Source of the DNA: Microbacterium testaceum
Lineage (GTDB): Bacteria; Actinomycetota; Actinomycetes; Actinomycetales; Microbacteriaceae
NCBI RefSeq assembly: GCF_029761935.1
Contig: NZ_CP121699.1
Span: forward strand, 3,316,023-3,380,022
DNA length: 64,000 nt
Reading direction: 5' to 3'
Below are positions 1 through 64,000 of this stretch, piece after piece. The notes under the pieces are model-generated. The model was not told the DNA's origin, did no database searches, and saw nothing but the letters and a program-made list of their open reading frames with translations. Positions within the stretch are counted from its first letter, which is position 1, and every line of letters starts with the position of its first letter. A program made the translations under genes and the position numbers.

Positions 1-212
1 GCGATATAGACGATGTCGACGTCCGGATCGGCGACCAGTTCTTCGTACGAGCCGTGCGCGTGCGCGATGTCGTACTGCTCGGCGAAGGCCCGAGCGCTGT
101 CGATGCGGCGGGAGCCGACGGCGGTGACGTCGAGGCCCGCGGTGCGCAGGTCGGAGGTGAAGGCGTGGGCGATGCCGCCCGTCGCGAGGATGCCCCAGTG
201 CAGTCCGGTCAT
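1..212 (-). CDS. Gfo/Idh/MocA family oxidoreductase, N-terminal part (cut by window edge)
   Basis: Reading the minus strand from an ATG at 212 gives about 70 residues beginning MTGLHWGILATGGIAHAF, with the glycine-rich turn of a Rossmann NAD(P)-binding fold. It continues with an SRRIDSARAFAEQY helix and ends in ADPDVDIVYI, typical of the first 70 residues of Gfo/Idh/MocA dehydrogenases acting on sugars, inositol or trans-dihydrodiols. The rest lies left of the window, so the substrate cannot be named. A TACGGT hexamer lies 7 nt before the ATG and no Shine-Dalgarno is visible, so it is probably leaderless. It diverges from the M20 peptidase gene. Confidence 0.8.
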   Translation of the reverse strand, partial: MTGLHWGILATGGIAHAFTSDLRTAGLDVTAVGSRRIDSARAFAEQYDIAHAHGSYEELVADPDVDIVYI

Positions 213-219
213 GCGCTCC

Positions 220-225
220 ACCGTA
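220..225 (-). promoter_or_regulatory. -10 element TACGGT of the oxidoreductase gene
   Basis: On the minus strand TACGGT is followed by 7 nt and then the ATG at 212. This places the predicted start site at or next to the start codon, the leaderless arrangement seen at many genes here. Confidence 0.5.
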
Positions 226-271
226 GCGGCGCCCGCCGACATCGGCGTCGCGCGAGTCTCGAAGGGCCCCC

Positions 272-307
272 GGATGCCGGCATCCCGTGTCTCATGATGC
301 CGGCATC
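272..307. repeat. two perfect palindromes GATGCCGGCATC, 23 bp apart
   Basis: Positions 272-285 read GGATGCCGGCATCC (14-bp perfect palindrome) and 296-307 read GATGCCGGCATC (12-bp). Both lie in the divergent intergenic region just upstream of the M20 -10 element. They could form a paired operator. Their core is also the over-represented GGATGCC heptamer of this genome, so the regulatory reading is uncertain. Confidence 0.45.
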
Positions 308-311
308 GTCC

Positions 312-317
312 TAGGCT
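312..317 (+). promoter_or_regulatory. -10 element TAGGCT of the M20 peptidase gene (leaderless)
   Basis: TAGGCT is followed by exactly 6 nt and then ATG at 324, putting the transcription start at the A of the start codon. No Shine-Dalgarno precedes the ATG. Confidence 0.6.
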
Positions 318-323
318 CGTCGC

Positions 324-1646
324 ATGACGGCCGTCGAGCGCTTCCGCGAGCTCCTGTCCATTCCGACGGTGTCGCGTGTCGACCCGGCGGAGGTCGACGA
401 TTCGGCCTTCGAAGACTTCCACGCGGCTCTCGAACGGCTCTATCCGCTCGTCCACGCGCGTCTCGAGCGAGAGGTGGTCGAGGGACGGTCGCTGCTCTAC
501 CGCTGGGCGGGGGAGAGCCCCGTCGAGCCCCTGGTGCTCCTCGCCCACCAGGACGTGGTGCCCGTGGACGGGCAGGAGTGGGGGCACCCGCCTTTCGCCG
601 CCGACCTCGTCGGCGAGGGAGCAGAGGCGACAATCCATGCGCGCGGCGCGATCGACGACAAGGGGGCGCTCGTCGCGATCCTCGAGGCGGTCGAGGGGGC
701 ACTGGCCGAGGGGATCACGCCGCGAACCGACGTGTGGCTCGCCTTCGGACACGACGAAGAGACGCGCGGCACCGGCGCCCGAGCGATGGCGGCGCTGCTG
801 GCTGCGCGCGGCATCCGTCCCGCTCTGGTGCTCGACGAGGGGGGAGCGGTCGTCGAGGGCGCCGTCCCGGGGGTGGCTGCGCCCACGGCGATGATCGGTG
901 TCGCCGAGCGCGGCGTCGCCACCTTCGACCTCGTGACCCGAGAGGCCGGCGGGCATGCCTCGACCCCGCCGCGCATGCCGGCGACGGCCCGATTGGCCCG
1001 CGCGATCGATCGCCTCCGCCGTCGCCCGTTCCCCCGACGACTTGTCCCGCCCGTCCGGGCCATGCTCGCCACGGCCGCATCGCACGCCGGGGAGCCCCTG
1101 GCGACGCTTTTCCGCCGCACGTCCGTGTCAGCGCCGGCCGTGACCGCGGCCCTATCGCTGCTCGGTCCCGAGACCAACGCGCTCGTTCGGACCACGGCCG
1201 TCGTCACGCGTCTCGAGGGCTCGGCGGGCGAGAACGTGCTCGCTACCTCGGCGCGCGCGAGCGTGAACGTGCGCCTGCTCACCGGCGACACGCTCGCCGA
1301 TGTCTCGATCCACCTGCGCCGAGCGGTCGCCGACCCGCTCGTCGACATCGAGCTGCGCCACGGCGACGACCCCTCGCCGGTCTCGCCCTGGCAGGGGGAG
1401 GCGTGGAGGCGGCTGTCCCGCGCCGTCGCAGACACCCTCGGCGCGGACACCGTCCCCCTGCCGTATCTCCAGCTCGGGGCCAGCGACAGCCGCTTCTACA
1501 CGGGTCTCACCGACGCGGTGTACCGGTTCGCGCCGTTCCACCTCTCGAGGTCCGAACGCGACGCGTTGCACGCTCCCGACGAGCGCATCCGCGTCGAGGT
1601 GTGGCTGCGTGGCATCCGGTTCTATCGCGCGCTGATCGAGGGCTGA
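324..1646 (+). CDS. M20 family zinc metallopeptidase (carboxypeptidase/deacylase type)
   Basis: A 440-residue protein with the M20 metal-site signatures in order: H75 and D77 in LLAHQDVVPV, bridging D111 in GAIDDKG, general base E145 and metal ligand E146 in HDEE, D171 in LVLDEG. The dimerisation/lid domain is the middle third, with GGHASTPP near residue 212. The family hydrolyses peptide or amide bonds of dipeptides, acyl amino acids and related amidates in the cytoplasm. Closest in style are carboxypeptidase S-like proteins (peptide substrates), but substrate cannot be read from sequence. No signal peptide is seen. It stands alone between a divergent oxidoreductase and the LacI gene. Confidence 0.88.
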   Translation: MTAVERFRELLSIPTVSRVDPAEVDDSAFEDFHAALERLYPLVHARLEREVVEGRSLLYRWAGESPVEPLVLLAHQDVVPVDGQEWGHPPFAADLVGEGAEATIHARGAIDDKGALVAILEAVEGALAEGITPRTDVWLAFGHDEETRGTGARAMAALLAARGIRPALVLDEGGAVVEGAVPGVAAPTAMIGVAERGVATFDLVTREAGGHASTPPRMPATARLARAIDRLRRRPFPRRLVPPVRAMLATAASHAGEPLATLFRRTSVSAPAVTAALSLLGPETNALVRTTAVVTRLEGSAGENVLATSARASVNVRLLTGDTLADVSIHLRRAVADPLVDIELRHGDDPSPVSPWQGEAWRRLSRAVADTLGADTVPLPYLQLGASDSRFYTGLTDAVYRFAPFHLSRSERDALHAPDERIRVEVWLRGIRFYRALIEG

Positions 1647-1745
1647 CGCGGGCCAAGACGACCGAGTGCGAAGGACCGCGAGGCCGCCGTTCCGCGCCGA
1701 ATGGGCGATTCTTCTTCTGCGGCGGGCGATTCTGCTGGCGTCGGT

Positions 1746-1766
1746 TATTCTCGTGTGACCGGTCAC
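1746..1766 (+). promoter_or_regulatory. LacI-gene promoter with overlapping 12-bp operator palindrome
   Basis: A TATTCT hexamer at 1746-1751 is followed by the perfect palindrome GTGACCGGTCAC at 1755-1766, which would cover the start site. The core TGTGA-CGGTCAC recurs at 2923-2938 before the sugar ABC operon. The LacI protein therefore probably represses both itself and the transporter. Confidence 0.65.
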
Positions 1767-1798
1767 GCAACAGCGCGCGACCCGCGATGAGGCGGATG

Positions 1799-2824
1799 AT
1801 GAGCGACACCGATACCCCGGAGGCGACGGGGCGTGCCCCGAGCATCCGCGACGTCGCCCGGCTCGCGGGAGTGTCGTACCAAACCGTCTCGCGGGTGATC
1901 AACAACAGCACTCAGCTCCGCCCCGAGACCGCGGCCAAGGTGCGCTCGGCGATCGCCGAGTTGAAGTTCGTCCCCAATCAGGCCGCGCGCGCCCTCGCCA
2001 CGAGCCGCTCGCGCCTGATCGGCGTGCTGGGACCGCGAGCGACGACCCACGGCACCTCGGCGATGGTGCAGGCGATCGAGTCGGCGGCGCGGTCCGCCGG
2101 GTACCGCCTCACCCTCACGAACCTCGCCACCAGCGCCCCCGACGACGTGCGCTCCTCGATCGATCACCTCATGCAGCAGTCCATCGAGGGACTCATCGCC
2201 GTCGCACCGCAGACGCGGGTGGTGCCGATCCTCGACGAGCTCAAGCTGCCCGTTCCGGTGCAGATCGTCACCTCGACCGGCACCTCGACGACCCGCAACG
2301 ACCAGAGCGCCGGGGCGCGAGCGGCCGTCCGCCACCTCATCGAGCTCGGGCACTCGCGGATCCTGCACATCGCGGGTCCGCGCGACTGGGTCGAGGCCGA
2401 TCACCGCATGCGCGGCTATCTCGCCGAGATGGATGCCAACGACCTCTCGCCGCGTCCCCCCATCCTGGGCGACTGGACGGCGCAGTTCGGATTCGAGGCG
2501 GGCCTCGAGCTGCTGCGGACGGAGGATGCCACCGCGGTCTTCGCGGGCAACGACCATATGGCGCTCGGCTTCATGCATGCCGTCCGGGCCATAGGTCGCT
2601 CGGTGCCGGAGGACGTCTCGGTGGTGGGCTTCGACGATGTGCCCGAATCCGCCCACCTGTGGCCGCCGCTGACCACCGTCCGACAGGACTTCGTGGGCAT
2701 CGGCACGCGTGCCGTCACCGATTTGCTGGCATCGCTCGGCGAGAGCGGTGACGACGGACCAGTGGTCGAACCCGACCACCTCCGCCTCATCGTGAGGTCG
2801 TCGACGGCCCCGCCGCGGTCCTGA
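1799..2824 (+). CDS. LacI family transcriptional regulator
   Basis: With the ATG at 1799 the protein has 341 residues (LacI family 330-350). The N-terminal helix-turn-helix with hinge (SIRDVARLAGVSYQTVSRVIN, about residues 14-34) is followed by a periplasmic-binding-protein-like sensor domain (SRLIGVLG; AVFAGNDHMALGF; VSVVGFDDVPES near 270). ATGs at 1787 and 1796 are also in frame; 1799 is preferred because GAGG lies about 6 nt upstream. A much longer in-frame ORF reaches back to 287 but overlaps the M20 gene in another frame and is not real. The likely role is sugar-responsive repression of the downstream ABC transporter, based on adjacency and the shared operator. Confidence 0.9.
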   Translation: MSDTDTPEATGRAPSIRDVARLAGVSYQTVSRVINNSTQLRPETAAKVRSAIAELKFVPNQAARALATSRSRLIGVLGPRATTHGTSAMVQAIESAARSAGYRLTLTNLATSAPDDVRSSIDHLMQQSIEGLIAVAPQTRVVPILDELKLPVPVQIVTSTGTSTTRNDQSAGARAAVRHLIELGHSRILHIAGPRDWVEADHRMRGYLAEMDANDLSPRPPILGDWTAQFGFEAGLELLRTEDATAVFAGNDHMALGFMHAVRAIGRSVPEDVSVVGFDDVPESAHLWPPLTTVRQDFVGIGTRAVTDLLASLGESGDDGPVVEPDHLRLIVRSSTAPPRS

Positions 2825-2881
2825 TCCGCGACGCGCTCACGTCACGTTTCGGCAACGGCTGGACTTCGAGCGCATCGGGAC

Positions 2882-2938
2882 TTGACAGTTGTCCCCGCCG
2901 TCGAGGTAGCATCACTCACACAATGTGAACGGTCACAT
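2882..2938 (+). promoter_or_regulatory. promoter and LacI-type operator of the monosaccharide ABC operon
   Basis: TTGACA at 2882-2887 is a perfect -35 match. A weak -10 TAGCAT lies at 2907-2912 (19-bp spacer). The near-perfect palindrome ATGTGAACGGTCACAT at 2923-2938 covers the expected start region and mismatches only at its two inner positions. It matches the palindrome before the LacI gene. About 200 nt of leader follow before the lipoprotein start; no obvious riboswitch is seen there. This accounts for the 314-bp gap 2825-3138. Confidence 0.7.
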
Positions 2939-3138
2939 GACCGGGTCACACGGCCGACGGGACTCGCTGCGGAGCGGATCCGTCGAGACGAAGACGTTTC
3001 GAACGACGCGGGTTGACCGCCTCGCCGAGGGCCTTTCGTTTCGCCCCCGAGACCGTGCACCCGACCTGAGCCGTCAGCACTGCCCGCGGTGTGCTCCAGG
3101 GGGAGCGCCGCGACAAACACCCAATGGAGGGAACCAGA

Positions 3139-4257
3139 GTGAAGAAGCACAGCATGCTCAAGGCGATCGCGGGAGCGGGCGTCCTCGCGCTCGGCATCGG
3201 TCTCGCCGGTTGCGCCGGTGACCGTACCGGCGCCAGCAGCGGAGACTCGCAGGAGGCCGGCGGCACCATCGGTGTGGCCATGCCGACCCAGCAGTCGGAG
3301 CGATGGATCGCCGACGGCAACAACGTCAAGTCGCAGCTCGAGCAGCTTGGCTACCAGGTCGACCTGCAGTACGCGAACGACGACATCCCCACCCAGGTCT
3401 CGCAGATCGAGAACATGATCACCACGGGCGCCAAGGCCCTGATCGTCGCCTCGATCGACGGCACCACGCTCACGGACGTGCTGCAGCAGGCCAAGGACGC
3501 GAACATCCCCGTCATCGCGTACGACCGCCTCATCAACGGCACCGAGAACGTCGACTACTACACGACGTTCGACAACTACAAGGTCGGCGTCCAGCAGGCC
3601 ACCTCGCTCCTGACCGGCCTCGGTGTCCTCGACGCCTCGGGCAAGGAGACCGGCGCCGCCGGCCCCTTCAACGTCGAGCTGTTCGCCGGTAGCCCCGACG
3701 ACAACAACGCCACGTTCTTCTGGAACGGCGCGATGGACACCCTCAAGCCCTACATGGACAAGGGTGTGCTGAAGGTTCCCTCCGGCCAGACCGAGTTCGG
3801 CCAGGCGGCCATCCTCCGCTGGCTGCCCGAGACGGCGCAGAAGCGCATGGAGAACATCCTCACCGTCATCGGCGGCACCAAGCTCAACGGTGTGCTCTCG
3901 CCCTACGACGGTCTGTCGATCGGCATCATCTCGGCCCTCACCTCGGGTGGCTACTCGGCCAGCGACCTCCCCGTCATCACGGGTCAGGACGCCGAGGCCG
4001 GCTCGATCAAGTCGATCATCGCGGGTGAGCAGTACTCGACGATCTTCAAGGACACGCGCGAGCTCGCCAAGCAGGCCGTGACCATGGTCGACGACATCCG
4101 CAAGGGCGAGAAGCCCGAGGTCAACGACGAGAAGACCTACGACAACGGCAAGAAGGTCGTTCCCTCGTACCTCCTGCAGTCGACGATCGTCACCAAGGAC
4201 AACTACAAGGAAGTCCTCATCGACAGCGGTTACTACACCGAGGCCGACCTGAAGTAA
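3139..4257 (+). CDS. chvE: multiple-monosaccharide ABC transporter substrate-binding lipoprotein
   Basis: The start is taken as GTG 3139, preceded by GGAGGG at 3126-3131 (7-nt spacing). The protein has 372 residues with a lipoprotein signal: KKH, hydrophobic stretch, lipobox LAGC with C25. The mature part is a type-1 periplasmic-binding fold ([66 protein letters not shown]) like ChvE/XylF proteins that bind xylose, arabinose, galactose or glucose. It is the first gene of an operon with the mmsA/gguA and mmsB/gguB homologues. The family match is clear; the exact sugar is not determined. Confidence 0.88.
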
Positions 4258-4289
4258 TCCCCCGGAGGGGCTCCCCGTCCCTCCGCCCC

Positions 4290-4324
4290 GCCTCCGCCGC
4301 GGCCCACCGGGTCGCGGCGGAGGC
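4290..4324 (+). terminator. intercistronic hairpin between binding protein and ATPase genes
   Basis: GCCTCCGCCGCG at 4290-4301 pairs perfectly with 4313-4324 around an 11-nt loop, without a T tract. In sugar ABC operons such hairpins often stabilise or attenuate the message so that the binding protein exceeds the membrane components. That role is inferred. Confidence 0.55.
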
Positions 4325-4399
4325 TCCTGCGGGTCCGCGGCATCCCGCGCCCGCCCCACATTCCGACCGGCCACGCGCCGGTTCTGCAAGGAGGACCTC

Positions 4400-5930
<1,531 letters not shown>

Positions 5931-5944
<14 letters not shown>

Positions 5945-7196
5945 CAACACCGTGACCCCCCAGGGTCCCGCCACGCCGAAGGGCCCCGTCGGCGGCGCCG
6001 CCGGCAGCGGTGCCGGCGGCATCGTGCAGTTCTTCACGTCGCGCCTGCGCGAGATCGGCATCTTCATCGCGCTGATCGTGATCGTGCTGCTCTTCCAGGC
6101 GTTGACCGGCGGCCGTCTGCTCACGGCGGGCAACGTGTCGAACATCATCGTCCAGAACAGCTACATCCTGATCCTCGCGATCGGCATGGTGATGATCATC
6201 ATCGCCGGCCACATCGACCTGTCGGTCGGATCGGTCGCCGCCTTCGTCGGTGCCGTCTCGGGTGTGCTCATCGTGCAGTGGGGCCTGCCCTGGTGGCTCG
6301 GCATCGTCCTCTCGCTGCTCCTCGGTGCCGTGGTCGGCATGTGGCAGGGCTTCTGGGTCGCCTACATCGGCATCCCCGCGTTCATCGTGACCCTCGCGGG
6401 CATGCTCCTCTTCCGCGGTCTGACGCAGATGACCCTGGGCAACACGCAGATCACGCCGTTCCCGACCGAGTACCGCGCGCTCGGTGGCGGATACCTGTTC
6501 CCCGACCTGTTCCCGGCGGCGACCTCGCCCGCCGAGTGGATTACGGTCGCCCTCGGCGCCCTGACCCTCGTCCTCTTCGTCGTGTCGCAGGTTCGCCAGC
6601 GCGCGAAGCGCGCCGCGCTCGAGCTGCAGAACGAGCCGCAGGTGGCGTTCCTGGTCAAGGTCATCGGTGGCAGCGCGCTGATCGCCTACCTCACCTACCT
6701 GCTCGGTGTGGCTCCCGGATCGCGCGGCACGCCCATCGTGCTCGTCGTCCTGGCGCTGCTCATCATCGGCTACTCGACGGTCATGAGCCGCAGCGTCTTC
6801 GGTCGCCACATCTACGCCCTCGGCGGCAACCGCACCGCCGCGAAGCTCTCGGGTATCAACACCCGTCGCGTGGACTTCATGCTCTTCGTGAACATGGGCG
6901 TCCTCGCGGCTCTCGCCGGCATCGTCTTCACGGGTCGCCTGAACTCGGCCGGTCCGGGTGCCGGTAACCTCTTCGAGCTCGACGCGATCGCCGCCTCGTT
7001 CATCGGTGGAGCGGCCGTCCAGGGTGGTGTCGGCCGCGTGGTCGGCGCGATCGCCGGTGGCCTGGTCATGGGTGTGCTCAACAACGGCATGTCGCTGATG
7101 GGCATCTCGACCGACGTGCAGCAGTTCATCAAGGGCCTCGTGCTCCTGCTGGCCGTGGCCTTCGACGTGTGGAACAAGAACCGCACGCGCGGTTGA
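5931..7196 (+). CDS. mmsB: multiple-monosaccharide ABC transporter permease
   Basis: A 421-residue integral membrane protein of the BPD_transp_2 (ribose/xylose permease) family. After a Gly/Pro-rich N-terminal tail it has about ten hydrophobic segments. Family landmarks include [19 protein letters not shown] (the conserved loop contacting the ATPase), [28 protein letters not shown] and [13 protein letters not shown]. It forms the membrane channel with the preceding ATPase and lipoprotein. The start overlaps the ATPase gene. A 10-bp perfect hairpin after the stop probably ends the operon. Confidence 0.93.
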
Positions 7197-7212
7197 TCCA
7201 CGCTCTTTCGTC

Positions 7213-7245
7213 GAACGCCCCGTCGCCTCGTGCGGCGGGGCGTTC
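7213..7245 (+). terminator. terminator-like hairpin after mmsB
   Basis: GAACGCCCCG at 7213-7222 pairs perfectly with CGGGGCGTTC at 7236-7245 over a 13-nt loop, 17 nt after the mmsB stop. There is no T run, as is usual in high-GC actinobacteria. Confidence 0.6.
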
Positions 7246-7265
7246 GTGCGTCCGCGTCCGCTGCC

Positions 7266-7330
7266 CGCGCGAGGGGTCGTTTCGTGTCGCCGAGGATCGC
7301 CCTCGGCGACCGGAGCCGACCCTTCACGCG
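7266..7330. repeat. intergenic inverted repeat, copy A
   Basis: Outer arm CGCGCGAGGGGTCG (7266-7279) pairs with 7317-7330 with a few mismatches. The inner stem GTCGCCGAGG (7286-7295) pairs perfectly with CCTCGGCGAC (7301-7310) over a 5-nt loop. The same two-tier structure occurs at 10217-10278, 16079-16141 and 24715-24781. Confidence 0.75.
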
Positions 7331-7396
7331 GATCTTTCGGGATAACCCGAAAGCGCGCGGGGGCTGACCGGGCGGCGCCGGCGCGGGGGCCACCTC

Positions 7397-7402
7397 TAGC
7401 GT
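7397..7402 (+). promoter_or_regulatory. -10 element TAGCGT of the NarL-type kinase operon (leaderless)
   Basis: TAGCGT is followed by 7 nt and then ATG 7410. There is no Shine-Dalgarno. This supports ATG 7410 over the in-frame GTG at 7401, which lies inside the hexamer. Confidence 0.55.
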
Positions 7403-7409
7403 GGAACCC

Positions 7410-8738
7410 ATGACCACGGCATCCGTTCTTCCGCCTCCTCCGCCGACGCCCGCGCCCGTCGCCGGCGCTCCCGTTCCGGGGGTGGACCAGCCTCTCGCGC
7501 CGCGGGTGCGGATCGCCTCGCCCGGTCGCATCGCCGGTGCGGTGGTGCATCTCGCCGCGCTCGGCGTCATCGGCCCCGGCATCCTGGGAACCCTGTTCGG
7601 GCTCTTCGGCGCCGGCGTGGGGTTGCTGGCCGCCCTCTTCATCGGGGTGATCGCCCTGGTCGCCCTCGTCTACGCGCTCTTCGCGATCGCATGGTTCGAA
7701 CGCGCCCGTCTCGACGGCCTCTACCGCCTGGGTCTGCCGCCTCTGCGTCCCCGCCACAGCCCGCGCACCGGGTTCACCGGCGTCGCGCACACCATCTGGT
7801 TGCAGGCCATCGATCCGGGTCAGTGGCGGGCGGTGGCATCGTTCACCATCGCGACGATCCTGGGTCTCGCCACGCTCGGCGTCGCCGGGCTCACCTCGTG
7901 GGGACTGGGTCTGATCATCAGCCCGATCTTCGGGTGGTCCCACCCGCGTCTGCTCGGCTTCGTGCCCCTGCAGGGCGTGGCAGCTCCCCTCGTGGGTCTG
8001 CTCGTCTTCGTCGCCTCGCTCGCGGCGATCGTGGGCCTGGCGGTGCTCCACGGGGTCATCTCGCGGGCGATCCTCGTCCCCTCCCGCGAGGCGCAGCTTG
8101 AAGAGCAGGCCCGCACCTCCGACACGCGCCGCGCCGGGGCCGTCCGGGCGGCCGAGGTCGAACGCACCCGTATCGAGCGCGACCTGCACGACGGGGTCCA
8201 GCCGCGGCTCGTCTCGATCGGCATGACGCTGGGCCTGGCGCAGACCAAGATCGACGACGACCCCGAGGCCGCGAAGGCCCTCGTCGCCGAGGCGCACGCC
8301 TCGACCAAGTCGGCCATCACCGAGCTGCGGCAGCTGGCTCGCGGCATCCATGCCTCGGTCCTCGACGATCGGGGACTCGACGCCGCCCTCTCGGCGCTCG
8401 CGTCGCGATCTCACATCCCGGTGACACTCGATGTGCGAGTGCCGCGGCGGTGCTCGCGTCCGGCCGAGGCGGCGGTGTACTTCGTGATCGCCGAGGCGCT
8501 GACGAACGCGGCGAAGCACTCCCGGGCGACCGGATGCCGTGTCCACGTGCGACTGCGCGATGACGGGACCCTGTGGGCCCGGGTCGAGGACGACGGCCTC
8601 GGCGGGGCGCGGATCGTGCCCGGTGGCGGCCTCGACGGCATCGTCAACCGGGTCAGCGCGGCCGGCGGCACCGCCCGCATCGACAGTCCGCAGGGTGGAC
8701 CGACCACGGTGGAGGTGAGCGTCCCGTGCGCATCCTGA
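7410..8738 (+). CDS. membrane sensor histidine kinase, NarL/DesK type (HisKA_3)
   Basis: 442 residues. A Pro-rich cytoplasmic tail leads into a sensor region with about four to five membrane segments (residues roughly 40-95 and 145-225). The H-box is ERTRIERDLHDGVQPRL with the phosphorylated histidine at 260. The C-terminal HATPase_c domain has AEALTNAAKHS (N box) and VEDDGLGGARIVPGGGLDGI (G boxes). The family phosphorylates LuxR-type regulators, and the next gene encodes one, overlapping by 13 bp. The pairing with a DUF4097 protein suggests a cell-envelope stress role, by analogy; the signal is unknown. Confidence 0.9.
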   Translation: MTTASVLPPPPPTPAPVAGAPVPGVDQPLAPRVRIASPGRIAGAVVHLAALGVIGPGILGTLFGLFGAGVGLLAALFIGVIALVALVYALFAIAWFERARLDGLYRLGLPPLRPRHSPRTGFTGVAHTIWLQAIDPGQWRAVASFTIATILGLATLGVAGLTSWGLGLIISPIFGWSHPRLLGFVPLQGVAAPLVGLLVFVASLAAIVGLAVLHGVISRAILVPSREAQLEEQARTSDTRRAGAVRAAEVERTRIERDLHDGVQPRLVSIGMTLGLAQTKIDDDPEAAKALVAEAHASTKSAITELRQLARGIHASVLDDRGLDAALSALASRSHIPVTLDVRVPRRCSRPAEAAVYFVIAEALTNAAKHSRATGCRVHVRLRDDGTLWARVEDDGLGGARIVPGGGLDGIVNRVSAAGGTARIDSPQGGPTTVEVSVPCAS

Positions 8739-9391
8739 TCTGCGAGGACTCGGTCCTGCTGCGCGAGGGGCTCGTGCGCCTGCTCGCGGACGACGGCCAC
8801 GAGGTGGTCGCGGCGCTGCCCGATGCCGAGGGCCTCGAGGCCGCGATCACGGAGACCACCCCCGACCTGTGCATCCTCGACGTGCGTCTGCCGCCGACCT
8901 GGACCGACGAGGGCATCCGTGCCGCGATCGCGCTGAGGTCCCGGCATCCCGGTCTGTCGGTCCTGGTCTTGTCGCAGTACGTCGAGGAGCAGTACGCGAG
9001 CGATCTGATCGCCGACGGGCAGGGCTCGCTCGGGTACCTGCTCAAGGATCGGGTCGCCGACGTGCGCGACTTCCTCGACACGGTGGCCCGCATCGCCGGG
9101 GGAGCGACCGTGCTCGACCCCGAGGTCGTCGGCCAGCTGCTGGCGCGGCGCCGCCGCGACGAGCGGCTGCAGAGCCTCACCGAGCGCGAACGCTCCGTGC
9201 TCTCGCTGATCGCCGAGGGACGCTCGAATCAGGCGATCGCCCAGGCGCTGTTCGTCTCGGAGGCCAGCGTCGAGAAGTACATCACCGCCATCTTCACCAA
9301 GCTCGGACTCGAGCAGGACGAGACCGGCAACCGCCGCGTCATCGCCGCTCTCGTGCACCTGGGCCACGACCACACCGGAGCCACCTCATGA
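8726..9391 (+). CDS. LuxR/NarL-type response regulator
   Basis: GTG 8726 follows GGAGGTGAG about 8 nt upstream. The 221-residue protein opens VRILICEDSVLLREGL (acidic pocket), has the phospho-acceptor D52 in CILDVRLPP, and a lysine in YLLKDRVAD. The C-terminal helix-turn-helix is SLTERERSVLSLIAEGRSNQ and onward to SVEKYITAIFTKLGL. It is the output partner of the overlapping kinase. The stop overlaps the next start as ATGA, so kinase, regulator and DUF4097 effector form one coupled operon. Confidence 0.93.
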   Translation: MRILICEDSVLLREGLVRLLADDGHEVVAALPDAEGLEAAITETTPDLCILDVRLPPTWTDEGIRAAIALRSRHPGLSVLVLSQYVEEQYASDLIADGQGSLGYLLKDRVADVRDFLDTVARIAGGATVLDPEVVGQLLARRRRDERLQSLTERERSVLSLIAEGRSNQAIAQALFVSEASVEKYITAIFTKLGLEQDETGNRRVIAALVHLGHDHTGATS

Positions 9392-10212
9392 CCTCGCAGA
9401 CTCCTCTCACGCCGCCGACCGCGCCCTCTCGTCACGGGATTCCCTTCTTCGTCTCGCTCGCCACGATCGTCGTCGGAGCGTGCGTGCTCGCGGGCACGGT
9501 CATCGGGACGGGCGTGACCGCGGCCGCGACGCTGCGCGACAGCGGATCGGGGTACGCGATGAGCGAGACCTCGACCGACGGACTCACCGATCTCGACGTC
9601 GATGTGGCGGGCGGTTCGCTCACCATCGCGTACGGCGAGGTCTCGGAGGCGCAGCTCGAGGTCGGGAGCGGGGCGGACGGGTGGACGTTCGAACGCCAGG
9701 GCAGCACCCTGCGGGTGAGCTCTCCGCAGACGAACGTCGTCGGCTGGTCGAACGGCGCCGGATCCGCCACCCTGGTGCTGCCCCGGGCCTCCGCCACGAC
9801 GAACCTCGACGCACGCATCCAGGTCGCCGGCGGCGCCCTGTCGGTCGACGCCGACTTCGGGTCGTTGAACGTGCAACTCGCGGGAGGTGACGTGGATCTC
9901 GCCGGAGACGTCCGCACCCTCGACGTGTCGGTCTCGGGCGGGTCGGCGTCGGGGACCCTCACGGGGGTGGGGGACGCGACCTTCGAGGTCGCCGGCGGCA
10001 GTCTCGCCTCGACGCTGGCGGGAGACGCCCCCGCGCGCACCAAGGTCACGGTCACCGCCGGCTCCGCCGACATCACCCTGCCCGACGACGAGTACAACGT
10101 CACCACCGAGAGCGGTCTCGGCCGGGTCGACAACCGCCTGCGCACCTCGTCGTCGGCGACGGCGGTCGTGGACGTCGAAGCGGCCCTGGGCCAGGTGTCG
10201 CTGCGGTCGTGA
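9388..10212 (+). CDS. DUF4097-type membrane-anchored beta-repeat protein
   Basis: 274 residues starting at the ATG that overlaps the regulator's stop. One N-terminal membrane segment (FFVSLATIVVGACVLAGTVI, about residues 16-40) is followed by an outside region of repeated short beta strands: LDVDVAGGSLTIAYGE, LEVGSGADGWTF, LSVDADFGSLNVQLAGGDVDL, SGGSASGTLTGVGDATFEVAGGSL. This pattern is that of DUF4097/adhesin-like domains often found beside PspC/LiaF-like and NarL-type systems. Function is not established. It is likely the output of the two-component system just upstream. Confidence 0.8.
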   Translation: MTSQTPLTPPTAPSRHGIPFFVSLATIVVGACVLAGTVIGTGVTAAATLRDSGSGYAMSETSTDGLTDLDVDVAGGSLTIAYGEVSEAQLEVGSGADGWTFERQGSTLRVSSPQTNVVGWSNGAGSATLVLPRASATTNLDARIQVAGGALSVDADFGSLNVQLAGGDVDLAGDVRTLDVSVSGGSASGTLTGVGDATFEVAGGSLASTLAGDAPARTKVTVTAGSADITLPDDEYNVTTESGLGRVDNRLRTSSSATAVVDVEAALGQVSLRS

Positions 10213-10216
10213 CGCC

Positions 10217-10278
10217 CGCGCGAGGGGTCAGGATCAGTCGCCGGACCGTCCGGGCGACAGTTTCCGACCCCTCGCGCC
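10217..10278. repeat. intergenic inverted repeat, copy B (forms the 3' end of eamA)
   Basis: Left arm GCGCGAGGGGTC (10218-10229) pairs with GACCCCTCGCGC (10266-10277), with inner GTCGCC (10237-10242) against GGCGAC (10253-10258). The stop codon of the minus-strand EamA gene (10234-10236) lies inside the structure, so the last dozen or so EamA codons are repeat sequence. Being between convergent genes it may also act as a bidirectional terminator. Confidence 0.72.
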
Positions 10279-11112
10279 GCTCGTGACGGCGATCGCCGCG
10301 AGCACCAGCACGATGCCGACCACCTGCGGCACGGCGAGCGACTCGCCGCCCACCGCCACCCCGAGCAGGACCCCGGTCACGGGGTTCAGCAATCCGATGA
10401 GCCCCACGGTGCCCGCGGGCAGGTGACGCAGTCCGGTGAACCAGCACACGAACGCCAGTGCCGTCGCGATGACCGCGATGCCGACGTAGGCCAGCAGGCC
10501 CGCGGCATCCACTCGGGGTGGTCGGCCCTCGACCATCGCCGCCACCGCAACCAGGGCGAGACCCCCGGCGGTCAGCTGCCACGAGGTGGTCGCCAGCAGG
10601 GGCGTCTCGTCTCTCCAGCGGGTGGTGAGGATCGCTCCCAGCGACGACGCCAGCAGAGAGATGACGGATGCCACGACCCCCGCGACCGGGACCGTTCCGG
10701 TGCCGAGACCCACCACCGACAGCACTCCGACGAGACCCAGGAGCGCGCCGACGGCCCATCGCGCCGTGGGCCGTTGCGAGAGCAGGGGCCAGGCGAGCCC
10801 CGCGAGAGCCAGGGGGGCCAGAGCCATGATCGATGAGGCGATCGAGGACGGCAGCAATGTCGCCGCGACGTAGACGAGCACGAAGAAGGCGCCGAAGTTC
10901 AGCAGACCGAGAACGGGCGCCTTCCACCACCAATCGCCGCGCGGACGACGGCGCGCGAGCGCCCAGAGCAACAGGCCGGCGGGGAGGGCCCGCAGTGCGG
11001 CTCCCCACAGCGGAGCGTCGGCGGGCAGCAGGTGTCGGGTCACCACGTAGGTCGCGCCCCAGGCCACGGGAGCGACGGCGGTGATCGCGACGAGACGCCA
11101 CTTATCTTCCAT
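10234..11112 (-). CDS. EamA/DMT family transporter
   Basis: 292 residues from ATG 11112 (MEDKWRLVAITAVAPVAWGATYVV), with ten hydrophobic segments in two EamA repeats typical of RhaT/YdcZ-like drug/metabolite transporters. The first repeat has the VAWGATYVVTRHLLP signature and the second LTAGGLALV through PVTGVLLGVAVGGE. ATG 11121 is also possible, but TACAAT 7 nt before 11112 supports a leaderless start there. The hydrophilic C-terminal tail (GARGRKLSPGRSGD) is encoded by intergenic repeat copy B. The divergent MarR gene and paired palindromes indicate local repression. Substrate unknown. Confidence 0.88.
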   Translation of the reverse strand: MEDKWRLVAITAVAPVAWGATYVVTRHLLPADAPLWGAALRALPAGLLLWALARRRPRGDWWWKAPVLGLLNFGAFFVLVYVAATLLPSSIASSIMALAPLALAGLAWPLLSQRPTARWAVGALLGLVGVLSVVGLGTGTVPVAGVVASVISLLASSLGAILTTRWRDETPLLATTSWQLTAGGLALVAVAAMVEGRPPRVDAAGLLAYVGIAVIATALAFVCWFTGLRHLPAGTVGLIGLLNPVTGVLLGVAVGGESLAVPQVVGIVLVLAAIAVTSGARGRKLSPGRSGD

Positions 11113-11145
11113 GGAAGACATTGTAGCTTCCGTGGAAGATAGAAT
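11105..11145. promoter_or_regulatory. divergent eamA/marR promoters with two MarR-type operators
   Basis: Palindrome 1, TCTTCCATGGAAGA at 11105-11118, is a perfect 14-mer that includes the eamA start codon. Palindrome 2, GCTTCCGTGGAAGA at 11126-11139, matches it with one arm mismatch. Their centres are 21 bp apart, two helical turns. On the minus strand TACAAT (11125-11120) lies 7 nt before the eamA ATG. On the plus strand TAGAAT (11140-11145) lies 6 nt before the marR ATG. A MarR dimer at each site would block both promoters. Confidence 0.75.
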
Positions 11146-11151
11146 GGGGAA

Positions 11152-11643
11152 ATGGATGCCGACCACGTGGACGAGATCGTCCAGCACTGGGCCGCCGAAC
11201 GCCCCGACATCGACGCCTCACCCATGCAGGTCATCGGTCGGCTGAGCCGCATCGCCGCTCACCTCGACGCGGAATTGCTCGAGGTCTTCCGCCGGTTCGG
11301 CCTGGGCGAGGGGGAGTTCGACATCCTCGCGACCCTCCGCCGCGGCGGCGAGCCGTTCGCGCGCACGCCGGGTGAGCTGGCGCGTCACACGATGGTGACC
11401 ACGGGCGCGGTGACGAAACGCGTCGACCGGCTCGTGGCATCCGGTCTCGTGTCTCGGAGCGCCAGCGACGACGACGGGCGCGGACGCGTGATCTCGCTCA
11501 CCGCGGAAGGCCGCCGGGTCATCGACGAGGCCGTCGTCGCCCACCTCGCGAATGAGGAACGGCTGCTGTCCGGACTCGACGCCGATCAACGGCGTACGCT
11601 CGAGGCTCTGCTGCGAGAGTGGGGACGGGCGCTCGGCGTCTGA
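11152..11643 (+). CDS. MarR family transcriptional regulator (of eamA)
   Basis: 163 residues with a winged helix: FGLGEGEFDILATLRRGGEP (helix 2), TPGELARHTMVTTGAVTKRVDRLVASGLV (recognition helix), then the wing DDDGRGRVISLTAEGR. The leading and trailing helices (ERPDIDASPMQVIGRLSR; RRTLEALLREWG) form the dimer interface. Such regulators usually repress a divergent transporter and are released by a small ligand. The -10 TAGAAT six nt before the ATG indicates leaderless translation. A paralogue with a similar N-terminal helix is encoded at 42687-43184. Confidence 0.92.
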   Translation: MDADHVDEIVQHWAAERPDIDASPMQVIGRLSRIAAHLDAELLEVFRRFGLGEGEFDILATLRRGGEPFARTPGELARHTMVTTGAVTKRVDRLVASGLVSRSASDDDGRGRVISLTAEGRRVIDEAVVAHLANEERLLSGLDADQRRTLEALLREWGRALGV

Positions 11644-11664
11644 CCCCGCGTGCGCGTCGACGGA

Positions 11665-11697
11665 TTCTGTCGCCTCCGGCCCCCGGAAACGACAGAA
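11665..11697. terminator. inverted repeat between convergent marR and hrpA
   Basis: TTCTGTCG (11665-11672) pairs with CGACAGAA (11690-11697), with CCGG/CCGG complementarity inside. It lies 22 nt past the marR stop and 10 nt from the hrpA stop, so it is well placed as a bidirectional terminator. Its sequence resembles the inner stem of the variant repeat at 16020-16084. Confidence 0.55.
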
Positions 11698-11706
11698 GAC
11701 GGCGGA

Positions 11707-14700
11707 TCAGGCGCTCTTGAGCGCCTTGGCGATGCGCTGCGGCGACACCGGCTCTGCCGTGCCGAGGCGCTGAGCGAACAGGCTGACGCGCAGCTCTTCG
11801 AGCAGCCAGCGCGTCTGCACGAGGTTCGAAGGCGCATCGGCGGGCAGCGGAACCGCACCGCCGGCCTCGACGAAGCCGGCGGCCGCGCGCTCGTACTCGG
11901 TCATGCGCTGGCGATCGCGACCGGGGTTGTCGGACAGCGTCTTCACCCGCTCGAGCGCTCCGGCGAGATAGCGCGGCAGGTGCTGCAGGCGCGCGAGGCC
12001 CGTACGCGAGAGGAATCCCGGGTAGATCAGGCCCTTCACCTGCCCGCGCACGTCGTTCAGCGCGCCCAGCAGCGTCATTGACGAGGCATCCTTCATCGCG
12101 CGGTCGACCTCGCGTTGCGCGAGCAGGATCCTCGCCGCGAGCGACACCGTCTGGAAGGTGCGGTCGACGGATGCCGCAGAGAAGGCGTCGCGCACGCGTT
12201 CGAAATCCGCCTTCGTGCGCACGACGCCGCTCGGCGCCTCGCGCAGCAGGACGTCGTCGGCGAGGGCCACGCGCGCATCCTCGATGAGCTCCTTGGCGTT
12301 CTGGTACGGCGAGGCAGCCAGCGCGAGCTTCTCGTTCGCGGTGAGGTGGTCGAGCACGTAGGTCGCGGGGGAGGGGACGGCCAGCAGCAGGAGACGCCGG
12401 ATGCCGGCCCGCGTGTGCCGCGCCGCGTCTTCGGGGGTCGCCTCCACGCGCAGGGCCACGCTGTCGCCCTCATCGACCAGGGCGGGGTAGCCGCGCACGA
12501 CGCCACCGGCGACGGGGGTGTCGACGACGTCGGTGAGTTCCTCGAGATCCCAGGTCGTCAGCTTCGACCGCGACGCGAAGGCGGGGGAGGCCTCGGCGAC
12601 TTTCGCGGCTCTCTGCGCCGGGCGGGCGATCGTCGACTCGACGCTGGACCGGGCCTTGTCGGCGAGACGGCGCTGCAGGGTCGCCAGGTCGCGGTCGCTG
12701 CCGATCGCGCGGCCGCGCGCGTCGACGGCGCGGAACGACGGCATGAGATGGCCGGGAACCCGCTCGAGCTCGAAGTCGGCGGCGCTCACCCGCTGGTTCG
12801 CCACGCGCTGCACGAGGGCGGCGAGGGCGTCGACGAGCGTCGTCTTCGGTAGGCCGTTCGCGTGCTCGGGACCTTTCTCGGCGAGTTCGGCCGAGAATTT
12901 CTCCGCCCAGTCGGCGGCGGGCACGACGTTGCGGCGGATCGTCTTCGGCAGCGCGCGCAGCAGAGCGGTGACCAGCTCGTCGCGCATGCCCGGAACCTGC
13001 CAGTCGAACCCGTCGGGCCGCAATTGAGCGAGCAGGGGCAGCGGCACGACCACCGTCACGCCGTCGTCGGGGGCTCCGGGCTCGAAGCGGTACGCGAGGT
13101 TGAGCGTCTGATCGCCCTGGCGCCAGCGCGCGGGGAAGGCCCGGTCATCGCCCTGGGCGCGATCGCCGGTGAGGTCGGACTCGCGCAGATCGAGAAGGTG
13201 CGGCGTGCGGTTCGAAGCGTCTTTCCACCACGTCTCGAACGATCGCACGTCGGTGACGTCGGCCGGGATGCGGGAGTTGTAGAACGCGAACACGGCCTCG
13301 TCGCCGATGAGGATGTCGCGGCGGCGCTCGCGCTCCTCGATCTTCTCGAGAAGGCGGCGCTGCTCCTGGTTGCGGCGGAGGAACGCGGTGAGGCGCTTGT
13401 CGAGCACCGACGGGTCCCACTCGCCCTCGACCAGCGCGTGGCGCACGAACATCTCTCGCGCGAGCGGCCGGTCGAAGCGCGCGAGCTGCACCCGGCGACG
13501 CCCGACGAGTTCGACCCCGAAGAGGGTGACCTTCTCGTAGGCGGCGGCGGAGCCGGCATCCTTCGACCAGTGCGGTTCGCTGAGCGAGCGCTTGACCAGG
13601 TCGGGGGCGAGATCCTCCGCCCACGCCGGGTCGACGGCGGCGACCGTGCGGGCGAACAGGCGCGAGGTCTCGACGAGCTCGGCGGCCATGACGGCCGAGG
13701 GGCGCCTCTTCTTCAGCCCCGAGCCGGGGAAGATCGCGAACCGCGCCCCGCGCGCGCCGATGTACTCGCCCTTGGTGGGGCGGGCGTCACCCGGCGCCTT
13801 GCGGTCTTTGGCCTGCGCCATGGTTCGGGGGTCCAGGATGCCCAGGTGCGACAGCAACCCGGAGAGGATCGCGCGGTGGATCGCGTCGCCGGCGGCATGC
13901 CCCTCGGGGGCCGCCTTCTGGTCGGCGGCTTTCGAACCGTGTCCCGATTTCGTCGCCGCGTGTCCTGAATTGTGCGGTCTGGAGGGGTCGGAGCCAGCCG
14001 AAAGTGGGACATGGTTTCTCGCGCGCCCGCCGCGACGGCCTCCGTCGCCGGAGCCCCGCCCGCCGCCGCCGCCCGACCCACGCGCGTCGCCCTCGCCCGA
14101 CCCGCGCTCGCCGCCGAGCGAGCGCAGCTGCCGGTGCACGTCCATCCACTCGCGCACGCGCACGTAGTTGAGGTGCTCGCTGCGGCACAGGCGCCGGAAT
14201 GCGCTCGAGCCCAGCTCGGCCTGCTTCTCCTGCAGGTAGTCCCACAGGTTCAGCAGAGAGAGGAAGTCGCTGGTGGGATCGGTGAACCGCGCATGGAAGC
14301 GATCCGCCTCTTCGCGGCGCTCCTCGGGCCGTTCGCGCACGTCCTGGATCGACATGCCCGACACGATCGCGAGCACCTCGGGCTGCACGTCGTTGCGACG
14401 CGCCTCGATGAGCATGCGGGCGAAGCGCGGATCGATTGGCAGGCGCGCGATCTCGCGTCCGATCTCGGTGAGGCGGGGTCCGTCCTCGCGCGGGCCCCGT
14501 CCGCCGCGCTGCCGGGACGGGTCGCCGTCGCCGCGGACGTCGCGCTCGCGCGAGGTGTCGGCGCCGCGCGTGCCGGGGGCGGGCAGCTTCACCGCGCCGA
14601 GCTCGACGAGCAGGTCGAACGCGGCCTTCACGCCCCGCGAGTCGGGCGGGGTGAGGAACGGGAAGGCCTGGATGTCGCCGAAGCCGAGCGACAGCATCTG

Positions 14701-15993
14701 GAGGATGACGGATGCCAGCGAGGTGCGCAGGATCTCGGGCTCGGTGTACTCCGGGCGCCGCGTGAAGTCGTCTTCGGAGTAGAGCCGGATTGCGATACCG
14801 GGCGAGGTGCGCCCCGCTCGCCCCGAGCGCTGCTGCGCCGACGCCTGCGACACGGCCTCGATCGGCAGGCGCTGGATCTTCGACCGGTTGCTGTAGCGCG
14901 AGATGCGGGCGGTTCCGGTGTCGACCACGTACCGGATCCCGGGGACGGTGAGACTCGTCTCGGCGACGTTCGTGGCGAGGATGACGCGGCGCCGCACGCC
15001 CGCGACGCTCGAGCGCTCGAACACGCGGTGCTGTTCGGCCGCGGACAGACGCCCGTAGAGGGGCAGGACTTCGGTGGGGGAGGTGTCTTTCTGATAGGCC
15101 CCGCGGATGGCATCCGCCGCATCGCGGATCTCGGCCTCACCGGGGAAGAAGACGAGCACGTCGCCCGGGGCCTCGCGGTCGAGCTCGCGCAGGGCCGCGA
15201 CGACGGCTCCGACCTCGTCCCCGTCGTCGTCGGAGCGCCCCGGCTTGGCGGCCGGCCGTGCAGAACTCCGGACTTTCTGCGAGCCGGCTGCCGCGCTCCC
15301 GCGTGACGGCGGGGCGTCGGGGTCCTCGGCATCCGGAATCTCCGGAGTTATGCTCGCGTCGTCTGCGCCGTCCACCGGCCGATACCGGATCTCGACTGGA
15401 TACGTCCGTCCCGACACCTCGATGACCGGCGCCGGGGTCGGCGCGCCGCCCGGCTCGGCCGGAGCCGCCGCGAAGTGCCGCGCGAAGCTCTCGGGGTCGA
15501 TGGTCGCCGAGGTGACGATGACCTTGAGGTCGGGGCGCTTCGGCAGGATGCGGCGCAGGTAGCCGAGCAGGAAGTCGATGTTGAGCGAGCGCTCGTGCGC
15601 CTCGTCGACGATGATCGTGTCGTAGCGGCGCAGCAGTCGGTCGCGGTGGATCTCGTTGAGCAGGATGCCGTCGGTCACCAGCGCCACGCGCGTGTCGGCC
15701 GACACCTTGTCGGTGAAGCGCACCTTGTAGCCGACGGTCGAGCCGAGCGGCACCTGCATTTCGTCGGCGATGCGCTCCGCGATCGTGCGCGCCGCGATGC
15801 GGCGCGGCTGGGTGTGAGCGATCGAGGTGCGGCCCAGTTCGAGGCAGATCTTGGGCAGCTGCGTGGTCTTGCCCGAGCCGGTGGCGCCGGCGACGATCAC
15901 GACCTGGTGGTCGCGGATCGCGCGCGCGATCTCGTCCCGCGCGGCGCTGACGGGCAGCTCGGGCGGGTAGACGATGACAGGTTCGACAGACAC
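11707..15993 (-). CDS. hrpA: ATP-dependent RNA helicase HrpA (DEAH box)
   Basis: 1428 residues, about 100 longer than typical HrpA (around 1300). Domains in order: helicase core with Walker A GATGSGKTT (GKT 41-43), DEAH at 130-133, motif III TSATIDPE, helicase C with motif VI QQRSGRAGRTSPG; then HA2/OB-fold region and the long C-terminal DUF3418 region (ITGEL-like segment through LQHLPRYLAGALERVK). HrpA unwinds RNA and, in E. coli, is linked to mRNA processing and stalled ribosomes. Two low-complexity insertions are odd: about residues 228-265 (RGSAAAGSQKVRSSARPA...) and 624-702 (Gly/Arg/Ser-rich), each over DNA containing inverted repeats. It stands alone, convergent with marR. Confidence 0.93.
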   Translation of the reverse strand: MSVEPVIVYPPELPVSAARDEIARAIRDHQVVIVAGATGSGKTTQLPKICLELGRTSIAHTQPRRIAARTIAERIADEMQVPLGSTVGYKVRFTDKVSADTRVALVTDGILLNEIHRDRLLRRYDTIIVDEAHERSLNIDFLLGYLRRILPKRPDLKVIVTSATIDPESFARHFAAAPAEPGGAPTPAPVIEVSGRTYPVEIRYRPVDGADDASITPEIPDAEDPDAPPSRGSAAAGSQKVRSSARPAAKPGRSDDDGDEVGAVVAALRELDREAPGDVLVFFPGEAEIRDAADAIRGAYQKDTSPTEVLPLYGRLSAAEQHRVFERSSVAGVRRRVILATNVAETSLTVPGIRYVVDTGTARISRYSNRSKIQRLPIEAVSQASAQQRSGRAGRTSPGIAIRLYSEDDFTRRPEYTEPEILRTSLASVILQMLSLGFGDIQAFPFLTPPDSRGVKAAFDLLVELGAVKLPAPGTRGADTSRERDVRGDGDPSRQRGGRGPREDGPRLTEIGREIARLPIDPRFARMLIEARRNDVQPEVLAIVSGMSIQDVRERPEERREEADRFHARFTDPTSDFLSLLNLWDYLQEKQAELGSSAFRRLCRSEHLNYVRVREWMDVHRQLRSLGGERGSGEGDARGSGGGGGRGSGDGGRRGGRARNHVPLSAGSDPSRPHNSGHAATKSGHGSKAADQKAAPEGHAAGDAIHRAILSGLLSHLGILDPRTMAQAKDRKAPGDARPTKGEYIGARGARFAIFPGSGLKKRRPSAVMAAELVETSRLFARTVAAVDPAWAEDLAPDLVKRSLSEPHWSKDAGSAAAYEKVTLFGVELVGRRRVQLARFDRPLAREMFVRHALVEGEWDPSVLDKRLTAFLRRNQEQRRLLEKIEERERRRDILIGDEAVFAFYNSRIPADVTDVRSFETWWKDASNRTPHLLDLRESDLTGDRAQGDDRAFPARWRQGDQTLNLAYRFEPGAPDDGVTVVVPLPLLAQLRPDGFDWQVPGMRDELVTALLRALPKTIRRNVVPAADWAEKFSAELAEKGPEHANGLPKTTLVDALAALVQRVANQRVSAADFELERVPGHLMPSFRAVDARGRAIGSDRDLATLQRRLADKARSSVESTIARPAQRAAKVAEASPAFASRSKLTTWDLEELTDVVDTPVAGGVVRGYPALVDEGDSVALRVEATPEDAARHTRAGIRRLLLLAVPSPATYVLDHLTANEKLALAASPYQNAKELIEDARVALADDVLLREAPSGVVRTKADFERVRDAFSAASVDRTFQTVSLAARILLAQREVDRAMKDASSMTLLGALNDVRGQVKGLIYPGFLSRTGLARLQHLPRYLAGALERVKTLSDNPGRDRQRMTEYERAAAGFVEAGGAVPLPADAPSNLVQTRWLLEELRVSLFAQRLGTAEPVSPQRIAKALKSA
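13940..14011. repeat. imperfect inverted repeat inside hrpA insertion 2
   Basis: TGTCCCGATTTCG (13940-13952) pairs with CGAAAGTGGGACA (13999-14011) with two mismatches. It lies within the Gly/Ser/Arg-rich insertion of HrpA, which is absent from typical family members. An insertion of a small palindromic element kept in frame would explain it. Confidence 0.5.
15260..15280. repeat. short palindrome inside hrpA insertion 1
   Basis: GCAGAA (15260-15265) and TTCTGC (15275-15280) flank a TCCGGA centre within codons for the low-complexity segment around HrpA residue 240. It is similar in layout to the other in-gene inverted repeat at 13940-14011. Confidence 0.4.
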
Positions 15994-16019
15994 AGCCTTC
16001 CAGGGTATCGCCCACCCAT

Positions 16020-16084
16020 CGCGCGAGTCGCCAATTTCTGTCGCTTGGGGCTGCTCGAAGCGACATTTCCTGGCGACTCGCGCG
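16020..16084. repeat. intergenic inverted repeat, variant copy C1
   Basis: CGCGCGAGTCGCCA (16020-16033) pairs perfectly with TGGCGACTCGCGCG (16071-16084). The inner TGTCGCTT (16039-16046) pairs perfectly with AAGCGACA (16058-16065). It is a diverged relative of the A/B/D copies and is directly followed by copy C2, whose left arm overlaps its right arm. Confidence 0.75.
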
Positions 16085-16141
16085 AGGGGTCACCTCCTGT
16101 CGCCTGGCCCGTGCCTGGGCGACACGAAGCGACCGCTCGCG
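16079..16141. repeat. intergenic inverted repeat, copy C2
   Basis: CGCGAGGGGTC (16081-16091) pairs with GACCGCTCGCG (16131-16141) with one mismatch, and TGTCGCC (16098-16104) with GGCGACA (16118-16124). It forms a tandem with C1 in the gap between the GH3 gene and hrpA. The 157-bp gap 15994-16150 is almost entirely these two elements. Confidence 0.72.
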
Positions 16142-16150
16142 GGGGAGCGC

Positions 16151-17302
16151 CTACGGCATCGACGCCTTCTGCTCGACGATCCGCCGGGCCGCGGCATCCA
16201 CCTTCGCGGCGAACGCGGGGTCGCTTTCGGCGCGCGACAGCACCGCCTGGTGCATGTCGGGATACACCGAGGGGTCGGCCGAGACGAGCAGCAGGTCGAC
16301 CCCGGCGTCCACGGCGAGGGTGGCGCGATCGGCCGGAGACCAGGGCTGCACCTGGCGCGCCGCCGAGAGATCGTCGACGGTGATCACGCCGTCGAAGCCG
16401 ATGCGGTCGCGCAGCACGTCCACCACCGCGGGTGAGAATGCGGCGGGCGCGCTCGGGTCGATCCGGGCGTAGATCGCGGTTGACATCATGACGATCGCGT
16501 CCCCCTGGGGCAGGACGCTCGCGTACACGCCCACGTCTGCGCCGTCGGCGGTGACCGTGTCGTCGGTGACGCCCGTGCGGGTGTCGGTGTTCTCGTCGAC
16601 GTGCCCCAGGCCCGGGAAATGTTTGAGCGTGGGCATCACGCCGCCGTCGCGCATGCCGGCGGCGAACGCGCCGACCTTGGTGGCGACAGCGGTCTCGTCG
16701 TAGCCGTACTCGCGCGCGAGCGCGCCGATCGGAGGGTTGGATGCCGCGAACTCCGGGCTCGTGACGATGTCGGCGACGGGAGCGAGGTTCATGTTCACCC
16801 CCGATTGTGCGAGTTGCGTGCTCCAGGTCGCGGCGGAGGAACGCAGGGCCGCGTCGGTCTGGGCGGCCTGCTCGACGGCCGAGGGGATGCGGTCGAAGCC
16901 CGGACCCTTCAGCACCTGGACGGTGCCGCCCTCCTGGTCGGTGGCGACCCACAGCTGCGGAGCGTCCGCGCCGACGGTGGAGGTGAACTGCCCGATCAGG
17001 TCTGCGGTGGCCTGGGTGCCGGCATCCGACCTTCCGTGCAGGAAGATCCCGCCCACGTGATCGTGGCGCACGGCGGCGAGCGTCGTGGGGTTGGCGCCCT
17101 CCACCGAGGTGCCGACCATGAACATCTGGCCGACCTTGTCCTGCAGGCTCATCCCCGCGAGGGGATCCGGGGTCGCGGTGGGCGTCGGCGTCGGGGAGGG
17201 AGAGGGGGATGCCGTCGGCGCGGGCGCCGCGGCCGGGGTGCATGAGGTGAGGGTCAGGGCCGCGAGCAGGAGGAGGATCGTCGAGCGCGTGGCGGTTTTC
17301 AC
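16151..17302 (-). CDS. glycoside hydrolase family 3 lipoprotein (beta-N-acetylhexosaminidase-like)
   Basis: 383 residues from GTG 17302. A lipoprotein signal (KTATRSTILLLLAALTLTSC, C21) and a Pro/Ser/Thr linker lead into a GH3 N-terminal TIM barrel. Landmarks: MSLQDKVGQMFMVG, WVATDQEGGTVQVLKG, VMPTLKHFPGLGHVDENTDT, FDGVITVDDLSA with the expected nucleophile Asp. The Asp-His dyad histidine of classical NagZ (KHFPGHG..DSH) is not evident: the loop reads TDTRTG. Members cleave beta-linked N-acetylhexosamines, for example in peptidoglycan turnover, here outside the membrane. GAGGAG abuts the GTG, an unusually short spacing. It lies 64 bp after the LCP gene, probably one operon. Confidence 0.85.
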   Translation of the reverse strand: MKTATRSTILLLLAALTLTSCTPAAAPAPTASPSPSPTPTPTATPDPLAGMSLQDKVGQMFMVGTSVEGANPTTLAAVRHDHVGGIFLHGRSDAGTQATADLIGQFTSTVGADAPQLWVATDQEGGTVQVLKGPGFDRIPSAVEQAAQTDAALRSSAATWSTQLAQSGVNMNLAPVADIVTSPEFAASNPPIGALAREYGYDETAVATKVGAFAAGMRDGGVMPTLKHFPGLGHVDENTDTRTGVTDDTVTADGADVGVYASVLPQGDAIVMMSTAIYARIDPSAPAAFSPAVVDVLRDRIGFDGVITVDDLSAARQVQPWSPADRATLAVDAGVDLLLVSADPSVYPDMHQAVLSRAESDPAFAAKVDAAARRIVEQKASMP

Positions 17303-17366
17303 TCCTCGATCGTCGCCGATGACTCTGGACGGTCCCCGGGTCTTGACGCCGATCCGCGCGCGGCGG

Positions 17367-18620
17367 TCACCCGTTGCCGGCGGAGCAGGTGGCCTGGTTA
17401 GCCTTCGTTCCGCTGACGTTGCTCGGCAGTTCGACGACGCCCGGCGCGGCGCTGGCGTCCGTGGCATCCGGTGCGGGGGTGCTCGCCTCGGGGGCGGGCT
17501 CGCTCGGCGCGGGGGTCGGGGCCGTGGGGTCGGCGATGACTCCGCCGTTGGCTCCCTCTTCGCCGGTCAGCTGCAGAGGAGCGTTGGTGTCGAGCGCCTC
17601 CCACAGGGTCGCGGCCGACGCCTGGTCGGGGATCACGTGGTTGTTGTCGGCGGGATCGTCGACTACCGGGAACTGCACGAACGTGATGTCGCTGAACGGC
17701 ACGTCCTTGAGGGTGTAGGCCAGCTGCGCGATGCGGATCGGGTCGGCGAGGCTCTCGCTCGGTTCGATGTTGTTCACCGCGGTGTTGGCGAGCCCGATGA
17801 GGGTGCCGGGGTTCGAGAGCACCTCGTCGCTGCGCAGCTTGTTGATCAGCCGCGAGAGGTACTGCTGCTGGTTTCCGATGCGGGCGAGGTCGCTGCCGTC
17901 GCCGATGCCCTTGCGCGTGCGCAGGAACGCCAGGGCGTCGTAGCCCTTGACGACGCGCGGGCCCGGCTCCCAGTCGATCCCCGCGTCGGGGTCGTCGATG
18001 CCGTCGCCGCCGATGCAGACCTCCACGCCGCCGATGGCGTCGGTGATGTTGACGACGTTTCCGAAGCTCACCTTCGCGGCGAAAGGAATGCTCTGTCCGC
18101 TCAGCTCCGAGACCGTGTCGGCGACGCAGGTCAGGCCGCCGGCTTCGTACGCGGAGTTGATCGGGGCCTTGTACGACGCCGACGAGGTCGAGCCGTCGGC
18201 TCCCGTGCACTCCGGGATGCCGATCTGCAGATCGCGGGGGAACGAGACGACGGTGACGCGACGGGGGTTCGTCGAGACGTGCACGAGCATGTTGACATCG
18301 TTGCGGGTGCCCTCGTTGCCCGGGTCGGAGCAGCGCGCGCCGAAGGCCGCCTTCACCTGGTCGTCGCACTCGTCGGTACCGACGACGAGCACCGAGAAGG
18401 GTTCGTTGTAGGCGCTCAGCGCGGGCGGTTCGGCCGGGGCGTCCTTGAGGGGGACGGCGGCGTCTTGCAGACGCTGCGACAGCGAGAACGCGTAGAACCC
18501 TCCGACCGCCACGGCCGCGACGAGCACGACGGTCACGGCGATGGCGACGAGCTTGGCTCCGCGACGCCAGGCCGAGGAGGGGTCGCGTCGAGCGTGCCGG
18601 GTGGGAGGCTGCGGCGTCAT
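17367..18620 (-). CDS. LytR-CpsA-Psr (LCP) family protein
   Basis: 417 residues from ATG 18620 (a TTG at 18632 is also possible). A basic cytoplasmic tail (RHARRDPSSAWRRGAK) and one membrane helix (LVAIAVTVVLVAAVAVGGFYAF) precede an extracytoplasmic LCP domain: VLVVGTDECDDQ, RNDVNMLVHVSTNPRRVTVVSFPRDL, NSAYEAGGL, DAIGGVEVCIG, GYDALAFLRTRKGIGDGSDLARIGNQQQYL. The conserved Asp and Arg residues needed for pyrophosphate binding are present. LCP enzymes ligate secondary wall polymers to peptidoglycan. An Ala/Pro/Ser-rich tail follows. It probably shares an operon with the GH3 lipoprotein. Confidence 0.9.
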   Translation of the reverse strand: MTPQPPTRHARRDPSSAWRRGAKLVAIAVTVVLVAAVAVGGFYAFSLSQRLQDAAVPLKDAPAEPPALSAYNEPFSVLVVGTDECDDQVKAAFGARCSDPGNEGTRNDVNMLVHVSTNPRRVTVVSFPRDLQIGIPECTGADGSTSSASYKAPINSAYEAGGLTCVADTVSELSGQSIPFAAKVSFGNVVNITDAIGGVEVCIGGDGIDDPDAGIDWEPGPRVVKGYDALAFLRTRKGIGDGSDLARIGNQQQYLSRLINKLRSDEVLSNPGTLIGLANTAVNNIEPSESLADPIRIAQLAYTLKDVPFSDITFVQFPVVDDPADNNHVIPDQASAATLWEALDTNAPLQLTGEEGANGGVIADPTAPTPAPSEPAPEASTPAPDATDASAAPGVVELPSNVSGTKANQATCSAGNG

Positions 18621-18712
18621 TTCGGTAGTCAACCACGCCGGGGTGCGAGAAGGCGGGGGATAGCGGACTCGACCCGCGCGTCAACCCCGAGAACCCTTCG
18701 AGACACCGCTCC

Positions 18713-19561
<849 letters not shown>

Positions 19562-19580
19562 GGTCGGCGCACCCGCGCGC

Positions 19581-21398
19581 ATGAACCGCCTCGCGAACGC
19601 CTCGAGCCCCTACTTGCGGGCCCACGCCGACAATCCCGTCGCGTGGTTCCCCTGGGGGGCCGAGGCGTTCGCGCTCGCGGCCGAGAAAGACGTCCCCGTG
19701 ATGGTCTCGATCGGCTACAGCACCTGCCACTGGTGTCACGTGATGGCGCGCGAGTCGTTCCAAGACCCCGAGACCGCTGCCGAACTCAACGCCGGCTTCG
19801 TGTCGATCAAGGTCGATCGCGAGGAGCATCCCGACGTCGACGCCGCCTATCTCGACGCGGCCTCCACCTTCACCCCGCACCTCGGGTGGCCCCTGACGGT
19901 CTTCGCCTCGCCCGAGGGGCGCGTTTTCTACGCCGGCACCTACTTCCCGCCGGCCCCGCGCCCTCCCCAGCCCTCGTTCCGTCAGGTGCTGGCCGCGGTC
20001 CGCGAGGCGTGGACCGAACGCCGGAACGAAGTGGATGCCACGGGCTCCTCCCTCCGCGAGGCTCTCGCAGCCGCCGCCACCGCAGCGGCAGACGCTCCTC
20101 CCTCCCTCGAGCAACTCGCCGCCGCGGCGCGCACCGTCGTGGCCCGCGAGGACCGCGAGTACTCCGGCTTCGCCGCCGGTCCCGCGTTCGAGACCCCGAA
20201 GTTCCCGAACACTCCCGTTCTGCGCTTCCTGCAGCACCCGGCTCTGACGGCGGATGCTCCGGATGCCGCTGACGTGGCATCCCGCGCCCTCTCCGCTATG
20301 GCCCGCTCCGACCTGCACGACCTGGTCGAGGGGGGCTTCTTCCGCTACGCCACCCGCCGCGACTGGAGTGTGCCGCACTACGAGCGCATGCTCACCGACA
20401 ACGCGGGTCTCGTCGAGGTGGCGCTCGCGGCGTCCGACGACGCCGTCGCCACCGATGCCGCGCGGTTCCTGGTCGACGTGCTGCAACTGCCGTCGGGGGG
20501 AATCGCCGCCGCTCAGGACTCCGAGTCGGTGATCGACGGGGTCCGCACCGAGGGCGGGTACTACCGCGTCTCCGATCGCTCGGGGCTGCGGCCTCCGGCG
20601 CTCGACGCGAAGGTCGTCACCGGCTGGAACGGACACGCGATCGCCGCTCTCGCCGCCGCCGGAACCCGCACCGATCCGCGCTTGCTTGAAGCGGCCCGGT
20701 GGGCCGCCGACGCCGTGCTCGAGAGCAACGTCGCCGACGACGGAACCCTTCGACGGGCTTCGCTCGACGAGGTCCGCTCCGCAGCCCCGGCGACGCTGGA
20801 GGACTACGGCGGTCTTGCTCGGGGCCTCCTGGCGCTCGCTCGCGCGACCGGCGAGGTCGCCTACGCGTCGCGGGCCCGGGCGTTGGTCGATCTGTGCCTC
20901 GGCGCAGACGGCATCCATCCTCCGGGCGGCGGCGACCCCGTGCTCGTCGCTCAGGGCATGCAGTCGCACGCCGTGCCCACCGACGGCGCGTCGCCGTCGG
21001 GACCGTCGGTGTTCGCCGCGGCCGCCCTCGACCTCTGGCGCCTCGGGGCGGGGGAGCCGTACCGCACCGCGGCCGAGACGCTCGTGCGCGCCGCCGCCGA
21101 TGCGGCACTGGCATCGCCGCTGGCGCACGGAGCGATCCTCGAGGTCGCCCTCGGCCTGGCGTCGGCCCCGCGGCAGCTTGTCGTGGTGGGCGAGACGGAT
21201 GCCGAGATCGCCGAGGCCGCGCGCCGCGTCGCCGCCGATGTCGTGGCGGTGGTGTCACCCGCGCAGGCTCTCGCGTTCGCCGAGGCGGGGTTCGCGCTGT
21301 TCGAGGGCAAGGTCGCACTCGACGGCGAGGCGACGGCGTACGATTGCCGCGCCTTCGCCTGCGCGCTGCCGACGACGGATGCGGGGCGGCTGGGCTGA
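19581..21398 (+). CDS. thioredoxin-fold DUF255 protein (YyaL/SPATA20 family)
   Basis: 605 residues. The N-terminal Thioredox_DsbH domain opens [19 protein letters not shown] and has [16 protein letters not shown], with the family's CHWC redox pair near residue 50, and VKVDREE-like [12 protein letters not shown]. The C-terminal two-thirds is an alpha/alpha toroid resembling glycosidases or epimerases ([19 protein letters not shown]). Most bacterial members are near 650-690 residues, so this one is slightly short. Biochemical function is unsettled. It follows an aldo/keto reductase by 19 bp with no clear Shine-Dalgarno. Confidence 0.85.
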
Positions 21399-21415
21399 GG
21401 GCGGCATCCACCCCC

Positions 21416-22177
21416 TCACTCCAACAGATGCCGCAGGTACCTCCCCGGCGACTCGAGGAACCCGCGTTGCAGCCGCACCAGCTCCAGGTCTTCCCAGGTG
21501 CTCTCGCGGATGCCCCAGTCGCCCAGCTCGAGGATCGTCGCTCCGGGCAACGCCGCCAGCACGGGGGAGTGGGTGGCGCAGATCACCTGGGTGCCACGGG
21601 AGCGCATGCGGTCGAGAGAGGCGAGCCAGCGCAGCGTCGATGAGAACGACAGTGCCGCCTCGGGCTCGTCGAGGCAGGCGAGGCCCGAGACATAGTGCGG
21701 GTGGTCGAGCGTCTCGTCGAGCAGGGCGTTGAAGGACTCGCCGTGGCTCATCGTGTGCAGGCTCGGGGCCGGGCCGCCCAGGTCGTCTCTCCAGCTGTAA
21801 TAGCCGTGCATCGTCTCGGCCCGCAGGAAGAACCCCCACCGCGGGGCGCGCGGGCTCCGCTCGATGCGCAGCCACTCGCCGAGCGGACTCTCGGTTCGCC
21901 GCGTCTCGCCGCCGCCGTTGGTCGAGCCGCCCCCGGCCGGCAGGCCGGCCGCCTCGGCGATGCCCTCGATGAGCGTCGACTTGCCCGACCCGTTCTCGCC
22001 GACGAGGAAGGTCACGCCGGGTCCGAACTCCCATCCCTCGCCGCTCGCCACCTCGAGGAACTGCGCGACCGCGGGAACGGTGGCCGGCCACGCGGCGGGG
22101 TTCACCGCGGCATCGCTGAACACCTTGACCCGCTGCACCGGTCGCGGATCGTGCAGCCACTCATCGCCGCGCGTCAT
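21416..22177 (-). CDS. AAA family ATPase (SMC/ABC-like, small)
   Basis: 253 residues from ATG 22177. Walker A is FLVGENGSGKSTLIEGIAEA; a Q-loop-like region follows; the distal part has FNALLDETLDHPHY, Walker B/D-loop-like LACLDEPEAALSF, and a switch histidine in GTQVICATHSPVLAALPGA. This layout is of stand-alone ABC-type ATPases (AAA_15/AAA_21 groups) of unknown role. The upstream in-frame extension to 22432 lacks family features and was dropped. It is convergent with the DUF255 gene (17-bp gap) and downstream of pmt, without a recognisable partner such as a nuclease. Confidence 0.82.
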   Translation of the reverse strand: MTRGDEWLHDPRPVQRVKVFSDAAVNPAAWPATVPAVAQFLEVASGEGWEFGPGVTFLVGENGSGKSTLIEGIAEAAGLPAGGGSTNGGGETRRTESPLGEWLRIERSPRAPRWGFFLRAETMHGYYSWRDDLGGPAPSLHTMSHGESFNALLDETLDHPHYVSGLACLDEPEAALSFSSTLRWLASLDRMRSRGTQVICATHSPVLAALPGATILELGDWGIRESTWEDLELVRLQRGFLESPGRYLRHLLE

Positions 22178-22283
22178 CGCGCCCGCCCGGTGATCGGTCG
22201 GTGATGGGCAGAGCAGCGGATGCCGAGCCCCCGGCGCACCGGATGCACTCCACCCGTTTGCTCCCGCCGCCCGCTCATCCGGC

Positions 22284-23855
22284 TCAGATCCAGGTCGGCA
22301 GCCAGTTGTGCAGGCGCCAGAACTCGTACGGGACGGGAAGACCCGCCCACACCGGGTACCAGAACGCCGAGATGACGAGGCAGAGGCCCAGGAACACCAG
22401 CACGAGGACCTGCCCGCTCGCTCTCGAGGCATCCTTCACCCCGCGGGCGACATCGCGCAGAGCGAAGGCGAGGGCGAGCACGAGGAACGGCAGCATCGCG
22501 ACCGTGTAGAACTGGAAGATCGTGCGCTCGGGGTAGAGCAGCCACGGCACGTAGGTGGCGGCGAGCCCGGTCAGCACGAGAGCGAAGCGCCCGTCGCGGA
22601 CGACGACGAATCGTACGAGCAGGTAGAGGGATGCCGCGACCCCGGCCCACCAGATGATCGGGTTCGCGATGCTCGAGATGGCCTCGGTGCACCCCGTCGG
22701 CAGGGCGCACCCGTTGACTCCGGCCTGGTCCTGGTGCCAGTACATCGAGGTGGGGCGGATGAGCAGCGGCCACTGCCAGGCGGGGCTCGCGTAGCTGTGC
22801 GGGGTGACGAGTCCGACGTGGAAGTTGTACATCTCCTGGTGGTACGCCCACAGCTGTCGAAGCGGCTCGGGGATCCACCCCCAGATACCCGTCGCGGCGA
22901 CCGGGGTGCCGCGCATCCACCCGCCGTTGGTGAACAGCCAACCCGACCAGCTCGCCACGTACACGACGACCGCGACCGGTACGAGCAGCACGAACGATGC
23001 GAGACCCTGGCGGACGGCATCCATCGGCCATTGATCGATCCCCGCGCGGCGACGGGCGAGCGCGTCGGTGATCACGGCGTACAGGCCGACGGCGGCCAGC
23101 ACGTACAGCCCCGACCACTTCACGGCAGTGGCGGCTCCGGCGGCGGCTCCCGCGGCGACCACCCACGGACGGTTCCACAGCACGGGGCCCCAGGTGTGCC
23201 GTTCGCCCGGGAGGGCCGCGATCGCGGCCCGCAGGCGGTCGGCGGTGCGGCGGTGGTCGAGCGCGACGAACCAGAAGGTCAGCACGACGAAGAACGTCAA
23301 GAAGATGTCGAGCAGCGAGATGCGGCTCAGGACGATGCCGAGGCCGTCGATCGCGATCAGACCGGATGCGACGGTCGCGAACGGAATCGAGCGGGTGAGC
23401 GTGTGCGCGAGCAGGTACACCAGTAGCACGGTCGCGGTGCCGAAGACCGCGGCCGAGATGCGCCAACCGGTCGCGGAGTCCGGGCCCAGCAGGGCCATAC
23501 CCGCGCCGATGAGGATGCGCCCGAGCGGGGGGTGCACGACGTAGCTGCCGATGCCGGTGAAGACGTCGGTGTCGCCCGCCACGAAGCTGGCGTCGGCGCC
23601 GTCGGGCCAGGTCGAGGGGTAACCGAGCACCCACTGGCTCCACGAGTCCTTCACGTAGTAGGTCTCGTCGAACACCAGCTGGTGCGGGTTGCCGAGGTCG
23701 ATCAGGCGCAGCACCGCCGCGACGACGGTGACGAGCAGGGGAGCGAGCCAGCGCCATAGGCGGGATCCGCGGGGGCCCGCGAGCAGGGCGTCGCGCCACC
23801 GGTCGATGCGCGTCTGCTCGACGACGGGGAGCAGCGGAGGGACGGCGGTGGTCAC
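22284..23855 (-). CDS. pmt: protein O-mannosyltransferase / dolichyl-phosphate-mannose-dependent transferase
   Basis: 523 residues, GT-C fold polytopic membrane protein. The first extracytoplasmic loop has the catalytic acidic motif FDETYYVKDSW, followed by VVHPPLGRILIGAG and multiple helices; PTSMYWHQDQAGVNG and YPERTIFQFYTVAMLPF are typical of actinobacterial Pmt (Rv1002c-like). It transfers mannose from polyprenyl-phosphate-mannose to secreted proteins after Sec export. It diverges from rsmI with overlapping -10 elements, and this pmt/rsmI neighbourhood is conserved in actinobacteria. GTG start, leaderless. Confidence 0.9.
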   Translation of the reverse strand: MTTAVPPLLPVVEQTRIDRWRDALLAGPRGSRLWRWLAPLLVTVVAAVLRLIDLGNPHQLVFDETYYVKDSWSQWVLGYPSTWPDGADASFVAGDTDVFTGIGSYVVHPPLGRILIGAGMALLGPDSATGWRISAAVFGTATVLLVYLLAHTLTRSIPFATVASGLIAIDGLGIVLSRISLLDIFLTFFVVLTFWFVALDHRRTADRLRAAIAALPGERHTWGPVLWNRPWVVAAGAAAGAATAVKWSGLYVLAAVGLYAVITDALARRRAGIDQWPMDAVRQGLASFVLLVPVAVVVYVASWSGWLFTNGGWMRGTPVAATGIWGWIPEPLRQLWAYHQEMYNFHVGLVTPHSYASPAWQWPLLIRPTSMYWHQDQAGVNGCALPTGCTEAISSIANPIIWWAGVAASLYLLVRFVVVRDGRFALVLTGLAATYVPWLLYPERTIFQFYTVAMLPFLVLALAFALRDVARGVKDASRASGQVLVLVFLGLCLVISAFWYPVWAGLPVPYEFWRLHNWLPTWI

Positions 23856-23862
23856 GGGCCCC

Positions 23863-23872
23863 AGCCTAAGGT
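23863..23872. promoter_or_regulatory. overlapping divergent -10 elements of pmt and rsmI
   Basis: The 10-bp AGCCTAAGGT holds two -10 hexamers sharing a TA step. TAGGCT on the minus strand (23868-23863) is 7 nt before the pmt GTG at 23855. TAAGGT on the plus strand (23867-23872) is 6 nt before the rsmI GTG at 23879. Both genes would be leaderless, and RNA polymerase cannot open both promoters at once. Confidence 0.65.
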
Positions 23873-23878
23873 GGAACG

Positions 23879-24697
23879 GTGATCATCCTCGCGGCGACCC
23901 CCATCGGCAACCTGGGCGACGCCTCGAAGCGTCTGATCGAGGCGCTCGAGAACGCCACGGTCGTCGCGGCCGAAGACACCCGCACCACGCAGCGCCTGCT
24001 CGCGGGTCTCGGGGTCGAGAACCGCCCGCGCCTGATCGCCCTGCACGACCACAACGAGAAGGAGCGCGCGGCCGAGCTCGTCGAACTCGCCCGCGAAGAC
24101 GACCTGCTCGTGCTGAGCGACGCGGGAATGCCCACCGTCAGCGACCCGGGCTTCGGCCTCGTCGCCGCCGCGGCCGCCGCAGGCGTCACCGTCACGGCCA
24201 TCCCCGGGCCGAGCGCCGTCGTCACCGCGCTCGCGGTCGCGGGCCTCCCCACCGACCGTTTCGCCTTCGAGGGCTTCCCGCGCCGCAAGCCGGGGGAGCG
24301 CCGCAAGGCCTTCGCGCAGCTCGCCGCGGAGGAGCGGACCCTCGTCTTCTTCGAGTCGCCCTCGCGCCTGGCATCCACGCTCGAAGATCTCGCGAACGCG
24401 TTCGGCGCCGATCGTCCCGCGGCCGTCTGCCGCGAGCTCACGAAGCTGTACGAAGAGGTCAAGCGCGGCACCCTGGCCGAGCTCGCCGCGTGGGCGGCCG
24501 AGGGCGTGCGTGGGGAGATCGCGATCGTCGTCGGCGGCGCCTCGGCGCGCGAGGTCGCGTTCCCGGATGCCGTGACCCAGGTGCTCGAGCTCGTGCGCGG
24601 CGGCACGCGGCTCAAAGAGGCCGCCGCCGAGGTGGCGTCGCAGACGGGTCACTCGTCGCGCGAGCTGTACCAGGCCGCGCTCGCCGTGAAGCGCTGA
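23879..24697 (+). CDS. rsmI: 16S rRNA (cytidine(1402)-2'-O)-methyltransferase RsmI
   Basis: 272 residues with the tetrapyrrole-methylase fold: MIILAATPIGNLGDAS at the start, AAEDTRTTQRLL, LVLSDAGMPTVSDPG, TAIPGPSAVVTALAVAGLP, FEGFPRRKPGERR, and the EVKRGTLAEL segment with a C-terminal helical RsmI extension. It methylates the ribose of C1402 in the 16S rRNA decoding site using S-adenosylmethionine. The match is full length. Divergent pmt and downstream metG match the order in other actinobacteria. Confidence 0.95.
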   Translation: MIILAATPIGNLGDASKRLIEALENATVVAAEDTRTTQRLLAGLGVENRPRLIALHDHNEKERAAELVELAREDDLLVLSDAGMPTVSDPGFGLVAAAAAAGVTVTAIPGPSAVVTALAVAGLPTDRFAFEGFPRRKPGERRKAFAQLAAEERTLVFFESPSRLASTLEDLANAFGADRPAAVCRELTKLYEEVKRGTLAELAAWAAEGVRGEIAIVVGGASAREVAFPDAVTQVLELVRGGTRLKEAAAEVASQTGHSSRELYQAALAVKR

Positions 24698-24714
24698 GCG
24701 TCCCCGCGCGTCTT

Positions 24715-24781
24715 CGCGCGAGGGGTCGATATGCGTCGCCTGGCGCGCTTGTCGGCGACACCAACGGACCCCTCACGCGCG
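24715..24781. repeat. intergenic inverted repeat, copy D
   Basis: CGCGCGAGGGGTC (24715-24727) pairs with GACCCCTCACGCGCG (24767-24781) with one interruption. Inner GTCGCC (24735-24740) pairs with GGCGAC (24754-24759). It fills most of the rsmI-metG gap and may terminate rsmI transcription. Confidence 0.75.
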
Positions 24782-24831
24782 AGGACCGCCGGCGGGCCCG
24801 TCACACGGTCGGCCGTGTCGGAGGCTCCCCG

Positions 24832-24837
24832 TAGAAT
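24832..24837 (+). promoter_or_regulatory. -10 element TAGAAT of metG (leaderless)
   Basis: TAGAAT lies exactly 6 nt before the metG GTG at 24844. There is no Shine-Dalgarno and no T-box or SAM riboswitch is evident upstream. Confidence 0.6.
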
Positions 24838-24843
24838 CTCCAG

Positions 24844-26418
24844 GTGACTTCCGGCCGATCCTTCTACATCACGACGCCGATCTACTACCCCAGCGATCTG
24901 CCCCACATCGGGCACGGGTACACGACCGTCGCCGTCGACACGCTCGCCCGCTGGCATCGCCAGGCGGGGGACGACACCTGGATGCTGACCGGCACCGACG
25001 AGCACGGGCAGAAGATGCTCCGCGCCGCCGCCGCCAACGGCGTCACCCCGCAGGAGTGGGTGGACAAGCTCGTCACCGAGTCGTGGTTCCCGCTGCTCGA
25101 GACGCTCGACGTCGCCAACGACGACTTCATCCGCACCACGCAGCCCCGCCACGAAGAGCGGGTGCAGCAGTTCGTGAAGGCGCTGTTCGACCGCGGCTAC
25201 ATCTACGCGGGCGAGTACGAGGCGCTGTACTGCGTCGGCTGCGAGGAGTTCAAGCCCGAGGCCGAGATCGTCGACGGCACCGGCCCCTTCGAGGGCCTCA
25301 AGGTCTGCGCGATCCACTCCAAGCCCCTCGAGCTGCTGCAGGAGAAGAACTACTTCTTCAAGCTCAGCGAGTTCCAGGATCGCCTGCTCGAGCTCTACAA
25401 GACCGAGCCCGACTTCGTGCGCCCCGAGTCGGCGCGCAACGAGGTCGTGTCGTTCGTGCGCAGCGGTCTGAAAGACCTCTCGATCTCGCGTTCGGCGTTC
25501 GACTGGGGCATCACGGTTCCGTGGGATCCCTCGCACGTCATCTACGTGTGGGTCGACGCCCTGCTCAATTACGCCACCGCCGTGGGCTACGGCACCGATC
25601 CCGCCGAGTTCGAGCGTCGCTGGCCGGCGTTCCACGTGGTCGGCAAAGACATCCTGCGCTTCCACGCCGTGATCTGGCCGGCCATGCTGATGGCCGCGGG
25701 CCTCGACGTGCCGCGCGGCGTCTTCGCGCACGGGTGGCTGCTCGTCGGCGGCGAGAAGATGTCGAAGTCGAAGCTCACCGGCATCGCGCCCACCGAGATC
25801 ACCGACGTCTTCGGCTCCGACGCGTACCGGTTCTATTTCCTCTCGGCGATCGCGTTCGGCCAGGACGGCTCGTTCTCGTGGGAAGACCTGTCGGCCCGCT
25901 ACCAGGCCGAGCTCGCCAACGGCTTCGGCAACCTGGCCTCGCGCACGGTCGCGATGATCTCGAAGTACTTCGAGGGCGTCGTGCCGGCGCCGGCCGCGTA
26001 CACCGACAGCGACCTGACCATCCAGAAGATCGTGGCGGATGCCGCGACCACCGCCGACGCGGCCATCGAGCGATTCCGCACCGACGAGGCGATCGCGGCG
26101 ATCTGGACGATCGTCGACGCGCTGAACGGCTACATCACCGAGAACGAGCCGTGGGCCCTGGCCAAGGACGAGTCGACGCGCGAGCGCCTGGGCACGGTGC
26201 TGTACACCGCGGCCGAGGGCCTGCGCGCCCTCGCGGTGCTGCTGTCGCCGGTCATGCCCGAGTCGACGTCGAAGCTGTGGGTCGCGCTGGGCGCGGCCGG
26301 CGGCCTCGGAGCTCTCGTCGCGCAGCCGATCCGCCAGGCGGGCGCCTGGGGCCTGCTGCCCGCGGGCGCCACGGTCACGTCGCTCACCCCGCTCTTCCCG
26401 CGCGTCGAGCAGGCGTGA
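24844..26418 (+). CDS. metG: methionyl-tRNA synthetase
   Basis: 524 residues, class I synthetase. HIGH motif at 21-24 (LPHIGHGYTTV), connective peptide with CVGCEEF, and KMSKS at 305-309 (GEKMSKSKLTG). WVDALLNYATAVGYG and the anticodon-binding helical domain (FGNLASRTVAMISKYF ... ENEPWALAKDE) are present. It lacks the C-terminal EMAP-like tRNA-binding domain, as in the mycobacterial enzyme. It charges initiator and elongator tRNA-Met. The stop overlaps a possible GTG start of tatD, implying coupling. Confidence 0.96.
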   Translation: MTSGRSFYITTPIYYPSDLPHIGHGYTTVAVDTLARWHRQAGDDTWMLTGTDEHGQKMLRAAAANGVTPQEWVDKLVTESWFPLLETLDVANDDFIRTTQPRHEERVQQFVKALFDRGYIYAGEYEALYCVGCEEFKPEAEIVDGTGPFEGLKVCAIHSKPLELLQEKNYFFKLSEFQDRLLELYKTEPDFVRPESARNEVVSFVRSGLKDLSISRSAFDWGITVPWDPSHVIYVWVDALLNYATAVGYGTDPAEFERRWPAFHVVGKDILRFHAVIWPAMLMAAGLDVPRGVFAHGWLLVGGEKMSKSKLTGIAPTEITDVFGSDAYRFYFLSAIAFGQDGSFSWEDLSARYQAELANGFGNLASRTVAMISKYFEGVVPAPAAYTDSDLTIQKIVADAATTADAAIERFRTDEAIAAIWTIVDALNGYITENEPWALAKDESTRERLGTVLYTAAEGLRALAVLLSPVMPESTSKLWVALGAAGGLGALVAQPIRQAGAWGLLPAGATVTSLTPLFPRVEQA

Positions 26419-26423
26419 CGCAG

Positions 26424-27416
26424 ATGCCTTCCGAGTCGGCGGCGACGGTCCCTGAGCCTGTCGAAGGGTTCCCCGCAACGGCCGCCGCCCCCGGCTCGAC
26501 GCCGGTCGATCGCCCTCGCGACACGATCGGCGACGGCGATCCGAGCCAGTATGTGCGCGAGCGTTCGGTCGACGGGCGTCGCGACGTCAGCTATCCGCCG
26601 GCGCCCGAGCCTCTCGGCATCCCGGTCTATGACAATCACACGCACCTCGAGATCGAAGACGGCGAGACCGGCCTCTCGTTGGACGAGCAGCTCGAGCGAG
26701 CTCTCGCGGTCGGCGTGCACGGGGTCGTGCAGGCGGGCGGCGACATCGACTCCTCGCGGTGGTCGGCGTGGGCCGCGCGCTCGCACCCGCGCGTGCTCGC
26801 GGCCGTGGCGATCCATCCGAACGAGGCGCCCGCGTACGAGCAGGCGGGGGAGTTGGATGCCGCGATCGCCGTCATCGACGAGCTCGCCGCCGAGCCGCGG
26901 GTGCGGGCCATCGGCGAGACGGGGCTCGACTTCTTCCGCACCGAGGCCGACGGCATCCCGGCTCAGATGCGCTCGTTCGAGGCGCACATCGCGCTGGCGA
27001 AGAAGCACGGGATCGCGATGCAGATCCACGACCGCGACGCCCACGACGCCGTGCTCGAGACCCTCGAGCGCGTCGGCGCTCCCGGCAAGACGGTCTTCCA
27101 CTGCTTCTCGGGAGACGCCGAGATGGCGCGCATCGCCGCCGACCGCGGGTACTACCTCTCGTTCGCCGGCAACGTCACGTTCAAGAATGCGCAGAACCTG
27201 CGCGACGCGCTCGCGGTGACGCCCCTCGACCGCATCCTCGTCGAGACCGACGCCCCGTTCCTGACGCCCGTGCCCTACCGCGGCCGCCCCAACGCGCCGT
27301 ACCTGATCCCGGTGACGCTGCGCTTCCTCGCGGCCGAATTGTCGATGGATGCCGACGAGCTCGGCGCCCAGGTCGCCGCGAACACGATCGCGGTCTACGG
27401 AGAGTTCGAGGACTGA
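26424..27416 (+). CDS. tatD: TatD family metal-dependent hydrolase (DNase)
   Basis: 330 residues from ATG 26424; GTG 26415 would overlap the metG stop, and GTG 26553 would remove the variable N-terminus. The TIM-barrel starts VYDNHTHLEIEDG (metal HxH) and has AVAIHPNEAP, AIGETGLDFFR, MQIHDRDAHD, VFHCFSG, and ILVETDAPFLTP. TatD proteins are divalent-metal nucleases with 3'-5' exonuclease activity on single-stranded nucleic acid. The roughly 60-residue N-terminal extension is unusual and contains a PEPVEG peptide encoded by a repeated DNA word at 26448-26470. metG-tatD-rsmA order is the actinobacterial norm, though rpfB is missing after it. Confidence 0.92.
   Translation: MPSESAATVPEPVEGFPATAAAPGSTPVDRPRDTIGDGDPSQYVRERSVDGRRDVSYPPAPEPLGIPVYDNHTHLEIEDGETGLSLDEQLERALAVGVHGVVQAGGDIDSSRWSAWAARSHPRVLAAVAIHPNEAPAYEQAGELDAAIAVIDELAAEPRVRAIGETGLDFFRTEADGIPAQMRSFEAHIALAKKHGIAMQIHDRDAHDAVLETLERVGAPGKTVFHCFSGDAEMARIAADRGYYLSFAGNVTFKNAQNLRDALAVTPLDRILVETDAPFLTPVPYRGRPNAPYLIPVTLRFLAAELSMDADELGAQVAANTIAVYGEFED
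26448..26470 (+). repeat. dispersed-type repeat containing CCTGAGCCTGTCGAAGGG inside tatD
   Basis: The word CCTGAGCCTGTCGAAGGG begins at 26451 within the variable N-terminus of tatD, encoding PEPVEG. From general knowledge this word (reverse CCCTTCGACAGGCTCAGG) recurs in many bacterial genomes, usually between genes. It is the only copy noticed in this window. An insertion kept in frame would explain the tatD extension. Confidence 0.5.
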
Positions 27417-27471
27417 CGCGCGCACGGATCTCCGTCGGGGTTTCGCCTGCGACACCACCCTGAGAACGACG

Positions 27472-27501
27472 AAGGCCGGCACCCCGCGGGGCGCCGGCCT
27501 T
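27472..27501. terminator. bidirectional terminator between tatD and the MFS gene
   Basis: AAGGCCGGC (27472-27480) pairs perfectly with GCCGGCCTT (27493-27501), with an inner CCCCG/CGGGG. The stem sits between convergent genes, 55 bp after tatD and 13 bp before the MFS stop. Both exits have short T-rich tails (CTTCTGG; CTTCGTCGTT). Confidence 0.75.
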
Positions 27502-27514
27502 CTGGCATCCGGGA

Positions 27515-28975
27515 TCAGGCCTTGGCATTCGCCTTCGGCTTGCGGACGAAGAGCGTCTCGGTCTGCTCGAGCTCCATGCCCTTCGTCTCGGGAATTCGCA
27601 GCAGCACGTAGACGAACGACAGCCCGGCGAACAGCGCGTACATGCCGTAGGTGAGTGGCAGCGACCAGCTCGACATCGCCGGGAACGACACCGTGATGGC
27701 GAAGTTGGCGATCCACTGCGCACCAGCGGCGACACCGAGCGCCTTGCCGCGGATGCGGCTCGGGAAGATCTCGCCGAGCAGCACCCACACCAGCGGGCCC
27801 CACGACGCTCCGAACCCGACGACGAAGACGTTCGCGGCGACGAGCGCGACGCTTCCCCACGGGGCGGGCAGCGAGACGTCCTGGCCGGAGCCGGTCGCGA
27901 ACGCGAACGACAGCGCCATCGCGCCGAGCGACACGGTCATGAGGATCGAGCCGGTCAGGAGGATGGGCTTGCGCCCGACGCGGTCGACCAGGAAGATCGC
28001 GACGAAGGTGACCACGACGTTGGTGATCGAGGTGATCACCGAGATCAGCAGCGAGTTGCTCTCGTCGAAGCCGACGGCCTTCCAGAGCGTCGTGGAGTAG
28101 TAGAAGATCACGTTGATACCGACGAACTGCTGGAACATCGACAGCAGGATTCCGGTCCAGACGATGCCCTGCAGGCCCAGCACGGGTCCGCGCAGCGACA
28201 CGTTCTTGTTCTTGCGATCGGCCTCGATCGTGTTCGACAGCTCGTTCATCGTCTTGTCGAGATCGGCCGGGGGCACGAGGCGCGCGAAGATCGCCTTCGC
28301 CTCGTCGCGCTTGCCCTTGGCGAGCAGGTAGCGCGGCGACTCGGGGACGGTGAACGACAGGATGCCGTAGACGGCGGCGGGGATCACGCCCACCAGGAAC
28401 ATCCAGCGCCAGGCCTCGAGGCCCAGCCACAGCTGGTTCGCCGCACCGCCGGCCGAGTTGGCGAGCAGGGCGTCGGACAGCAGCGCGCCGAAGATACCGA
28501 GGGTGATGGCCAACTGCTGAAGTGACGCGAGCGAGCCGCGGATCTGGCGGGGCGCGACCTCGGCGATGTACGCGGGAGCGACCACCGAGGCGATGCCGAT
28601 GCCCAGGCCGCTCATCACGCGCCAGAGGATCAGGTCGGGCACGCTGAAGGTGAGGGCCGCACCGATCGACGACACGAAGAACAGCACCGCGCCGAGCAGC
28701 ATGACCTTCAACCGACCCCAGCGGTCCGAGAGGGCGCCGGCGATGATGGCTCCCACCGCGCAGCCCAGCAGGGCGACCGCGACGACGAAACCGGTGAGCA
28801 CCTGTCCCAGCTCGAAGTTGCCGTCGACCGCGTCGACCGCGCCGTTGATGACGGAGGAGTCGAAGCCGAAGAGGAAACCGCCCACCGCGGCCGCGACCGA
28901 GAGGCCGATGGCTCGTCGCCCGTAGGGGCTTCTGAGGGTGAAGGCGTTCGAGGGGATGGACTGCGTTTGACTCAC
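27515..28975 (-). CDS. MFS sugar porter
   Basis: 486 residues and 12 membrane segments with sugar-porter signatures: GGFLFGFDSSVINGA in helix 1, DRWGRLKVMLLGA (motif A), PAYIAEVAPRQIRGSL, PESPRYLLAKGKRDEA, DRVGRKPILLTGS, WGPLVWVLLGEIFPSRIRGKALG and C-terminal PETKGMELEQTE. It is a proton-coupled or facilitated monosaccharide importer at the plasma membrane; the sugar is not deducible. GTG start, leaderless (TAGCGT, 6 nt). It occupies the place between tatD and rsmA where M. tuberculosis carries rpfB. Confidence 0.92.
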   Translation of the reverse strand: MSQTQSIPSNAFTLRSPYGRRAIGLSVAAAVGGFLFGFDSSVINGAVDAVDGNFELGQVLTGFVVAVALLGCAVGAIIAGALSDRWGRLKVMLLGAVLFFVSSIGAALTFSVPDLILWRVMSGLGIGIASVVAPAYIAEVAPRQIRGSLASLQQLAITLGIFGALLSDALLANSAGGAANQLWLGLEAWRWMFLVGVIPAAVYGILSFTVPESPRYLLAKGKRDEAKAIFARLVPPADLDKTMNELSNTIEADRKNKNVSLRGPVLGLQGIVWTGILLSMFQQFVGINVIFYYSTTLWKAVGFDESNSLLISVITSITNVVVTFVAIFLVDRVGRKPILLTGSILMTVSLGAMALSFAFATGSGQDVSLPAPWGSVALVAANVFVVGFGASWGPLVWVLLGEIFPSRIRGKALGVAAGAQWIANFAITVSFPAMSSWSLPLTYGMYALFAGLSFVYVLLRIPETKGMELEQTETLFVRKPKANAKA

Positions 28976-28981
28976 CTCATC

Positions 28982-28987
28982 ACGCTA
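28982..28987 (-). promoter_or_regulatory. -10 element TAGCGT of the MFS gene (leaderless)
   Basis: TAGCGT on the minus strand is followed by 6 nt and then the GTG at 28975. The rsmA promoter is divergent, with its -10 about 44 bp away. Confidence 0.5.
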
Positions 28988-29030
28988 CTCCTGCGTATCC
29001 GGCGCGGCGGGTACTGGCGGGATCGCTGAC

Positions 29031-29036
29031 TACAGT
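29031..29036 (+). promoter_or_regulatory. -10 element TACAGT of rsmA (leaderless)
   Basis: TACAGT is followed by 6 nt and ATG 29043; no Shine-Dalgarno. Confidence 0.55.
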
Positions 29037-29042
29037 GGAACA

Positions 29043-29885
29043 ATGCCCGTTTCCCTGCTCGGTGCCGCCGAGATCCGTCGGCTCGCCGCCGACCTCGACG
29101 TCACTCCCACCAAGAAGCTCGGGCAGAACTTCGTCGTCGACGCCAATACCGTCCGCAAGATCGTGCAGGCGGCCCGGGTGACGGCATCCGATCGTGTCGT
29201 CGAGATCGGTCCGGGCCTCGGATCCCTCACTCTCGCGATCCTCGAGACGGGTGCCTCGGTCGTCGCCGTCGAGATCGACCACCGCCTCGCCGAGCGTCTT
29301 CCGGCCACGGCGGCCGCGCACGACGTTCCCGCCGATCGCCTCACGGTCATCGACGCCGATGCCCTGCGCGTCGACGAGCTCCCCGGTGAGCCGAGCGTGC
29401 TGGTCGCGAACCTGCCGTACAACGTGTCGGTGCCGGTGCTGCTGCACTTCCTCGAGACCTTCCCCTATCTGCAGCGCGGTGTCGTGATGGTGCAGGCCGA
29501 GGTGGGGGAGCGCCTCGCCGCCCCTCCCGGGTCGAAGGTCTACGGAGCCCCGAGCGTCAAGGCCGCCTGGTACGGCTCGTGGCGTCTGGCCAGCACGGTG
29601 TCGCGTCAGGTGTTCTGGCCCGTGCCGAACGTCGACAGCGTGCTGGTCGGTTTCGATCGGGATGCCGAGCCCCGGGGCAGCGAGGAGCACCGGCTGCGCA
29701 CCTTCCAGATCGTGGATGCCGCCTTTCAGCAGCGTCGCAAGATGCTCCGTCAGGCGTTGTCGGGCGTTCTCGGCGGCACCGCGGCCGAAGCCTCGGCGCG
29801 CCTCGAGGCGGCCGGGGTCGACCCGACCCTCCGCGGTGAGCAGCTCACGGTCGAGGACTACGCCCGCATCGCAGCGTCGTCCTGA
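29043..29885 (+). CDS. rsmA: 16S rRNA (adenine(1518)-N6/adenine(1519)-N6)-dimethyltransferase RsmA (KsgA)
   Basis: 280 residues, full length. Substrate/SAM motifs in order: PTKKLGQNFVVDANTVRKIV, VVEIGPGLGSLTLAILE (SAM loop), VVAVEIDHRLAERL, ANLPYNVSVPVLLHFL (catalytic NLPY), GVVMVQAEVGERL and PNVDSVLVGFDR. It dimethylates two adjacent adenines in helix 45 of 16S rRNA and serves as a ribosome-assembly checkpoint. In actinobacteria it is normally next to ispE; here about 3 kb of accessory genes intervene. Confidence 0.96.
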   Translation: MPVSLLGAAEIRRLAADLDVTPTKKLGQNFVVDANTVRKIVQAARVTASDRVVEIGPGLGSLTLAILETGASVVAVEIDHRLAERLPATAAAHDVPADRLTVIDADALRVDELPGEPSVLVANLPYNVSVPVLLHFLETFPYLQRGVVMVQAEVGERLAAPPGSKVYGAPSVKAAWYGSWRLASTVSRQVFWPVPNVDSVLVGFDRDAEPRGSEEHRLRTFQIVDAAFQQRRKMLRQALSGVLGGTAAEASARLEAAGVDPTLRGEQLTVEDYARIAASS

Positions 29886-30174
29886 CGGTTCGGCTGATCG
29901 CGGCCGCCGCGCCGGGGCGCGGCAGGCGGCTCCGTCTGTGCCCGACGGCGGGGCGTTCGGCGACTCGCCGTGCGGGCCGGCCGGTACGCGGCGTGTCGAC
30001 GACGACGTCCGCGGTTGTGCTCATGCCACTGCGCTGCAGGCGAGCCAGATCCGGCGCGGGGTGAATTCCCGCCGTGTTCATCACGCGTTCCCGAAACATG
30101 TCTGTAACATTTCGAGCCAACCGGGAGCATCACGCCGGTGACGAGGTCGTACCCGACGGCCCGAGAGGATCGAG
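29886..30174. other. 289-bp gap between rsmA and the metallophosphoesterase gene
   Basis: No convincing coding region. A minus-strand ORF of 91 codons at 29845-30120 overlaps rsmA and has no family features. An imperfect inverted repeat (CGAAACATGT near 30093, ACATTTCG near 30109) is AT-richer than its surroundings and might be an operator for the gene that follows. GAGAGG at 30163-30168 is its ribosome-binding site. Confidence 0.4.
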
Positions 30175-31110
30175 ATGCGCTACGCCGAGTACCCCCGAGC
30201 CGAACGTGTGCTGCTCCACCTGAGCGACACCCATCTGCGAGCCGGCGGTGCACCGCTCTACGACGACGTCGACTCCGAGGCCTACCTCGCCCGCGCGGTG
30301 GAGGCGATCGAGACGTCGGGAATCCGCCCCGACGCCCTCGTCTTCACCGGCGACCTCGCCGACTTCGGTGAGACCGACGCGTACGACCGCGTCCGCGCCC
30401 TCGTCGAGCCGCTCGCCGAGCGCCTGCGGACCCGCGTGGTGTGGGTGATGGGCAACCACGACGATCGAGCGGCGTTCCGGTCCCAGCTGCTTCCCGCCGA
30501 CGACGCCGAGGCGACCGCCCCGGTCGATCGCGTCGACGAGTTCGACGGCCTGCGCATCGTGACCCTCGACACCTCGGTACCCGGGGCGCACCACGGCGAG
30601 GTCACCGCCGCGCAGCGCGAGTGGCTCGCCGAGGTGCTGGCGACGCCGGCCCCGCTCGGCACGATCCTCGCGATGCACCACCCGCCCGTGCCCAGCGTCC
30701 TCGACCTCGCGGCCTCCGTCGAACTGCGCGACCAGCGGAGCCTCGCCGCGGTTCTGCGCGGCACCGACGTGCGCGCGATCCTCGCGGGGCACCTGCACTA
30801 CTCCACGTTCGCCACGTTCGCCGGAATCCCCGTGTCCGTGGCATCCGCCACCTGCTACACGCAGGACCTCATGGTCCCGGTCGGCGGGACGCGCCCTCAG
30901 GACGCGGCCCAGGGCTTCAACATCGTGCACGTCTACGACGACACGGTGGTGCACTCGGTCGTGCCCCTGGCCGCCAGCGCGGCGCTGCAGTACGTGGACG
31001 CCGAGGAGTCCCAGCGTCGACTGCGCGACGCCGGGATCGTCGTCCCGACGTCGCGGGCGTTCAGCGGACCGGTGTCGCCGCCGACGACGCCGTTGCCGAT
31101 CCTTCGCTGA
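30175..31110 (+). CDS. metallophosphoesterase (CpdA-like phosphodiesterase)
   Basis: 311 residues with the calcineurin-like phosphoesterase motifs in order: [13 protein letters not shown] (D-x-H), [11 protein letters not shown] (GD), [12 protein letters not shown] (GNHD), [10 protein letters not shown] (H), and [16 protein letters not shown] (GH-x-H). This set binds two metals. The closest described group is CpdA (3',5'-cyclic-nucleotide phosphodiesterase), but related enzymes hydrolyse other phosphodiesters, so substrate is open. No signal peptide is seen. Its last 50 bp overlap the convergent Stealth gene. Confidence 0.9.
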
Positions 31111-32641
31111 CCGAGGTCTTCTCCCACGGGGCGGCGACCGGGAAGTAACGCTCGAGGCACGCCCGGAGCGCGGGGACGCGCACCTCTTCGGGGATCTCGG
31201 GCACGCTGCCGTCGTTGAGGCAGAACATGTCGGTGTCGCGGCGCGAGACGAGACGCTCCATGGTGCGCAGCGAATCGAGCTGCGTGGTCTGCACGTAGCG
31301 GGTGCGGGGCTCGGTCGTGATGACCGCGCGCCCGGTCGCCAGCGCGTAGTAGTGGTACAGGCTGTTCGTCACCGAGATGTCGGTGGCCGAACGGAACCGG
31401 CTCGCGGCGGTGCGGGCGTAGTCGTCGGCGAACTCCTTCTCGAGCTCGAACGCCACGGAGCGACGCAACGGGGTGGCGCAGTGCTCGAGGTCGAGCGTGA
31501 TGACCCGGCCGAAGCGTTCCTTGAGCAGCGCGCGGTTCACGCGCAGGCCGTTGTCGTGGCCCGAGCGCTCGATGTGCGCGGGGCCGCTGCCGATGCGCAC
31601 GCCGCTCTCGACGAACCGGCTGACCCCACCACCGCTGAAGAACAGCTCGGGGGTCACGGGACGGCCGAAGAACATGTCGTCGTTGCTGTAGAGGAAGTGC
31701 TCGGCGAGCCCCGGGATGCGGTGCAGCTGCGCCTCGACGGCGTGGGAGTTGTGCGTGGGCAGCACCGAGGGATCGGCGAAGAACTCCTCGCTGCGCACGA
31801 TCGTCACCTTGGGGTGGTCGGCGAGCCACTCGGGGGTGGGGGAGTCGGTCGCGATGAAGATGCGACGCACCCACGGCGCGTACATGTGCACGCTGCGGAG
31901 CGCGTAACGCAGCTCGTCGACCTGGCGGTAGCGCGCGGCGTTGTCGTCGCCGTCGCCGACGACGTAGCCCTTCATGCGCGCGGCACGCTGGCGTTGGAAC
32001 TCGCTCGACGAGCCGTCGACCCACGAGAAGACCATGTCGACGTCGGCCGTGAACTCGTTCGGGTGCGGGTCGAACATCCCCGAGACGGTCATCCACCGGC
32101 GCCCGTACCGCTCCACCTCGACGAGGTCGAGGTCGGCCGCGGCGAACTTCCGGCGGGTGAGGGCGCTCGGGCGCGGGGCTTCGATGGTCTTCTCGCCGAA
32201 GCGCCACAGCTCGAGTCGCGGAGCGAGAGAGGCTCCGTAGCGGTACGACCCCTCGGTCGAGGTGCGCGGGCGGAACACCGCGTACGCCTGGACCGATCCG
32301 GGCGCGGGGTGCACGCTGTGCGCGGGCACGGGGTCCTCGCCGCGGGCCTTCAGGTACACCGGGCCCAGCTCGGGGTCGCGCAGAGCGGTGAGCGCCGCCT
32401 CGGCATCCGCCGTGTCGACGACGAGCTTCGGGCGACGGTTCGCGTCGCGCACGAGGAGCACCTTCACACCGGCCGCCTCGATCGCGGACGCCGCGGTGAG
32501 CAGGTCGTCGCGCTCGGCCATCGCGGGCGTCGACGAGTCGTCGACGACGTGCAGGATGCCGTCGTGCATGCGGATGTCGGACCGGGACAGCAGGGCGCGC
32601 CAGGGGTCGGTGTCGATCGACAGGGGGACCATCGGGCGCAT
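31061..32641 (-). CDS. Stealth family sugar-phosphotransferase
   Basis: 526 residues from an ATG preceded by GAGGAGG. The Stealth conserved regions appear in order: CR1 [20 protein letters not shown]2 [36 protein letters not shown]3 [23 protein letters not shown]4-like IEDQ-type distal region ([14 protein letters not shown]). Family members transfer hexose-1-phosphate from nucleotide sugars to make phosphodiester-linked capsule or teichoic-type glycopolymers. The first 200 residues are a variable N-terminal domain. The gene is monocistronic, and its 3' end overlaps the metallophosphoesterase gene by 50 bp tail to tail. Confidence 0.88.
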
Positions 32642-32742
32642 TCTGCCTCCTCAGGGGTGGGTGCATGGGATCCGGTCACCGTATGGTTCCGGGGTTACGA
32701 AGACGTTTCGGCCTCAGCGCCGAACGACGGGGAGCGGAGCAC

Positions 32743-32748
32743 TACTGT
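32743..32748 (+). promoter_or_regulatory. -10 element TACTGT upstream of ispE, placed for leaderless GTG 32755
   Basis: TACTGT is followed by exactly 6 nt and then GTG 32755, the spacing of the window's other leaderless genes. If used, ispE would carry a 135-nt leader or a short upstream reading frame. Confidence 0.45.
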
Positions 32749-32754
32749 CGAAGA

Positions 32755-32886
32755 GTGACTCAGATCGCTCGCTCCGGCCCGGACCTCCCCGTACCGCCTT
32801 GCGAGCGCCGGCGGGAAGCAGGCCGACGTTCCAGTTTCGCACACGGTGAGAGCCCCCGGCGCGCAGGACGGCGGTCGTCGCGATGA
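32755..32886 (+). CDS. possible 43-codon leaderless upstream ORF coupled to ispE
   Basis: GTG 32755 opens a 43-codon frame rich in Arg ([20 protein letters not shown]...) that ends exactly at the ispE start in an ATGA overlap. A TACTGT -10 stands 6 nt before it. Against it: about 67% GC3, lower than the roughly 90% of proven genes here, and no recognised family. It may be a translational-coupling leader rather than a functional protein, or plain 5' UTR. Confidence 0.35.
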
Positions 32887-33815
32887 GTGCGCAGACTCCG
32901 GCATCCGTCCGCGTCCGCGCCCCCGGCAAGATCAACGTGTTCCTCGAGGTGGGTGACGTCCAGGACGACGGGTATCACGAGCTCGCCACGGCGTTCCAGG
33001 CGGTCTCGCTCTACGAAGAGATGGTCGCAACGCCCGCGGACGAGATCACGATCGAGGTCTCGGCGCGCGGTCCGGTCGACATCGAGGGCGTCCCCACCGA
33101 CGATCGCAACCTCGCCGTCCGCGCGGCTCGACTTCTGGCGCAGACCGCGGGCATCGACCGCGGTGCCCACCTCGCCGTGCGCAAGGCCGTTCCGGTCGCG
33201 GGCGGCATGGGCGGCGGTTCCGCCGACGCGGCCGCCGCACTCGTCGCGTGCGATGCCCTCTGGGGACTCGGGATGCCGACGAGCGAGCTCGTCCGGTTGG
33301 CCGCTCGCCTCGGTGCCGACGTGCCCTTCGCCCTGCTCGGCGGAACCGCCGTCGGAACCGGTCGCGGCGATCAGCTGAGTCCGGCGCTCGCGCGCGGACG
33401 CTTCGACTGGGTGCTGGTGCCGAACGAGACGGGCATGTCGACCCCCGTCGTCTACGGCGAGCTCGACGCGCACCGTCGGCGCCACGCCGTCGACATCGGG
33501 CCCGCGCCCCGCGTTCCCGCGGTGGATCGCGACGTCCTGCACGCTCTGCGCCAGGGAGATGCGGGGATGCTCGCCGCGACCCTTCGCAACGACCTCCAGG
33601 CGCCGGCCCTGCACCTGCGTCCCGACCTCGCCCGCGTCCTCGAACGCGGAGAGAGCTCGGGAGCGCTGGCCGGGATCGTGTCGGGATCCGGCCCGACCCT
33701 CGCGTTCCTGGCCGCCGATGAATCATCCGCGATCGACCTGCAGATCACCCTCAGTGCCGCGGGTCTCGTCGCCCTGCACGTGCACGGGCCCGTGCCGGGT
33801 GCTCGTGTGGTCTGA
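32883..33815 (+). CDS. ispE: 4-diphosphocytidyl-2-C-methyl-D-erythritol kinase
   Basis: 310 residues, GHMP kinase. N-terminal [25 protein letters not shown] (substrate Lys and His), ATP loop [37 protein letters not shown] (catalytic Asp) and C-terminal [13 protein letters not shown]. It phosphorylates CDP-methylerythritol in the non-mevalonate isoprenoid pathway. Start ATG overlaps the stop of a short upstream frame; no strong Shine-Dalgarno is present. Confidence 0.95.
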
Positions 33816-33881
33816 CCGCGCCGCACCATAGCCGAGGTCGACACACGGAGCAATGTTCGCTTTTCGTGCCGACCACCTGGT

Positions 33882-33887
33882 TAGCCT
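33882..33887 (+). promoter_or_regulatory. candidate -10 TAGCCT before the DUF427 / amine-transporter genes
   Basis: TAGCCT lies 63 nt upstream of the DUF427 ATG. It could drive DUF427 and, since only 14 bp follow that gene, the ABC transporter as well. No clear -35 is seen. Confidence 0.4.
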
Positions 33888-33950
33888 CAGTCGAGGTGGA
33901 CCTCCACCGCTGGGTGCCGTGCCCGCGGGGTGCCACGAAGGGGGTTTCCC

Positions 33951-34253
33951 ATGAAGGCAGTGCTCGACGGCGTCGTGATCGCCGAAGCAGACCGCGACGA
34001 CCTGGCCTCGATCGAGGGGAACTGGTACTTCCCGCCGCAGTCCGTCCGCGAGGGCGCGCTGCACAAGAGCCCCACCCCGTACACCTGCCCCTGGAAGGGT
34101 GCCGCCCAGTACTGGAACGTCTCGCTCGACGGTGCCGAGCTGACCGACGGCGCGTGGTCGTACCCCGACCTCTACCCGGGAGCCGTGGAACGAGTGGGCA
34201 AGGACTTCGCCGGGTTCGTCGCGTTCGACCGGAAGGTCGTGGTCTCCGACTGA
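33951..34253 (+). CDS. DUF427 domain protein
   Basis: 100 residues from ATG 33951, preceded by AGGGGG 7 nt upstream; an upstream ATG at 33930 is less likely. The domain is recognised by KAVLDGVVIAEADR, NWYFPPQSVREGALHKS, TPYTCPWKGAAQYWNV, GAWSYPDLYPGAVERVGKDFAGFVAFD. DUF427 proteins are small beta-barrel proteins of unknown activity, frequent in actinobacteria and proteobacteria. It lies 14 bp upstream of the quaternary-amine ABC operon and may be transcribed with it. Confidence 0.88.
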   Translation: MKAVLDGVVIAEADRDDLASIEGNWYFPPQSVREGALHKSPTPYTCPWKGAAQYWNVSLDGAELTDGAWSYPDLYPGAVERVGKDFAGFVAFDRKVVVSD

Positions 34254-34267
34254 GGTCGGGTGAGCAC

Positions 34268-35092
34268 ATGATCGAGTTCTCGGCCGTCTCCAAGGTCTTC
34301 CCCGACGGCACCCGCGCCGTCGACGACTTCCACCTCGTCATCCCTTCGCGCAAGACCACGGTCTTCGTGGGCTCGTCCGGTTGCGGCAAGACGACCCTGC
34401 TGCGGATGATCAACCGCATGGTCGAGCCCTCTTCGGGCACGATCGCCATCGACGGTGCCGACATCGGCGGCAAGCCCGCGGTGCAGCTGCGTCGCAGCAT
34501 CGGTTACGTCATGCAGAACTCGGGTCTGCTTCCGCACTTCACCGTGGCCGACAACATCTCGACCGTTCCCGTGCTCCAGGGCCAGAGCCGCAAGGCCGCC
34601 CGCACGCGTGCGCTCGAACTCATGGCGACCGTCGGTCTCGACACCGCCATGGCCGACCGCTATCCGAGCCAGCTCTCGGGCGGGCAGCAGCAGCGCGTGG
34701 GCGTGGCCCGCGGTCTCGCCGCCGACCCCAACATCCTGCTCATGGACGAGCCCTTCGGTGCCGTCGACCCGATCGTGCGCGACGAACTGCAGCAGGAGCT
34801 CATCCGGCTGCAGAGTGAGATCGGAAAGACCATCGTCTTCGTCACGCACGACATCGACGAAGCATTCCTCCTCGGCGACCAGGTCGTCATCCTCGAGAAG
34901 GGCGCGAAGATCGCCCAGGTCGGCACGCCGAGCCAGATTGTCGAGAACCCCGCCAGCGACTTCGTCGCGAGTTTCATCGGAGCGGTGAAGGGAAAGCGCG
35001 CGTTGCACCTGAAGCAGACCCCGACCGGGACGGTCGTCGTCGATGCCGAGGGTCGCACGCAGGGTGCGCTCGTGGAGGACTCCCACCCGTGA
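34268..35092 (+). CDS. quaternary-amine (osmoprotectant) ABC transporter ATP-binding protein
   Basis: 274 residues. Walker A VFVGSSGCGKTTLLRMINRM, Q-loop GYVMQNSGLLPHFTV, signature QLSGGQQQRVGVARGLA, Walker B ILLMDEPFGAVDPIV, switch His VTHDIDEAFLL. The MIEFSAVSKVFPDG opening and GAVDPIVRDELQ are typical of OpuCA/ProV proteins for glycine betaine, choline or carnitine. The C-terminal CBS pair of OpuCA is missing, so osmo-gating through CBS is unlikely. The stop overlaps the next gene's GTG. Confidence 0.92.
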   Translation: MIEFSAVSKVFPDGTRAVDDFHLVIPSRKTTVFVGSSGCGKTTLLRMINRMVEPSSGTIAIDGADIGGKPAVQLRRSIGYVMQNSGLLPHFTVADNISTVPVLQGQSRKAARTRALELMATVGLDTAMADRYPSQLSGGQQQRVGVARGLAADPNILLMDEPFGAVDPIVRDELQQELIRLQSEIGKTIVFVTHDIDEAFLLGDQVVILEKGAKIAQVGTPSQIVENPASDFVASFIGAVKGKRALHLKQTPTGTVVVDAEGRTQGALVEDSHP

Positions 35093-35769
35093 ACTGGGTA
35101 GGCAACAATCTCGACCTCATCGGGGAACTGACGCTGATCCACCTGCGTCAGAGCATCGTCGCGTTGATCGCGGGCTTCGTGTTGAGCGTCCCGCTCGGGT
35201 GGGTCGCGTGGCGCTATCGGCTCGTGCGCAGCGGCGTCATCACGATCACCGGGCTGCTGTACACGATCCCGTCGCTGGCCCTGCTGATCCTCGTGCCCGT
35301 CGTCACCGGCTGGTACAGCATCGTGAGCGAGACGAACCTCATCGTCGCCCTGGCCATCTACGCCGTCGCGATCCTCGTCCGTGCGGTCGCCGACGGACTC
35401 GACTCGGTGGATGCCGGGGTGCGTCAAGCCTCCACCGCCATCGGCTACGGCTCCTTCCGGCGCTTCTGGGCGGTCGAATTCCCCCTCGCAGGCCCCGTCG
35501 TGCTGGCGGGGCTGCGCGTCGCTTCGGCGAGCACGATCGCCCTGGCCACCGTCGGCATCCTCGTCGGCATCCAGAACATCGGCTACCTGTTCACGAACGG
35601 GCTCCAGCGGCGCATCATCCCCGAGGTCTTCGCGGGCGTCGTGGCGGTCGTCGTGCTCGCCCTCGTCATCGACCTGCTGCTGGTGATCGCGGGGCGCCTG
35701 CTCATGCCGTGGACGCGCGGTGCGAAGACCGTCTCACGGCAGGCCAACCGGACGTTGGTGAAGGCATGA
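35089..35769 (+). CDS. quaternary-amine ABC transporter permease 1
   Basis: 226 residues, about six membrane helices, OpuCB/YehW type. Landmarks: TLIHLRQSIVALIAGFVLSVPLGW, LLYTIPSLALLILVPV, and the ATPase-contact EAA loop around VDAGVRQASTAIGYGSFRRFWAVEFPLAGPVVLAG. It overlaps both neighbours by 4 bp (GTGA, ATGA), so ATPase, permease 1 and permease 2 are translationally coupled. Confidence 0.92.
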   Translation: MNWVGNNLDLIGELTLIHLRQSIVALIAGFVLSVPLGWVAWRYRLVRSGVITITGLLYTIPSLALLILVPVVTGWYSIVSETNLIVALAIYAVAILVRAVADGLDSVDAGVRQASTAIGYGSFRRFWAVEFPLAGPVVLAGLRVASASTIALATVGILVGIQNIGYLFTNGLQRRIIPEVFAGVVAVVVLALVIDLLLVIAGRLLMPWTRGAKTVSRQANRTLVKA

Positions 35770-36527
35770 ACCTTCTCGGCGACGCGATCGGGTGGATCTT
35801 CTCGGGCGATCCCGGTCGAGGTTTCGACGCCATCCCCCTCGCGATCGGCGTGCAGTTGCTGTACACGGTCGTCGCCGTGCTCATCGCCGGCGCGATCGCC
35901 GTCCCGCTGGGGTGGTTCATCGGTCACACCGGCAAGGGACGCGAGACGGCCGTCGCGATCTCGGGCGCCGCTCGCGCCATCCCGTCGTTCGGTCTGCTCA
36001 TTCTGCTGACGCTTCTTCTCGGTGTGCTGCACAAGCCGGAAGCGGCGATCATCTCGTTCGTGGTCCTCGCTATCCCCTCCCTCCTCGCCGGGGCCTACAC
36101 CGGCTTCGAGGCGATCGACCGCCGCGTGATCGACGCGGGTCGATCGATGGGGATGACCGAGTCGCAGATCCTGTGGCGTATCGAGGTGCCGCTCGGGCTG
36201 CCGCTGCTCGTCGGAGGCATTCGCGCGGCGACCCTGCAGGTGCTCGCCACGGTGACGATCGCGGCCTACATCGGTCTCGGTGGGCTCGGCCAGTACATCA
36301 TCGCCGCGATCCCCCTCCGCCGCTTCGACATCCTGATCGGCGGGGCGATCCTCGTCGCCGTCCTCGCGCTGGTCATCGACGGACTCTTCGCCCTTCTCCA
36401 GCATCTGGTCGTCCCCCGTGGCATCCGTGCCGCGGGGTCCGCCCAGCCGCAGCCGCGCTCCGCTCGTCAGCGTCGCGCGGAAGCGCTCGCCGTCGGGGCG
36501 CCCACGGCGCCTCCGGCGACCCCCTGA
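35766..36527 (+). CDS. quaternary-amine ABC transporter permease 2
   Basis: 253 residues from the ATG overlapping the previous stop. Similar fold to permease 1: VQLLYTVVAVLIAGAIAVPLGW, ARAIPSFGLLILLTLLLG, and EAA loop IDAGRSMGMTESQILWRIEVPLGLPLLVGG. Distinct second permeases are usual in OpuC/YehZYXW-type systems. A hydrophilic basic tail follows (RSARQRRAEALAV). Confidence 0.92.
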   Translation: MNLLGDAIGWIFSGDPGRGFDAIPLAIGVQLLYTVVAVLIAGAIAVPLGWFIGHTGKGRETAVAISGAARAIPSFGLLILLTLLLGVLHKPEAAIISFVVLAIPSLLAGAYTGFEAIDRRVIDAGRSMGMTESQILWRIEVPLGLPLLVGGIRAATLQVLATVTIAAYIGLGGLGQYIIAAIPLRRFDILIGGAILVAVLALVIDGLFALLQHLVVPRGIRAAGSAQPQPRSARQRRAEALAVGAPTAPPATP

Positions 36528-36565
36528 CCCACCCGATTCCCGAATCACCAGAAAAGAGAGCACCC

Positions 36566-37483
36566 ATGTTCACAGCACGAACCAAGAAGGGCCTCGGCCT
36601 CGTCGCAGGCCTCGCGGTCGCCTCCCTCGCCTTCGCCGGTTGCAGCGGCGGATCGAGCGACCCCCTCAGCAACGGCGGCGGTGACGCCTCGGCGTCGTCC
36701 GACACGATCGTCGTCGGCTCGCAGGCCTACTACTCGAACGAGATCATCGCCGAGATCTACGCTCAGGCGCTCGAGGGCGCGGGCAAGACCGTGAAGCGTC
36801 AGTTCCAGATCGGTCAGCGCGATGCGTACATCCCGCTGCTCGAAGACGGCACCGTCTCGGTGTTCCCCGAGTACACCGGCAACCTGCTGCAGTTCTTCCA
36901 GAAGGACACCACCGCCCGCACGTCCGATGACGTCTACGCGGCTCTGCCGGCGGCTCTGCCCCAGGGCCTCGAGGTCCTCGACCAGTCGGAGGCCACCGAC
37001 CAGGACTCGTACACCGTCACGAAGGCCTTCGCCGACGCCAACGGCCTCACCTCGATCGCCGACCTGTCGAAGGTGACCTCGGGCCTGACGCTCGGTGGCA
37101 ACGCCGAGCTCGCCGAGCGTCCCTACGGGCCGGCCGGACTGCAGTCGACCTACGGGGTCAACGTCCAGTTCTCGCCCACGGGCGAGACCACGGTCGACGA
37201 CCTCGTGGCGGGCACCATCCAGGTCGCCAACGTCTACACGGCCGATCCTCGCATCAAGACCGACAACCTGCTCACGCTGACCGATCCCAAGGGCCTGTTC
37301 CTGGCGTCGAACGTCGTGCCGGTCGTCAACTCGAACGTCGCGTCCGAGGTGTCGGACGTGCTCAACAAGGTCAGCGCCGCCCTCACCGAGGACGCGCTGG
37401 TCGCGATGAACGTCGAGTCCACGGTCGACCAGAAGTCGTCCGCCGACATCGCCAAGGAGTGGCTCTCGGCCAACGGCTTCTGA
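36566..37483 (+). CDS. quaternary-amine ABC transporter substrate-binding lipoprotein
   Basis: 305 residues; AAGAGAG lies 6-12 nt before the ATG. Signal peptide MFTARTKKGLGLVAG... with lipobox AFAGC (C26). The mature domain is OpuAC-like (PF04069 type): TIVVGSQAYYSNEIIAEIYAQALE, QIGQRDAYIPLLEDGTVSVFPEYTGN, LGGNAELAERPYGPAGLQSTYGV, LTDPKGLFLASNVVPVVNS. Aromatic residues (YY near 47, Y near 90) would form the cation box for betaine or choline; the actual ligand is not determined. Last gene of the operon. Confidence 0.92.
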   Translation: MFTARTKKGLGLVAGLAVASLAFAGCSGGSSDPLSNGGGDASASSDTIVVGSQAYYSNEIIAEIYAQALEGAGKTVKRQFQIGQRDAYIPLLEDGTVSVFPEYTGNLLQFFQKDTTARTSDDVYAALPAALPQGLEVLDQSEATDQDSYTVTKAFADANGLTSIADLSKVTSGLTLGGNAELAERPYGPAGLQSTYGVNVQFSPTGETTVDDLVAGTIQVANVYTADPRIKTDNLLTLTDPKGLFLASNVVPVVNSNVASEVSDVLNKVSAALTEDALVAMNVESTVDQKSSADIAKEWLSANGF

Positions 37484-37496
37484 GTCTCTTCGTCGT

Positions 37497-37528
37497 GCGG
37501 GGTCGTCCGGGGTACCGGGCGGCCCCGC
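37497..37528 (+). terminator. terminator-like hairpin after the amine transporter operon
   Basis: GCGGGG (37497-37502) pairs with CCCCGC (37523-37528) around an imperfect inner stem centred on GGTACC, 14 nt after the stop. Confidence 0.5.
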
Positions 37529-37694
37529 CGTCGTCTTCGCCCGCGAGACGGCACCCCGCTGACCTGTCGGCGTCAGATCGCGCCTGATTCGTCAGGGGGA
37601 TGCCGTCTCGGCGCAGGGAAGCCCGCCCGAGCGCCTCGCACGGGGGGCGGTGGATGCCGGCACCCCGGCGCGCGCGATCGCCTCGGGCACCGCG

Positions 37695-37700
37695 TAGCCT
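37695..37700 (+). promoter_or_regulatory. -10 element TAGCCT of the ABC-F gene
   Basis: TAGCCT is 9 nt before ATG 37710, giving a leader of about 0-3 nt. No Shine-Dalgarno is visible. Confidence 0.45.
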
Positions 37701-37709
37701 GGGACGGAT

Positions 37710-39503
37710 ATGGCACATCTGCTCGGGGGCGAAGCCCTGCACCTGGAATACCCGACCAAGGTCGTCTTCGACTCCGTCTCGCTCGGCGTGAACGAGGGCG
37801 ATCGCATCGGGATCGTCGGCCGCAACGGTGACGGCAAGTCGAGTCTGCTCGGCATGCTCGCCGGCATCCGCGAGCCCGACGGCGGGCGCGTCACCGTGCG
37901 CGGCGGGGTGACCGTCGGCGTGCTCGACCAGCAGGACACCCTCGACGACGACGACACCATCGGCCACGCGGTGGTCGGCGATCGACCCGAGCACGAGTGG
38001 GCGGGCGACTCCCGCACGCGCGACGTGATCGCGGGGCTGCTCGGCGATCTGCCCTGGGATGCCCGTCTGGGGGACCTCTCGGGTGGCCAGCGGCGTCGTG
38101 TGGCGTTGGCGAAGCTCCTGTCGGGCGATTGGGACGTTCTGTTCCTCGACGAGCCCACCAACCACCTCGATGTCGAGGCGATCACGTGGCTCGCGGGCCA
38201 CCTCAAGAAGCGGTGGGCGCCCTCGGCCGGCGGTCTGCTCGTCGTCACGCACGACCGGTGGTTCCTCGACGAGATCTGCACCGCGACGTGGGAGGTGCAC
38301 GATCGGATCGTCGAGCCCTTCGAGGGCGGCTATGCGGCGTACATCCTGCAGCGCGTGGAGCGCGACCGCCAGGCGGCATCCATCGAACAACGCCGTCAGA
38401 ACCTCGCCCGCAAGGAGCTCGCGTGGCTGCGCCGCGGGGCGCCGGCGCGCACGTCGAAGCCGAAGTTCCGCATCGACGCGGCGAACGAGCTCATCGCCGA
38501 CGTGCCCGAGATCCGCGATAAGGTCGCCCTCCAGTCGCTCGCGGTCGCCCGCCTGGGCAAGGACGTCGTCGATCTGCTCGACGCGGGGGTGACCTTCGGC
38601 GACAAGACGGTCCTGAAGGACGTGGAGTGGCGGATCGCGCCGGGGGAGCGCACCGGCATCCTGGGCGTGAACGGTGCGGGCAAGTCCACGCTGCTCAGCC
38701 TGGTCACCGGATCGCTCGAGCCCACCAGCGGCCGCGTCAAGCGCGGCAAGACGGTCAAGGTCGCCACCCTCACCCAGCGCCTCGACGAGCTCGACCAGCA
38801 CCTGAACGACCCCGTGCGCGTGGTCATCGCCGGGTTGCGCACCACCTACGCGTTCGGCGCAGGCTCGAAGTCGCAGGAGCTCACCCCCGGGCAGCTGCTG
38901 GAGCGCCTGGGATTCTCGAGCGCGCAGCTCTCGACGCCGGTGAAAGACCTCTCGGGTGGGCAGAAGCGGCGCCTGCAGCTGCTGCTCGTCATCCTCGATC
39001 AGCCGAACGTGCTGATCCTCGACGAGCCCACCAACGACCTCGACACCGACATGCTCGCGGCGATGGAAGACCTGCTCGACTCGTGGTCCGGCACCCTCAT
39101 CGTCGTCTCGCACGATCGCTACTTCCTCGAGCGCGTCACCGACCAGCAGTACGCGATCCTCGATGCGAAGCTCCGCCATCTTCCCGGGGGCGTCGACGAG
39201 TACCTGCGTTTGAGGGCGCTGCAGGATGCCGAGCCCTCGCGTTCCGCGACCTCGTCCGAGGCCTCCGCGACCCCGGGCCTGCAGGGCGCCGAGCTCCGCG
39301 CGGCGCAGAAGGAGGCGGCGGCCGTCGAACGCCGTATCGAGAAGCTGCAGCAGCAGATCGACAAGGCGAAGGCGGCCTTGGCCGACCACGACCAGGCGGA
39401 CTACGAGGGACTCGGCAAAGAGATGCAGCGCATCTCGGCCCTCGAGGGCGAGCGCGACGAGCTCGAGATGACCTGGTTCGAGCTCACCGAATCCATCGGC
39501 TGA
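37710..39503 (+). CDS. ABC-F family ATPase (Uup/EttA-like translation factor)
   Basis: 597 residues with two ABC domains and no membrane segments. Domain 1: GRNGDGKSSLLGMLAG, LSGGQRRRVALAKLLSG, VLFLDEPTNHLDVEA. Linker around residues 210-270 is basic (RRQNLARKELAWLRRGAPAR). Domain 2: [44 protein letters not shown]. The C-terminus is a coiled coil (EAAAVERRIEKLQQQIDKAKA), as in Uup. ABC-F proteins act on ribosomes to relieve stalls or protect against antibiotics; which role applies here is not determined. Located next to the ispE region as in other actinobacteria. Confidence 0.92.
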   Translation: MAHLLGGEALHLEYPTKVVFDSVSLGVNEGDRIGIVGRNGDGKSSLLGMLAGIREPDGGRVTVRGGVTVGVLDQQDTLDDDDTIGHAVVGDRPEHEWAGDSRTRDVIAGLLGDLPWDARLGDLSGGQRRRVALAKLLSGDWDVLFLDEPTNHLDVEAITWLAGHLKKRWAPSAGGLLVVTHDRWFLDEICTATWEVHDRIVEPFEGGYAAYILQRVERDRQAASIEQRRQNLARKELAWLRRGAPARTSKPKFRIDAANELIADVPEIRDKVALQSLAVARLGKDVVDLLDAGVTFGDKTVLKDVEWRIAPGERTGILGVNGAGKSTLLSLVTGSLEPTSGRVKRGKTVKVATLTQRLDELDQHLNDPVRVVIAGLRTTYAFGAGSKSQELTPGQLLERLGFSSAQLSTPVKDLSGGQKRRLQLLLVILDQPNVLILDEPTNDLDTDMLAAMEDLLDSWSGTLIVVSHDRYFLERVTDQQYAILDAKLRHLPGGVDEYLRLRALQDAEPSRSATSSEASATPGLQGAELRAAQKEAAAVERRIEKLQQQIDKAKAALADHDQADYEGLGKEMQRISALEGERDELEMTWFELTESIG

Positions 39504-39527
39504 GCCCTCGGGGCGCCGCGACGGCGA

Positions 39528-39557
39528 ACGGCCCGTCCCCCGGAGGGAACGGGCCGT
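39528..39557. terminator. bidirectional terminator between ABC-F and PHP genes
   Basis: ACGGCCCGT (39528-39536) pairs perfectly with ACGGGCCGT (39549-39557), with CCCC/GGG pairing inside. It lies between convergent genes. Confidence 0.75.
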
Positions 39558-39570
39558 CCTCGATCGACGA

Positions 39571-41238
39571 TCAGCGCACCGACACGAAGATCGGGTTCGT
39601 GTAGAGCCACGTGTCGAGCCAGGGGTTCCCCTGACCGGCCGCGTGCGGCTGCGGGGCCCGCGGGTCCACGTCCGCCCCGAGCGGGCCGATGCCGTGCACC
39701 TTGCCGTCGCTTCCGCGCACGCGCACGTAGCCGTCGACGTCGGCGGTGCCCACCGGGATCACGATCTGGAACGCCGAACCGCTGCGGTCGCTCACGTCGC
39801 GCAGCTCGATGACGCGGGTTTTGGGAGCGACCATCGTGTCGCGGTCGCTCGCGGCGCCCGTGATCTCGCCGCGGATCACGTCGAGGTGCGCGAGACGGGG
39901 CAGGATGCCGGCGGAGTTGCGCTTCGTGGTGGGCTCGACGTCGATGACGATCTCGATCTTCGTGCCCGTCGGTACCCGCAGGGTCCCGCCGAGTGTGGCG
40001 GTGTTGGCGGTGTCGTCGACGGCGCGCAGGGTGACCGCGAGTCCGGCGACGAGGTGCCCGTGGTCGACCCACATGCGTCCCGCGCGCACGGCGTCGAGCA
40101 CGGCGGTGTGCGTCTTGTCGGCGGCGCCGACGTGCGTGCGGCTGAACTCGCCCGGCCAGAGGTCGCTGCCGCCCTGCGGGGAGGCGGTCGACACGGGGTC
40201 GGGCCGGCGGCCCGCGCGGTTGAAGTTGGCCAGCGTGGCCCCGTTGTCCCACCCCGAGCCGGTGGGGAAGTCGCCCACGCGGGTATTGTCGAAGTTCTTC
40301 AGGTGCAGGTCGCTGTTCGTGGTGATCCACCAGCGCCGACCCTCGCTCAGCAGGGCGTCCCACATGCCGCCGACGACCGCGGTCATCCAGTCGAATCCGC
40401 CGTGCGCCCGGTACGCGGTCGCGGGGAATCCGGGGAACGAGTAGTCGCTGCGGGAGTTCTCGTACTCGCCGCGCTGCGAACGGTCGGTGGTGTTCGCCGC
40501 GAGACCCGAGGCCTGCGCCCCCGGTGCTCCCTCGAAGCCCACGAAGACGTCGGGGTCGGCATCCTGCCACGCGCGCAGCTCCCCGGGGGAGTCGATGCCG
40601 AGACGGCTGGGGTGGTTGGCCAGGACGAGCACGTCGTCGACCACGCCCGCCTTGCGCTGCTGGCCGAGCCACGAGATCCCCTCGACGGCGTGCTGCAGCC
40701 AGTCGGCGGCGTCGCTCGTGTTGGGCCGGGGCTTCTCCCACTGGTTGAGCTTGCCGTCGTAGGTCAGCTCGAAGCGGCGCAGTACCTCGGTCACGCGGGG
40801 GCCGGGGGCGACCAGCACGGTGCCGTGCTCGGCGGCCGGGATGTACCACTCGAGGCCCTGGAAGACGAGGAGATCGGGTCGGGCGGTCCGCGCCGCCTCG
40901 ATCTCGCGCGCCGCGTTGAAGACCCCGCCGACGTTCGCGTGGCCGACGTTGCTGTGCTCGGTGAAGGCGATGGCATCCACTCCGAAACGCTGCGCCTGGT
41001 CGAGGATCGTCGTCATCGCGTACTTGGCGTCGTGAGAGTAGACCGAGTGCACGTGGTGGTCGAAGACGAGCCAGCGCAGGGCCTTCGGATCGGTCACGGC
41101 CGTGGGCGCGGTCGCGGACACGGCGCTCGCGGCGGCTGCGGGCCCGAACGACGACGCGGCGGACGCGGTCGTGACCGCGGCGGCGGCTGCGGCGAGGAAG
41201 GTGCGGCGGGAGAAGCCGGAAGGGGTGTGAGAGGGCAT
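39571..41238 (-). CDS. Tat-exported PHP-domain metallohydrolase (CehA/McbA-like)
   Basis: 555 residues. The N-terminus has a twin-arginine signal (GFSRRTFLAAAAAAV, RR at 11-12) with an Ala-rich core. The PHP-domain follows: WLVFDHHVHSVYSHDAKYAMT, VDAIAFTEHSNVGHANVG, VFQGLEWYIPAAEHGT, WWITTNSDLHLKNF, supplying the metal-binding His/Asp set. A beta-rich C-terminal half (LRVPTGTKIEIVIDVEP) may bind carbohydrate. CehA/McbA-type enzymes hydrolyse carbamate or phosphoester compounds; export and domain do not identify the substrate. Divergent from the LAXTG protein gene. Confidence 0.87.
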   Translation of the reverse strand: MPSHTPSGFSRRTFLAAAAAAVTTASAASSFGPAAAASAVSATAPTAVTDPKALRWLVFDHHVHSVYSHDAKYAMTTILDQAQRFGVDAIAFTEHSNVGHANVGGVFNAAREIEAARTARPDLLVFQGLEWYIPAAEHGTVLVAPGPRVTEVLRRFELTYDGKLNQWEKPRPNTSDAADWLQHAVEGISWLGQQRKAGVVDDVLVLANHPSRLGIDSPGELRAWQDADPDVFVGFEGAPGAQASGLAANTTDRSQRGEYENSRSDYSFPGFPATAYRAHGGFDWMTAVVGGMWDALLSEGRRWWITTNSDLHLKNFDNTRVGDFPTGSGWDNGATLANFNRAGRRPDPVSTASPQGGSDLWPGEFSRTHVGAADKTHTAVLDAVRAGRMWVDHGHLVAGLAVTLRAVDDTANTATLGGTLRVPTGTKIEIVIDVEPTTKRNSAGILPRLAHLDVIRGEITGAASDRDTMVAPKTRVIELRDVSDRSGSAFQIVIPVGTADVDGYVRVRGSDGKVHGIGPLGADVDPRAPQPHAAGQGNPWLDTWLYTNPIFVSVR

Positions 41239-41392
41239 CGCAGACTTTCGTGAGAGGGGTCGCCGGGAACGTAGGGGCCGCGGATGAATCGCGGGTGGAC
41301 GCGCGGTGATGTTGACGTCACCATCCGTTCACCCGGCGGACCGGACGGTGCGACACAGTCCGTTCGTCCTCACCACCCGATCGAGAGCAGCC

Positions 41393-42130
41393 ATGTCGTC
41401 CACCCCCGTGCCCACCCGCCTCCTCCCTCTCGCTGCAGCCGCGGTCCTCGTCGCGGGTCTCGTGCCCCTCGGTGCCCTGGCCGCGTCCGCGGCGAGCCCC
41501 CTCGTGCTGCGGGATGCCGCGGGCACGGCCGTCTTCTCGGGTGACGCCGCCGCGTATCCCTCCTTCGCCACCGCGACCTTCGCCGACGGGTGCCCCGCCG
41601 GAACGAGCGATGGGGCGCGCCTGTCGGTGGCGGCCGGAGGCAGCACCGTCGTCGTCTCGGCGACCGTGCCGGTCACCGCGGGCGCGCCGGTGAGCGTCCC
41701 GATGGGATCCTCGTTCACGGCCGTCGTTCCCACCGGCACGACGAGCGCGACCCTGAGCCTGGAGTGCCTCGCGCTGTCGTCCGGGGTGCCCTCGTCGATC
41801 CTCTCCGTCGCCAGCCTGCCGGTCACGCTGTCGGCGTCGGGTTGGGCGGTCCCCGGTCAGCCGAGTCCCTCGCCGACCATGGCGCCGACCAGCCCCGCGC
41901 CGTCCCCGTCGGCCTCGGGATCGGCCGCCCCCGACCCCGCGGCATCCGCCTCGGCCACCCCCGGCCCCTCGACCTCGGCCACCCCGGTCGCGGCCGCGGC
42001 CTCCGGCTCGGACCTCGCGGTCACGGGTGCACAGGTGGCGGGCGTTGCGGGCGTCGGCGCCGTGCTCGCCGTCGCCGCCGGTCTCGTGTTCCGTGCGCGC
42101 GCTCGTCGTCGCGCGGCCGCACAGGACTGA
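41393..42130 (+). CDS. sortase-anchored (LAXTG) small surface protein
   Basis: 245 residues from ATG 41393. A signal peptide (RLLPLAAAAVLVAGLVPLGALAASA) leads into a short beta-rich domain (residues about 35-150) and a Pro/Ser/Thr/Ala linker typical of wall-spanning segments. The C-terminus is a sorting signal: LAVTG (208-212), hydrophobic stretch, then RARARRRAAAQD. LAXTG is the motif used by class E sortases of high-GC Gram-positives. No sortase gene is in the window. Function of the exposed domain is unknown. An upstream ATG at 41306 was rejected because it precedes the signal peptide by 29 codons. Confidence 0.82.
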   Translation: MSSTPVPTRLLPLAAAAVLVAGLVPLGALAASAASPLVLRDAAGTAVFSGDAAAYPSFATATFADGCPAGTSDGARLSVAAGGSTVVVSATVPVTAGAPVSVPMGSSFTAVVPTGTTSATLSLECLALSSGVPSSILSVASLPVTLSASGWAVPGQPSPSPTMAPTSPAPSPSASGSAAPDPAASASATPGPSTSATPVAAAASGSDLAVTGAQVAGVAGVGAVLAVAAGLVFRARARRRAAAQD

Positions 42131-42177
42131 TCGCCCGTCCGCTCGGGGTCGTCGCTGCCGCGGCGGCCCCGTCGGTG

Positions 42178-42690
42178 TCAGTGGACGGTGTACTCCAGCA
42201 GCACGATGAAGACGCCGAGGCAGGCGGTGGCGAAAGCGCCGAGGAGTCGGACGGGGATCGACGCCTTCCGCCGGGCGTACGCGCCGTAGCCGAGCAGGGC
42301 GAGCACGGCGAAGGTCGCCCACATGCACAACTCGAACGCGTCGCTCACCGAGACGCCGGTCATCCCGGCCCAGACGAGCACGAGGATCGAGGGGATTGAC
42401 GCGTAGAGCATCCCCGCCCCGTGCCGCATGCCCTCGCGGGTCGCGCGGCGGAGCCCGTGGGTGGCGTGCTCGGTCAGGGTGTGCGCGAACACGTGCGCGA
42501 TGAAGAAGACGACGAGCGAGAGCGAGGCGCTGCCGATCACCTCCCACACGTTTTCGGTGTGGTCGTCGGCGATCGAGACGAACGCCGCGAACACGATCAG
42601 GCCGTAGATCGCCGCGGGGGAGCGGAAGCGGACGCCGAACCACGCCCGGACGCGCGCCCAGCGCGACAGCGACTCCGCCTGTGCGCTCAC
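42178..42690 (-). CDS. four-to-five-helix membrane protein of unknown function
   Basis: 170 residues from a GTG overlapping the marR stop (GTGA). Hydrophobic segments: SPAAIYGLIVFAAFVSIA, WEVIGSASLSLVVFFIAHVFAHTL, GAGMLYASIPSILVLVWAGM, CMWATFAVLALLGYGAYA, IPVRLLGAFATACLGVFIVLL. The segment FFIAHVFAHTLTEHATHG carries several histidines near a membrane face. I do not recognise the family. Coupled translation makes it the likely target of the upstream MarR regulator. Confidence 0.75.
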   Translation of the reverse strand: MSAQAESLSRWARVRAWFGVRFRSPAAIYGLIVFAAFVSIADDHTENVWEVIGSASLSLVVFFIAHVFAHTLTEHATHGLRRATREGMRHGAGMLYASIPSILVLVWAGMTGVSVSDAFELCMWATFAVLALLGYGAYARRKASIPVRLLGAFATACLGVFIVLLEYTVH

Positions 42691-43184
42691 GCGTCGAACC
42701 CCAGGCTCAGTTTGCGCAGCAGGGTGGCGAGTCGTTCGCGGTCGCCGCGCGAGAGTCCCTCGAGCAAGAGGGCCTCGGCGTCGACGAGGCGGGTGATCGC
42801 GGCATCCACCCGTACTCGTCCGTCGTCGGTCAGCGTCACCAGAATGCTCCGTCCGTCTCCGGGGTCGGCCTCGCGACGCACGAAACGGCGGGCGACGAGA
42901 CGATCGATACGGTTCGTCATCGTGCCGCTCGAGACGAGCGTCTGCTGCAACAGCTGTTTCGGGCTCAGCTGGTACGGCTCGCCCGCCCGGCGCAACGCCG
43001 AGAGTACGTCCCACTCCCACGACTCGATGTCGCTGCGGCGGAACGCCTCTTTCCGGGCGAAGTCGAGGTGTCGCGATAGGCGTGCGACGCGCGACAGCAC
43101 CTCGAGGGGCGAGAAGTCCAGATCGGGGCGCTGACGCATCCATGCATCGACGATGCGGTCGACTTCGTCGCTGTCCCGGGTCAC
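42687..43184 (-). CDS. MarR family transcriptional regulator (second copy)
   Basis: 165 residues with winged-helix landmarks ESWEWDVLSALRRAGEP, SPKQLLQQTLVSSGTMTNRIDRLVARRFV and wing DPGDGRSILVTLTDDGR. The N-terminal MRQRPDLDFSPLEVLSRVARLSRHLD resembles that of the MarR protein at 11152-11643, so they are paralogues. GTG start, leaderless. It is the first gene of a two-gene unit with the membrane protein downstream. Ligand unknown; no clear palindrome like the one at eamA was found here. Confidence 0.9.
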   Translation of the reverse strand: MTRDSDEVDRIVDAWMRQRPDLDFSPLEVLSRVARLSRHLDFARKEAFRRSDIESWEWDVLSALRRAGEPYQLSPKQLLQQTLVSSGTMTNRIDRLVARRFVRREADPGDGRSILVTLTDDGRVRVDAAITRLVDAEALLLEGLSRGDRERLATLLRKLSLGFDA

Positions 43185-43190
43185 GGTCTC

Positions 43191-43196
43191 ATTATG
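43191..43196 (-). promoter_or_regulatory. -10 element CATAAT of the second marR gene (leaderless)
   Basis: CATAAT on the minus strand is 6 nt before the GTG at 43184, matching five of six TATAAT positions. Confidence 0.5.
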
Positions 43197-43287
43197 TCGA
43201 GTGCTCGGCGGGTCGGTCGGCGCGCGCGGGCGGACGGAACGCCCGGCGTCCGGGTCTGGCAGACTTGACCGGTGCCCTCGGGCACGG

Positions 43288-43359
43288 TCCGCCGTGGTGT
43301 AACGGCAGCACGACAGCCTTTGGAGCTGTTAGGTCCAGGTTCGAATCCTGGCGGCGGAG
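43288..43359 (+). tRNA. tRNA-Gln (anticodon TTG)
   Basis: A 72-nt cloverleaf. Acceptor TCCGCCG (43288-43294) pairs with CGGCGGA (43352-43358) with discriminator G43359. The D arm is GGTGTAACGGCAGC. The anticodon arm is ACAGC, loop CTTTGGA, GCTGT, giving anticodon TTG (reads CAA/CAG). The T arm contains GGTTCGAATCC. CCA is not encoded: the next bases are C and then the ATG of glmU. A small hairpin GTGCCC/GGGCAC (43272-43285) sits just before the tRNA. Confidence 0.95.
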
Positions 43360-43360
43360 C

Positions 43361-44809
43361 ATGACATCACCGACCGAGTTGGCCGTCGTCGTCCTCGCTG
43401 CGGGTCAGGGAACGCGCATGCGCTCCCGCACACCGAAGGTCCTGCACCCGGTCGGCGGTCGCCCGCTCGTCGGCCACGTGCTCGACACCGCGGCATCCCT
43501 CGATCCGGCCCGCATCGTCGTGGTCGTGCGTCACGAGCGCGAGATGGTCGCCGAGACCGTGGCGGAGCTCGCCCCGGGCGTCGTGATCGTCGATCAGGAC
43601 GAGGTGCCCGGCACGGGTCGCGCGGTCGAGGTCGCCCTTGACGCGCTGGACGGCTTCGAGGGCGATGTCCTCGTGCTCAGCGCCGACGTGCCGTTGCTCG
43701 AGACCGGCACGCTCACCGAGCTGCTCGCGACCCACCGCAGCGGCGGCACCGCCGTCACCCTGCTGAGTGCGCGGGTCGACCAGCCCTTCGGGTACGGCCG
43801 GATCCTGCGCGACGAGACCGACGGCGTGCGCCGCATCGTCGAACAGAAGGACGCCTCGGCCGACGAGGCCGCGGTCACCGAGATCAACGTGGGGGTCTAC
43901 GTCTTCCGGGCCGGTCCGTTGCGTGCGCAGCTCGCCCTCGTCGGGACCGCGAACGCCCAGGGCGAGAAGTACCTCACTGACGTGGTCGGGCTCCTGCGCG
44001 ACGCGGAGATGGGGGTCGCGGCGTCCGTCACCGGCGATGCGTCCGCCGCGCTCGGCGTGAACGACCGCGTGCAGCTGTCCGAGGCCGGGCGCACGCTCAA
44101 CGCGCGCACGGTGCGCCGCTGGCAGCTCGAGGGCGTCACGGTCGTCGACCCGGCGACGACGTGGATCGACGTGACAGCGACCCTCGCCCCCGACGTCACG
44201 ATCCTCCCCAACACGCACGTGCGCGGGGCGACCGTCATCGCCTCGGGCGCCACCGTCGGCCCCGACACGAGCCTCGTCGACTGCGAGGTCGGCGAGAACG
44301 CGACGATCACCCGCACCGACGGCACCCTCGCGGTCGTCGAGGCCGGCGCCACGGTCGGCCCGTTCGCCTACCTCCGCGCGAACGCGCGCGTCGGCGTGAA
44401 CGGCAAGGTCGGCACCTTCGTCGAGGTGAAGAACTCCTCGATCGGCGAGGGGAGCAAGGTCCCGCACCTCTCGTACATCGGCGACACCGAGATCGGACGC
44501 GGCGTCAACCTCGGTGCCGGTGCGATCACGGCGAACTACGACGACATCGCCAAGCACCGCACGGTCATCGGCGACGAGGTCCACAGCGGATCGCACAACG
44601 TCTTCGTCGCGCCGGTTACGATTGGAGCGGGCGCCAAGACGGGCGCCGGCGCGGTGATCCGCAAGGATGTCCCGGCCGGTGCGCTGGCGCTCAGCGTGGC
44701 ACCCCAACGCAACGTCGAGGGGTGGGTCGAGAAGAACCGACCGGGCACCAGAGCGGCCGACGTGGCCGCTCAGGCTCGGGCTGAACAGGAAGCGGCCGAT
44801 GGCTCGTAA
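43361..44809 (+). CDS. glmU: bifunctional UDP-N-acetylglucosamine diphosphorylase / glucosamine-1-phosphate N-acetyltransferase
   Basis: 482 residues. The N-terminal pyrophosphorylase domain has VVVLAAGQGTRMRSRTPKVLHP, PGTGRAVEVAL, LVLSADVPLL, FGYGRILRDE and EINVGVYVF. The C-terminal left-handed beta-helix acetyltransferase domain has hexapeptide repeats and FVEVKNSSIGEGSKVPHLSYIGD, GAGAITANYDDIAKHRTVIGD, GSHNVFVAPVTIG. It makes UDP-GlcNAc for peptidoglycan. The ATG is only 2 nt past the tRNA-Gln 3' end, so the ribosome-binding region lies inside the tRNA, or processing creates a 1-nt leader. The 3' end overlaps prs by 11 bp. Confidence 0.96.
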   Translation: MTSPTELAVVVLAAGQGTRMRSRTPKVLHPVGGRPLVGHVLDTAASLDPARIVVVVRHEREMVAETVAELAPGVVIVDQDEVPGTGRAVEVALDALDGFEGDVLVLSADVPLLETGTLTELLATHRSGGTAVTLLSARVDQPFGYGRILRDETDGVRRIVEQKDASADEAAVTEINVGVYVFRAGPLRAQLALVGTANAQGEKYLTDVVGLLRDAEMGVAASVTGDASAALGVNDRVQLSEAGRTLNARTVRRWQLEGVTVVDPATTWIDVTATLAPDVTILPNTHVRGATVIASGATVGPDTSLVDCEVGENATITRTDGTLAVVEAGATVGPFAYLRANARVGVNGKVGTFVEVKNSSIGEGSKVPHLSYIGDTEIGRGVNLGAGAITANYDDIAKHRTVIGDEVHSGSHNVFVAPVTIGAGAKTGAGAVIRKDVPAGALALSVAPQRNVEGWVEKNRPGTRAADVAAQARAEQEAADGS

Positions 44810-45833
44810 GAAGAATCGTGTAGACCTCGACCGCGACAACGGCATCGCCCCCGGGCTCGTCGCCAAGACCAAGAAGCGACTCGTCGTCGCCTCGGGCCGC
44901 TCGCACCCCGAACTCGCGAAGCAGGTGGCCGAGCACCTCGGCACCGAGCTTGCCCCCACCGAGCACCGCACCTTCGCCTCGGGCGAGATCTACACCCGCT
45001 TCGAGGTGTCGATCCGCGGCTGCGACGTGTTCGTCGTCCAGTCGTTCGGTCCTCCGGTCAACGAGTGGCTCATGGAGCTGCTCATCATGCTCGACGCCCT
45101 CAAGCGGGCCTCGGCCAAGCGCATCACGGTCGTCGCGCCGTACTTCCCGTACTCGCGTCAGGACAAGAAGGGTCGCGGTCGCGAGCCCATCAGCGCCCGC
45201 CTGGTCGCCGACCTGCTCAAGACCGCGGGTGCCGACCGCATCATGAGCGTCGACCTGCACGCCGCGCAGATCCAGGGCTTCTTCGACGGTCCCGTCGACC
45301 ACCTGTTCGCCAAGCCGGTGCTCCTCGACCACTTCGAGCGGGGCCTCTCCGCCGAAGACCGCGAGACCCTCACCGTCGTGTCGCCCGACATGGGCCGCGT
45401 GCGCGTGGCCGACACCTGGTCCGACAGCCTGGGCGCCCCCCTCGCGATCATCCACAAGCGTCGCGACCCGAAGGTCGCCAATCAGGTCTCGGTGCACGAG
45501 ATCGTCGGTGACGTGAACGGCCGCACATGCCTGCTGGTCGACGACATGATCGACACCGGCGGCACCATCCAGAAGGCCGCTCAGGCCCTCAAGGCCTCGG
45601 GCGCCCGCAAGGTCATCGTCGCTGCGACCCACGCGATCTTCAGTGACCCGGCCACCGAGCGTCTGCAGGACCCCGCGATCGACCAGGTCGTCGTCACCGA
45701 CACCGTGCCGATCTCGGCCGAGCGTCGATTCGAGCGTCTCGAGGTGCTGCCGATCGCGCCCCTGCTCGCGCGCGCGATCCACGAGGTCTTCGAGGACGGC
45801 TCGGTCACGAGCATGTTCGGCGGCGACGCGTAA
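44799..45833 (+). CDS. prs: ribose-phosphate pyrophosphokinase
   Basis: 344 residues from ATG 44799 (AGGAAG 8 nt upstream). An N-terminal basic extension of about 25 residues (ARKKNRVDLDRDNG...) precedes the usual start RLVVASGRSHPELAKQVAEHL, so it is longer than the common 315-326. Catalytic features: FASGEIYTRFEVSIRGCDVFVVQS, PYFPYSRQDKKGRGREP, SVDLHAAQIQGFFD, and PRPP loop CLLVDDMIDTGGTI. It makes PRPP for nucleotide, His and Trp synthesis. Overlaps glmU by 11 bp, as in the conserved glmU-prs operon of actinobacteria. Confidence 0.96.
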   Translation: MARKKNRVDLDRDNGIAPGLVAKTKKRLVVASGRSHPELAKQVAEHLGTELAPTEHRTFASGEIYTRFEVSIRGCDVFVVQSFGPPVNEWLMELLIMLDALKRASAKRITVVAPYFPYSRQDKKGRGREPISARLVADLLKTAGADRIMSVDLHAAQIQGFFDGPVDHLFAKPVLLDHFERGLSAEDRETLTVVSPDMGRVRVADTWSDSLGAPLAIIHKRRDPKVANQVSVHEIVGDVNGRTCLLVDDMIDTGGTIQKAAQALKASGARKVIVAATHAIFSDPATERLQDPAIDQVVVTDTVPISAERRFERLEVLPIAPLLARAIHEVFEDGSVTSMFGGDA

Positions 45834-45855
45834 CCACCGCCGTTCCGTTCGCATC

Positions 45856-45883
45856 CGGCCGTCTTCCCCGGGGGAGGCGGCCG
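45856..45883 (+). terminator. terminator-like hairpin after prs
   Basis: CGGCCG (45856-45861) pairs with CGGCCG (45878-45883), with TCCCC/GGGGA pairing inside, 22 nt past the prs stop. Confidence 0.6.
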
Positions 45884-45992
45884 AACGCGTTCCGTCCGAG
45901 GGTCGATTCTCGAGGCGGGCCCCTCCGGCGGCGTCCGTCCTCGCACAGCTCGCACAAAAGAATGAACCCGGTGGCGTCCAAGGTCGTGTCCC

Positions 45993-45998
45993 TACCGT
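45993..45998 (+). promoter_or_regulatory. -10 element TACCGT before the FMN-binding lipoprotein operon
   Basis: TACCGT lies 42 nt before ATG 46041. AAGGAGG at 46028-46034 is a strong ribosome-binding site, so this operon is not leaderless, unlike many neighbours. Confidence 0.4.
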
Positions 45999-46040
45999 GA
46001 GCACGTACGCGCCGCGAGGCACGACCGAAGGAGGACCCTC

Positions 46041-46538
46041 ATGATCCGCACCACAGCCGTACCCCGTCCCGTCCGCATCGGCACCGCTCTGCTGGGTGTC
46101 GCCGGCATCGCCACCCTCGCCGGGTGCGCGGGCGGCGCGACCACCGGCGACGCCGCCCCCGCCGACACCGCGGCCCCCGCCGCGAGCTCGGCCCCCGCCA
46201 CGACCTCGGATGCCGCCGCCGGTGGCTCGACCGCGTCGGGCACCTACAAGGACGGCGAGTACGAGGCCACCGGCCAGTACGCGACGCCCGAGAGCGTCGA
46301 GACCATCGACGTCACCCTCACGATCGCCGGCGACACCGTGACCGCGGTGAAGGTGACCGGCGACCCGCAGGCCGCGGAGTCCAAGCGCTACCAGGGCGAG
46401 TTCATCGGCGGCATCCAGAGCGAGGTCGTGGGCAAGAAGCTCGACGAGATCTCGGTCAGCAAGGTGGCCGGTTCCTCGCTCACGAGCGGCGGCTTCACCA
46501 AGGCCGTCGACTCGATCAAGTCCGAGGCCAAGGCCTGA
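46041..46538 (+). CDS. FMN-binding domain lipoprotein (RnfG/NqrC-like)
   Basis: 165 residues. Lipoprotein signal with lipobox LAGC (C29), then an Ala/Thr/Ser-rich tether (residues 30-66) and one compact FMN_bind domain: YKDGEYEATGQYATPESVETIDVTLTI, VTAVKVTGDPQ, and SSLTSGGFTKAVDSIKSEA. T148 in SSLTSGG sits where the covalently flavinylated Thr lies in this family. ApbE, which attaches FMN to such threonines, is the next gene (5-bp gap). It would act as an extracytoplasmic one-flavin electron carrier. Spacing and content indicate an operon with ApbE and the membrane reductase. Confidence 0.85.
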   Translation: MIRTTAVPRPVRIGTALLGVAGIATLAGCAGGATTGDAAPADTAAPAASSAPATTSDAAAGGSTASGTYKDGEYEATGQYATPESVETIDVTLTIAGDTVTAVKVTGDPQAAESKRYQGEFIGGIQSEVVGKKLDEISVSKVAGSSLTSGGFTKAVDSIKSEAKA

Positions 46539-46543
46539 CAGCC

Positions 46544-47422
46544 ATGAGCACGCCGCTCGCCACGGGGTCGATCTGGACCTTCGACGCGATCGGTACGTCG
46601 TGGGCGATCGAGACGGCGCATCCGTTGCCCTCGGTCGCCCGCGACGCGGTGTCGACGCTCATCGAGCGGTTCGACCGCGAGTGGTCGCGATTCCGCGACG
46701 ACTCTCTCGTGTCTTCGCTCGCCGAGGGGCGTACCGCGTCGGTTCTTGCTCCTCGAGACGCGGATGCCATGTTCTCGCTCTACCGCGAGCTCGATGCGGC
46801 GACCTCCGGTGCCGTCAATCCGCTCGTCGGCGACGCGTTGGCGCGCCTGGGGTACGACGCCAGGTTGACCCTCGCTCCGTGGGGAGCGCCGCAGCCGGCG
46901 CCCACCTGGAGCGAGATCCTCACGTGGGACGACGACCACGTGCGGGTCACCGCTCCCGCCACCATCGACGTCGGAGCGCTCGGCAAAGGGCGGCTGGTCG
47001 ACCTGGTGCTCGACGCGGTGAGATCCCACGTGGACGGCGACGCCGTCGTCGACGCGTCGGGAGACCTCGCCGTCCGCGGGGCGCCCGTGCGCGTCGGTCT
47101 CGAGCACCCCTACGACCCGACCCGCGCCATCGGAGTGGTCACCGTGGCGGACCAGTCGCTCTGCGCCTCGGCCATCAATCGCCGCGCGTGGGGGGACGGT
47201 CTTCACCACGTCCTCGACGCCCGCACCGGTGCGCCCGTCCGGGCGTACGCCGCCACGTGGGCCCTCGCCGAGACGGCGATGCGCGCCGACGCCCTGGCCA
47301 CCGCGTTGTTCTTCGACGGTGGGCCCGAGTTGGCGGCATCCTGGAACGCCGAATGGGTGCGCATGCGCACCGACGGCCGCGTCGAGTGGTCTCCCGGCTT
47401 CTCCGGCGAGATCTTCTCCTGA
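46544..47422 (+). CDS. apbE: FAD:protein FMN transferase (ApbE family)
   Basis: 292 residues from ATG 46544. ApbE landmarks: TFDAIGTSWAIE near the start, FDREWSRFRDDSLVSSL, SGAVNPLVGDALARLGY, IDVGALGKGRLVDLVLD, VVDASGDLAVRG, and GLHHVLDARTGAPVRAYAATWALAETAMRADALATALF (HH..D.RTG metal/FAD region). It transfers FMN from FAD to a Thr in a (S/T)-x-x-T-type motif. No signal peptide is visible although the presumed target is a lipoprotein, so whether flavinylation happens before or after export is open. Confidence 0.9.
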   Translation: MSTPLATGSIWTFDAIGTSWAIETAHPLPSVARDAVSTLIERFDREWSRFRDDSLVSSLAEGRTASVLAPRDADAMFSLYRELDAATSGAVNPLVGDALARLGYDARLTLAPWGAPQPAPTWSEILTWDDDHVRVTAPATIDVGALGKGRLVDLVLDAVRSHVDGDAVVDASGDLAVRGAPVRVGLEHPYDPTRAIGVVTVADQSLCASAINRRAWGDGLHHVLDARTGAPVRAYAATWALAETAMRADALATALFFDGGPELAASWNAEWVRMRTDGRVEWSPGFSGEIFS

Positions 47423-47471
47423 GCCCGTCCTTCTCATCCCCCCTGTTTCGCCTCCCCTGAAGGGTTCCCCC

Positions 47472-49025
47472 ATGAGCACCACGCTCACCGCCGGCTCGAC
47501 CCGCGTCCTCGGCCTCATCGGTCGCGTCTCGATGTACCGGCTCGTCATGGCGTCGCTCGGTCTTCTCGCCGTGTTCTCGCTCGTCCTGTCGTTCGCGGGC
47601 CTCGTGGTCCCGCAGCCCCTGGCGATCGTCGCGAGCGCCGTGGTGCTCACCGCCGCGTGCGCCCTCACGGATCTCGTCGCGCAAAGTCTGCTCCGGATGC
47701 CGCGACGCCTGGAGTCCTCGCTGATCACGGCCGGGATCCTGTTGTTCGTCCTGCGTCCGTCGGTGGAGCCGATGGGCCTGGCCGGCCTCGTTCTCGCCGG
47801 TGTCGTGGCATCCGCCTCGAAATACGTGCTCGCCTGGCGCGGTCGGCACATCTTCAACCCCGCCGCGACCGGCGCGACCGTCTTGACGATCGTGAGCATC
47901 TGGGCGCCCGACCTGGGGTCTTCGGCGTGGTGGGTCGGTTCGCCGTGGCTCGCGGCACCCGTCCTGTTGCTGGGAGTGCTGCTTCTGCTCCGCACCGACA
48001 AACTGCCGATCGTGGTCGTCTTCTGGGTCGTCGCGATGGCCGTCGCCTTCCTCCGCACGAGCGTGCAGTTCCAGGCCGCGGGATTCCCGGTCGATGTGCC
48101 GAGCGTGCTGCTGCAGGTGGCGTTCTCCTCGCCTTTCCTGTTCCTGGGCGCGTTCATGCTGTCCGAGCCCCTGACCCTTCCGCCCCGTCGCGTGCAGCAG
48201 TATCTCGTGGCGATCGTCGTCGGCGTCCTGGCCGGGTGGCCGCTGCCAGTGGGCGAGATCACCCTCGGTCAGGAGCGCGCGCTGCTCGTCGGCAATCTGC
48301 TCGCCTTCCTGTTCTGCCTGCGCGCGGCCGTGCGCCTGCGCGTGGAACGTCGGCGCGATGTCACCCCGACGGTGCGCGAACTCTCGTTCCGGGCCGCCCG
48401 GCCCTTCTCGTTCCACCCCGGGCAGTACCTCGAACTGGACGTGCCGCACCGTCGCCCCGACGCCCGGGGCACGCGCCGCGAATTCTCGATCGTCTCGGCC
48501 CCGGAGGACCTGCCCGAGGTGCGGATCGCGTTCAAGGACGGCTCGCAGTCGTCGTACAAGCGCGCGCTGGCGGCCGTCGAGCCGGGCTCGACCCTCGCCG
48601 TCACGGGCGTCTGGGGCGACTTCGTCCTCCCCTCGCGGCCGACCTCGCCCGTCCTCCTGGTCGCCGCCGGCATCGGCGTGACCCCGTTCGTCTCGCAGCT
48701 GCGCCACCTCGTGGCGACGAACCAGGACCGCGACATCGTTCTCGTGTACGTGGTGTCCGAGGCGTCCGAGCTCGCCTTCCGCGACGAGATCGCCGCCGCG
48801 GGGATCCCCGTGATCGTCTTCTCGCGCGACGAGCCGCGCGATCTGCCCCAGCGCTGGGTGTGGGCCGGACCGGATCGAGTGGATGCCGAGGCGCTCCTGC
48901 GGACCGTCCCCGACATCGCACAGCGTGCCGCGTACGTCTCGGGCCCGCCGCGACTGATCTCGGCGCTCGCGCCCGCCCTGGGCAAGGCGAAGTCGCTGAC
49001 GACCGACGCGTTCGCGGGGTACTGA
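47472..49025 (+). CDS. RnfD/NqrB-like membrane protein fused to ferredoxin-reductase-type FAD/NAD(P) domain
   Basis: 517 residues; GAAGGG precedes the ATG. Residues 1-300 have about nine hydrophobic segments and the RnfD/NqrB-like signature GRHIFNPAATGATVLTI (N129-T136). A Thr in a GAT context is where NqrB/RnfD carry covalent FMN. Residues about 300-517 form a ferredoxin-NADP reductase-like module: FHPGQYLELDVP, RREFSIVSAPEDLPEVRIAFKDG (FAD), VTGVWGDF, LLVAAGIGVTPFVSQLRHL (nucleotide binding) and YVSGPPRLI. It would pass electrons from cytosolic NAD(P)H via membrane flavin to the outside FMN lipoprotein encoded two genes upstream. Confidence 0.85.
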   Translation: MSTTLTAGSTRVLGLIGRVSMYRLVMASLGLLAVFSLVLSFAGLVVPQPLAIVASAVVLTAACALTDLVAQSLLRMPRRLESSLITAGILLFVLRPSVEPMGLAGLVLAGVVASASKYVLAWRGRHIFNPAATGATVLTIVSIWAPDLGSSAWWVGSPWLAAPVLLLGVLLLLRTDKLPIVVVFWVVAMAVAFLRTSVQFQAAGFPVDVPSVLLQVAFSSPFLFLGAFMLSEPLTLPPRRVQQYLVAIVVGVLAGWPLPVGEITLGQERALLVGNLLAFLFCLRAAVRLRVERRRDVTPTVRELSFRAARPFSFHPGQYLELDVPHRRPDARGTRREFSIVSAPEDLPEVRIAFKDGSQSSYKRALAAVEPGSTLAVTGVWGDFVLPSRPTSPVLLVAAGIGVTPFVSQLRHLVATNQDRDIVLVYVVSEASELAFRDEIAAAGIPVIVFSRDEPRDLPQRWVWAGPDRVDAEALLRTVPDIAQRAAYVSGPPRLISALAPALGKAKSLTTDAFAGY

Positions 49026-49079
49026 CACCACGGTGGCGGTGTGGGGCCCGAGCGGGAAGAGTGGGGGCATGGAGTCGCC

Positions 49080-49565
49080 GTGTCGGAGGTCATCGCGCGG
49101 GGCGAGAACCTCGTCATCGCGCTGACGGGCGTGCGGATCTTCTCCGACGGCGTCGAACTTCTTACCGAGCGGCACCTGCGGCGCGGGACGGCCGACGAAC
49201 GCGGCTGGCGCGAGATGCACGGAATGTTCGCCGAGCACTGGGGAAGGGCGCCGCTGACGCCCGAGCGGCTGCGCTGGGGCCTCGTGCTCGGCGACGGCAC
49301 GCGGCTCTTCGCTGAGGACCGCTTCGGGGCCCCGGCTGACGGCGTGGACGGCGGCGCCTCCGTGCGGGTGAACGGCGGGAGCGGCAGCGGGGACGACCAC
49401 CGCTACACCATGCGCAGCCAGCTCTGGCTGCACCCGCTACCCCCGGAGGGTCCGCTCGAACTCGTCGTCCAGTGGCCCGCGTTCGGCGTTCCCGAGTCGC
49501 GGGTCATCCTCGACGGGGGAGCGATGAGCGCTCTCGCAGCGAGCGTGCGGCCGCTCTGGGGGTGA
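49080..49565 (+). CDS. conserved hypothetical protein of actinobacteria
   Basis: 161 residues from GTG 49080 (GGAG 5 nt upstream); GTG 49041 would add 13 residues without a ribosome-binding site. Sequence runs ENLVIALTGVRIFSDGVELLTERHLRR, EHWGRAPLTPERLRWGLVLGDGTRLF, SQLWLHPLPPEGPLELVVQWPAFGVPES, suggesting an all-beta soluble fold. I cannot assign a function. No signal peptide. It follows the flavin operon by 54 bp but need not belong to it. Confidence 0.75.
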   Translation: MSEVIARGENLVIALTGVRIFSDGVELLTERHLRRGTADERGWREMHGMFAEHWGRAPLTPERLRWGLVLGDGTRLFAEDRFGAPADGVDGGASVRVNGGSGSGDDHRYTMRSQLWLHPLPPEGPLELVVQWPAFGVPESRVILDGGAMSALAASVRPLWG

Positions 49566-49723
49566 AGCGCGCTCGGAGGGCCGTCGCGGTGCTCGCGACG
49601 GTGGCGAACGACGTCGACCGCACCGGTACCGTCTACGACGGCCCCCGCGCGCCCGACATCGAGGTCGCGCCCGGTCCCGACCTCGAGGCGGCGCGGACGG
49701 CGGTCAGATCGCGGTGCGCCTGA
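49562..49723 (+). CDS. possible small protein (53 aa) coupled to the preceding gene
   Basis: GTG 49562 overlaps the previous stop (GTGA) and opens a 53-codon frame with about 92% GC3, as in proven genes here. The product is KRARRAVAVLATVANDVDRTG... with an acidic, Pro-containing C-terminal half and no recognised domain. It is convergent with the kinase gene (19-bp gap). Frame quality supports coding; homologues were not checked. Confidence 0.5.
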   Translation: MKRARRAVAVLATVANDVDRTGTVYDGPRAPDIEVAPGPDLEAARTAVRSRCA

Positions 49724-49742
49724 CCTGCGGCATCCCGTGGTC

Positions 49743-51365
49743 TCAGACCGTGTCCGCGATTACCGGATCCGCGGGCTTCGCCGGGAGGCGCACCTCGAAG
49801 GTCGTGTCGCCGGGAGTGCTCGTGACCGAGATCGTTCCGCGGTGGGCGTCGACGATCGCCCGCGCGATCGACAGGCCCAGGCCGGTACCGCCGGTCTTGC
49901 GGTCGCGCGAGCGATCGGCGCGGGCGAACCGCTCGAAGAGCTGCGAGGCGACCGAGGGATCGATGCCGGGACCGTTGTCGTGCACCCGGAGCACGGCCTC
50001 GGCGCCCTCGTGCGCCACCGACACGTCGACCTCGCTGCCCGCGGGCGTGTGCGTGCGGGCGTTGGCGAGCAGGTTCGCCACGACCTGGTGCAGGCGTGCG
50101 GCGTCTCCGGCGAGCTCGACGGGGGTGTCGGGCACGTCGATCGTCCACGAATGGTCGGGGCCGGCGGGGCGCGCATCTCCGACGGCCTCGACCGCCAGTC
50201 GCGTGAGGTCGACCGAACCGTAGACGAGCTCCTGCCCCTCGTCGAGGCGCGCGAGCAGAAGCAGATCCTCCACGAGCGTAGTCATGCGCAGGGACTGCGC
50301 CTGGATGCGCTCGAGCGACTGCTCGGTGGTCTCGACGGCCAGAGAGATGCGCTGGCGACTCTCGTCGTCCTGCGCCTGACGCATGGCGCGCAGCGACAGC
50401 TCCGAGAAGCCGCGAATGGATGCCAGGGGCGTACGCAGTTCGTGGCTGGCGTCGGCGACGAACCGGCGCATCAGCTCTTCGTTGCGCTGGCGGGCGCTGA
50501 GGGAGGCGTCGACGCGGTCGAGAAGGGTGTTCAGGGCCGTGCCGACCTGACCGATCTCGGTGTGGTCGTCGACCTGATCGGCGGGCACGCGCTCGGTGAT
50601 CGAGACGTCGCCCTGATCCATGCGCAGCGACGCCACGCGGGTGGCCGTCTCGGCGACGGCGCGCAGCGGCCGGAGTCCCAGCCGGATGACGATCGCGATG
50701 ATGACGGCGAGGAGCAGCAGGCCGCCCGTGGTGACCAGGGCGACGGTGGTCAGGATCGCGCCGATGGTGCTGGTGACGCTCGAGAGGGGGAGACCGACCA
50801 AGAAGATGCTGTCGCTGCCGGGCGTCTGGAACGGGCGGACGAGGTACTCGCCGAGGTTCGGCAGGTCGACGGTCTGGGCGTTCGGGTCGGCGGCTGCGGC
50901 CTGCAGGCTGTCGGCGATCCGGCCGAGGTCGTCGGTGGTGAGCGCGCGCGCTCCGTTGTCACCGACCACGGCGCCCGTGATGCCCGTGCCGCGCGAGTTC
51001 ATGACGAGCAGGGTGCCGGAGTCGAAGAACCCCGACTCGAGAACCTGTTCCGCCGAACTCTGGAAGGCGGCACGCGGTTGGATGGACGCGGCCGCCTCGT
51101 CGACCTGGGCGCCGAGGTTGACGTAGAGCACCTGAGTGAGGATGGCGCTGGTCGAGATCCCGATCATCACGAGGATGAAGGCGACCATGCCGATGACGGC
51201 GGTCATCAAGCGCGCCTGGAGAGTCCAGGGGCGACGGAGCCTCAGCGACAGAGGCTCCTTCTTAGGTCTGGGGGTGGACTCCTGTTCGGAATCGGCGTCG
51301 GGGGCGTCGGTCTCCCAGACCTCCGCGGGGGGAACAGGGGGAGCTGGTCGCGGCGGGGTACTCAC
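49743..51365 (-). CDS. two-component sensor histidine kinase, HisKA/HAMP type
   Basis: 540 residues from GTG 51365, which overlaps the regulator's stop. A Pro-rich acidic cytoplasmic tail, TM1 (LMTAVIGMVAFILVMIGISTSAIL), an extracytoplasmic sensor of about 140 residues, TM2 (ILTTVALVTTGGLLLLAVIIAIVI), HAMP, H-box RRFVADASHELRTPLAS with H308, N-box LHQVVANLLANARTHT, and G boxes VHDNGPGIDP and GTGLGLSIARAIVDAHRG. It resembles actinobacterial TcrY/MprB-type envelope kinases. Partner is the coupled OmpR-type regulator; signal unknown. Confidence 0.93.
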   Translation of the reverse strand: MSTPPRPAPPVPPAEVWETDAPDADSEQESTPRPKKEPLSLRLRRPWTLQARLMTAVIGMVAFILVMIGISTSAILTQVLYVNLGAQVDEAAASIQPRAAFQSSAEQVLESGFFDSGTLLVMNSRGTGITGAVVGDNGARALTTDDLGRIADSLQAAAADPNAQTVDLPNLGEYLVRPFQTPGSDSIFLVGLPLSSVTSTIGAILTTVALVTTGGLLLLAVIIAIVIRLGLRPLRAVAETATRVASLRMDQGDVSITERVPADQVDDHTEIGQVGTALNTLLDRVDASLSARQRNEELMRRFVADASHELRTPLASIRGFSELSLRAMRQAQDDESRQRISLAVETTEQSLERIQAQSLRMTTLVEDLLLLARLDEGQELVYGSVDLTRLAVEAVGDARPAGPDHSWTIDVPDTPVELAGDAARLHQVVANLLANARTHTPAGSEVDVSVAHEGAEAVLRVHDNGPGIDPSVASQLFERFARADRSRDRKTGGTGLGLSIARAIVDAHRGTISVTSTPGDTTFEVRLPAKPADPVIADTV

Positions 51366-52105
51366 TGAGGGGCTTTGATCATGTAGCCCACGCCGCGCAC
51401 GGTGTGGATGAGCGGGTCGTTCCCGGCGTCGATCTTCTTCCGCAGGTACGAGATGTAGAGCTCGACGACGCTGGACCGACCGCCGAAGTCGTAGTTCCAC
51501 ACGCGATCGAGGATCTGCGCCTTCGACACCACGCGGCGCTGGTTGCGCATGAGGAAGCGCAGCAGTTCGAACTCGGTGGCGGTGAGCTCGATCTCCTTGC
51601 CGCCGCGGATGACCTCGTGGCTGTCCTCGTTCAGCGAGAGGTCGCCGACGCGGAGGATCGGCTCCGAGTCGCGCGTCAAGGCCGTGCCGGCGCGACGCAT
51701 GAGCCCCCGCAGACGCGCGACGACCTCTTCGAGGCTGAACGGCTTGGTGACGTAGTCGTCGCCGCCGGCGGTCAGACCCGCGACGCGATCGGCCACGGCA
51801 TCTTTCGCGGTGAGGAAGAGCACGGGCACGTCGTTGCCCGAGTGGCGCAGGCGCTGGAGGACGGCCATGCCGTCGAGGTCGGGCATCATGATGTCGAGCA
51901 CCATGGCATCCGGCTCGAAATCGCGCGCGGACTGCAGGGCGTCGAAGCCCGATCCGGCGGTCTTGACGTCCCAGCCCTCCATGCGCAGCGCCATCGACAG
52001 CAGGTCGGTGAGCATCTGCTCGTCGTCCACGACGAGGACGCGGAGGGCACTTCCGTCGGGGCGGGTGAAGGTGGGGGCGGCGGCGGTCGCGGTCATAGAA
52101 CTCAT
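51362..52105 (-). CDS. OmpR/PhoB-type response regulator
   Basis: 247 residues. Receiver domain: VLVVDDEQMLTD acidic pair, phospho-acceptor D71 in AMVLDIMMPDLDG, FLTAKDAVADR and Lys in DYVTKPFSLEE. C-terminal winged helix: ELTATEFELLRFLMRNQRRVVSKAQILDRVW and SSVVELYISYLRKKIDAG ... HTVRGVGYMIKAP. Start ATG 52105 overlaps the VanZ stop (ATGA); ATG 52096 is also in frame. CATAGA direct repeats with 11-bp period stand 12-29 nt upstream and may be its own binding site. Confidence 0.94.
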   Translation of the reverse strand: MSSMTATAAAPTFTRPDGSALRVLVVDDEQMLTDLLSMALRMEGWDVKTAGSGFDALQSARDFEPDAMVLDIMMPDLDGMAVLQRLRHSGNDVPVLFLTAKDAVADRVAGLTAGGDDYVTKPFSLEEVVARLRGLMRRAGTALTRDSEPILRVGDLSLNEDSHEVIRGGKEIELTATEFELLRFLMRNQRRVVSKAQILDRVWNYDFGGRSSVVELYISYLRKKIDAGNDPLIHTVRGVGYMIKAPQ

Positions 52106-52569
52106 TGTGCTCTCGTATCTATGAGCTTTCTATGGCGAGCCTTATGGGAATCCTGGGAACGCGAGATCCGGCTGCTGAGAACGCGCGCCACGAGCACCCC
52201 GATCGTCGCTCCGAGAGTGTTGGCCGCCACGTCGCCGACGTCGGCCACACGCGTCGGCAAGAAGAGCAGTTGGGTGATCTCGATCGCGCAACTCACGGTC
52301 AGGCCGAGCAGGATGCCGTGCCACCAGCGCCCCCGCCACGCGATCACGAGCAGACCCAGCGGCACGAACATGACGACGTTCGACAGGGATTCGACGACGT
52401 CGAAGGTGATCCACGCCGTCGCGGGGGACTGCCGGAGCGCGTCGAGCAGACGACCCAGGATGCCGCCCACCTCGGCGTCGTATATCGAGGGGCGCAGCGT
52501 CATCCACCACACCGCGACGGCGTAGACGCACGAAGCGGCGACGAGCCATGCCCGTCGCCGCTTCGTCAC
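52102..52569 (-). CDS. VanZ family membrane protein
   Basis: 155 residues from GTG 52569. About four hydrophobic segments and the VanZ pattern MTLRPSIYD, ESLSNVVMFVPLGLLVIAW, GILLGLTVSCAIEITQLLF, TRVADVGDVAANTLGATIGVLVARVL, with the conserved Glu-Gln in helix 3 and the D..D..N series. VanZ-like proteins alter susceptibility to teicoplanin or act in envelope maintenance in some Firmicutes; no function is proven in actinobacteria. It is the first gene of a coupled VanZ-regulator-kinase unit, so the two-component system may respond to envelope stress. Confidence 0.85.
   Translation of the reverse strand: MTKRRRAWLVAASCVYAVAVWWMTLRPSIYDAEVGGILGRLLDALRQSPATAWITFDVVESLSNVVMFVPLGLLVIAWRGRWWHGILLGLTVSCAIEITQLLFLPTRVADVGDVAANTLGATIGVLVARVLSSRISRSQDSHKARHRKLIDTRAQ
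52118..52134 (-). promoter_or_regulatory. CATAGA direct repeats, candidate response-regulator site
   Basis: On the minus strand CATAGA occurs at 52134-52129 and 52123-52118, exactly 11 bp apart, the usual phasing of OmpR/PhoB-family tandem sites. It lies inside the VanZ coding end, just before the regulator ATG. An inverted TCTATG also occurs a few codons into the regulator gene. Confidence 0.4.
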
Positions 52570-52585
52570 CGTCGATCCCTCGGGA

Positions 52586-54181
52586 TCAGTGGGTGTCTTC
52601 GGCTTCGATCTCGGTGCGGTCGCCCGACCAGAGGGTGTGGAAGGTGCCCTCCTTGTCGATGCGACGGTAGGTGTGCGCACCGAAGAAGTCGCGCTGGCCC
52701 TGGATGAGGGCGGCGGGCAGACGCTCGGCGCGCAGGCCGTCGTAGTACGCCAGCGACGAGCTGAAGGCCGGGGCCGGGATGCCACTGGCCGCCGACAGTG
52801 ACACGATGTGGCGCCATGCGTCCTGGGCGCGGCCGAGCGCCTCGACGAAGTATGGAGCGGTCAGCAGCACCGGCAGCTCGGCTTCGGCGTCGTACGCCTC
52901 GGCGATGCGGTTGAGGAACTGCGCGCGGATGATGCAGCCGCCGCGCCAGATCTTCGACACGGCGCCCAAGTCGATGCTCCAGTCGTACTGCGCGGCGCCG
53001 GCGCGGATCTCGTCGAAGCCCTGCGAGTACGCGACGATCTTCGAGGCGTACAGCGCCAGGCGCACCTGCTCGATGAACGCGTCGGCGTCCTCTCCCGACA
53101 GCACCTCGGTGCCCGAGGGGCCGGGGAGCTCGCGCGAGACCGAGCGCTGCTCGGGGTGGCTCGACAGCGACCGCGCGAAGGTGGCCTCGGCGATGCCCGA
53201 CACCGGCACGCCCAGGTCGAGGGCGGTCTGCACGGTCCACGCGCCGGTGCCCTTGGCGCCGGCCTGGTCGAGGATCACGTCGACGAGCGGCTTGCCCGTG
53301 TCGGCGTCGGTCTGGCGCAGCACCTCGGCGGTGATCTCGATGAGGTACGACTCGAGCTCGCCGCGGTTCCACTCGGCGAACACGTCGGCGATCTCGGCCG
53401 GGCTCTTGCCCGTGGCGCGGCGGATGAGGTCATAGGCCTCGGCGATGAGCTGCATGTCGGCGTACTCGATGCCGTTGTGCACCATCTTGACGAAGTGGCC
53501 GGCGCCGTCGTGGCCCACGTGCGTGACGCAGGGCTCGCCCTCGGCGACCGCGGCGATCGACTTCAGGATCGGCCCGAGCGTGGACCAGGCTTCGTCGGAA
53601 CCGCCGGGCATGATCGAGGGGCCGCGCAGCGCGCCCTCTTCGCCGCCCGAGACGCCCATGCCGACGAAGTTGATGCCGGTGTCGCGCACGGCCTTCTCGC
53701 GGCGGATGGTGTCGGTGAACAGGGCGTTGCCGCCGTCGACGATGATGTCGCCGGGCTCGAAGACCTTGACGAGCTCGTCGATGACGAAGTCGGTGGGGCG
53801 ACCGGCCTTGACCATGATGATCGCGGTGCGCGGCTTCGACAGCGACGCGGCGAAGTCCTCGTACGAGAACGAGGCGACGAAGTTCGCCTCGGGGTGCTGC
53901 TCGAGCACGTGCTCGGTCTTGTCCTTGCTGCGGTTGAAGATCGCGACCGTGTTGCCCTCGCGGCTCGCGAGGTTGCGGGCGAGGTTCGAGCCCATGACCG
54001 CGAGGCCCACGACGCCGATGTTGGCGCGACCGTCGCCCTCGCCTTCGGGGCGGGAGTCGGCCTCGGCGGTGGGACGATCCACCTCTTCGATGCCGGGTGC
54101 ACCCTCGTGCACCTGTGCGGCCGTGTGCGGGGCCTGATCCTGGTCGCTCGAGGGTCCGGTCGGGGAGGGGGTCGACGTCAT
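52586..54181 (-). CDS. gndA: 6-phosphogluconate dehydrogenase, decarboxylating (NADP-dependent)
   Basis: 531 residues, with an extra N-terminal acidic tail of about 52 residues (TSTPSPTGPSSDQDQAPH...) before the usual 470-480-residue enzyme. Rossmann start NIGVVGLAVMGSNLARNLASREG, FNRSKDKTEHVL, catalytic region GMGVSGGEEGALRGPSIMPGG, HVGHDGAGHFVKMVHNGIEYADMQL (catalytic Lys and His-Asn), and C-terminal GGCIIRAQFLNRI and HTYRRIDKEGTFHTLWSGDR. It converts 6-phosphogluconate to ribulose-5-phosphate, CO2 and NADPH. It is followed upstream by gluconokinase and GntP genes, forming a gluconate-use locus. Confidence 0.95.
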   Translation of the reverse strand: MTSTPSPTGPSSDQDQAPHTAAQVHEGAPGIEEVDRPTAEADSRPEGEGDGRANIGVVGLAVMGSNLARNLASREGNTVAIFNRSKDKTEHVLEQHPEANFVASFSYEDFAASLSKPRTAIIMVKAGRPTDFVIDELVKVFEPGDIIVDGGNALFTDTIRREKAVRDTGINFVGMGVSGGEEGALRGPSIMPGGSDEAWSTLGPILKSIAAVAEGEPCVTHVGHDGAGHFVKMVHNGIEYADMQLIAEAYDLIRRATGKSPAEIADVFAEWNRGELESYLIEITAEVLRQTDADTGKPLVDVILDQAGAKGTGAWTVQTALDLGVPVSGIAEATFARSLSSHPEQRSVSRELPGPSGTEVLSGEDADAFIEQVRLALYASKIVAYSQGFDEIRAGAAQYDWSIDLGAVSKIWRGGCIIRAQFLNRIAEAYDAEAELPVLLTAPYFVEALGRAQDAWRHIVSLSAASGIPAPAFSSSLAYYDGLRAERLPAALIQGQRDFFGAHTYRRIDKEGTFHTLWSGDRTEIEAEDTH

Positions 54182-54268
54182 TCGTTGCTCCGTGTTCAGG
54201 TGCGAGGAAGGGTGGGCGGGCTCACGCGGGCCGCCTCCGCCACTTTATCGGCTCGGCCCGCGTGTGTT

Positions 54269-54784
54269 TCAGGACGGGGTATGGGGGAGCTGAAGGCGGT
54301 CGACGACCCGCTGCACCTGCTCCTGCGGCGTGAGGTCGAGGTCGACGCGGATCGCCTGCTCATCGGCATCCGGCATCTCGAGGGTCTCGAACTGCGAGGT
54401 GAGCAGCGAGGGCGGCATGTAGTGCCCCTGGCGGCGCAGCAGGCGCTCGAGCACGAGCTTCGGGTCGCCCATCAGCAGGACGAAGGTCACGTCGTCGCGC
54501 CGCAGCACGTCCCGGTAGCTCCGCTTGAGCGCGGAGCACGTGACGATCCCGGGTCGCCCGGCGGCGATCTGCCCGTCGATCCATCCCGCGACCCGGTCGA
54601 GCCAGGGCCAGCGGTCGTCATCGTTCAGCGCTTGACCGGAGGCCATCTTCGCGACGTTCTCGGCCGGATGCAGGTCGTCGCCCTCTTGGAAGTCCCAGCC
54701 GAGACGACCGGCGAGCATGCCGGCGACGGTGGACTTGCCGGTGCCGGCGGGGCCCATGAAGACCAGGACGGGGTGGGATGCCAT
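54269..54784 (-). CDS. gntK: gluconokinase
   Basis: 171 residues, usual length for GntK/IdnK. Walker A FMGPAGTGKSTVAGML (residues 9-24), then EGDDLHPAENVAKMASGQALNDDDRWPWLD, TCSALKRSYRDVLR and LLRRQGHYMPPSLLTSQFETLE, the gluconokinase signature. It phosphorylates gluconate to 6-phosphogluconate, the substrate of the dehydrogenase encoded 88 bp downstream. The gntP stop lies 20 bp upstream, so gntP, gntK and probably gndA are co-transcribed. Confidence 0.95.
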   Translation of the reverse strand: MASHPVLVFMGPAGTGKSTVAGMLAGRLGWDFQEGDDLHPAENVAKMASGQALNDDDRWPWLDRVAGWIDGQIAAGRPGIVTCSALKRSYRDVLRRDDVTFVLLMGDPKLVLERLLRRQGHYMPPSLLTSQFETLEMPDADEQAIRVDLDLTPQEQVQRVVDRLQLPHTPS

Positions 54785-54804
54785 GATGCTCTATTCCGTT
54801 CCCA

Positions 54805-56208
54805 TCAGACGAACACGCTGATCGCGAGGACGCCGGCCAGGCCCGTGACCGAGATCACGCACTCCAGCACGCTCCATGTTTTCAGGGTCTGGGGGATGTT
54901 GAGGCCGAAGTACTCCTTGATGAGCCAGAACCCGGCGTCGTTGACGTGACTGAGGAAGACCGATCCCGCGCCGATCGCGAGTACCAGCAGCGCGGTCATC
55001 GGGGCGTCGAGGGTCTCGGTGAGCGGCTGGAGGATGCCGGCGGCGGTGATCGTGGCGACGGTCGCCGATCCGGTGGCGACGCGGATCACGACGGCGACCA
55101 GCCAGGCGAGCAGGAGGACCGACACGCTGGAGCCGGCGACCATGTCGGCGATGACCTTGCCGATGCCGGTGTCGACGAGCACCTGCTTGAAGCCGCCGCC
55201 CGCGCCGACGATGAGCAGGATGCCGGCGATCGGGCCGAGCGACGAGCCGACGACCCCGGTGAGGCGGGCTCGGTCGAAGCCGGCGCCGCGCCCGAGCACC
55301 ACGAAGCCGACGAGCACGGCGAGCAGCAGTGCGATGATCGGCATGCCGAGGAAGTCGATGACGACCTTCCACAGGTCGGTCGAGCCCGGAGCGGCGATGT
55401 CGGCGACGGCCTTGAGCAGCATCAGGGCGACCGGAAGCAGGATGCTCGCGAGCGTCGCGGCGAACGAGGGGCGACGGGCGGGCTCATCGCCCTTCTCCTC
55501 GGCCGAGAGGAACAGCTCCGGCACGGGGACGGGAGCCCAGCGCGCGGCGATCGTCGCGAACAGGGGCCCGGCGATGATCACGGCGGGGATCGCGACGATC
55601 ACGCCGAACGCCAGGGTCAGGCCGAGGTTGGCGCCGAGGGCGTCGATCGCCGCCAGCGGGCCGGGGTGGGGCGGCACGAGGCCGTGCATCGCCGAGAGCC
55701 CGGCGAGGGTGGGGATCGCGATCTTCATCAGTGCGACGCCGGAGCGACGGGCGACCAGGATGATCACCGGCACGAGCAGGACGAGTCCCACCTCGAAGAA
55801 CATCGGCAGTCCGATGATGGCGCCGATCAAACCCATCACCCAGGGGAGGCTGCGCGGAGTCGCCCGGGCGACGAGGGTGTCGACGATGCGGTCGGCGCCA
55901 CCGGAGTCGGCGAGGAGCTTGCCGTAGATGGCGCCGAGGGCGACCAGGATGCCGACGCCGCCCATGGTCGAGCCGAACCCGCCCGTGAAGCTGGTGACGG
56001 TGACCGGAACGGCCATCCCGGCGACCACGCCGGTGGTGAGCGCTCCGATGGTCAACGCGAGGAAGGGGTGCAGTTTGCCCCACGTGATGAGCACGACGAT
56101 CAGGGCCACGCCGATGAGCGCGGCGGTGATGAGCTGGCCCGCGGGGGCGGCGGGGCCGCCTTCCGCGGCGGCGAGCACGAGGGGTGCGGGGAGGGAGGTG
56201 AGGGCCAT
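54805..56208 (-). CDS. gntP: gluconate:H+ symporter, GntP family
   Basis: 467 residues with about 12-14 hydrophobic segments, full length. Signatures: FLALTIGALTTGVVAGM, FTGGFGSTMGGVGILVALGAIYGKLLADSGGADRI, MFFEVGLVLLVPVI, GLSAMHGLVPPHPGPLAAIDALGANLG, and GAGSVFLSHVNDAGFWLIKEYF. It imports gluconate or related sugar acids with protons. AAGGA precedes the ATG. Its promoter region carries the GntR operator pair, so it is probably induced by gluconate. Confidence 0.95.
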   Translation of the reverse strand: MALTSLPAPLVLAAAEGGPAAPAGQLITAALIGVALIVVLITWGKLHPFLALTIGALTTGVVAGMAVPVTVTSFTGGFGSTMGGVGILVALGAIYGKLLADSGGADRIVDTLVARATPRSLPWVMGLIGAIIGLPMFFEVGLVLLVPVIILVARRSGVALMKIAIPTLAGLSAMHGLVPPHPGPLAAIDALGANLGLTLAFGVIVAIPAVIIAGPLFATIAARWAPVPVPELFLSAEEKGDEPARRPSFAATLASILLPVALMLLKAVADIAAPGSTDLWKVVIDFLGMPIIALLLAVLVGFVVLGRGAGFDRARLTGVVGSSLGPIAGILLIVGAGGGFKQVLVDTGIGKVIADMVAGSSVSVLLLAWLVAVVIRVATGSATVATITAAGILQPLTETLDAPMTALLVLAIGAGSVFLSHVNDAGFWLIKEYFGLNIPQTLKTWSVLECVISVTGLAGVLAISVFV

Positions 56209-56248
56209 GAGCGTCCTTGTTCCGGCGGTCGGCGGCAGTGCCGTGAGT

Positions 56249-56295
56249 ATTTGTCGTACATAAAATCACAGGATGTCGACTTCTGCACGACAAAT
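56249..56295. promoter_or_regulatory. GntR operator pair between gntP and gntR
   Basis: ATTTGTCGT (56249-56257) and ACGACAAAT (56287-56295) form a perfect 9-bp inverted repeat with centres 38 bp apart. Each arm belongs to a TTGTCGTRCA unit close to the TNGTNNNACNA pattern of FadR-type GntR operators. The region between is AT-rich and should hold the gntP promoter. Looping or dual occupancy by GntR would repress it. Confidence 0.65.
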
Positions 56296-56334
56296 TTCGA
56301 TTCGGTGATCGATATCGTCTGGCATCATCGATGG

Positions 56335-57045
56335 ATGACGATGGACCGTCCCGCCGTGGCGTCGCTGCACGACGCCCTCGTCGACCGCCTCGGCGCGGCG
56401 ATCGTGCGGGGTGAGCTCGAGCCGGGGTCTCGCCTGGTCACCGGCGATCTGTCCGAGGGGTCGTCGCGTGGAGCGGGTCGTGAGGCCGTCCGCGTGCTGC
56501 AGTCACTCGGTCTCGTTCACGTTCGACGCAAGACCGGCGTCGAGGTACGACCGTCGACCGACTGGAACGTGTACGCCCCCGAGATCATCGCGTGGCGTCT
56601 TGCCGGCCCCGGTCGCGATGCCCAGCTGCGGGAGCTGAGCGAACTGCGCGGCGCGATCGAGCCCCTCGCGGCACGGGCGGCGGCGACGCACGCCACGCCG
56701 GCGCAGCGTCAGGAGCTGATCGCCGCGGTGATCGAGATGGCTCGCACCGAGCGCGACGCCGACGGGGGCGACTACCTCGCGGCCGACATCGCCTTCCACC
56801 GCACTCTGCTCGCGGCATCCGGGAATTCGATGCTCGCGGCTCTGGGGTCGGTCGTGGAATCCGTCCTGGTGGGACGGACGCTGCACGAGCTGATGCCCCA
56901 CGACGCCAATCCGCACGCTGTGCGGTGGCACCAGGACGTGGCCTTCGCGATCGCGGCGGGGCGGGCCGACGATGCGGCCGAGGCCATGCGGCTGATCGTC
57001 CGCGAAGCCGACGACGCCATGAGGGATGCGTCCGAAGACGCCTGA
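56335..57045 (+). CDS. GntR family regulator, FadR subfamily
   Basis: 236 residues from ATG 56335 (ATG 56341 possible). N-terminal winged helix: ASLHDALVDRLGAAIVRGELEPGSRLV, SEGSSRGAGREAVRVLQSLGLVHVRRKTGVEVRP. The all-helical FCD ligand domain has LRELSELRGAIEPLAARAAA, DIAFHRTLLAASGNSML and HQDVAFAIAAGRADDAAEAMRLIV, whose Asp/His residues bind metal and an organic acid. Divergent from gntP, so it most likely represses the gluconate genes and is released by gluconate or 6-phosphogluconate. Confidence 0.93.
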   Translation: MTMDRPAVASLHDALVDRLGAAIVRGELEPGSRLVTGDLSEGSSRGAGREAVRVLQSLGLVHVRRKTGVEVRPSTDWNVYAPEIIAWRLAGPGRDAQLRELSELRGAIEPLAARAAATHATPAQRQELIAAVIEMARTERDADGGDYLAADIAFHRTLLAASGNSMLAALGSVVESVLVGRTLHELMPHDANPHAVRWHQDVAFAIAAGRADDAAEAMRLIVREADDAMRDASEDA

Positions 57046-57058
57046 CGACGCTGCGGCG

Positions 57059-57184
57059 TCAGTGCTTCTTGTAGTTCGCGTTGCGGCCCATGGTGAAGAG
57101 CGCGCCGACGGTGCCGATCAGGCCGAACGCGGCGATGCCGCCGATGACCCAGAGCACGACGTGAGAGAAGAAGCCGCTGTCCAT
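57059..57184 (-). CDS. small single-helix membrane protein (41 aa)
   Basis: ATG 57184 follows a clear GGAGG. The 41-residue product, MDSGFFSHVVLWVIGGIAAF and on to GRNANYKKH, has one hydrophobic helix and a short basic tail, as in small inner-membrane proteins. No family recognised. It is convergent with the gntR gene and divergent from rplY. Coding is supported by the ribosome-binding site and hydrophobic pattern. Confidence 0.7.
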   Translation of the reverse strand: MDSGFFSHVVLWVIGGIAAFGLIGTVGALFTMGRNANYKKH

Positions 57185-57286
57185 GATGATCCTCCGGGTG
57201 GGTTGTGGCCGTTCGATCCTACCGTCGCTCGGCGCACGCTCCCGCCGCCGTCCGAGGTCGGGTCGTGGTTCTCCCTCTCGCGCTGG

Positions 57287-57292
57287 TAGACT
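57287..57292 (+). promoter_or_regulatory. -10 element TAGACT of rplY, with a leader of about 180 nt
   Basis: TAGACT would start transcription near 57299, leaving about 180 nt before the rplY ATG at 57478. This is long compared with the leaderless norm here. Apart from a short CGGG/CCCG stem just before the GAGGAG site, no known riboswitch is recognised. Autoregulatory leader structure is possible. This covers the 293-bp gap 57185-57477. Confidence 0.45.
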
Positions 57293-57477
57293 TCCGGGGA
57301 ACTTCGGCGAGGGATGCCGCTTCGCGTGCCGCACGGTGCGCAGGCGTCCGTAATCGACGCAGTGATGCAGGCTCCCGGCTTTCCTCACGCGCTCGCGTTC
57401 GAGTCGAATCCAGACCACACAGGTGCGGACCATGTCCGCTCACAAGCTGCGGGACACGAGCCCGCGAGGAGAACATC

Positions 57478-58116
57478 ATGTCGGAAGACAACAAGGTCGT
57501 CGCGGAACTCCGCGAGAACTTCGGCAAGGGCTTCGCCCGTCGCCTCCGCGCCGCGGGCAAGATCCCGGCCGTCATCTACGGTCACGGCACCGAGCCCCAG
57601 CACGTGGCGCTCCCCGGCCACCAGGTCGCGCTGCTCATCCGTCGTGCCAACGCGCTGCTCGATCTCGACATCGCGGGCAAGGGCCAGCTCGTCCTCGTCA
57701 AGGACGTGCAGAAGGACCCCGTGCGTCAGATCATCGAGCACATCGACCTCATCGTCGTGAAGAAGGGCGAGAAGGTCCAGGTCGACGTTCCCGTCGTCAT
57801 CACCGGTGAGCCCTTCTCGGGCACCGTCGCCATGCTCGACGCGACCTCCGTGTCGCTCGAGGTCGAGGCCACCCACATCCCCCAGAACATCGAGGTCTCG
57901 GTCGAGGGCGCCGAGGACGGCACGCAGATCACCGCTGCCGACCTGACCCTGCCCACGGGCGCCACCCTCGTCACCGAGCCCGAGACGCTCGTCGTGGGTG
58001 TCTCGGTGCCGCTCGACACCATCGCCGCCGACGAAGAGATCGCCGAGGCCGATGCGGAGGTCGCCGAGGAGCAGTCCGAAGAGGCCGAGTCGGCCGAAGA
58101 GGGCGACGACAAGTAA
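57478..58116 (+). CDS. rplY: 50S ribosomal protein L25 (general stress protein Ctc form)
   Basis: 212 residues, the long CTC form. GAGGAG 6 nt before the ATG. N-terminal L25 domain: LRENFGKGFARRLRAAGKIPAVIYGHG, VLVKDVQKDPVRQIIEHIDLIVVKKGEKV. C-terminal TL5-like beta domain: VEATHIPQNIEVSVEGAEDGTQITAADL, LPTGATLVTEPETLVVGV. It ends in an acidic tail (EEIAEADAEVAEEQSEEAE). It binds 5S rRNA. Order rplY-pth is conserved in actinobacteria. Confidence 0.95.
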   Translation: MSEDNKVVAELRENFGKGFARRLRAAGKIPAVIYGHGTEPQHVALPGHQVALLIRRANALLDLDIAGKGQLVLVKDVQKDPVRQIIEHIDLIVVKKGEKVQVDVPVVITGEPFSGTVAMLDATSVSLEVEATHIPQNIEVSVEGAEDGTQITAADLTLPTGATLVTEPETLVVGVSVPLDTIAADEEIAEADAEVAEEQSEEAESAEEGDDK

Positions 58117-58142
58117 TTCCAGGGCCGTTCCACGGTCCGACT

Positions 58143-58171
58143 ACGAGGGGGCGCGTTTTCGCGTCCCCTCG
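58143..58171 (+). terminator. terminator after rplY
   Basis: ACGAGGGG (58143-58150) pairs with CCCCTCGT (58164-58171) with an inner CGCG/CGCG stem and TTTT loop. TCGTTTCT follows, a T-rich exit. Strongest terminator in the window. Confidence 0.8.
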
Positions 58172-58265
58172 TTCGTTTCTCCGCGCGGATGGCGCGCGGG
58201 GTCCCGTCACCTGACGACCGCGTCGTCGCGCACGGTCCGCACGCGGACCCGGAAGGATGGATGCC

Positions 58266-58850
58266 ATGGCAGACACCTGGCTCATCGTGGGTCTCGGCAA
58301 CCCGGGCCCCCGCTACGAGGCGACTCGGCACAACATCGGTCAGATGGTCGTCGACGAGCTCGCCGCCCGCCGCCGCGAGGCCTTCCGCGCCCACAAGGCC
58401 AACGCGCGGGTGGTCGAGACGTGGCTGCGCCCGGGAGCGGACAAGCTCGTCCTGGCGAAGCCGAACAGCTTCATGAACGTGTCCGGGGGGCCGGCGGCCG
58501 GGCTCGCGCGCTTCTACGGCACCGCGCCCGAGCGCATCGTCGTCGTCCACGACGAGCTCGACATCCCCTACGACACCATCAAGCTCAAGACCGGGGGCGG
58601 TCACGGCGGGCACAACGGGGTGCGCGACATCGCGAAGGCCCTCGGTACGCCGGAGTTCCCCCGCGTTCGCGTGGGCATCGGTCGTCCGGTCGGGCGCCAG
58701 GATCCCGCCGATTGGGTGCTCGATCCGTTCAGTTCGGCCGAGCGTCAGACGCTCCCGATCCTCGTCTCGGATGCCGCGGACGCCGTGGAACTCCTGGTCG
58801 ACGAGGGATTGGTCGCCGCCCAGCAGCGCTTCCACGCCCCGCGCGCCTGA
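58266..58850 (+). CDS. pth: peptidyl-tRNA hydrolase
   Basis: 194 residues from ATG 58266, with GGAAGG 9 nt upstream; ATG 58257 is in frame but too close to that site. Pth signatures: [27 protein letters not shown] (catalytic His22), [44 protein letters not shown] and [20 protein letters not shown]. It releases peptides from drop-off peptidyl-tRNAs and is essential. Separate terminator upstream indicates its own promoter, although the rplY-pth order is conserved. Confidence 0.96.
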
Positions 58851-58993
58851 CGCGCGGTACGGCAGCTGGCCGAGCGCCTGCGTGCCGTGACCCCCGCCTT
58901 CCCTCCAGCCGGTGAACGGATCACCCGTCGCGTCCCCGGGCGCAGTCCCGCGCGCTCCCGCGCCGTCCGGGGAAGAGAGCGCCGGAAACGACG

Positions 58994-59025
58994 ATCGGCC
59001 CCGGTAACGAGGAACCGGGGCCGAT
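58994..59025. terminator. terminator hairpin between pth and the downstream convergent gene
   Basis: ATCGGCCCCGGT (58994-59005) pairs perfectly with ACCGGGGCCGAT (59014-59025) over an 8-nt loop. It serves the minus-strand gene ending at 59045 and perhaps pth. Confidence 0.75.
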
Positions 59026-59044
59026 GGTCGTGCCGATCGTCACG

Positions 59045-59551
59045 TCACGCGGAGACGCCGATCGCGGCGCCCGCGGCCAGCGTGCTGCCGACCACGATGC
59101 CCCCGAGAAGCGACAGGGCGATCGCGCCGATCGCCCATCCGCGACCGCGGTTCTTCACCGCGGCCACGATGCCCTGGATGAACCCCCAGAGTCCGAAAAC
59201 GGCGTACACGACGAAGGCGACGATGGTCAGGATGCCGAAGACGATGGCCGCCTGCTGGACCTCCGGGGGAAGCGTGTTCGGTTCCATCTGCTGGCCGCCG
59301 TCGGCGTACGGGGCGAGGCTCGCGCTCTGCATCCCGGCGATGAAGGCGATGATCGAGCCGCCGACGACCGCGACGAGCGAGACGACGAAGGCGACCAGTC
59401 CGAGCTTCTTCGGGCCCTTCGGCTTGCTGGTGGTGGGCGGGACGTAGGCGGGTGCGGCGGGAGCGCCCTGTGCAGACGGGGCGGTGCCGGAGGAGTCGCC
59501 GCGCGTGACGGGCTGTTGGTACGGCTCGGGGGGCGGGGGTGTCGTGCTCAC
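59045..59551 (-). CDS. Pro-rich-tailed membrane protein (DUF4190-like)
   Basis: 168 residues from GTG 59551 with GAGGAG upstream. A Pro/Gln/Ala-rich cytoplasmic tail of about 48 residues (STTPPPPEPYQQP...) and a lysine patch (KPKGPKKLG) precede three or four hydrophobic segments: LVAFVVSLVAVVGGSIIAFIAG, AIVFGILTIVAFVVYAVFGLWGF, WAIGAIALSLLGGIVVGSTL. Such proteins are common in actinobacteria and have no known function. The downstream neighbour at 59687-60172 has the same plan, suggesting a tandem family. Confidence 0.78.
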   Translation of the reverse strand: MSTTPPPPEPYQQPVTRGDSSGTAPSAQGAPAAPAYVPPTTSKPKGPKKLGLVAFVVSLVAVVGGSIIAFIAGMQSASLAPYADGGQQMEPNTLPPEVQQAAIVFGILTIVAFVVYAVFGLWGFIQGIVAAVKNRGRGWAIGAIALSLLGGIVVGSTLAAGAAIGVSA

Positions 59552-59686
59552 GAGATGCTCCTCTGGTCGTCGGTGGGCGTGGACCGCCCGTTCCCGGAGT
59601 CTAAGAAGCGTCCCGCGCCGGGGCGTGGGGCTGGACGCCCGTCCGCGTGGCGCGGTATCTGCGCCCGCAGCCGGCCCGGGGTGGGG

Positions 59687-60172
59687 TCAGACGGGCGCAC
59701 CGCCTGCGGGCACGGTGGCCAGCCCCGCGACGATCGCGACGGCGGTCAGCACACCGAAGAAGATCGGGCCCAGCACCGAGAGGACGAGTCCCGCGATCCC
59801 GGCACCGCGCCCCGACCGCCGGACGATGGCGACGATTCCCAGCACGAGGGCCGTGATGCCGATCGCCGTCCCCGTCCAGAACGCGACCTCGCCCAGCAGC
59901 ACCAGCTCGCGCACGGGGGAGAGCACGCGCCAGTTGAAGCTGCTCGACGACATCGTGGTCAGCCCGGGGGCCGCACCGCGCGCCGAACGGAACGCCGCGA
60001 AGCCGCCGATGGCCGGGGCCAGGACGGCCGCGACCACGGAGAGCGCGAGCGCCCAGGTGCCCAGGGGGCGACCTCGACGGGTGGGCGGCGGGGGAGTGAG
60101 GAGCGTCCCGACGGGCGGTGCCGCGTGAGGGGCGGCGAAGACCGGACCGTTCGGGGCGCTCGGCGTCGTCAT
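59687..60172 (-). CDS. Pro-rich-tailed membrane protein (DUF4190-like), second copy
   Basis: 161 residues from ATG 60172; TAGGCT stands 6 nt before the ATG, so it is leaderless. N-terminal tail rich in Pro and Ala (APNGPVFAAPHAAPPVGTLL), then helices LGTWALALSVVAAVLAPAIGGFAAF, EVAFWTGTAIGITALVLGIVAIV and AGIAGLVLSVLGPIFFGVLTAVAIVAGL. Same organisation as the protein at 59045-59551. Function unknown. Confidence 0.78.
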   Translation of the reverse strand: MTTPSAPNGPVFAAPHAAPPVGTLLTPPPPTRRGRPLGTWALALSVVAAVLAPAIGGFAAFRSARGAAPGLTTMSSSSFNWRVLSPVRELVLLGEVAFWTGTAIGITALVLGIVAIVRRSGRGAGIAGLVLSVLGPIFFGVLTAVAIVAGLATVPAGGAPV

Positions 60173-60178
60173 GCGGCA

Positions 60179-60184
60179 AGCCTA
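60179..60184 (-). promoter_or_regulatory. -10 element TAGGCT of the gene at 59687-60172 (leaderless)
   Basis: TAGGCT on the minus strand is followed by 6 nt and ATG 60172, identical in sequence and spacing to the M20 and aldo/keto reductase promoters. Confidence 0.6.
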
Positions 60185-60240
60185 CGAGAGGTGGCACCCG
60201 GGCGCGTTGTCCACCCCGGCCCGATGTCGGAGCCCCCGCG

Positions 60241-60246
60241 TAGACT
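60241..60246 (+). promoter_or_regulatory. -10 element TAGACT of mfd (leaderless)
   Basis: TAGACT is followed by 7 nt and GTG 60254. It diverges from the minus-strand promoter about 57 bp away. Confidence 0.6.
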
Positions 60247-60253
60247 CTTTCGA

Positions 60254-63200
60254 GTGACAGTTCCCGGGATCGTTCGCGCCCTCGAGCAGGCTGAGTCGTA
60301 CCGTGAAGCCGCTTCGGCGGCCTCCTCCGACCTGTCGCTCTCCCTCGTCGACGGCCTCGACGCCCCCGTCATCGCGGGCCTCGTCGAGCGTCGCCGTGCC
60401 GCGGGTGAACCCGGCGCGGTGCTGGTGATCGCGCCCACCGGTCGACGTGCCGAGTCCCTCGGCCCGGCTCTCGAGGCCGTTCTGCCCGGCGCGCAGGTCC
60501 TCCACTTCCCGGCCTGGGAGACGCTGCCCCACGAGCGCCTCAGCCCCAGTCCCGAGACCGTCGGTCGCCGTCTCGACATCCTGCGTCGGATCGCCGCGTG
60601 GGACCGCACCGCGCCGCTCGTGGTGACCGCGTCGGTGCGCAGCGCCCTCCAGCCGCTGGCCCCCGGTCTGGGCGACGTCGAACCGGTCGAACTCTCGATC
60701 GGGGGGCGCGGGCTCGAGCTCGAAGTCGTGACGACGCGCCTCGTCGAGCTCGCGTACCACCGCGTCGACATGGTCTCGCGCCGCGGGGAGTTCGCGGTGC
60801 GCGGCGGCATCCTCGACGTCTTCCCCCCGGTGGCGGATCACCCGTACCGTGTCGAGTTCTTCGGCGACGAGGTCGACCAGATCCGCGCCTTCTCCGTCGC
60901 CGACCAGCGCTCGCTGCCCGGTGAGGTGCCCACGGTGACGCTCGTGCCCAGCCGCGAGCTTCTGCTCACCGCCGAGGTACGTGCACGCGCAGCCGAACTG
61001 CGCGACGGCTATCCCGGGCTGCGTCAGTTGCTCGAGAAGATGGCCGAGGGGATTCCCGCCGAGGGCATGGAATCGCTCATCCCCGTCCTGGTGGACGACC
61101 TCATCAGCCTGGTCGACTACCTCCCCGGTGCGAGCGCGGTGGCGCTCGTCGATCCCGAGCGTTCGCTTGCTCGTGCCACCACGCTCGGCGACACCAACCG
61201 CGAGTTCCTCGAGGCGGCGTGGTCGGCGGCGACGGCGGGGGCGGACACCCCGGTTGATCTGGGATCCGGTGACTTCGTCACCCTTGACGATCTGCACGAG
61301 AAGGCCAGCGGTCGAGGCGGAGTCTGGTGGCAGTTCAGCGCTTTCGACTCGGGAGCGGCGGATGCCGAAGACGAGGGGCTCGTCGTCGGCGATGACTCCG
61401 CTCATCGCATCAAGGCCGATCCGGTGCCGTCGTTCCAGGGGAACGTCGAGGGTGCGACTGCTCACGTCGGCGAGCTTCTGCGCGACGGGTGGTCGGTCGT
61501 GGTCACGGCATCCGGCCCCGGCATGGTGGATCGCGCCCGAGACGTCCTCTCCGAGCGCGGGATCGCCGCCCGCCGCGTCGACGATGTGAGGTCGGCGCCC
61601 GAGGCCGGAGTCGCCCATGTCGTCTGCGCGCCCCTCGAGCGGGGCTTCCAGCTGACCGAGGCGAAGTTCGCCGTCATCACCGAGACCGAGTTCTACGGCC
61701 GCTCGGTCAGCGGCGACAACCGCGGCGTCAAAAAGCTCGCCTCGCGTCGACGCAACGTGGTCGACCCGCTGCAGCTCAAGCCCGGCGACGTCGTCGTGCA
61801 TGCGACCCACGGCATCGGCAAGTTCCTCGAGCTCACGCAGCGCGAGGTGTCCAGCGGCGGTCGCAACGCGGTGAAGACCACGAAGGAGTACCTCGTCCTC
61901 GAGTACGCGCCGGCCAAGCGCGGTTACCCGGGCGACAAGCTGTTCGTCCCCACCGATCAGCTCGACCTGCTGTCGAAGTACGTGGGCGGCGAAGCGCCGA
62001 CCCTGTCGAAGATGGGCGGAAGCGACTGGGCGGCGGCGAAGGGTCGAGCCCGCAAGGCCGTCCGCGACATCGCGGTCGAGCTGGTGAAGCTGTACTCGGC
62101 ACGCATGGCGTCGAAGGGGTACGCGTTCGGTCCCGACACCCCGTGGCAGCGCGAGCTCGAAGAGGCCTTCCCCTTCGCCGAGACCCTCGATCAACTGCAG
62201 ACGATCGACGAGATCAAAGCCGACATGGAGAAGCCGATCCCGATGGATCGACTGCTCTCGGGCGACGTCGGGTTCGGCAAGACCGAGGTCGCGGTGCGGG
62301 CGGCGTTCAAGGCCATCCAGGACGGCAAGCAGGTCGCGATGCTGGTTCCCACCACGCTGCTGGTCAAGCAGCATCTTGAGACCTTCGCCGAGCGTTTCGC
62401 GGGCTTTCCCGTCACGGTCCGGCCGCTGTCGCGATTCCAGACCGACAAAGAGGTGAAGGCCACCCTGGCCGGCCTCACCGACGGCACGGTCGACATGGTC
62501 ATCGGAACCCATCGCATCCTGACCGAGAAGGTCATCTTCAAAGACCTCGGGCTGATGATCATCGACGAGGAGCAGCGGTTCGGCGTCGAGCACAAAGACC
62601 AGCTGAAGAAGCTCAAGACCAACGTCGACATCCTGGCGATGAGCGCCACCCCGATCCCGCGCACCCTCGAGATGGCGGTCACGGGGATCCGCGAGATGTC
62701 GACCCTCGCGACCCCGCCGGAGGATCGGCATCCGATCCTGTCGTACGTGGGCCCCCGCAACGACAAGCAGATCGCCGCCGCGATCCGCCGGGAGTTGCTC
62801 CGCGAGGGCCAGATCTTCTACGTGCACAACAGGGTCTCGTCCATCCAGCGCGTCGCCGCGCACCTCGCTGAACTGGTGCCCGAGGCCCGGATCGTCGTGG
62901 CCCACGGGCAGATGGGGGAGCACGCCCTCGAGCAGGTCGTCGATGACTTCTGGGAGCGTCGTGCCGATGTGCTGGTCTCGACCACGATCATCGAGACCGG
63001 GCTCGACATCTCGAACGCCAACACGATCATCATCGACCGCGCCGACAAGTACGGGCTGTCGCAGCTGCATCAGCTCCGCGGACGCGTGGGGCGTGGGCGC
63101 GACCGCGCGTACGCGTATTTCCTCTACGACGAGATGAAGCCGTTGTCCGAGACCGCGGCCGACCGGCTCGAGACGATCGCCGTGAACAACGACCTCGGCT

Positions 63201-63841
63201 CGGGCATGCAGGTGGCGCTCAAAGACCTCGAACTGCGTGGCGCCGGAAACCTCCTCGGCGCCGAGCAGGCCGGACACATCGCGGGTGTCGGTTTCGACCT
63301 GTACCTGCGCATGATCGGCGAAGCCGTTTCCACGTTCCGTGGCGAAGACGTCGACGGTCCCACCGAACTCCGCCTCGAGCTCCCCGTCGATGCTCGATTG
63401 CCGGAGTTCTACATCGACAGCGAGCGTCTGCGTCTCGAGGCGTACCAGAAGCTGTCGGCCGCGGCTTCCGCGACGGCGAAGAGCGATGCGATCGACCTCG
63501 TGGTCGAGGAGCTTCGTGATCGATACGGAGAGCCGCCGGCCGAAGTCGAGGGACTCATCGCCGTGGCGCGCCTGCGTCGCCGGGCCGCTCAGGCCGGCCT
63601 GGCCGATGTCGTCGCGATGGGTTCCAACCTGCGCATCGCCCCTGCGAACCTTCCGGACTCGATGCGGGTGCGTCTGCAGCGGCTGTACCCGAAGGCGAAG
63701 CTCGTCGCCGGCGGGGACGCCATGGTGGTCCCGCTCCCTCAGGATGCGGACGATGCGAACCTCATTGCATGGGTGCGCCAGCTTCTCGACGCGCTGTGGC
63801 CGTTGCCCGTCTCAGAGAACGCCGAGACCGCGAACGCGTGA
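60254..63841 (+). CDS. mfd: transcription-repair coupling factor Mfd
   Basis: 1195 residues, usual for Mfd (1150-1200). N-terminal UvrB-like domains (VLVIAPTGRRAESLGPAL, PAWETLPHERLSPSPETVGRRL, RRGEFAVRGGILDVFPP), RNA-polymerase-interacting domain (LKPGDVVVHATHGIGKFL), then superfamily-2 translocase: Walker A LSGDVGFGKTEVAVRA (GKT at 675-677), DEEQ at 771-774, SATPIPRTL, IIETGLDISNANTIIIDRAD, QLHQLRGRVGRGRDRAYAYF. TRCF C-terminal domain completes it. It removes RNA polymerase stalled at lesions and recruits UvrA. Leaderless GTG start; longer upstream ORF extensions have no family features. Confidence 0.97.
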   Translation: MTVPGIVRALEQAESYREAASAASSDLSLSLVDGLDAPVIAGLVERRRAAGEPGAVLVIAPTGRRAESLGPALEAVLPGAQVLHFPAWETLPHERLSPSPETVGRRLDILRRIAAWDRTAPLVVTASVRSALQPLAPGLGDVEPVELSIGGRGLELEVVTTRLVELAYHRVDMVSRRGEFAVRGGILDVFPPVADHPYRVEFFGDEVDQIRAFSVADQRSLPGEVPTVTLVPSRELLLTAEVRARAAELRDGYPGLRQLLEKMAEGIPAEGMESLIPVLVDDLISLVDYLPGASAVALVDPERSLARATTLGDTNREFLEAAWSAATAGADTPVDLGSGDFVTLDDLHEKASGRGGVWWQFSAFDSGAADAEDEGLVVGDDSAHRIKADPVPSFQGNVEGATAHVGELLRDGWSVVVTASGPGMVDRARDVLSERGIAARRVDDVRSAPEAGVAHVVCAPLERGFQLTEAKFAVITETEFYGRSVSGDNRGVKKLASRRRNVVDPLQLKPGDVVVHATHGIGKFLELTQREVSSGGRNAVKTTKEYLVLEYAPAKRGYPGDKLFVPTDQLDLLSKYVGGEAPTLSKMGGSDWAAAKGRARKAVRDIAVELVKLYSARMASKGYAFGPDTPWQRELEEAFPFAETLDQLQTIDEIKADMEKPIPMDRLLSGDVGFGKTEVAVRAAFKAIQDGKQVAMLVPTTLLVKQHLETFAERFAGFPVTVRPLSRFQTDKEVKATLAGLTDGTVDMVIGTHRILTEKVIFKDLGLMIIDEEQRFGVEHKDQLKKLKTNVDILAMSATPIPRTLEMAVTGIREMSTLATPPEDRHPILSYVGPRNDKQIAAAIRRELLREGQIFYVHNRVSSIQRVAAHLAELVPEARIVVAHGQMGEHALEQVVDDFWERRADVLVSTTIIETGLDISNANTIIIDRADKYGLSQLHQLRGRVGRGRDRAYAYFLYDEMKPLSETAADRLETIAVNNDLGSGMQVALKDLELRGAGNLLGAEQAGHIAGVGFDLYLRMIGEAVSTFRGEDVDGPTELRLELPVDARLPEFYIDSERLRLEAYQKLSAAASATAKSDAIDLVVEELRDRYGEPPAEVEGLIAVARLRRRAAQAGLADVVAMGSNLRIAPANLPDSMRVRLQRLYPKAKLVAGGDAMVVPLPQDADDANLIAWVRQLLDALWPLPVSENAETANA

Positions 63842-63873
63842 CGACCGCTCCCTCCCGGAGCGCAGACGATCAG

Positions 63874-63903
63874 GCCCGACCGACACCCCTCGGTCGGGCC
63901 TTC
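63874..63903 (+). terminator. terminator after mfd
   Basis: AGGCCCGACCGA (63874-63885) pairs perfectly with TCGGTCGGGCCT (63892-63903) over a 6-nt loop, with TCGTCGT after it. The remaining bases to 64000 show no gene; they may hold a promoter for the next gene beyond the window. Confidence 0.78.
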
Positions 63904-64000
63904 GTCGTAGATCCGCGTGATTACGCGCTTCAGGGTCGACGACACGCCCGGGGTGAAGCGACGATTCGACCGATCCGGCGTCCCGACGTAATGTTTTACC

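Follow-up and report, generated by a model that had tools for sequence, protein, structure and literature searches.

The window analysed here is a stretch of 64,000 nucleotides from the genome of Microbacterium testaceum, which consists of a single contig of 3.38 Mb. Three genes follow one another in close succession on its + strand, encoding a 165-aa FMN_bind lipoprotein (46041-46538), a 292-aa ApbE FMN transferase (46544-47422; Pfam PF02424, E 4e-35) and a single 517-aa protein (47472-49025), in which an RnfD/NqrB-like membrane half (residues 20-285, 47529-48326) is joined to an FAD/NAD(P)H reductase half of the FAD_binding_6/NAD_binding_1 type (residues 286-517, 48327-49022). The closest named relative found was M. 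testaceum StLB037, whose fusion protein is 99% identical. The lipoprotein gene is preceded by a likely ribosome-binding site, AAGGAGG (46028-46034, + strand), well kept in an alignment of 34 upstream regions (the window and 33 relatives). Upstream of the operon, no sigma-70-like promoter was found with four or fewer mismatches over the 12 positions of the -35 and -10 hexamers, and the best match to a DtxR/IdeR-like box had 10 mismatches out of 19. A histidine kinase and response regulator pair lies downstream on the - strand (49743-52105) and is PhoRB/MtrAB-like by score, below the curated cut-offs.

The lipoprotein is composed of a Sec-type lipoprotein signal, a linker rich in Ser, Thr and Ala, and an FMN_bind domain at approximately residues 70-165. 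Its FMN_bind Pfam score was 19.1 bits, below the cut-off of 22, and Foldseek returned nothing at E 0.001, the top match being 8p2a at 0.0045. A second structure comparison did recover the FMN_bind fold, but IscU-like and lipoyl-ligase domains scored near FMN_bind in that comparison. A lipobox was present in 104 of 106 lipoproteins of this type, as judged by a simple pattern only, and the one studied here carries its Cys29 (LAGC, 46125-46127). A twin-Arg-like pattern, again a pattern only, was seen in 2/104, so that the signals are of the Sec type.

Domains, folds and gene order bear out the original prediction of a three-gene flavin cassette with a reductase-RnfD/NqrB fusion. For the fusion protein itself, a profile check had been proposed, and it succeeded for the reductase half, where the PF00175 NAD-binding domain at the C-terminus scored 27.6 bits against a cut-off of 22, and failed for the membrane half, which fell below the Pfam cut-off (PF03116) and was yet assigned the RnfD fold by structure comparison, the remainder of the protein giving reductase folds. 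It should be noted that reductases took up the whole Foldseek list obtained with the fusion, and that the RnfD match came from the second structure comparison. A search of the whole genome with PF03116, the only profile of NQR/Rnf subunits used on that scale, gave a match at 654 kb, which was discarded as a second RnfD-like protein because it falls on a DUF308 protein.

The membrane half appears to have no covalently bound flavin of its own. The segment that carries the flavinylated Thr in RnfD (DAVTTATPL-like) was missing from every one of the 14 fusions when these were aligned with three canonical RnfDs (three of the five canonical rows fetched were used, L155 and L156 being left out because their reading frame was wrong). 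Thr136 (47877-47879), in the TGAT of the motif FNPAATGAT, had been suggested to sit in a flavin site; this suggestion was not upheld, since the residue is variable and belongs to a helix predicted at 130-144, and the motif around it aligns with the FNPA region of RnfD. Of the 113 fusions readable at the 115 loci, 56 have T at this position, 12 have S and 45 have A, V, L, F or Y, and the surrounding pattern [ST]GA[ST] occurs in 26/113. A fusion of this kind without the covalent-flavin Thr agrees with what is reported in the consulted part of Huang et al. (PMC10979944).

Within the family, the fusion is common. It was found essentially full length, as a single stretch, in 114 of 299 sampled Microbacteriaceae genomes, while in four more the match was split or partial but covered the membrane half. 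Of the six genomes from the genus of the window, five have the fusion. In a sample of the whole phylum, such a match was present in 8/396 genomes, namely the source genome, two of its genus and five others, one of which (G593) carries an in-frame stop. An in-frame TAA interrupts a relative's fusion at L043 / L218, where the neighbouring lipoprotein and apbE genes are otherwise conserved. When a relative from another lineage (L041) was used as query, 7611 of the 7999 candidates scored were proteins matching at E 0.001; the best 120 of these matches were long, and some were named as Saccharimonadales, Parcubacteria, Falkowbacteria, Lloydbacteria or Humimicrobiaceae. These names are in line with the range described for NQR/RNF-like flavinylation systems, which are, according to the text consulted, mainly found in Actinobacteria and the candidate phyla radiation (PMC8238504).

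The three genes also tend to stay together. At the 115 loci (that of the window included), tblastn detected ApbE 109 times and the lipoprotein 106 times, in the same order lipoprotein-apbE-fusion, as expected from the proposed linkage of FMN_bind and ApbE genes with the fusion. Some of the absences are accounted for by the sequences available: the lipoprotein was missed at contig ends in L019 and L088, and both genes at a contig end in L144; in L041 and L042 both genes are present on inspection by eye, as divergent relatives missed by tblastn; and in L040 a longer stretch (L172) shows that the lipoprotein gene precedes apbE by about 2.6 kb, with further ORFs in the intervening sequence. Two further loci (L212 and L217) have the lipoprotein and the fusion with no apbE between them, and an ApbE elsewhere in the genome. 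The exceptions to the linkage are three Microbacterium loci (L128, L130 and L141) that have neither lipoprotein nor apbE.

In L128 and L130 an intact fusion lies between prs and a histidine-kinase gene, and the L130 genome, whose completeness was not given, yielded no ApbE at E 1 and, for FMN_bind, a single match of 12 bits, below the cut-off. Such lineages would be explained if the fusion acted at the membrane mainly to reduce quinones or small flavins with NAD(P)H, with the lipoprotein as a dispensable later electron carrier. This reading appears distinctly unlikely, considering that the three genes are found together at most loci, that the exceptions may be recent losses (the fusion of L141 itself looks frameshifted, its match spanning 1558 bases), and that the L128 and L141 genomes have a further FMN_bind/ApbE pair elsewhere.

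The surroundings of the cassette were surveyed through 63 ORFs picked by hand out of 175, from 29 of 30 regions (none from L172), and no recurring candidate for an electron acceptor was found among them. Likewise, no further NQR/Rnf subunit was recognized by Pfam among six neighbours in the window, nor, for the 63 neighbours in relatives, among the 25 families listed out of 77. The commonest neighbour family among those listed was NAD(P)H-hydrate dehydratase, encoded just upstream on the same strand in 6/63 cases (L159, L160, L165, L170, L177 and L215). Because four or five further neighbours are shared along with it, it is probably part of a common chromosomal context, although it may be tied to NAD(P)H repair. 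In a reduced Microbacteriaceae genome of 1.4 Mb (L176:3827-9195), a ZnuA/ABC/ABC-3 metal transporter is encoded directly upstream of lipoprotein-apbE-fusion; ZnuA matched one of the 63 scanned neighbours, and this arrangement is a possible hint of a metal-related role. Finally, the hypothetical proteins at 49080-49723 had been put forward as possible extras of the system. The ORF at 49080-49565 was rejected as a component and looks unrelated, since the 161-aa protein of unknown family that it encodes is present at only 13 of the 115 loci (that of the window included), all from close Microbacterium relatives.

The ApbE protein has the conserved features of a flavin transferase. Ser209, His222 and Asp249 are present at 109/109 loci and in 8/8 canonical ApbEs of the phylum, K148 of the Lys-Gly motif at 108/109 loci and in 8/8 canonical ApbEs, and Thr253 is likewise conserved. 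From their motif context, and without an alignment to the Vibrio protein, the first three are taken to be the Asp-Ser-His triad described for Vibrio ApbE (PMC12052999, consulted in part).

The absence of a signal peptide from ApbE, and the resulting question about the compartment of flavinylation, held across the orthologues examined. The N-terminus begins at the domain itself, and neither a hydrophobic signal segment nor a membrane anchor was seen at any of the 97 loci with an assignable start (12 of the 109 were not judgeable); of the divergent relatives L041 and L042, the ApbE of L041, the one readable to its start, also begins at its domain. As a control for signal detection, the 30 best-scoring ApbEs of the phylum sample were taken, a choice that biases the set towards canonical ApbEs. 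After leaving out L179 and L192 (contig ends), 24 of the 28 readable ones had such a segment, one of them borderline (L203, 1.61); L197 passes the numeric threshold inside the domain and was not counted.

According to the part of PMC12052999 consulted, most characterized ApbEs are secreted lipoproteins that act on secreted targets, and on this precedent the enzyme might be exported by a non-classical route and flavinylate the lipoprotein outside the cell, as in Listeria. We consider this unlikely in view of the marked difference between the signal-less ApbEs studied here and the phylum controls. The same source describes cytosolic ApbEs, e.g. for the soluble fumarate reductase of Klebsiella, and reports that a seven-residue motif suffices for ApbE; it is therefore possible that ApbE modifies the unfolded lipoprotein precursor in the cytosol. 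Because the enzyme has no recognizable export signal, modification before or during Sec export is what we infer. Our tentative proposal, for which we claim less than even odds, is that the Microbacteriaceae lipoprotein would be flavinylated in the cytosol on a Ser of its divergent GSS motif, by a soluble ApbE that draws on cytosolic FAD, and would then pass through Sec with the flavin attached. If this is true, cytosolic flavinylation would remove the need for FAD export and break the rule that flavoproteins at the surface receive their flavin outside; a signal-less ApbE acting in the cytosol would show how a Gram-positive bacterium makes surface flavoproteins without exporting FAD. A limited literature search, in sources seen in part, found no published cytosolic ApbE acting on an exported FMN_bind protein.

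As for the acceptor residue, the segment GSSLTS is kept in 106/106 lipoproteins, and both Ser146 (46476-46478, in AGSS-LTS) and Thr148 (46482-46484) are invariant. Thr148 had been proposed as the flavinylated residue, within SSLTSGG. However, when the lipoprotein was aligned with a second FMN_bind protein of the same genome (SGATYTS versus AGSSLTS), Ser146, and not Thr148, was in register with the Thr of SGAT, and the alignment with 8p2a placed Ser146 on the SGAT Thr as well. Thr148 is thus found two residues past the flavinylated Thr, matching the second Thr of these two canonical proteins. The 8p2a alignment depends on a weak profile match (E 0.1), ranking below LpqN matches that cover the signal and linker only, which speaks for Thr148, as do its invariance and the preference of ApbE for Thr as acceptor noted in the portion of PMC12052999 consulted. 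On balance, a flavin on Thr148 seems very unlikely, and Ser146 is, from the alignments, the more likely acceptor.

The lipoproteins do not match the ApbE substrate motif D-x-x-[ST]-G-A-[ST] exactly: all 106 read [S/D/T/H]-x-x-[A/S/G]-G-S-S, and only the G and the terminal hydroxyl residue fit the canonical motif throughout. The FMN_bind proteins of L041 and L042 carry the canonical GAT. If Ser146 is the acceptor, the substrate motif needs widening, and searches requiring GA[ST] would miss this clade.

Taken together, the cassette is best explained as an NQR/RNF-like flavinylation system that moves electrons from NAD(P)H to the outside through a lipoprotein carrying covalent FMN, a reading to which we assign a probability of roughly 0.85. 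Cytosolic NAD(P)H would reduce the FAD of the reductase half at the C-terminus of the fusion; the electrons would then reach a flavin bound non-covalently in the RnfD-like membrane half and, after it, the FMN covalently bound to the lipoprotein at the outer face, probably on Ser146, to which the operon's own ApbE would have attached it. The lipoprotein would in turn reduce an acceptor outside the membrane, for which ferric iron or another small oxidant would suffice. Several observations count against this explanation, i.e. the departure of the acceptor motif from the canonical one at several positions together with the Thr preference of ApbE, the combination of a signal-less ApbE with a Sec lipoprotein, which is at odds with extracytosolic flavinylation as usually understood, the lack of a recurring acceptor candidate among the neighbours scanned, and the lineages (L128 and L130) in which the fusion stands at its locus with neither lipoprotein nor apbE, the L130 genome giving no ApbE at E 1.

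Among known systems, Na+-NQR and Rnf share with the cassette the RnfD fold, an FMN_bind domain related to NqrC/RnfG, ApbE and an NqrF-like reductase fold. They are, however, full subunit sets encoded together, with a second transmembrane path, whereas the cassette has one transmembrane path only, a fused reductase, no RnfD segment bearing the flavinylated Thr, and no further NQR/Rnf subunit recognized alongside. Extracellular electron transfer in Listeria is similar in that a surface lipoprotein carrying flavin is fed by cytosolic reducing power. The Listeria system is made up of the separate proteins Ndh2, PplA and FmnB and includes a quinone step, and FmnB is an extracytosolic ApbE that needs flavin trafficking across the membrane. 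This description is partly drawn from the consulted portion of PMC12052999. The cassette differs from it in having a fused reductase-membrane protein and a signal-less ApbE.

The MsrQ-like systems of Actinobacteria also combine FMN_bind and ApbE with a membrane protein that ends in a reductase, but their membrane part is a haem-binding domain of the ferric-reductase type, PF01794 (PMC8238504, seen in part). One such cluster is present in the same genome outside the window (L229:2010-4763, about 811.0-813.8 kb), with a PF01794 membrane protein that has a reductase half and an ApbE that also begins at its domain, without signal peptide; its FMN_bind protein has the canonical SGAT (SGATYTS), unlike the lipoprotein of the cassette.

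The closest counterpart is the group of NQR/RNF-like flavinylation systems defined by Meheust et al. (2021, eLife; PMC8238504), of which, on sequence and predicted fold, the cassette is a member. In the text consulted, these are clusters with FMN_bind and/or ApbE genes in which an RnfD/NqrB-like membrane domain is fused to an NAD-binding reductase, with Actinobacteria named as one of their two principal groups; at least one product has a signal peptide or a lipidation site, which here is the lipobox Cys29 (by pattern) of the FMN_bind-fold lipoprotein. The membrane half without the covalent-flavin Thr and the one-way model of NAD(P)H-to-outside transfer are common to both (PMC8238504, PMC10979944). 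The suggestion that electrons move from NAD(P)H to the outside was thus right in kind and coincides with the published interpretation, and the implied novelty of the fusion does not stand, since the fusion was described beside FMN_bind and ApbE in 2021 (PMC8238504), and a model of a relative followed in 2024 (PMC10979944). With the architecture already published, the cassette mainly extends the known range, as a system common within a single actinobacterial family (114-118 of 299 sampled genomes). It differs from the published systems in a membrane half below the Pfam cut-off, in an FMN_bind acceptor motif that reads GSS and not GAT, and, as far as the text consulted shows, in the signal-less ApbE of this clade. 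The revised acceptor residue and the lack of a signal on the clade's ApbE are the features that merit testing.
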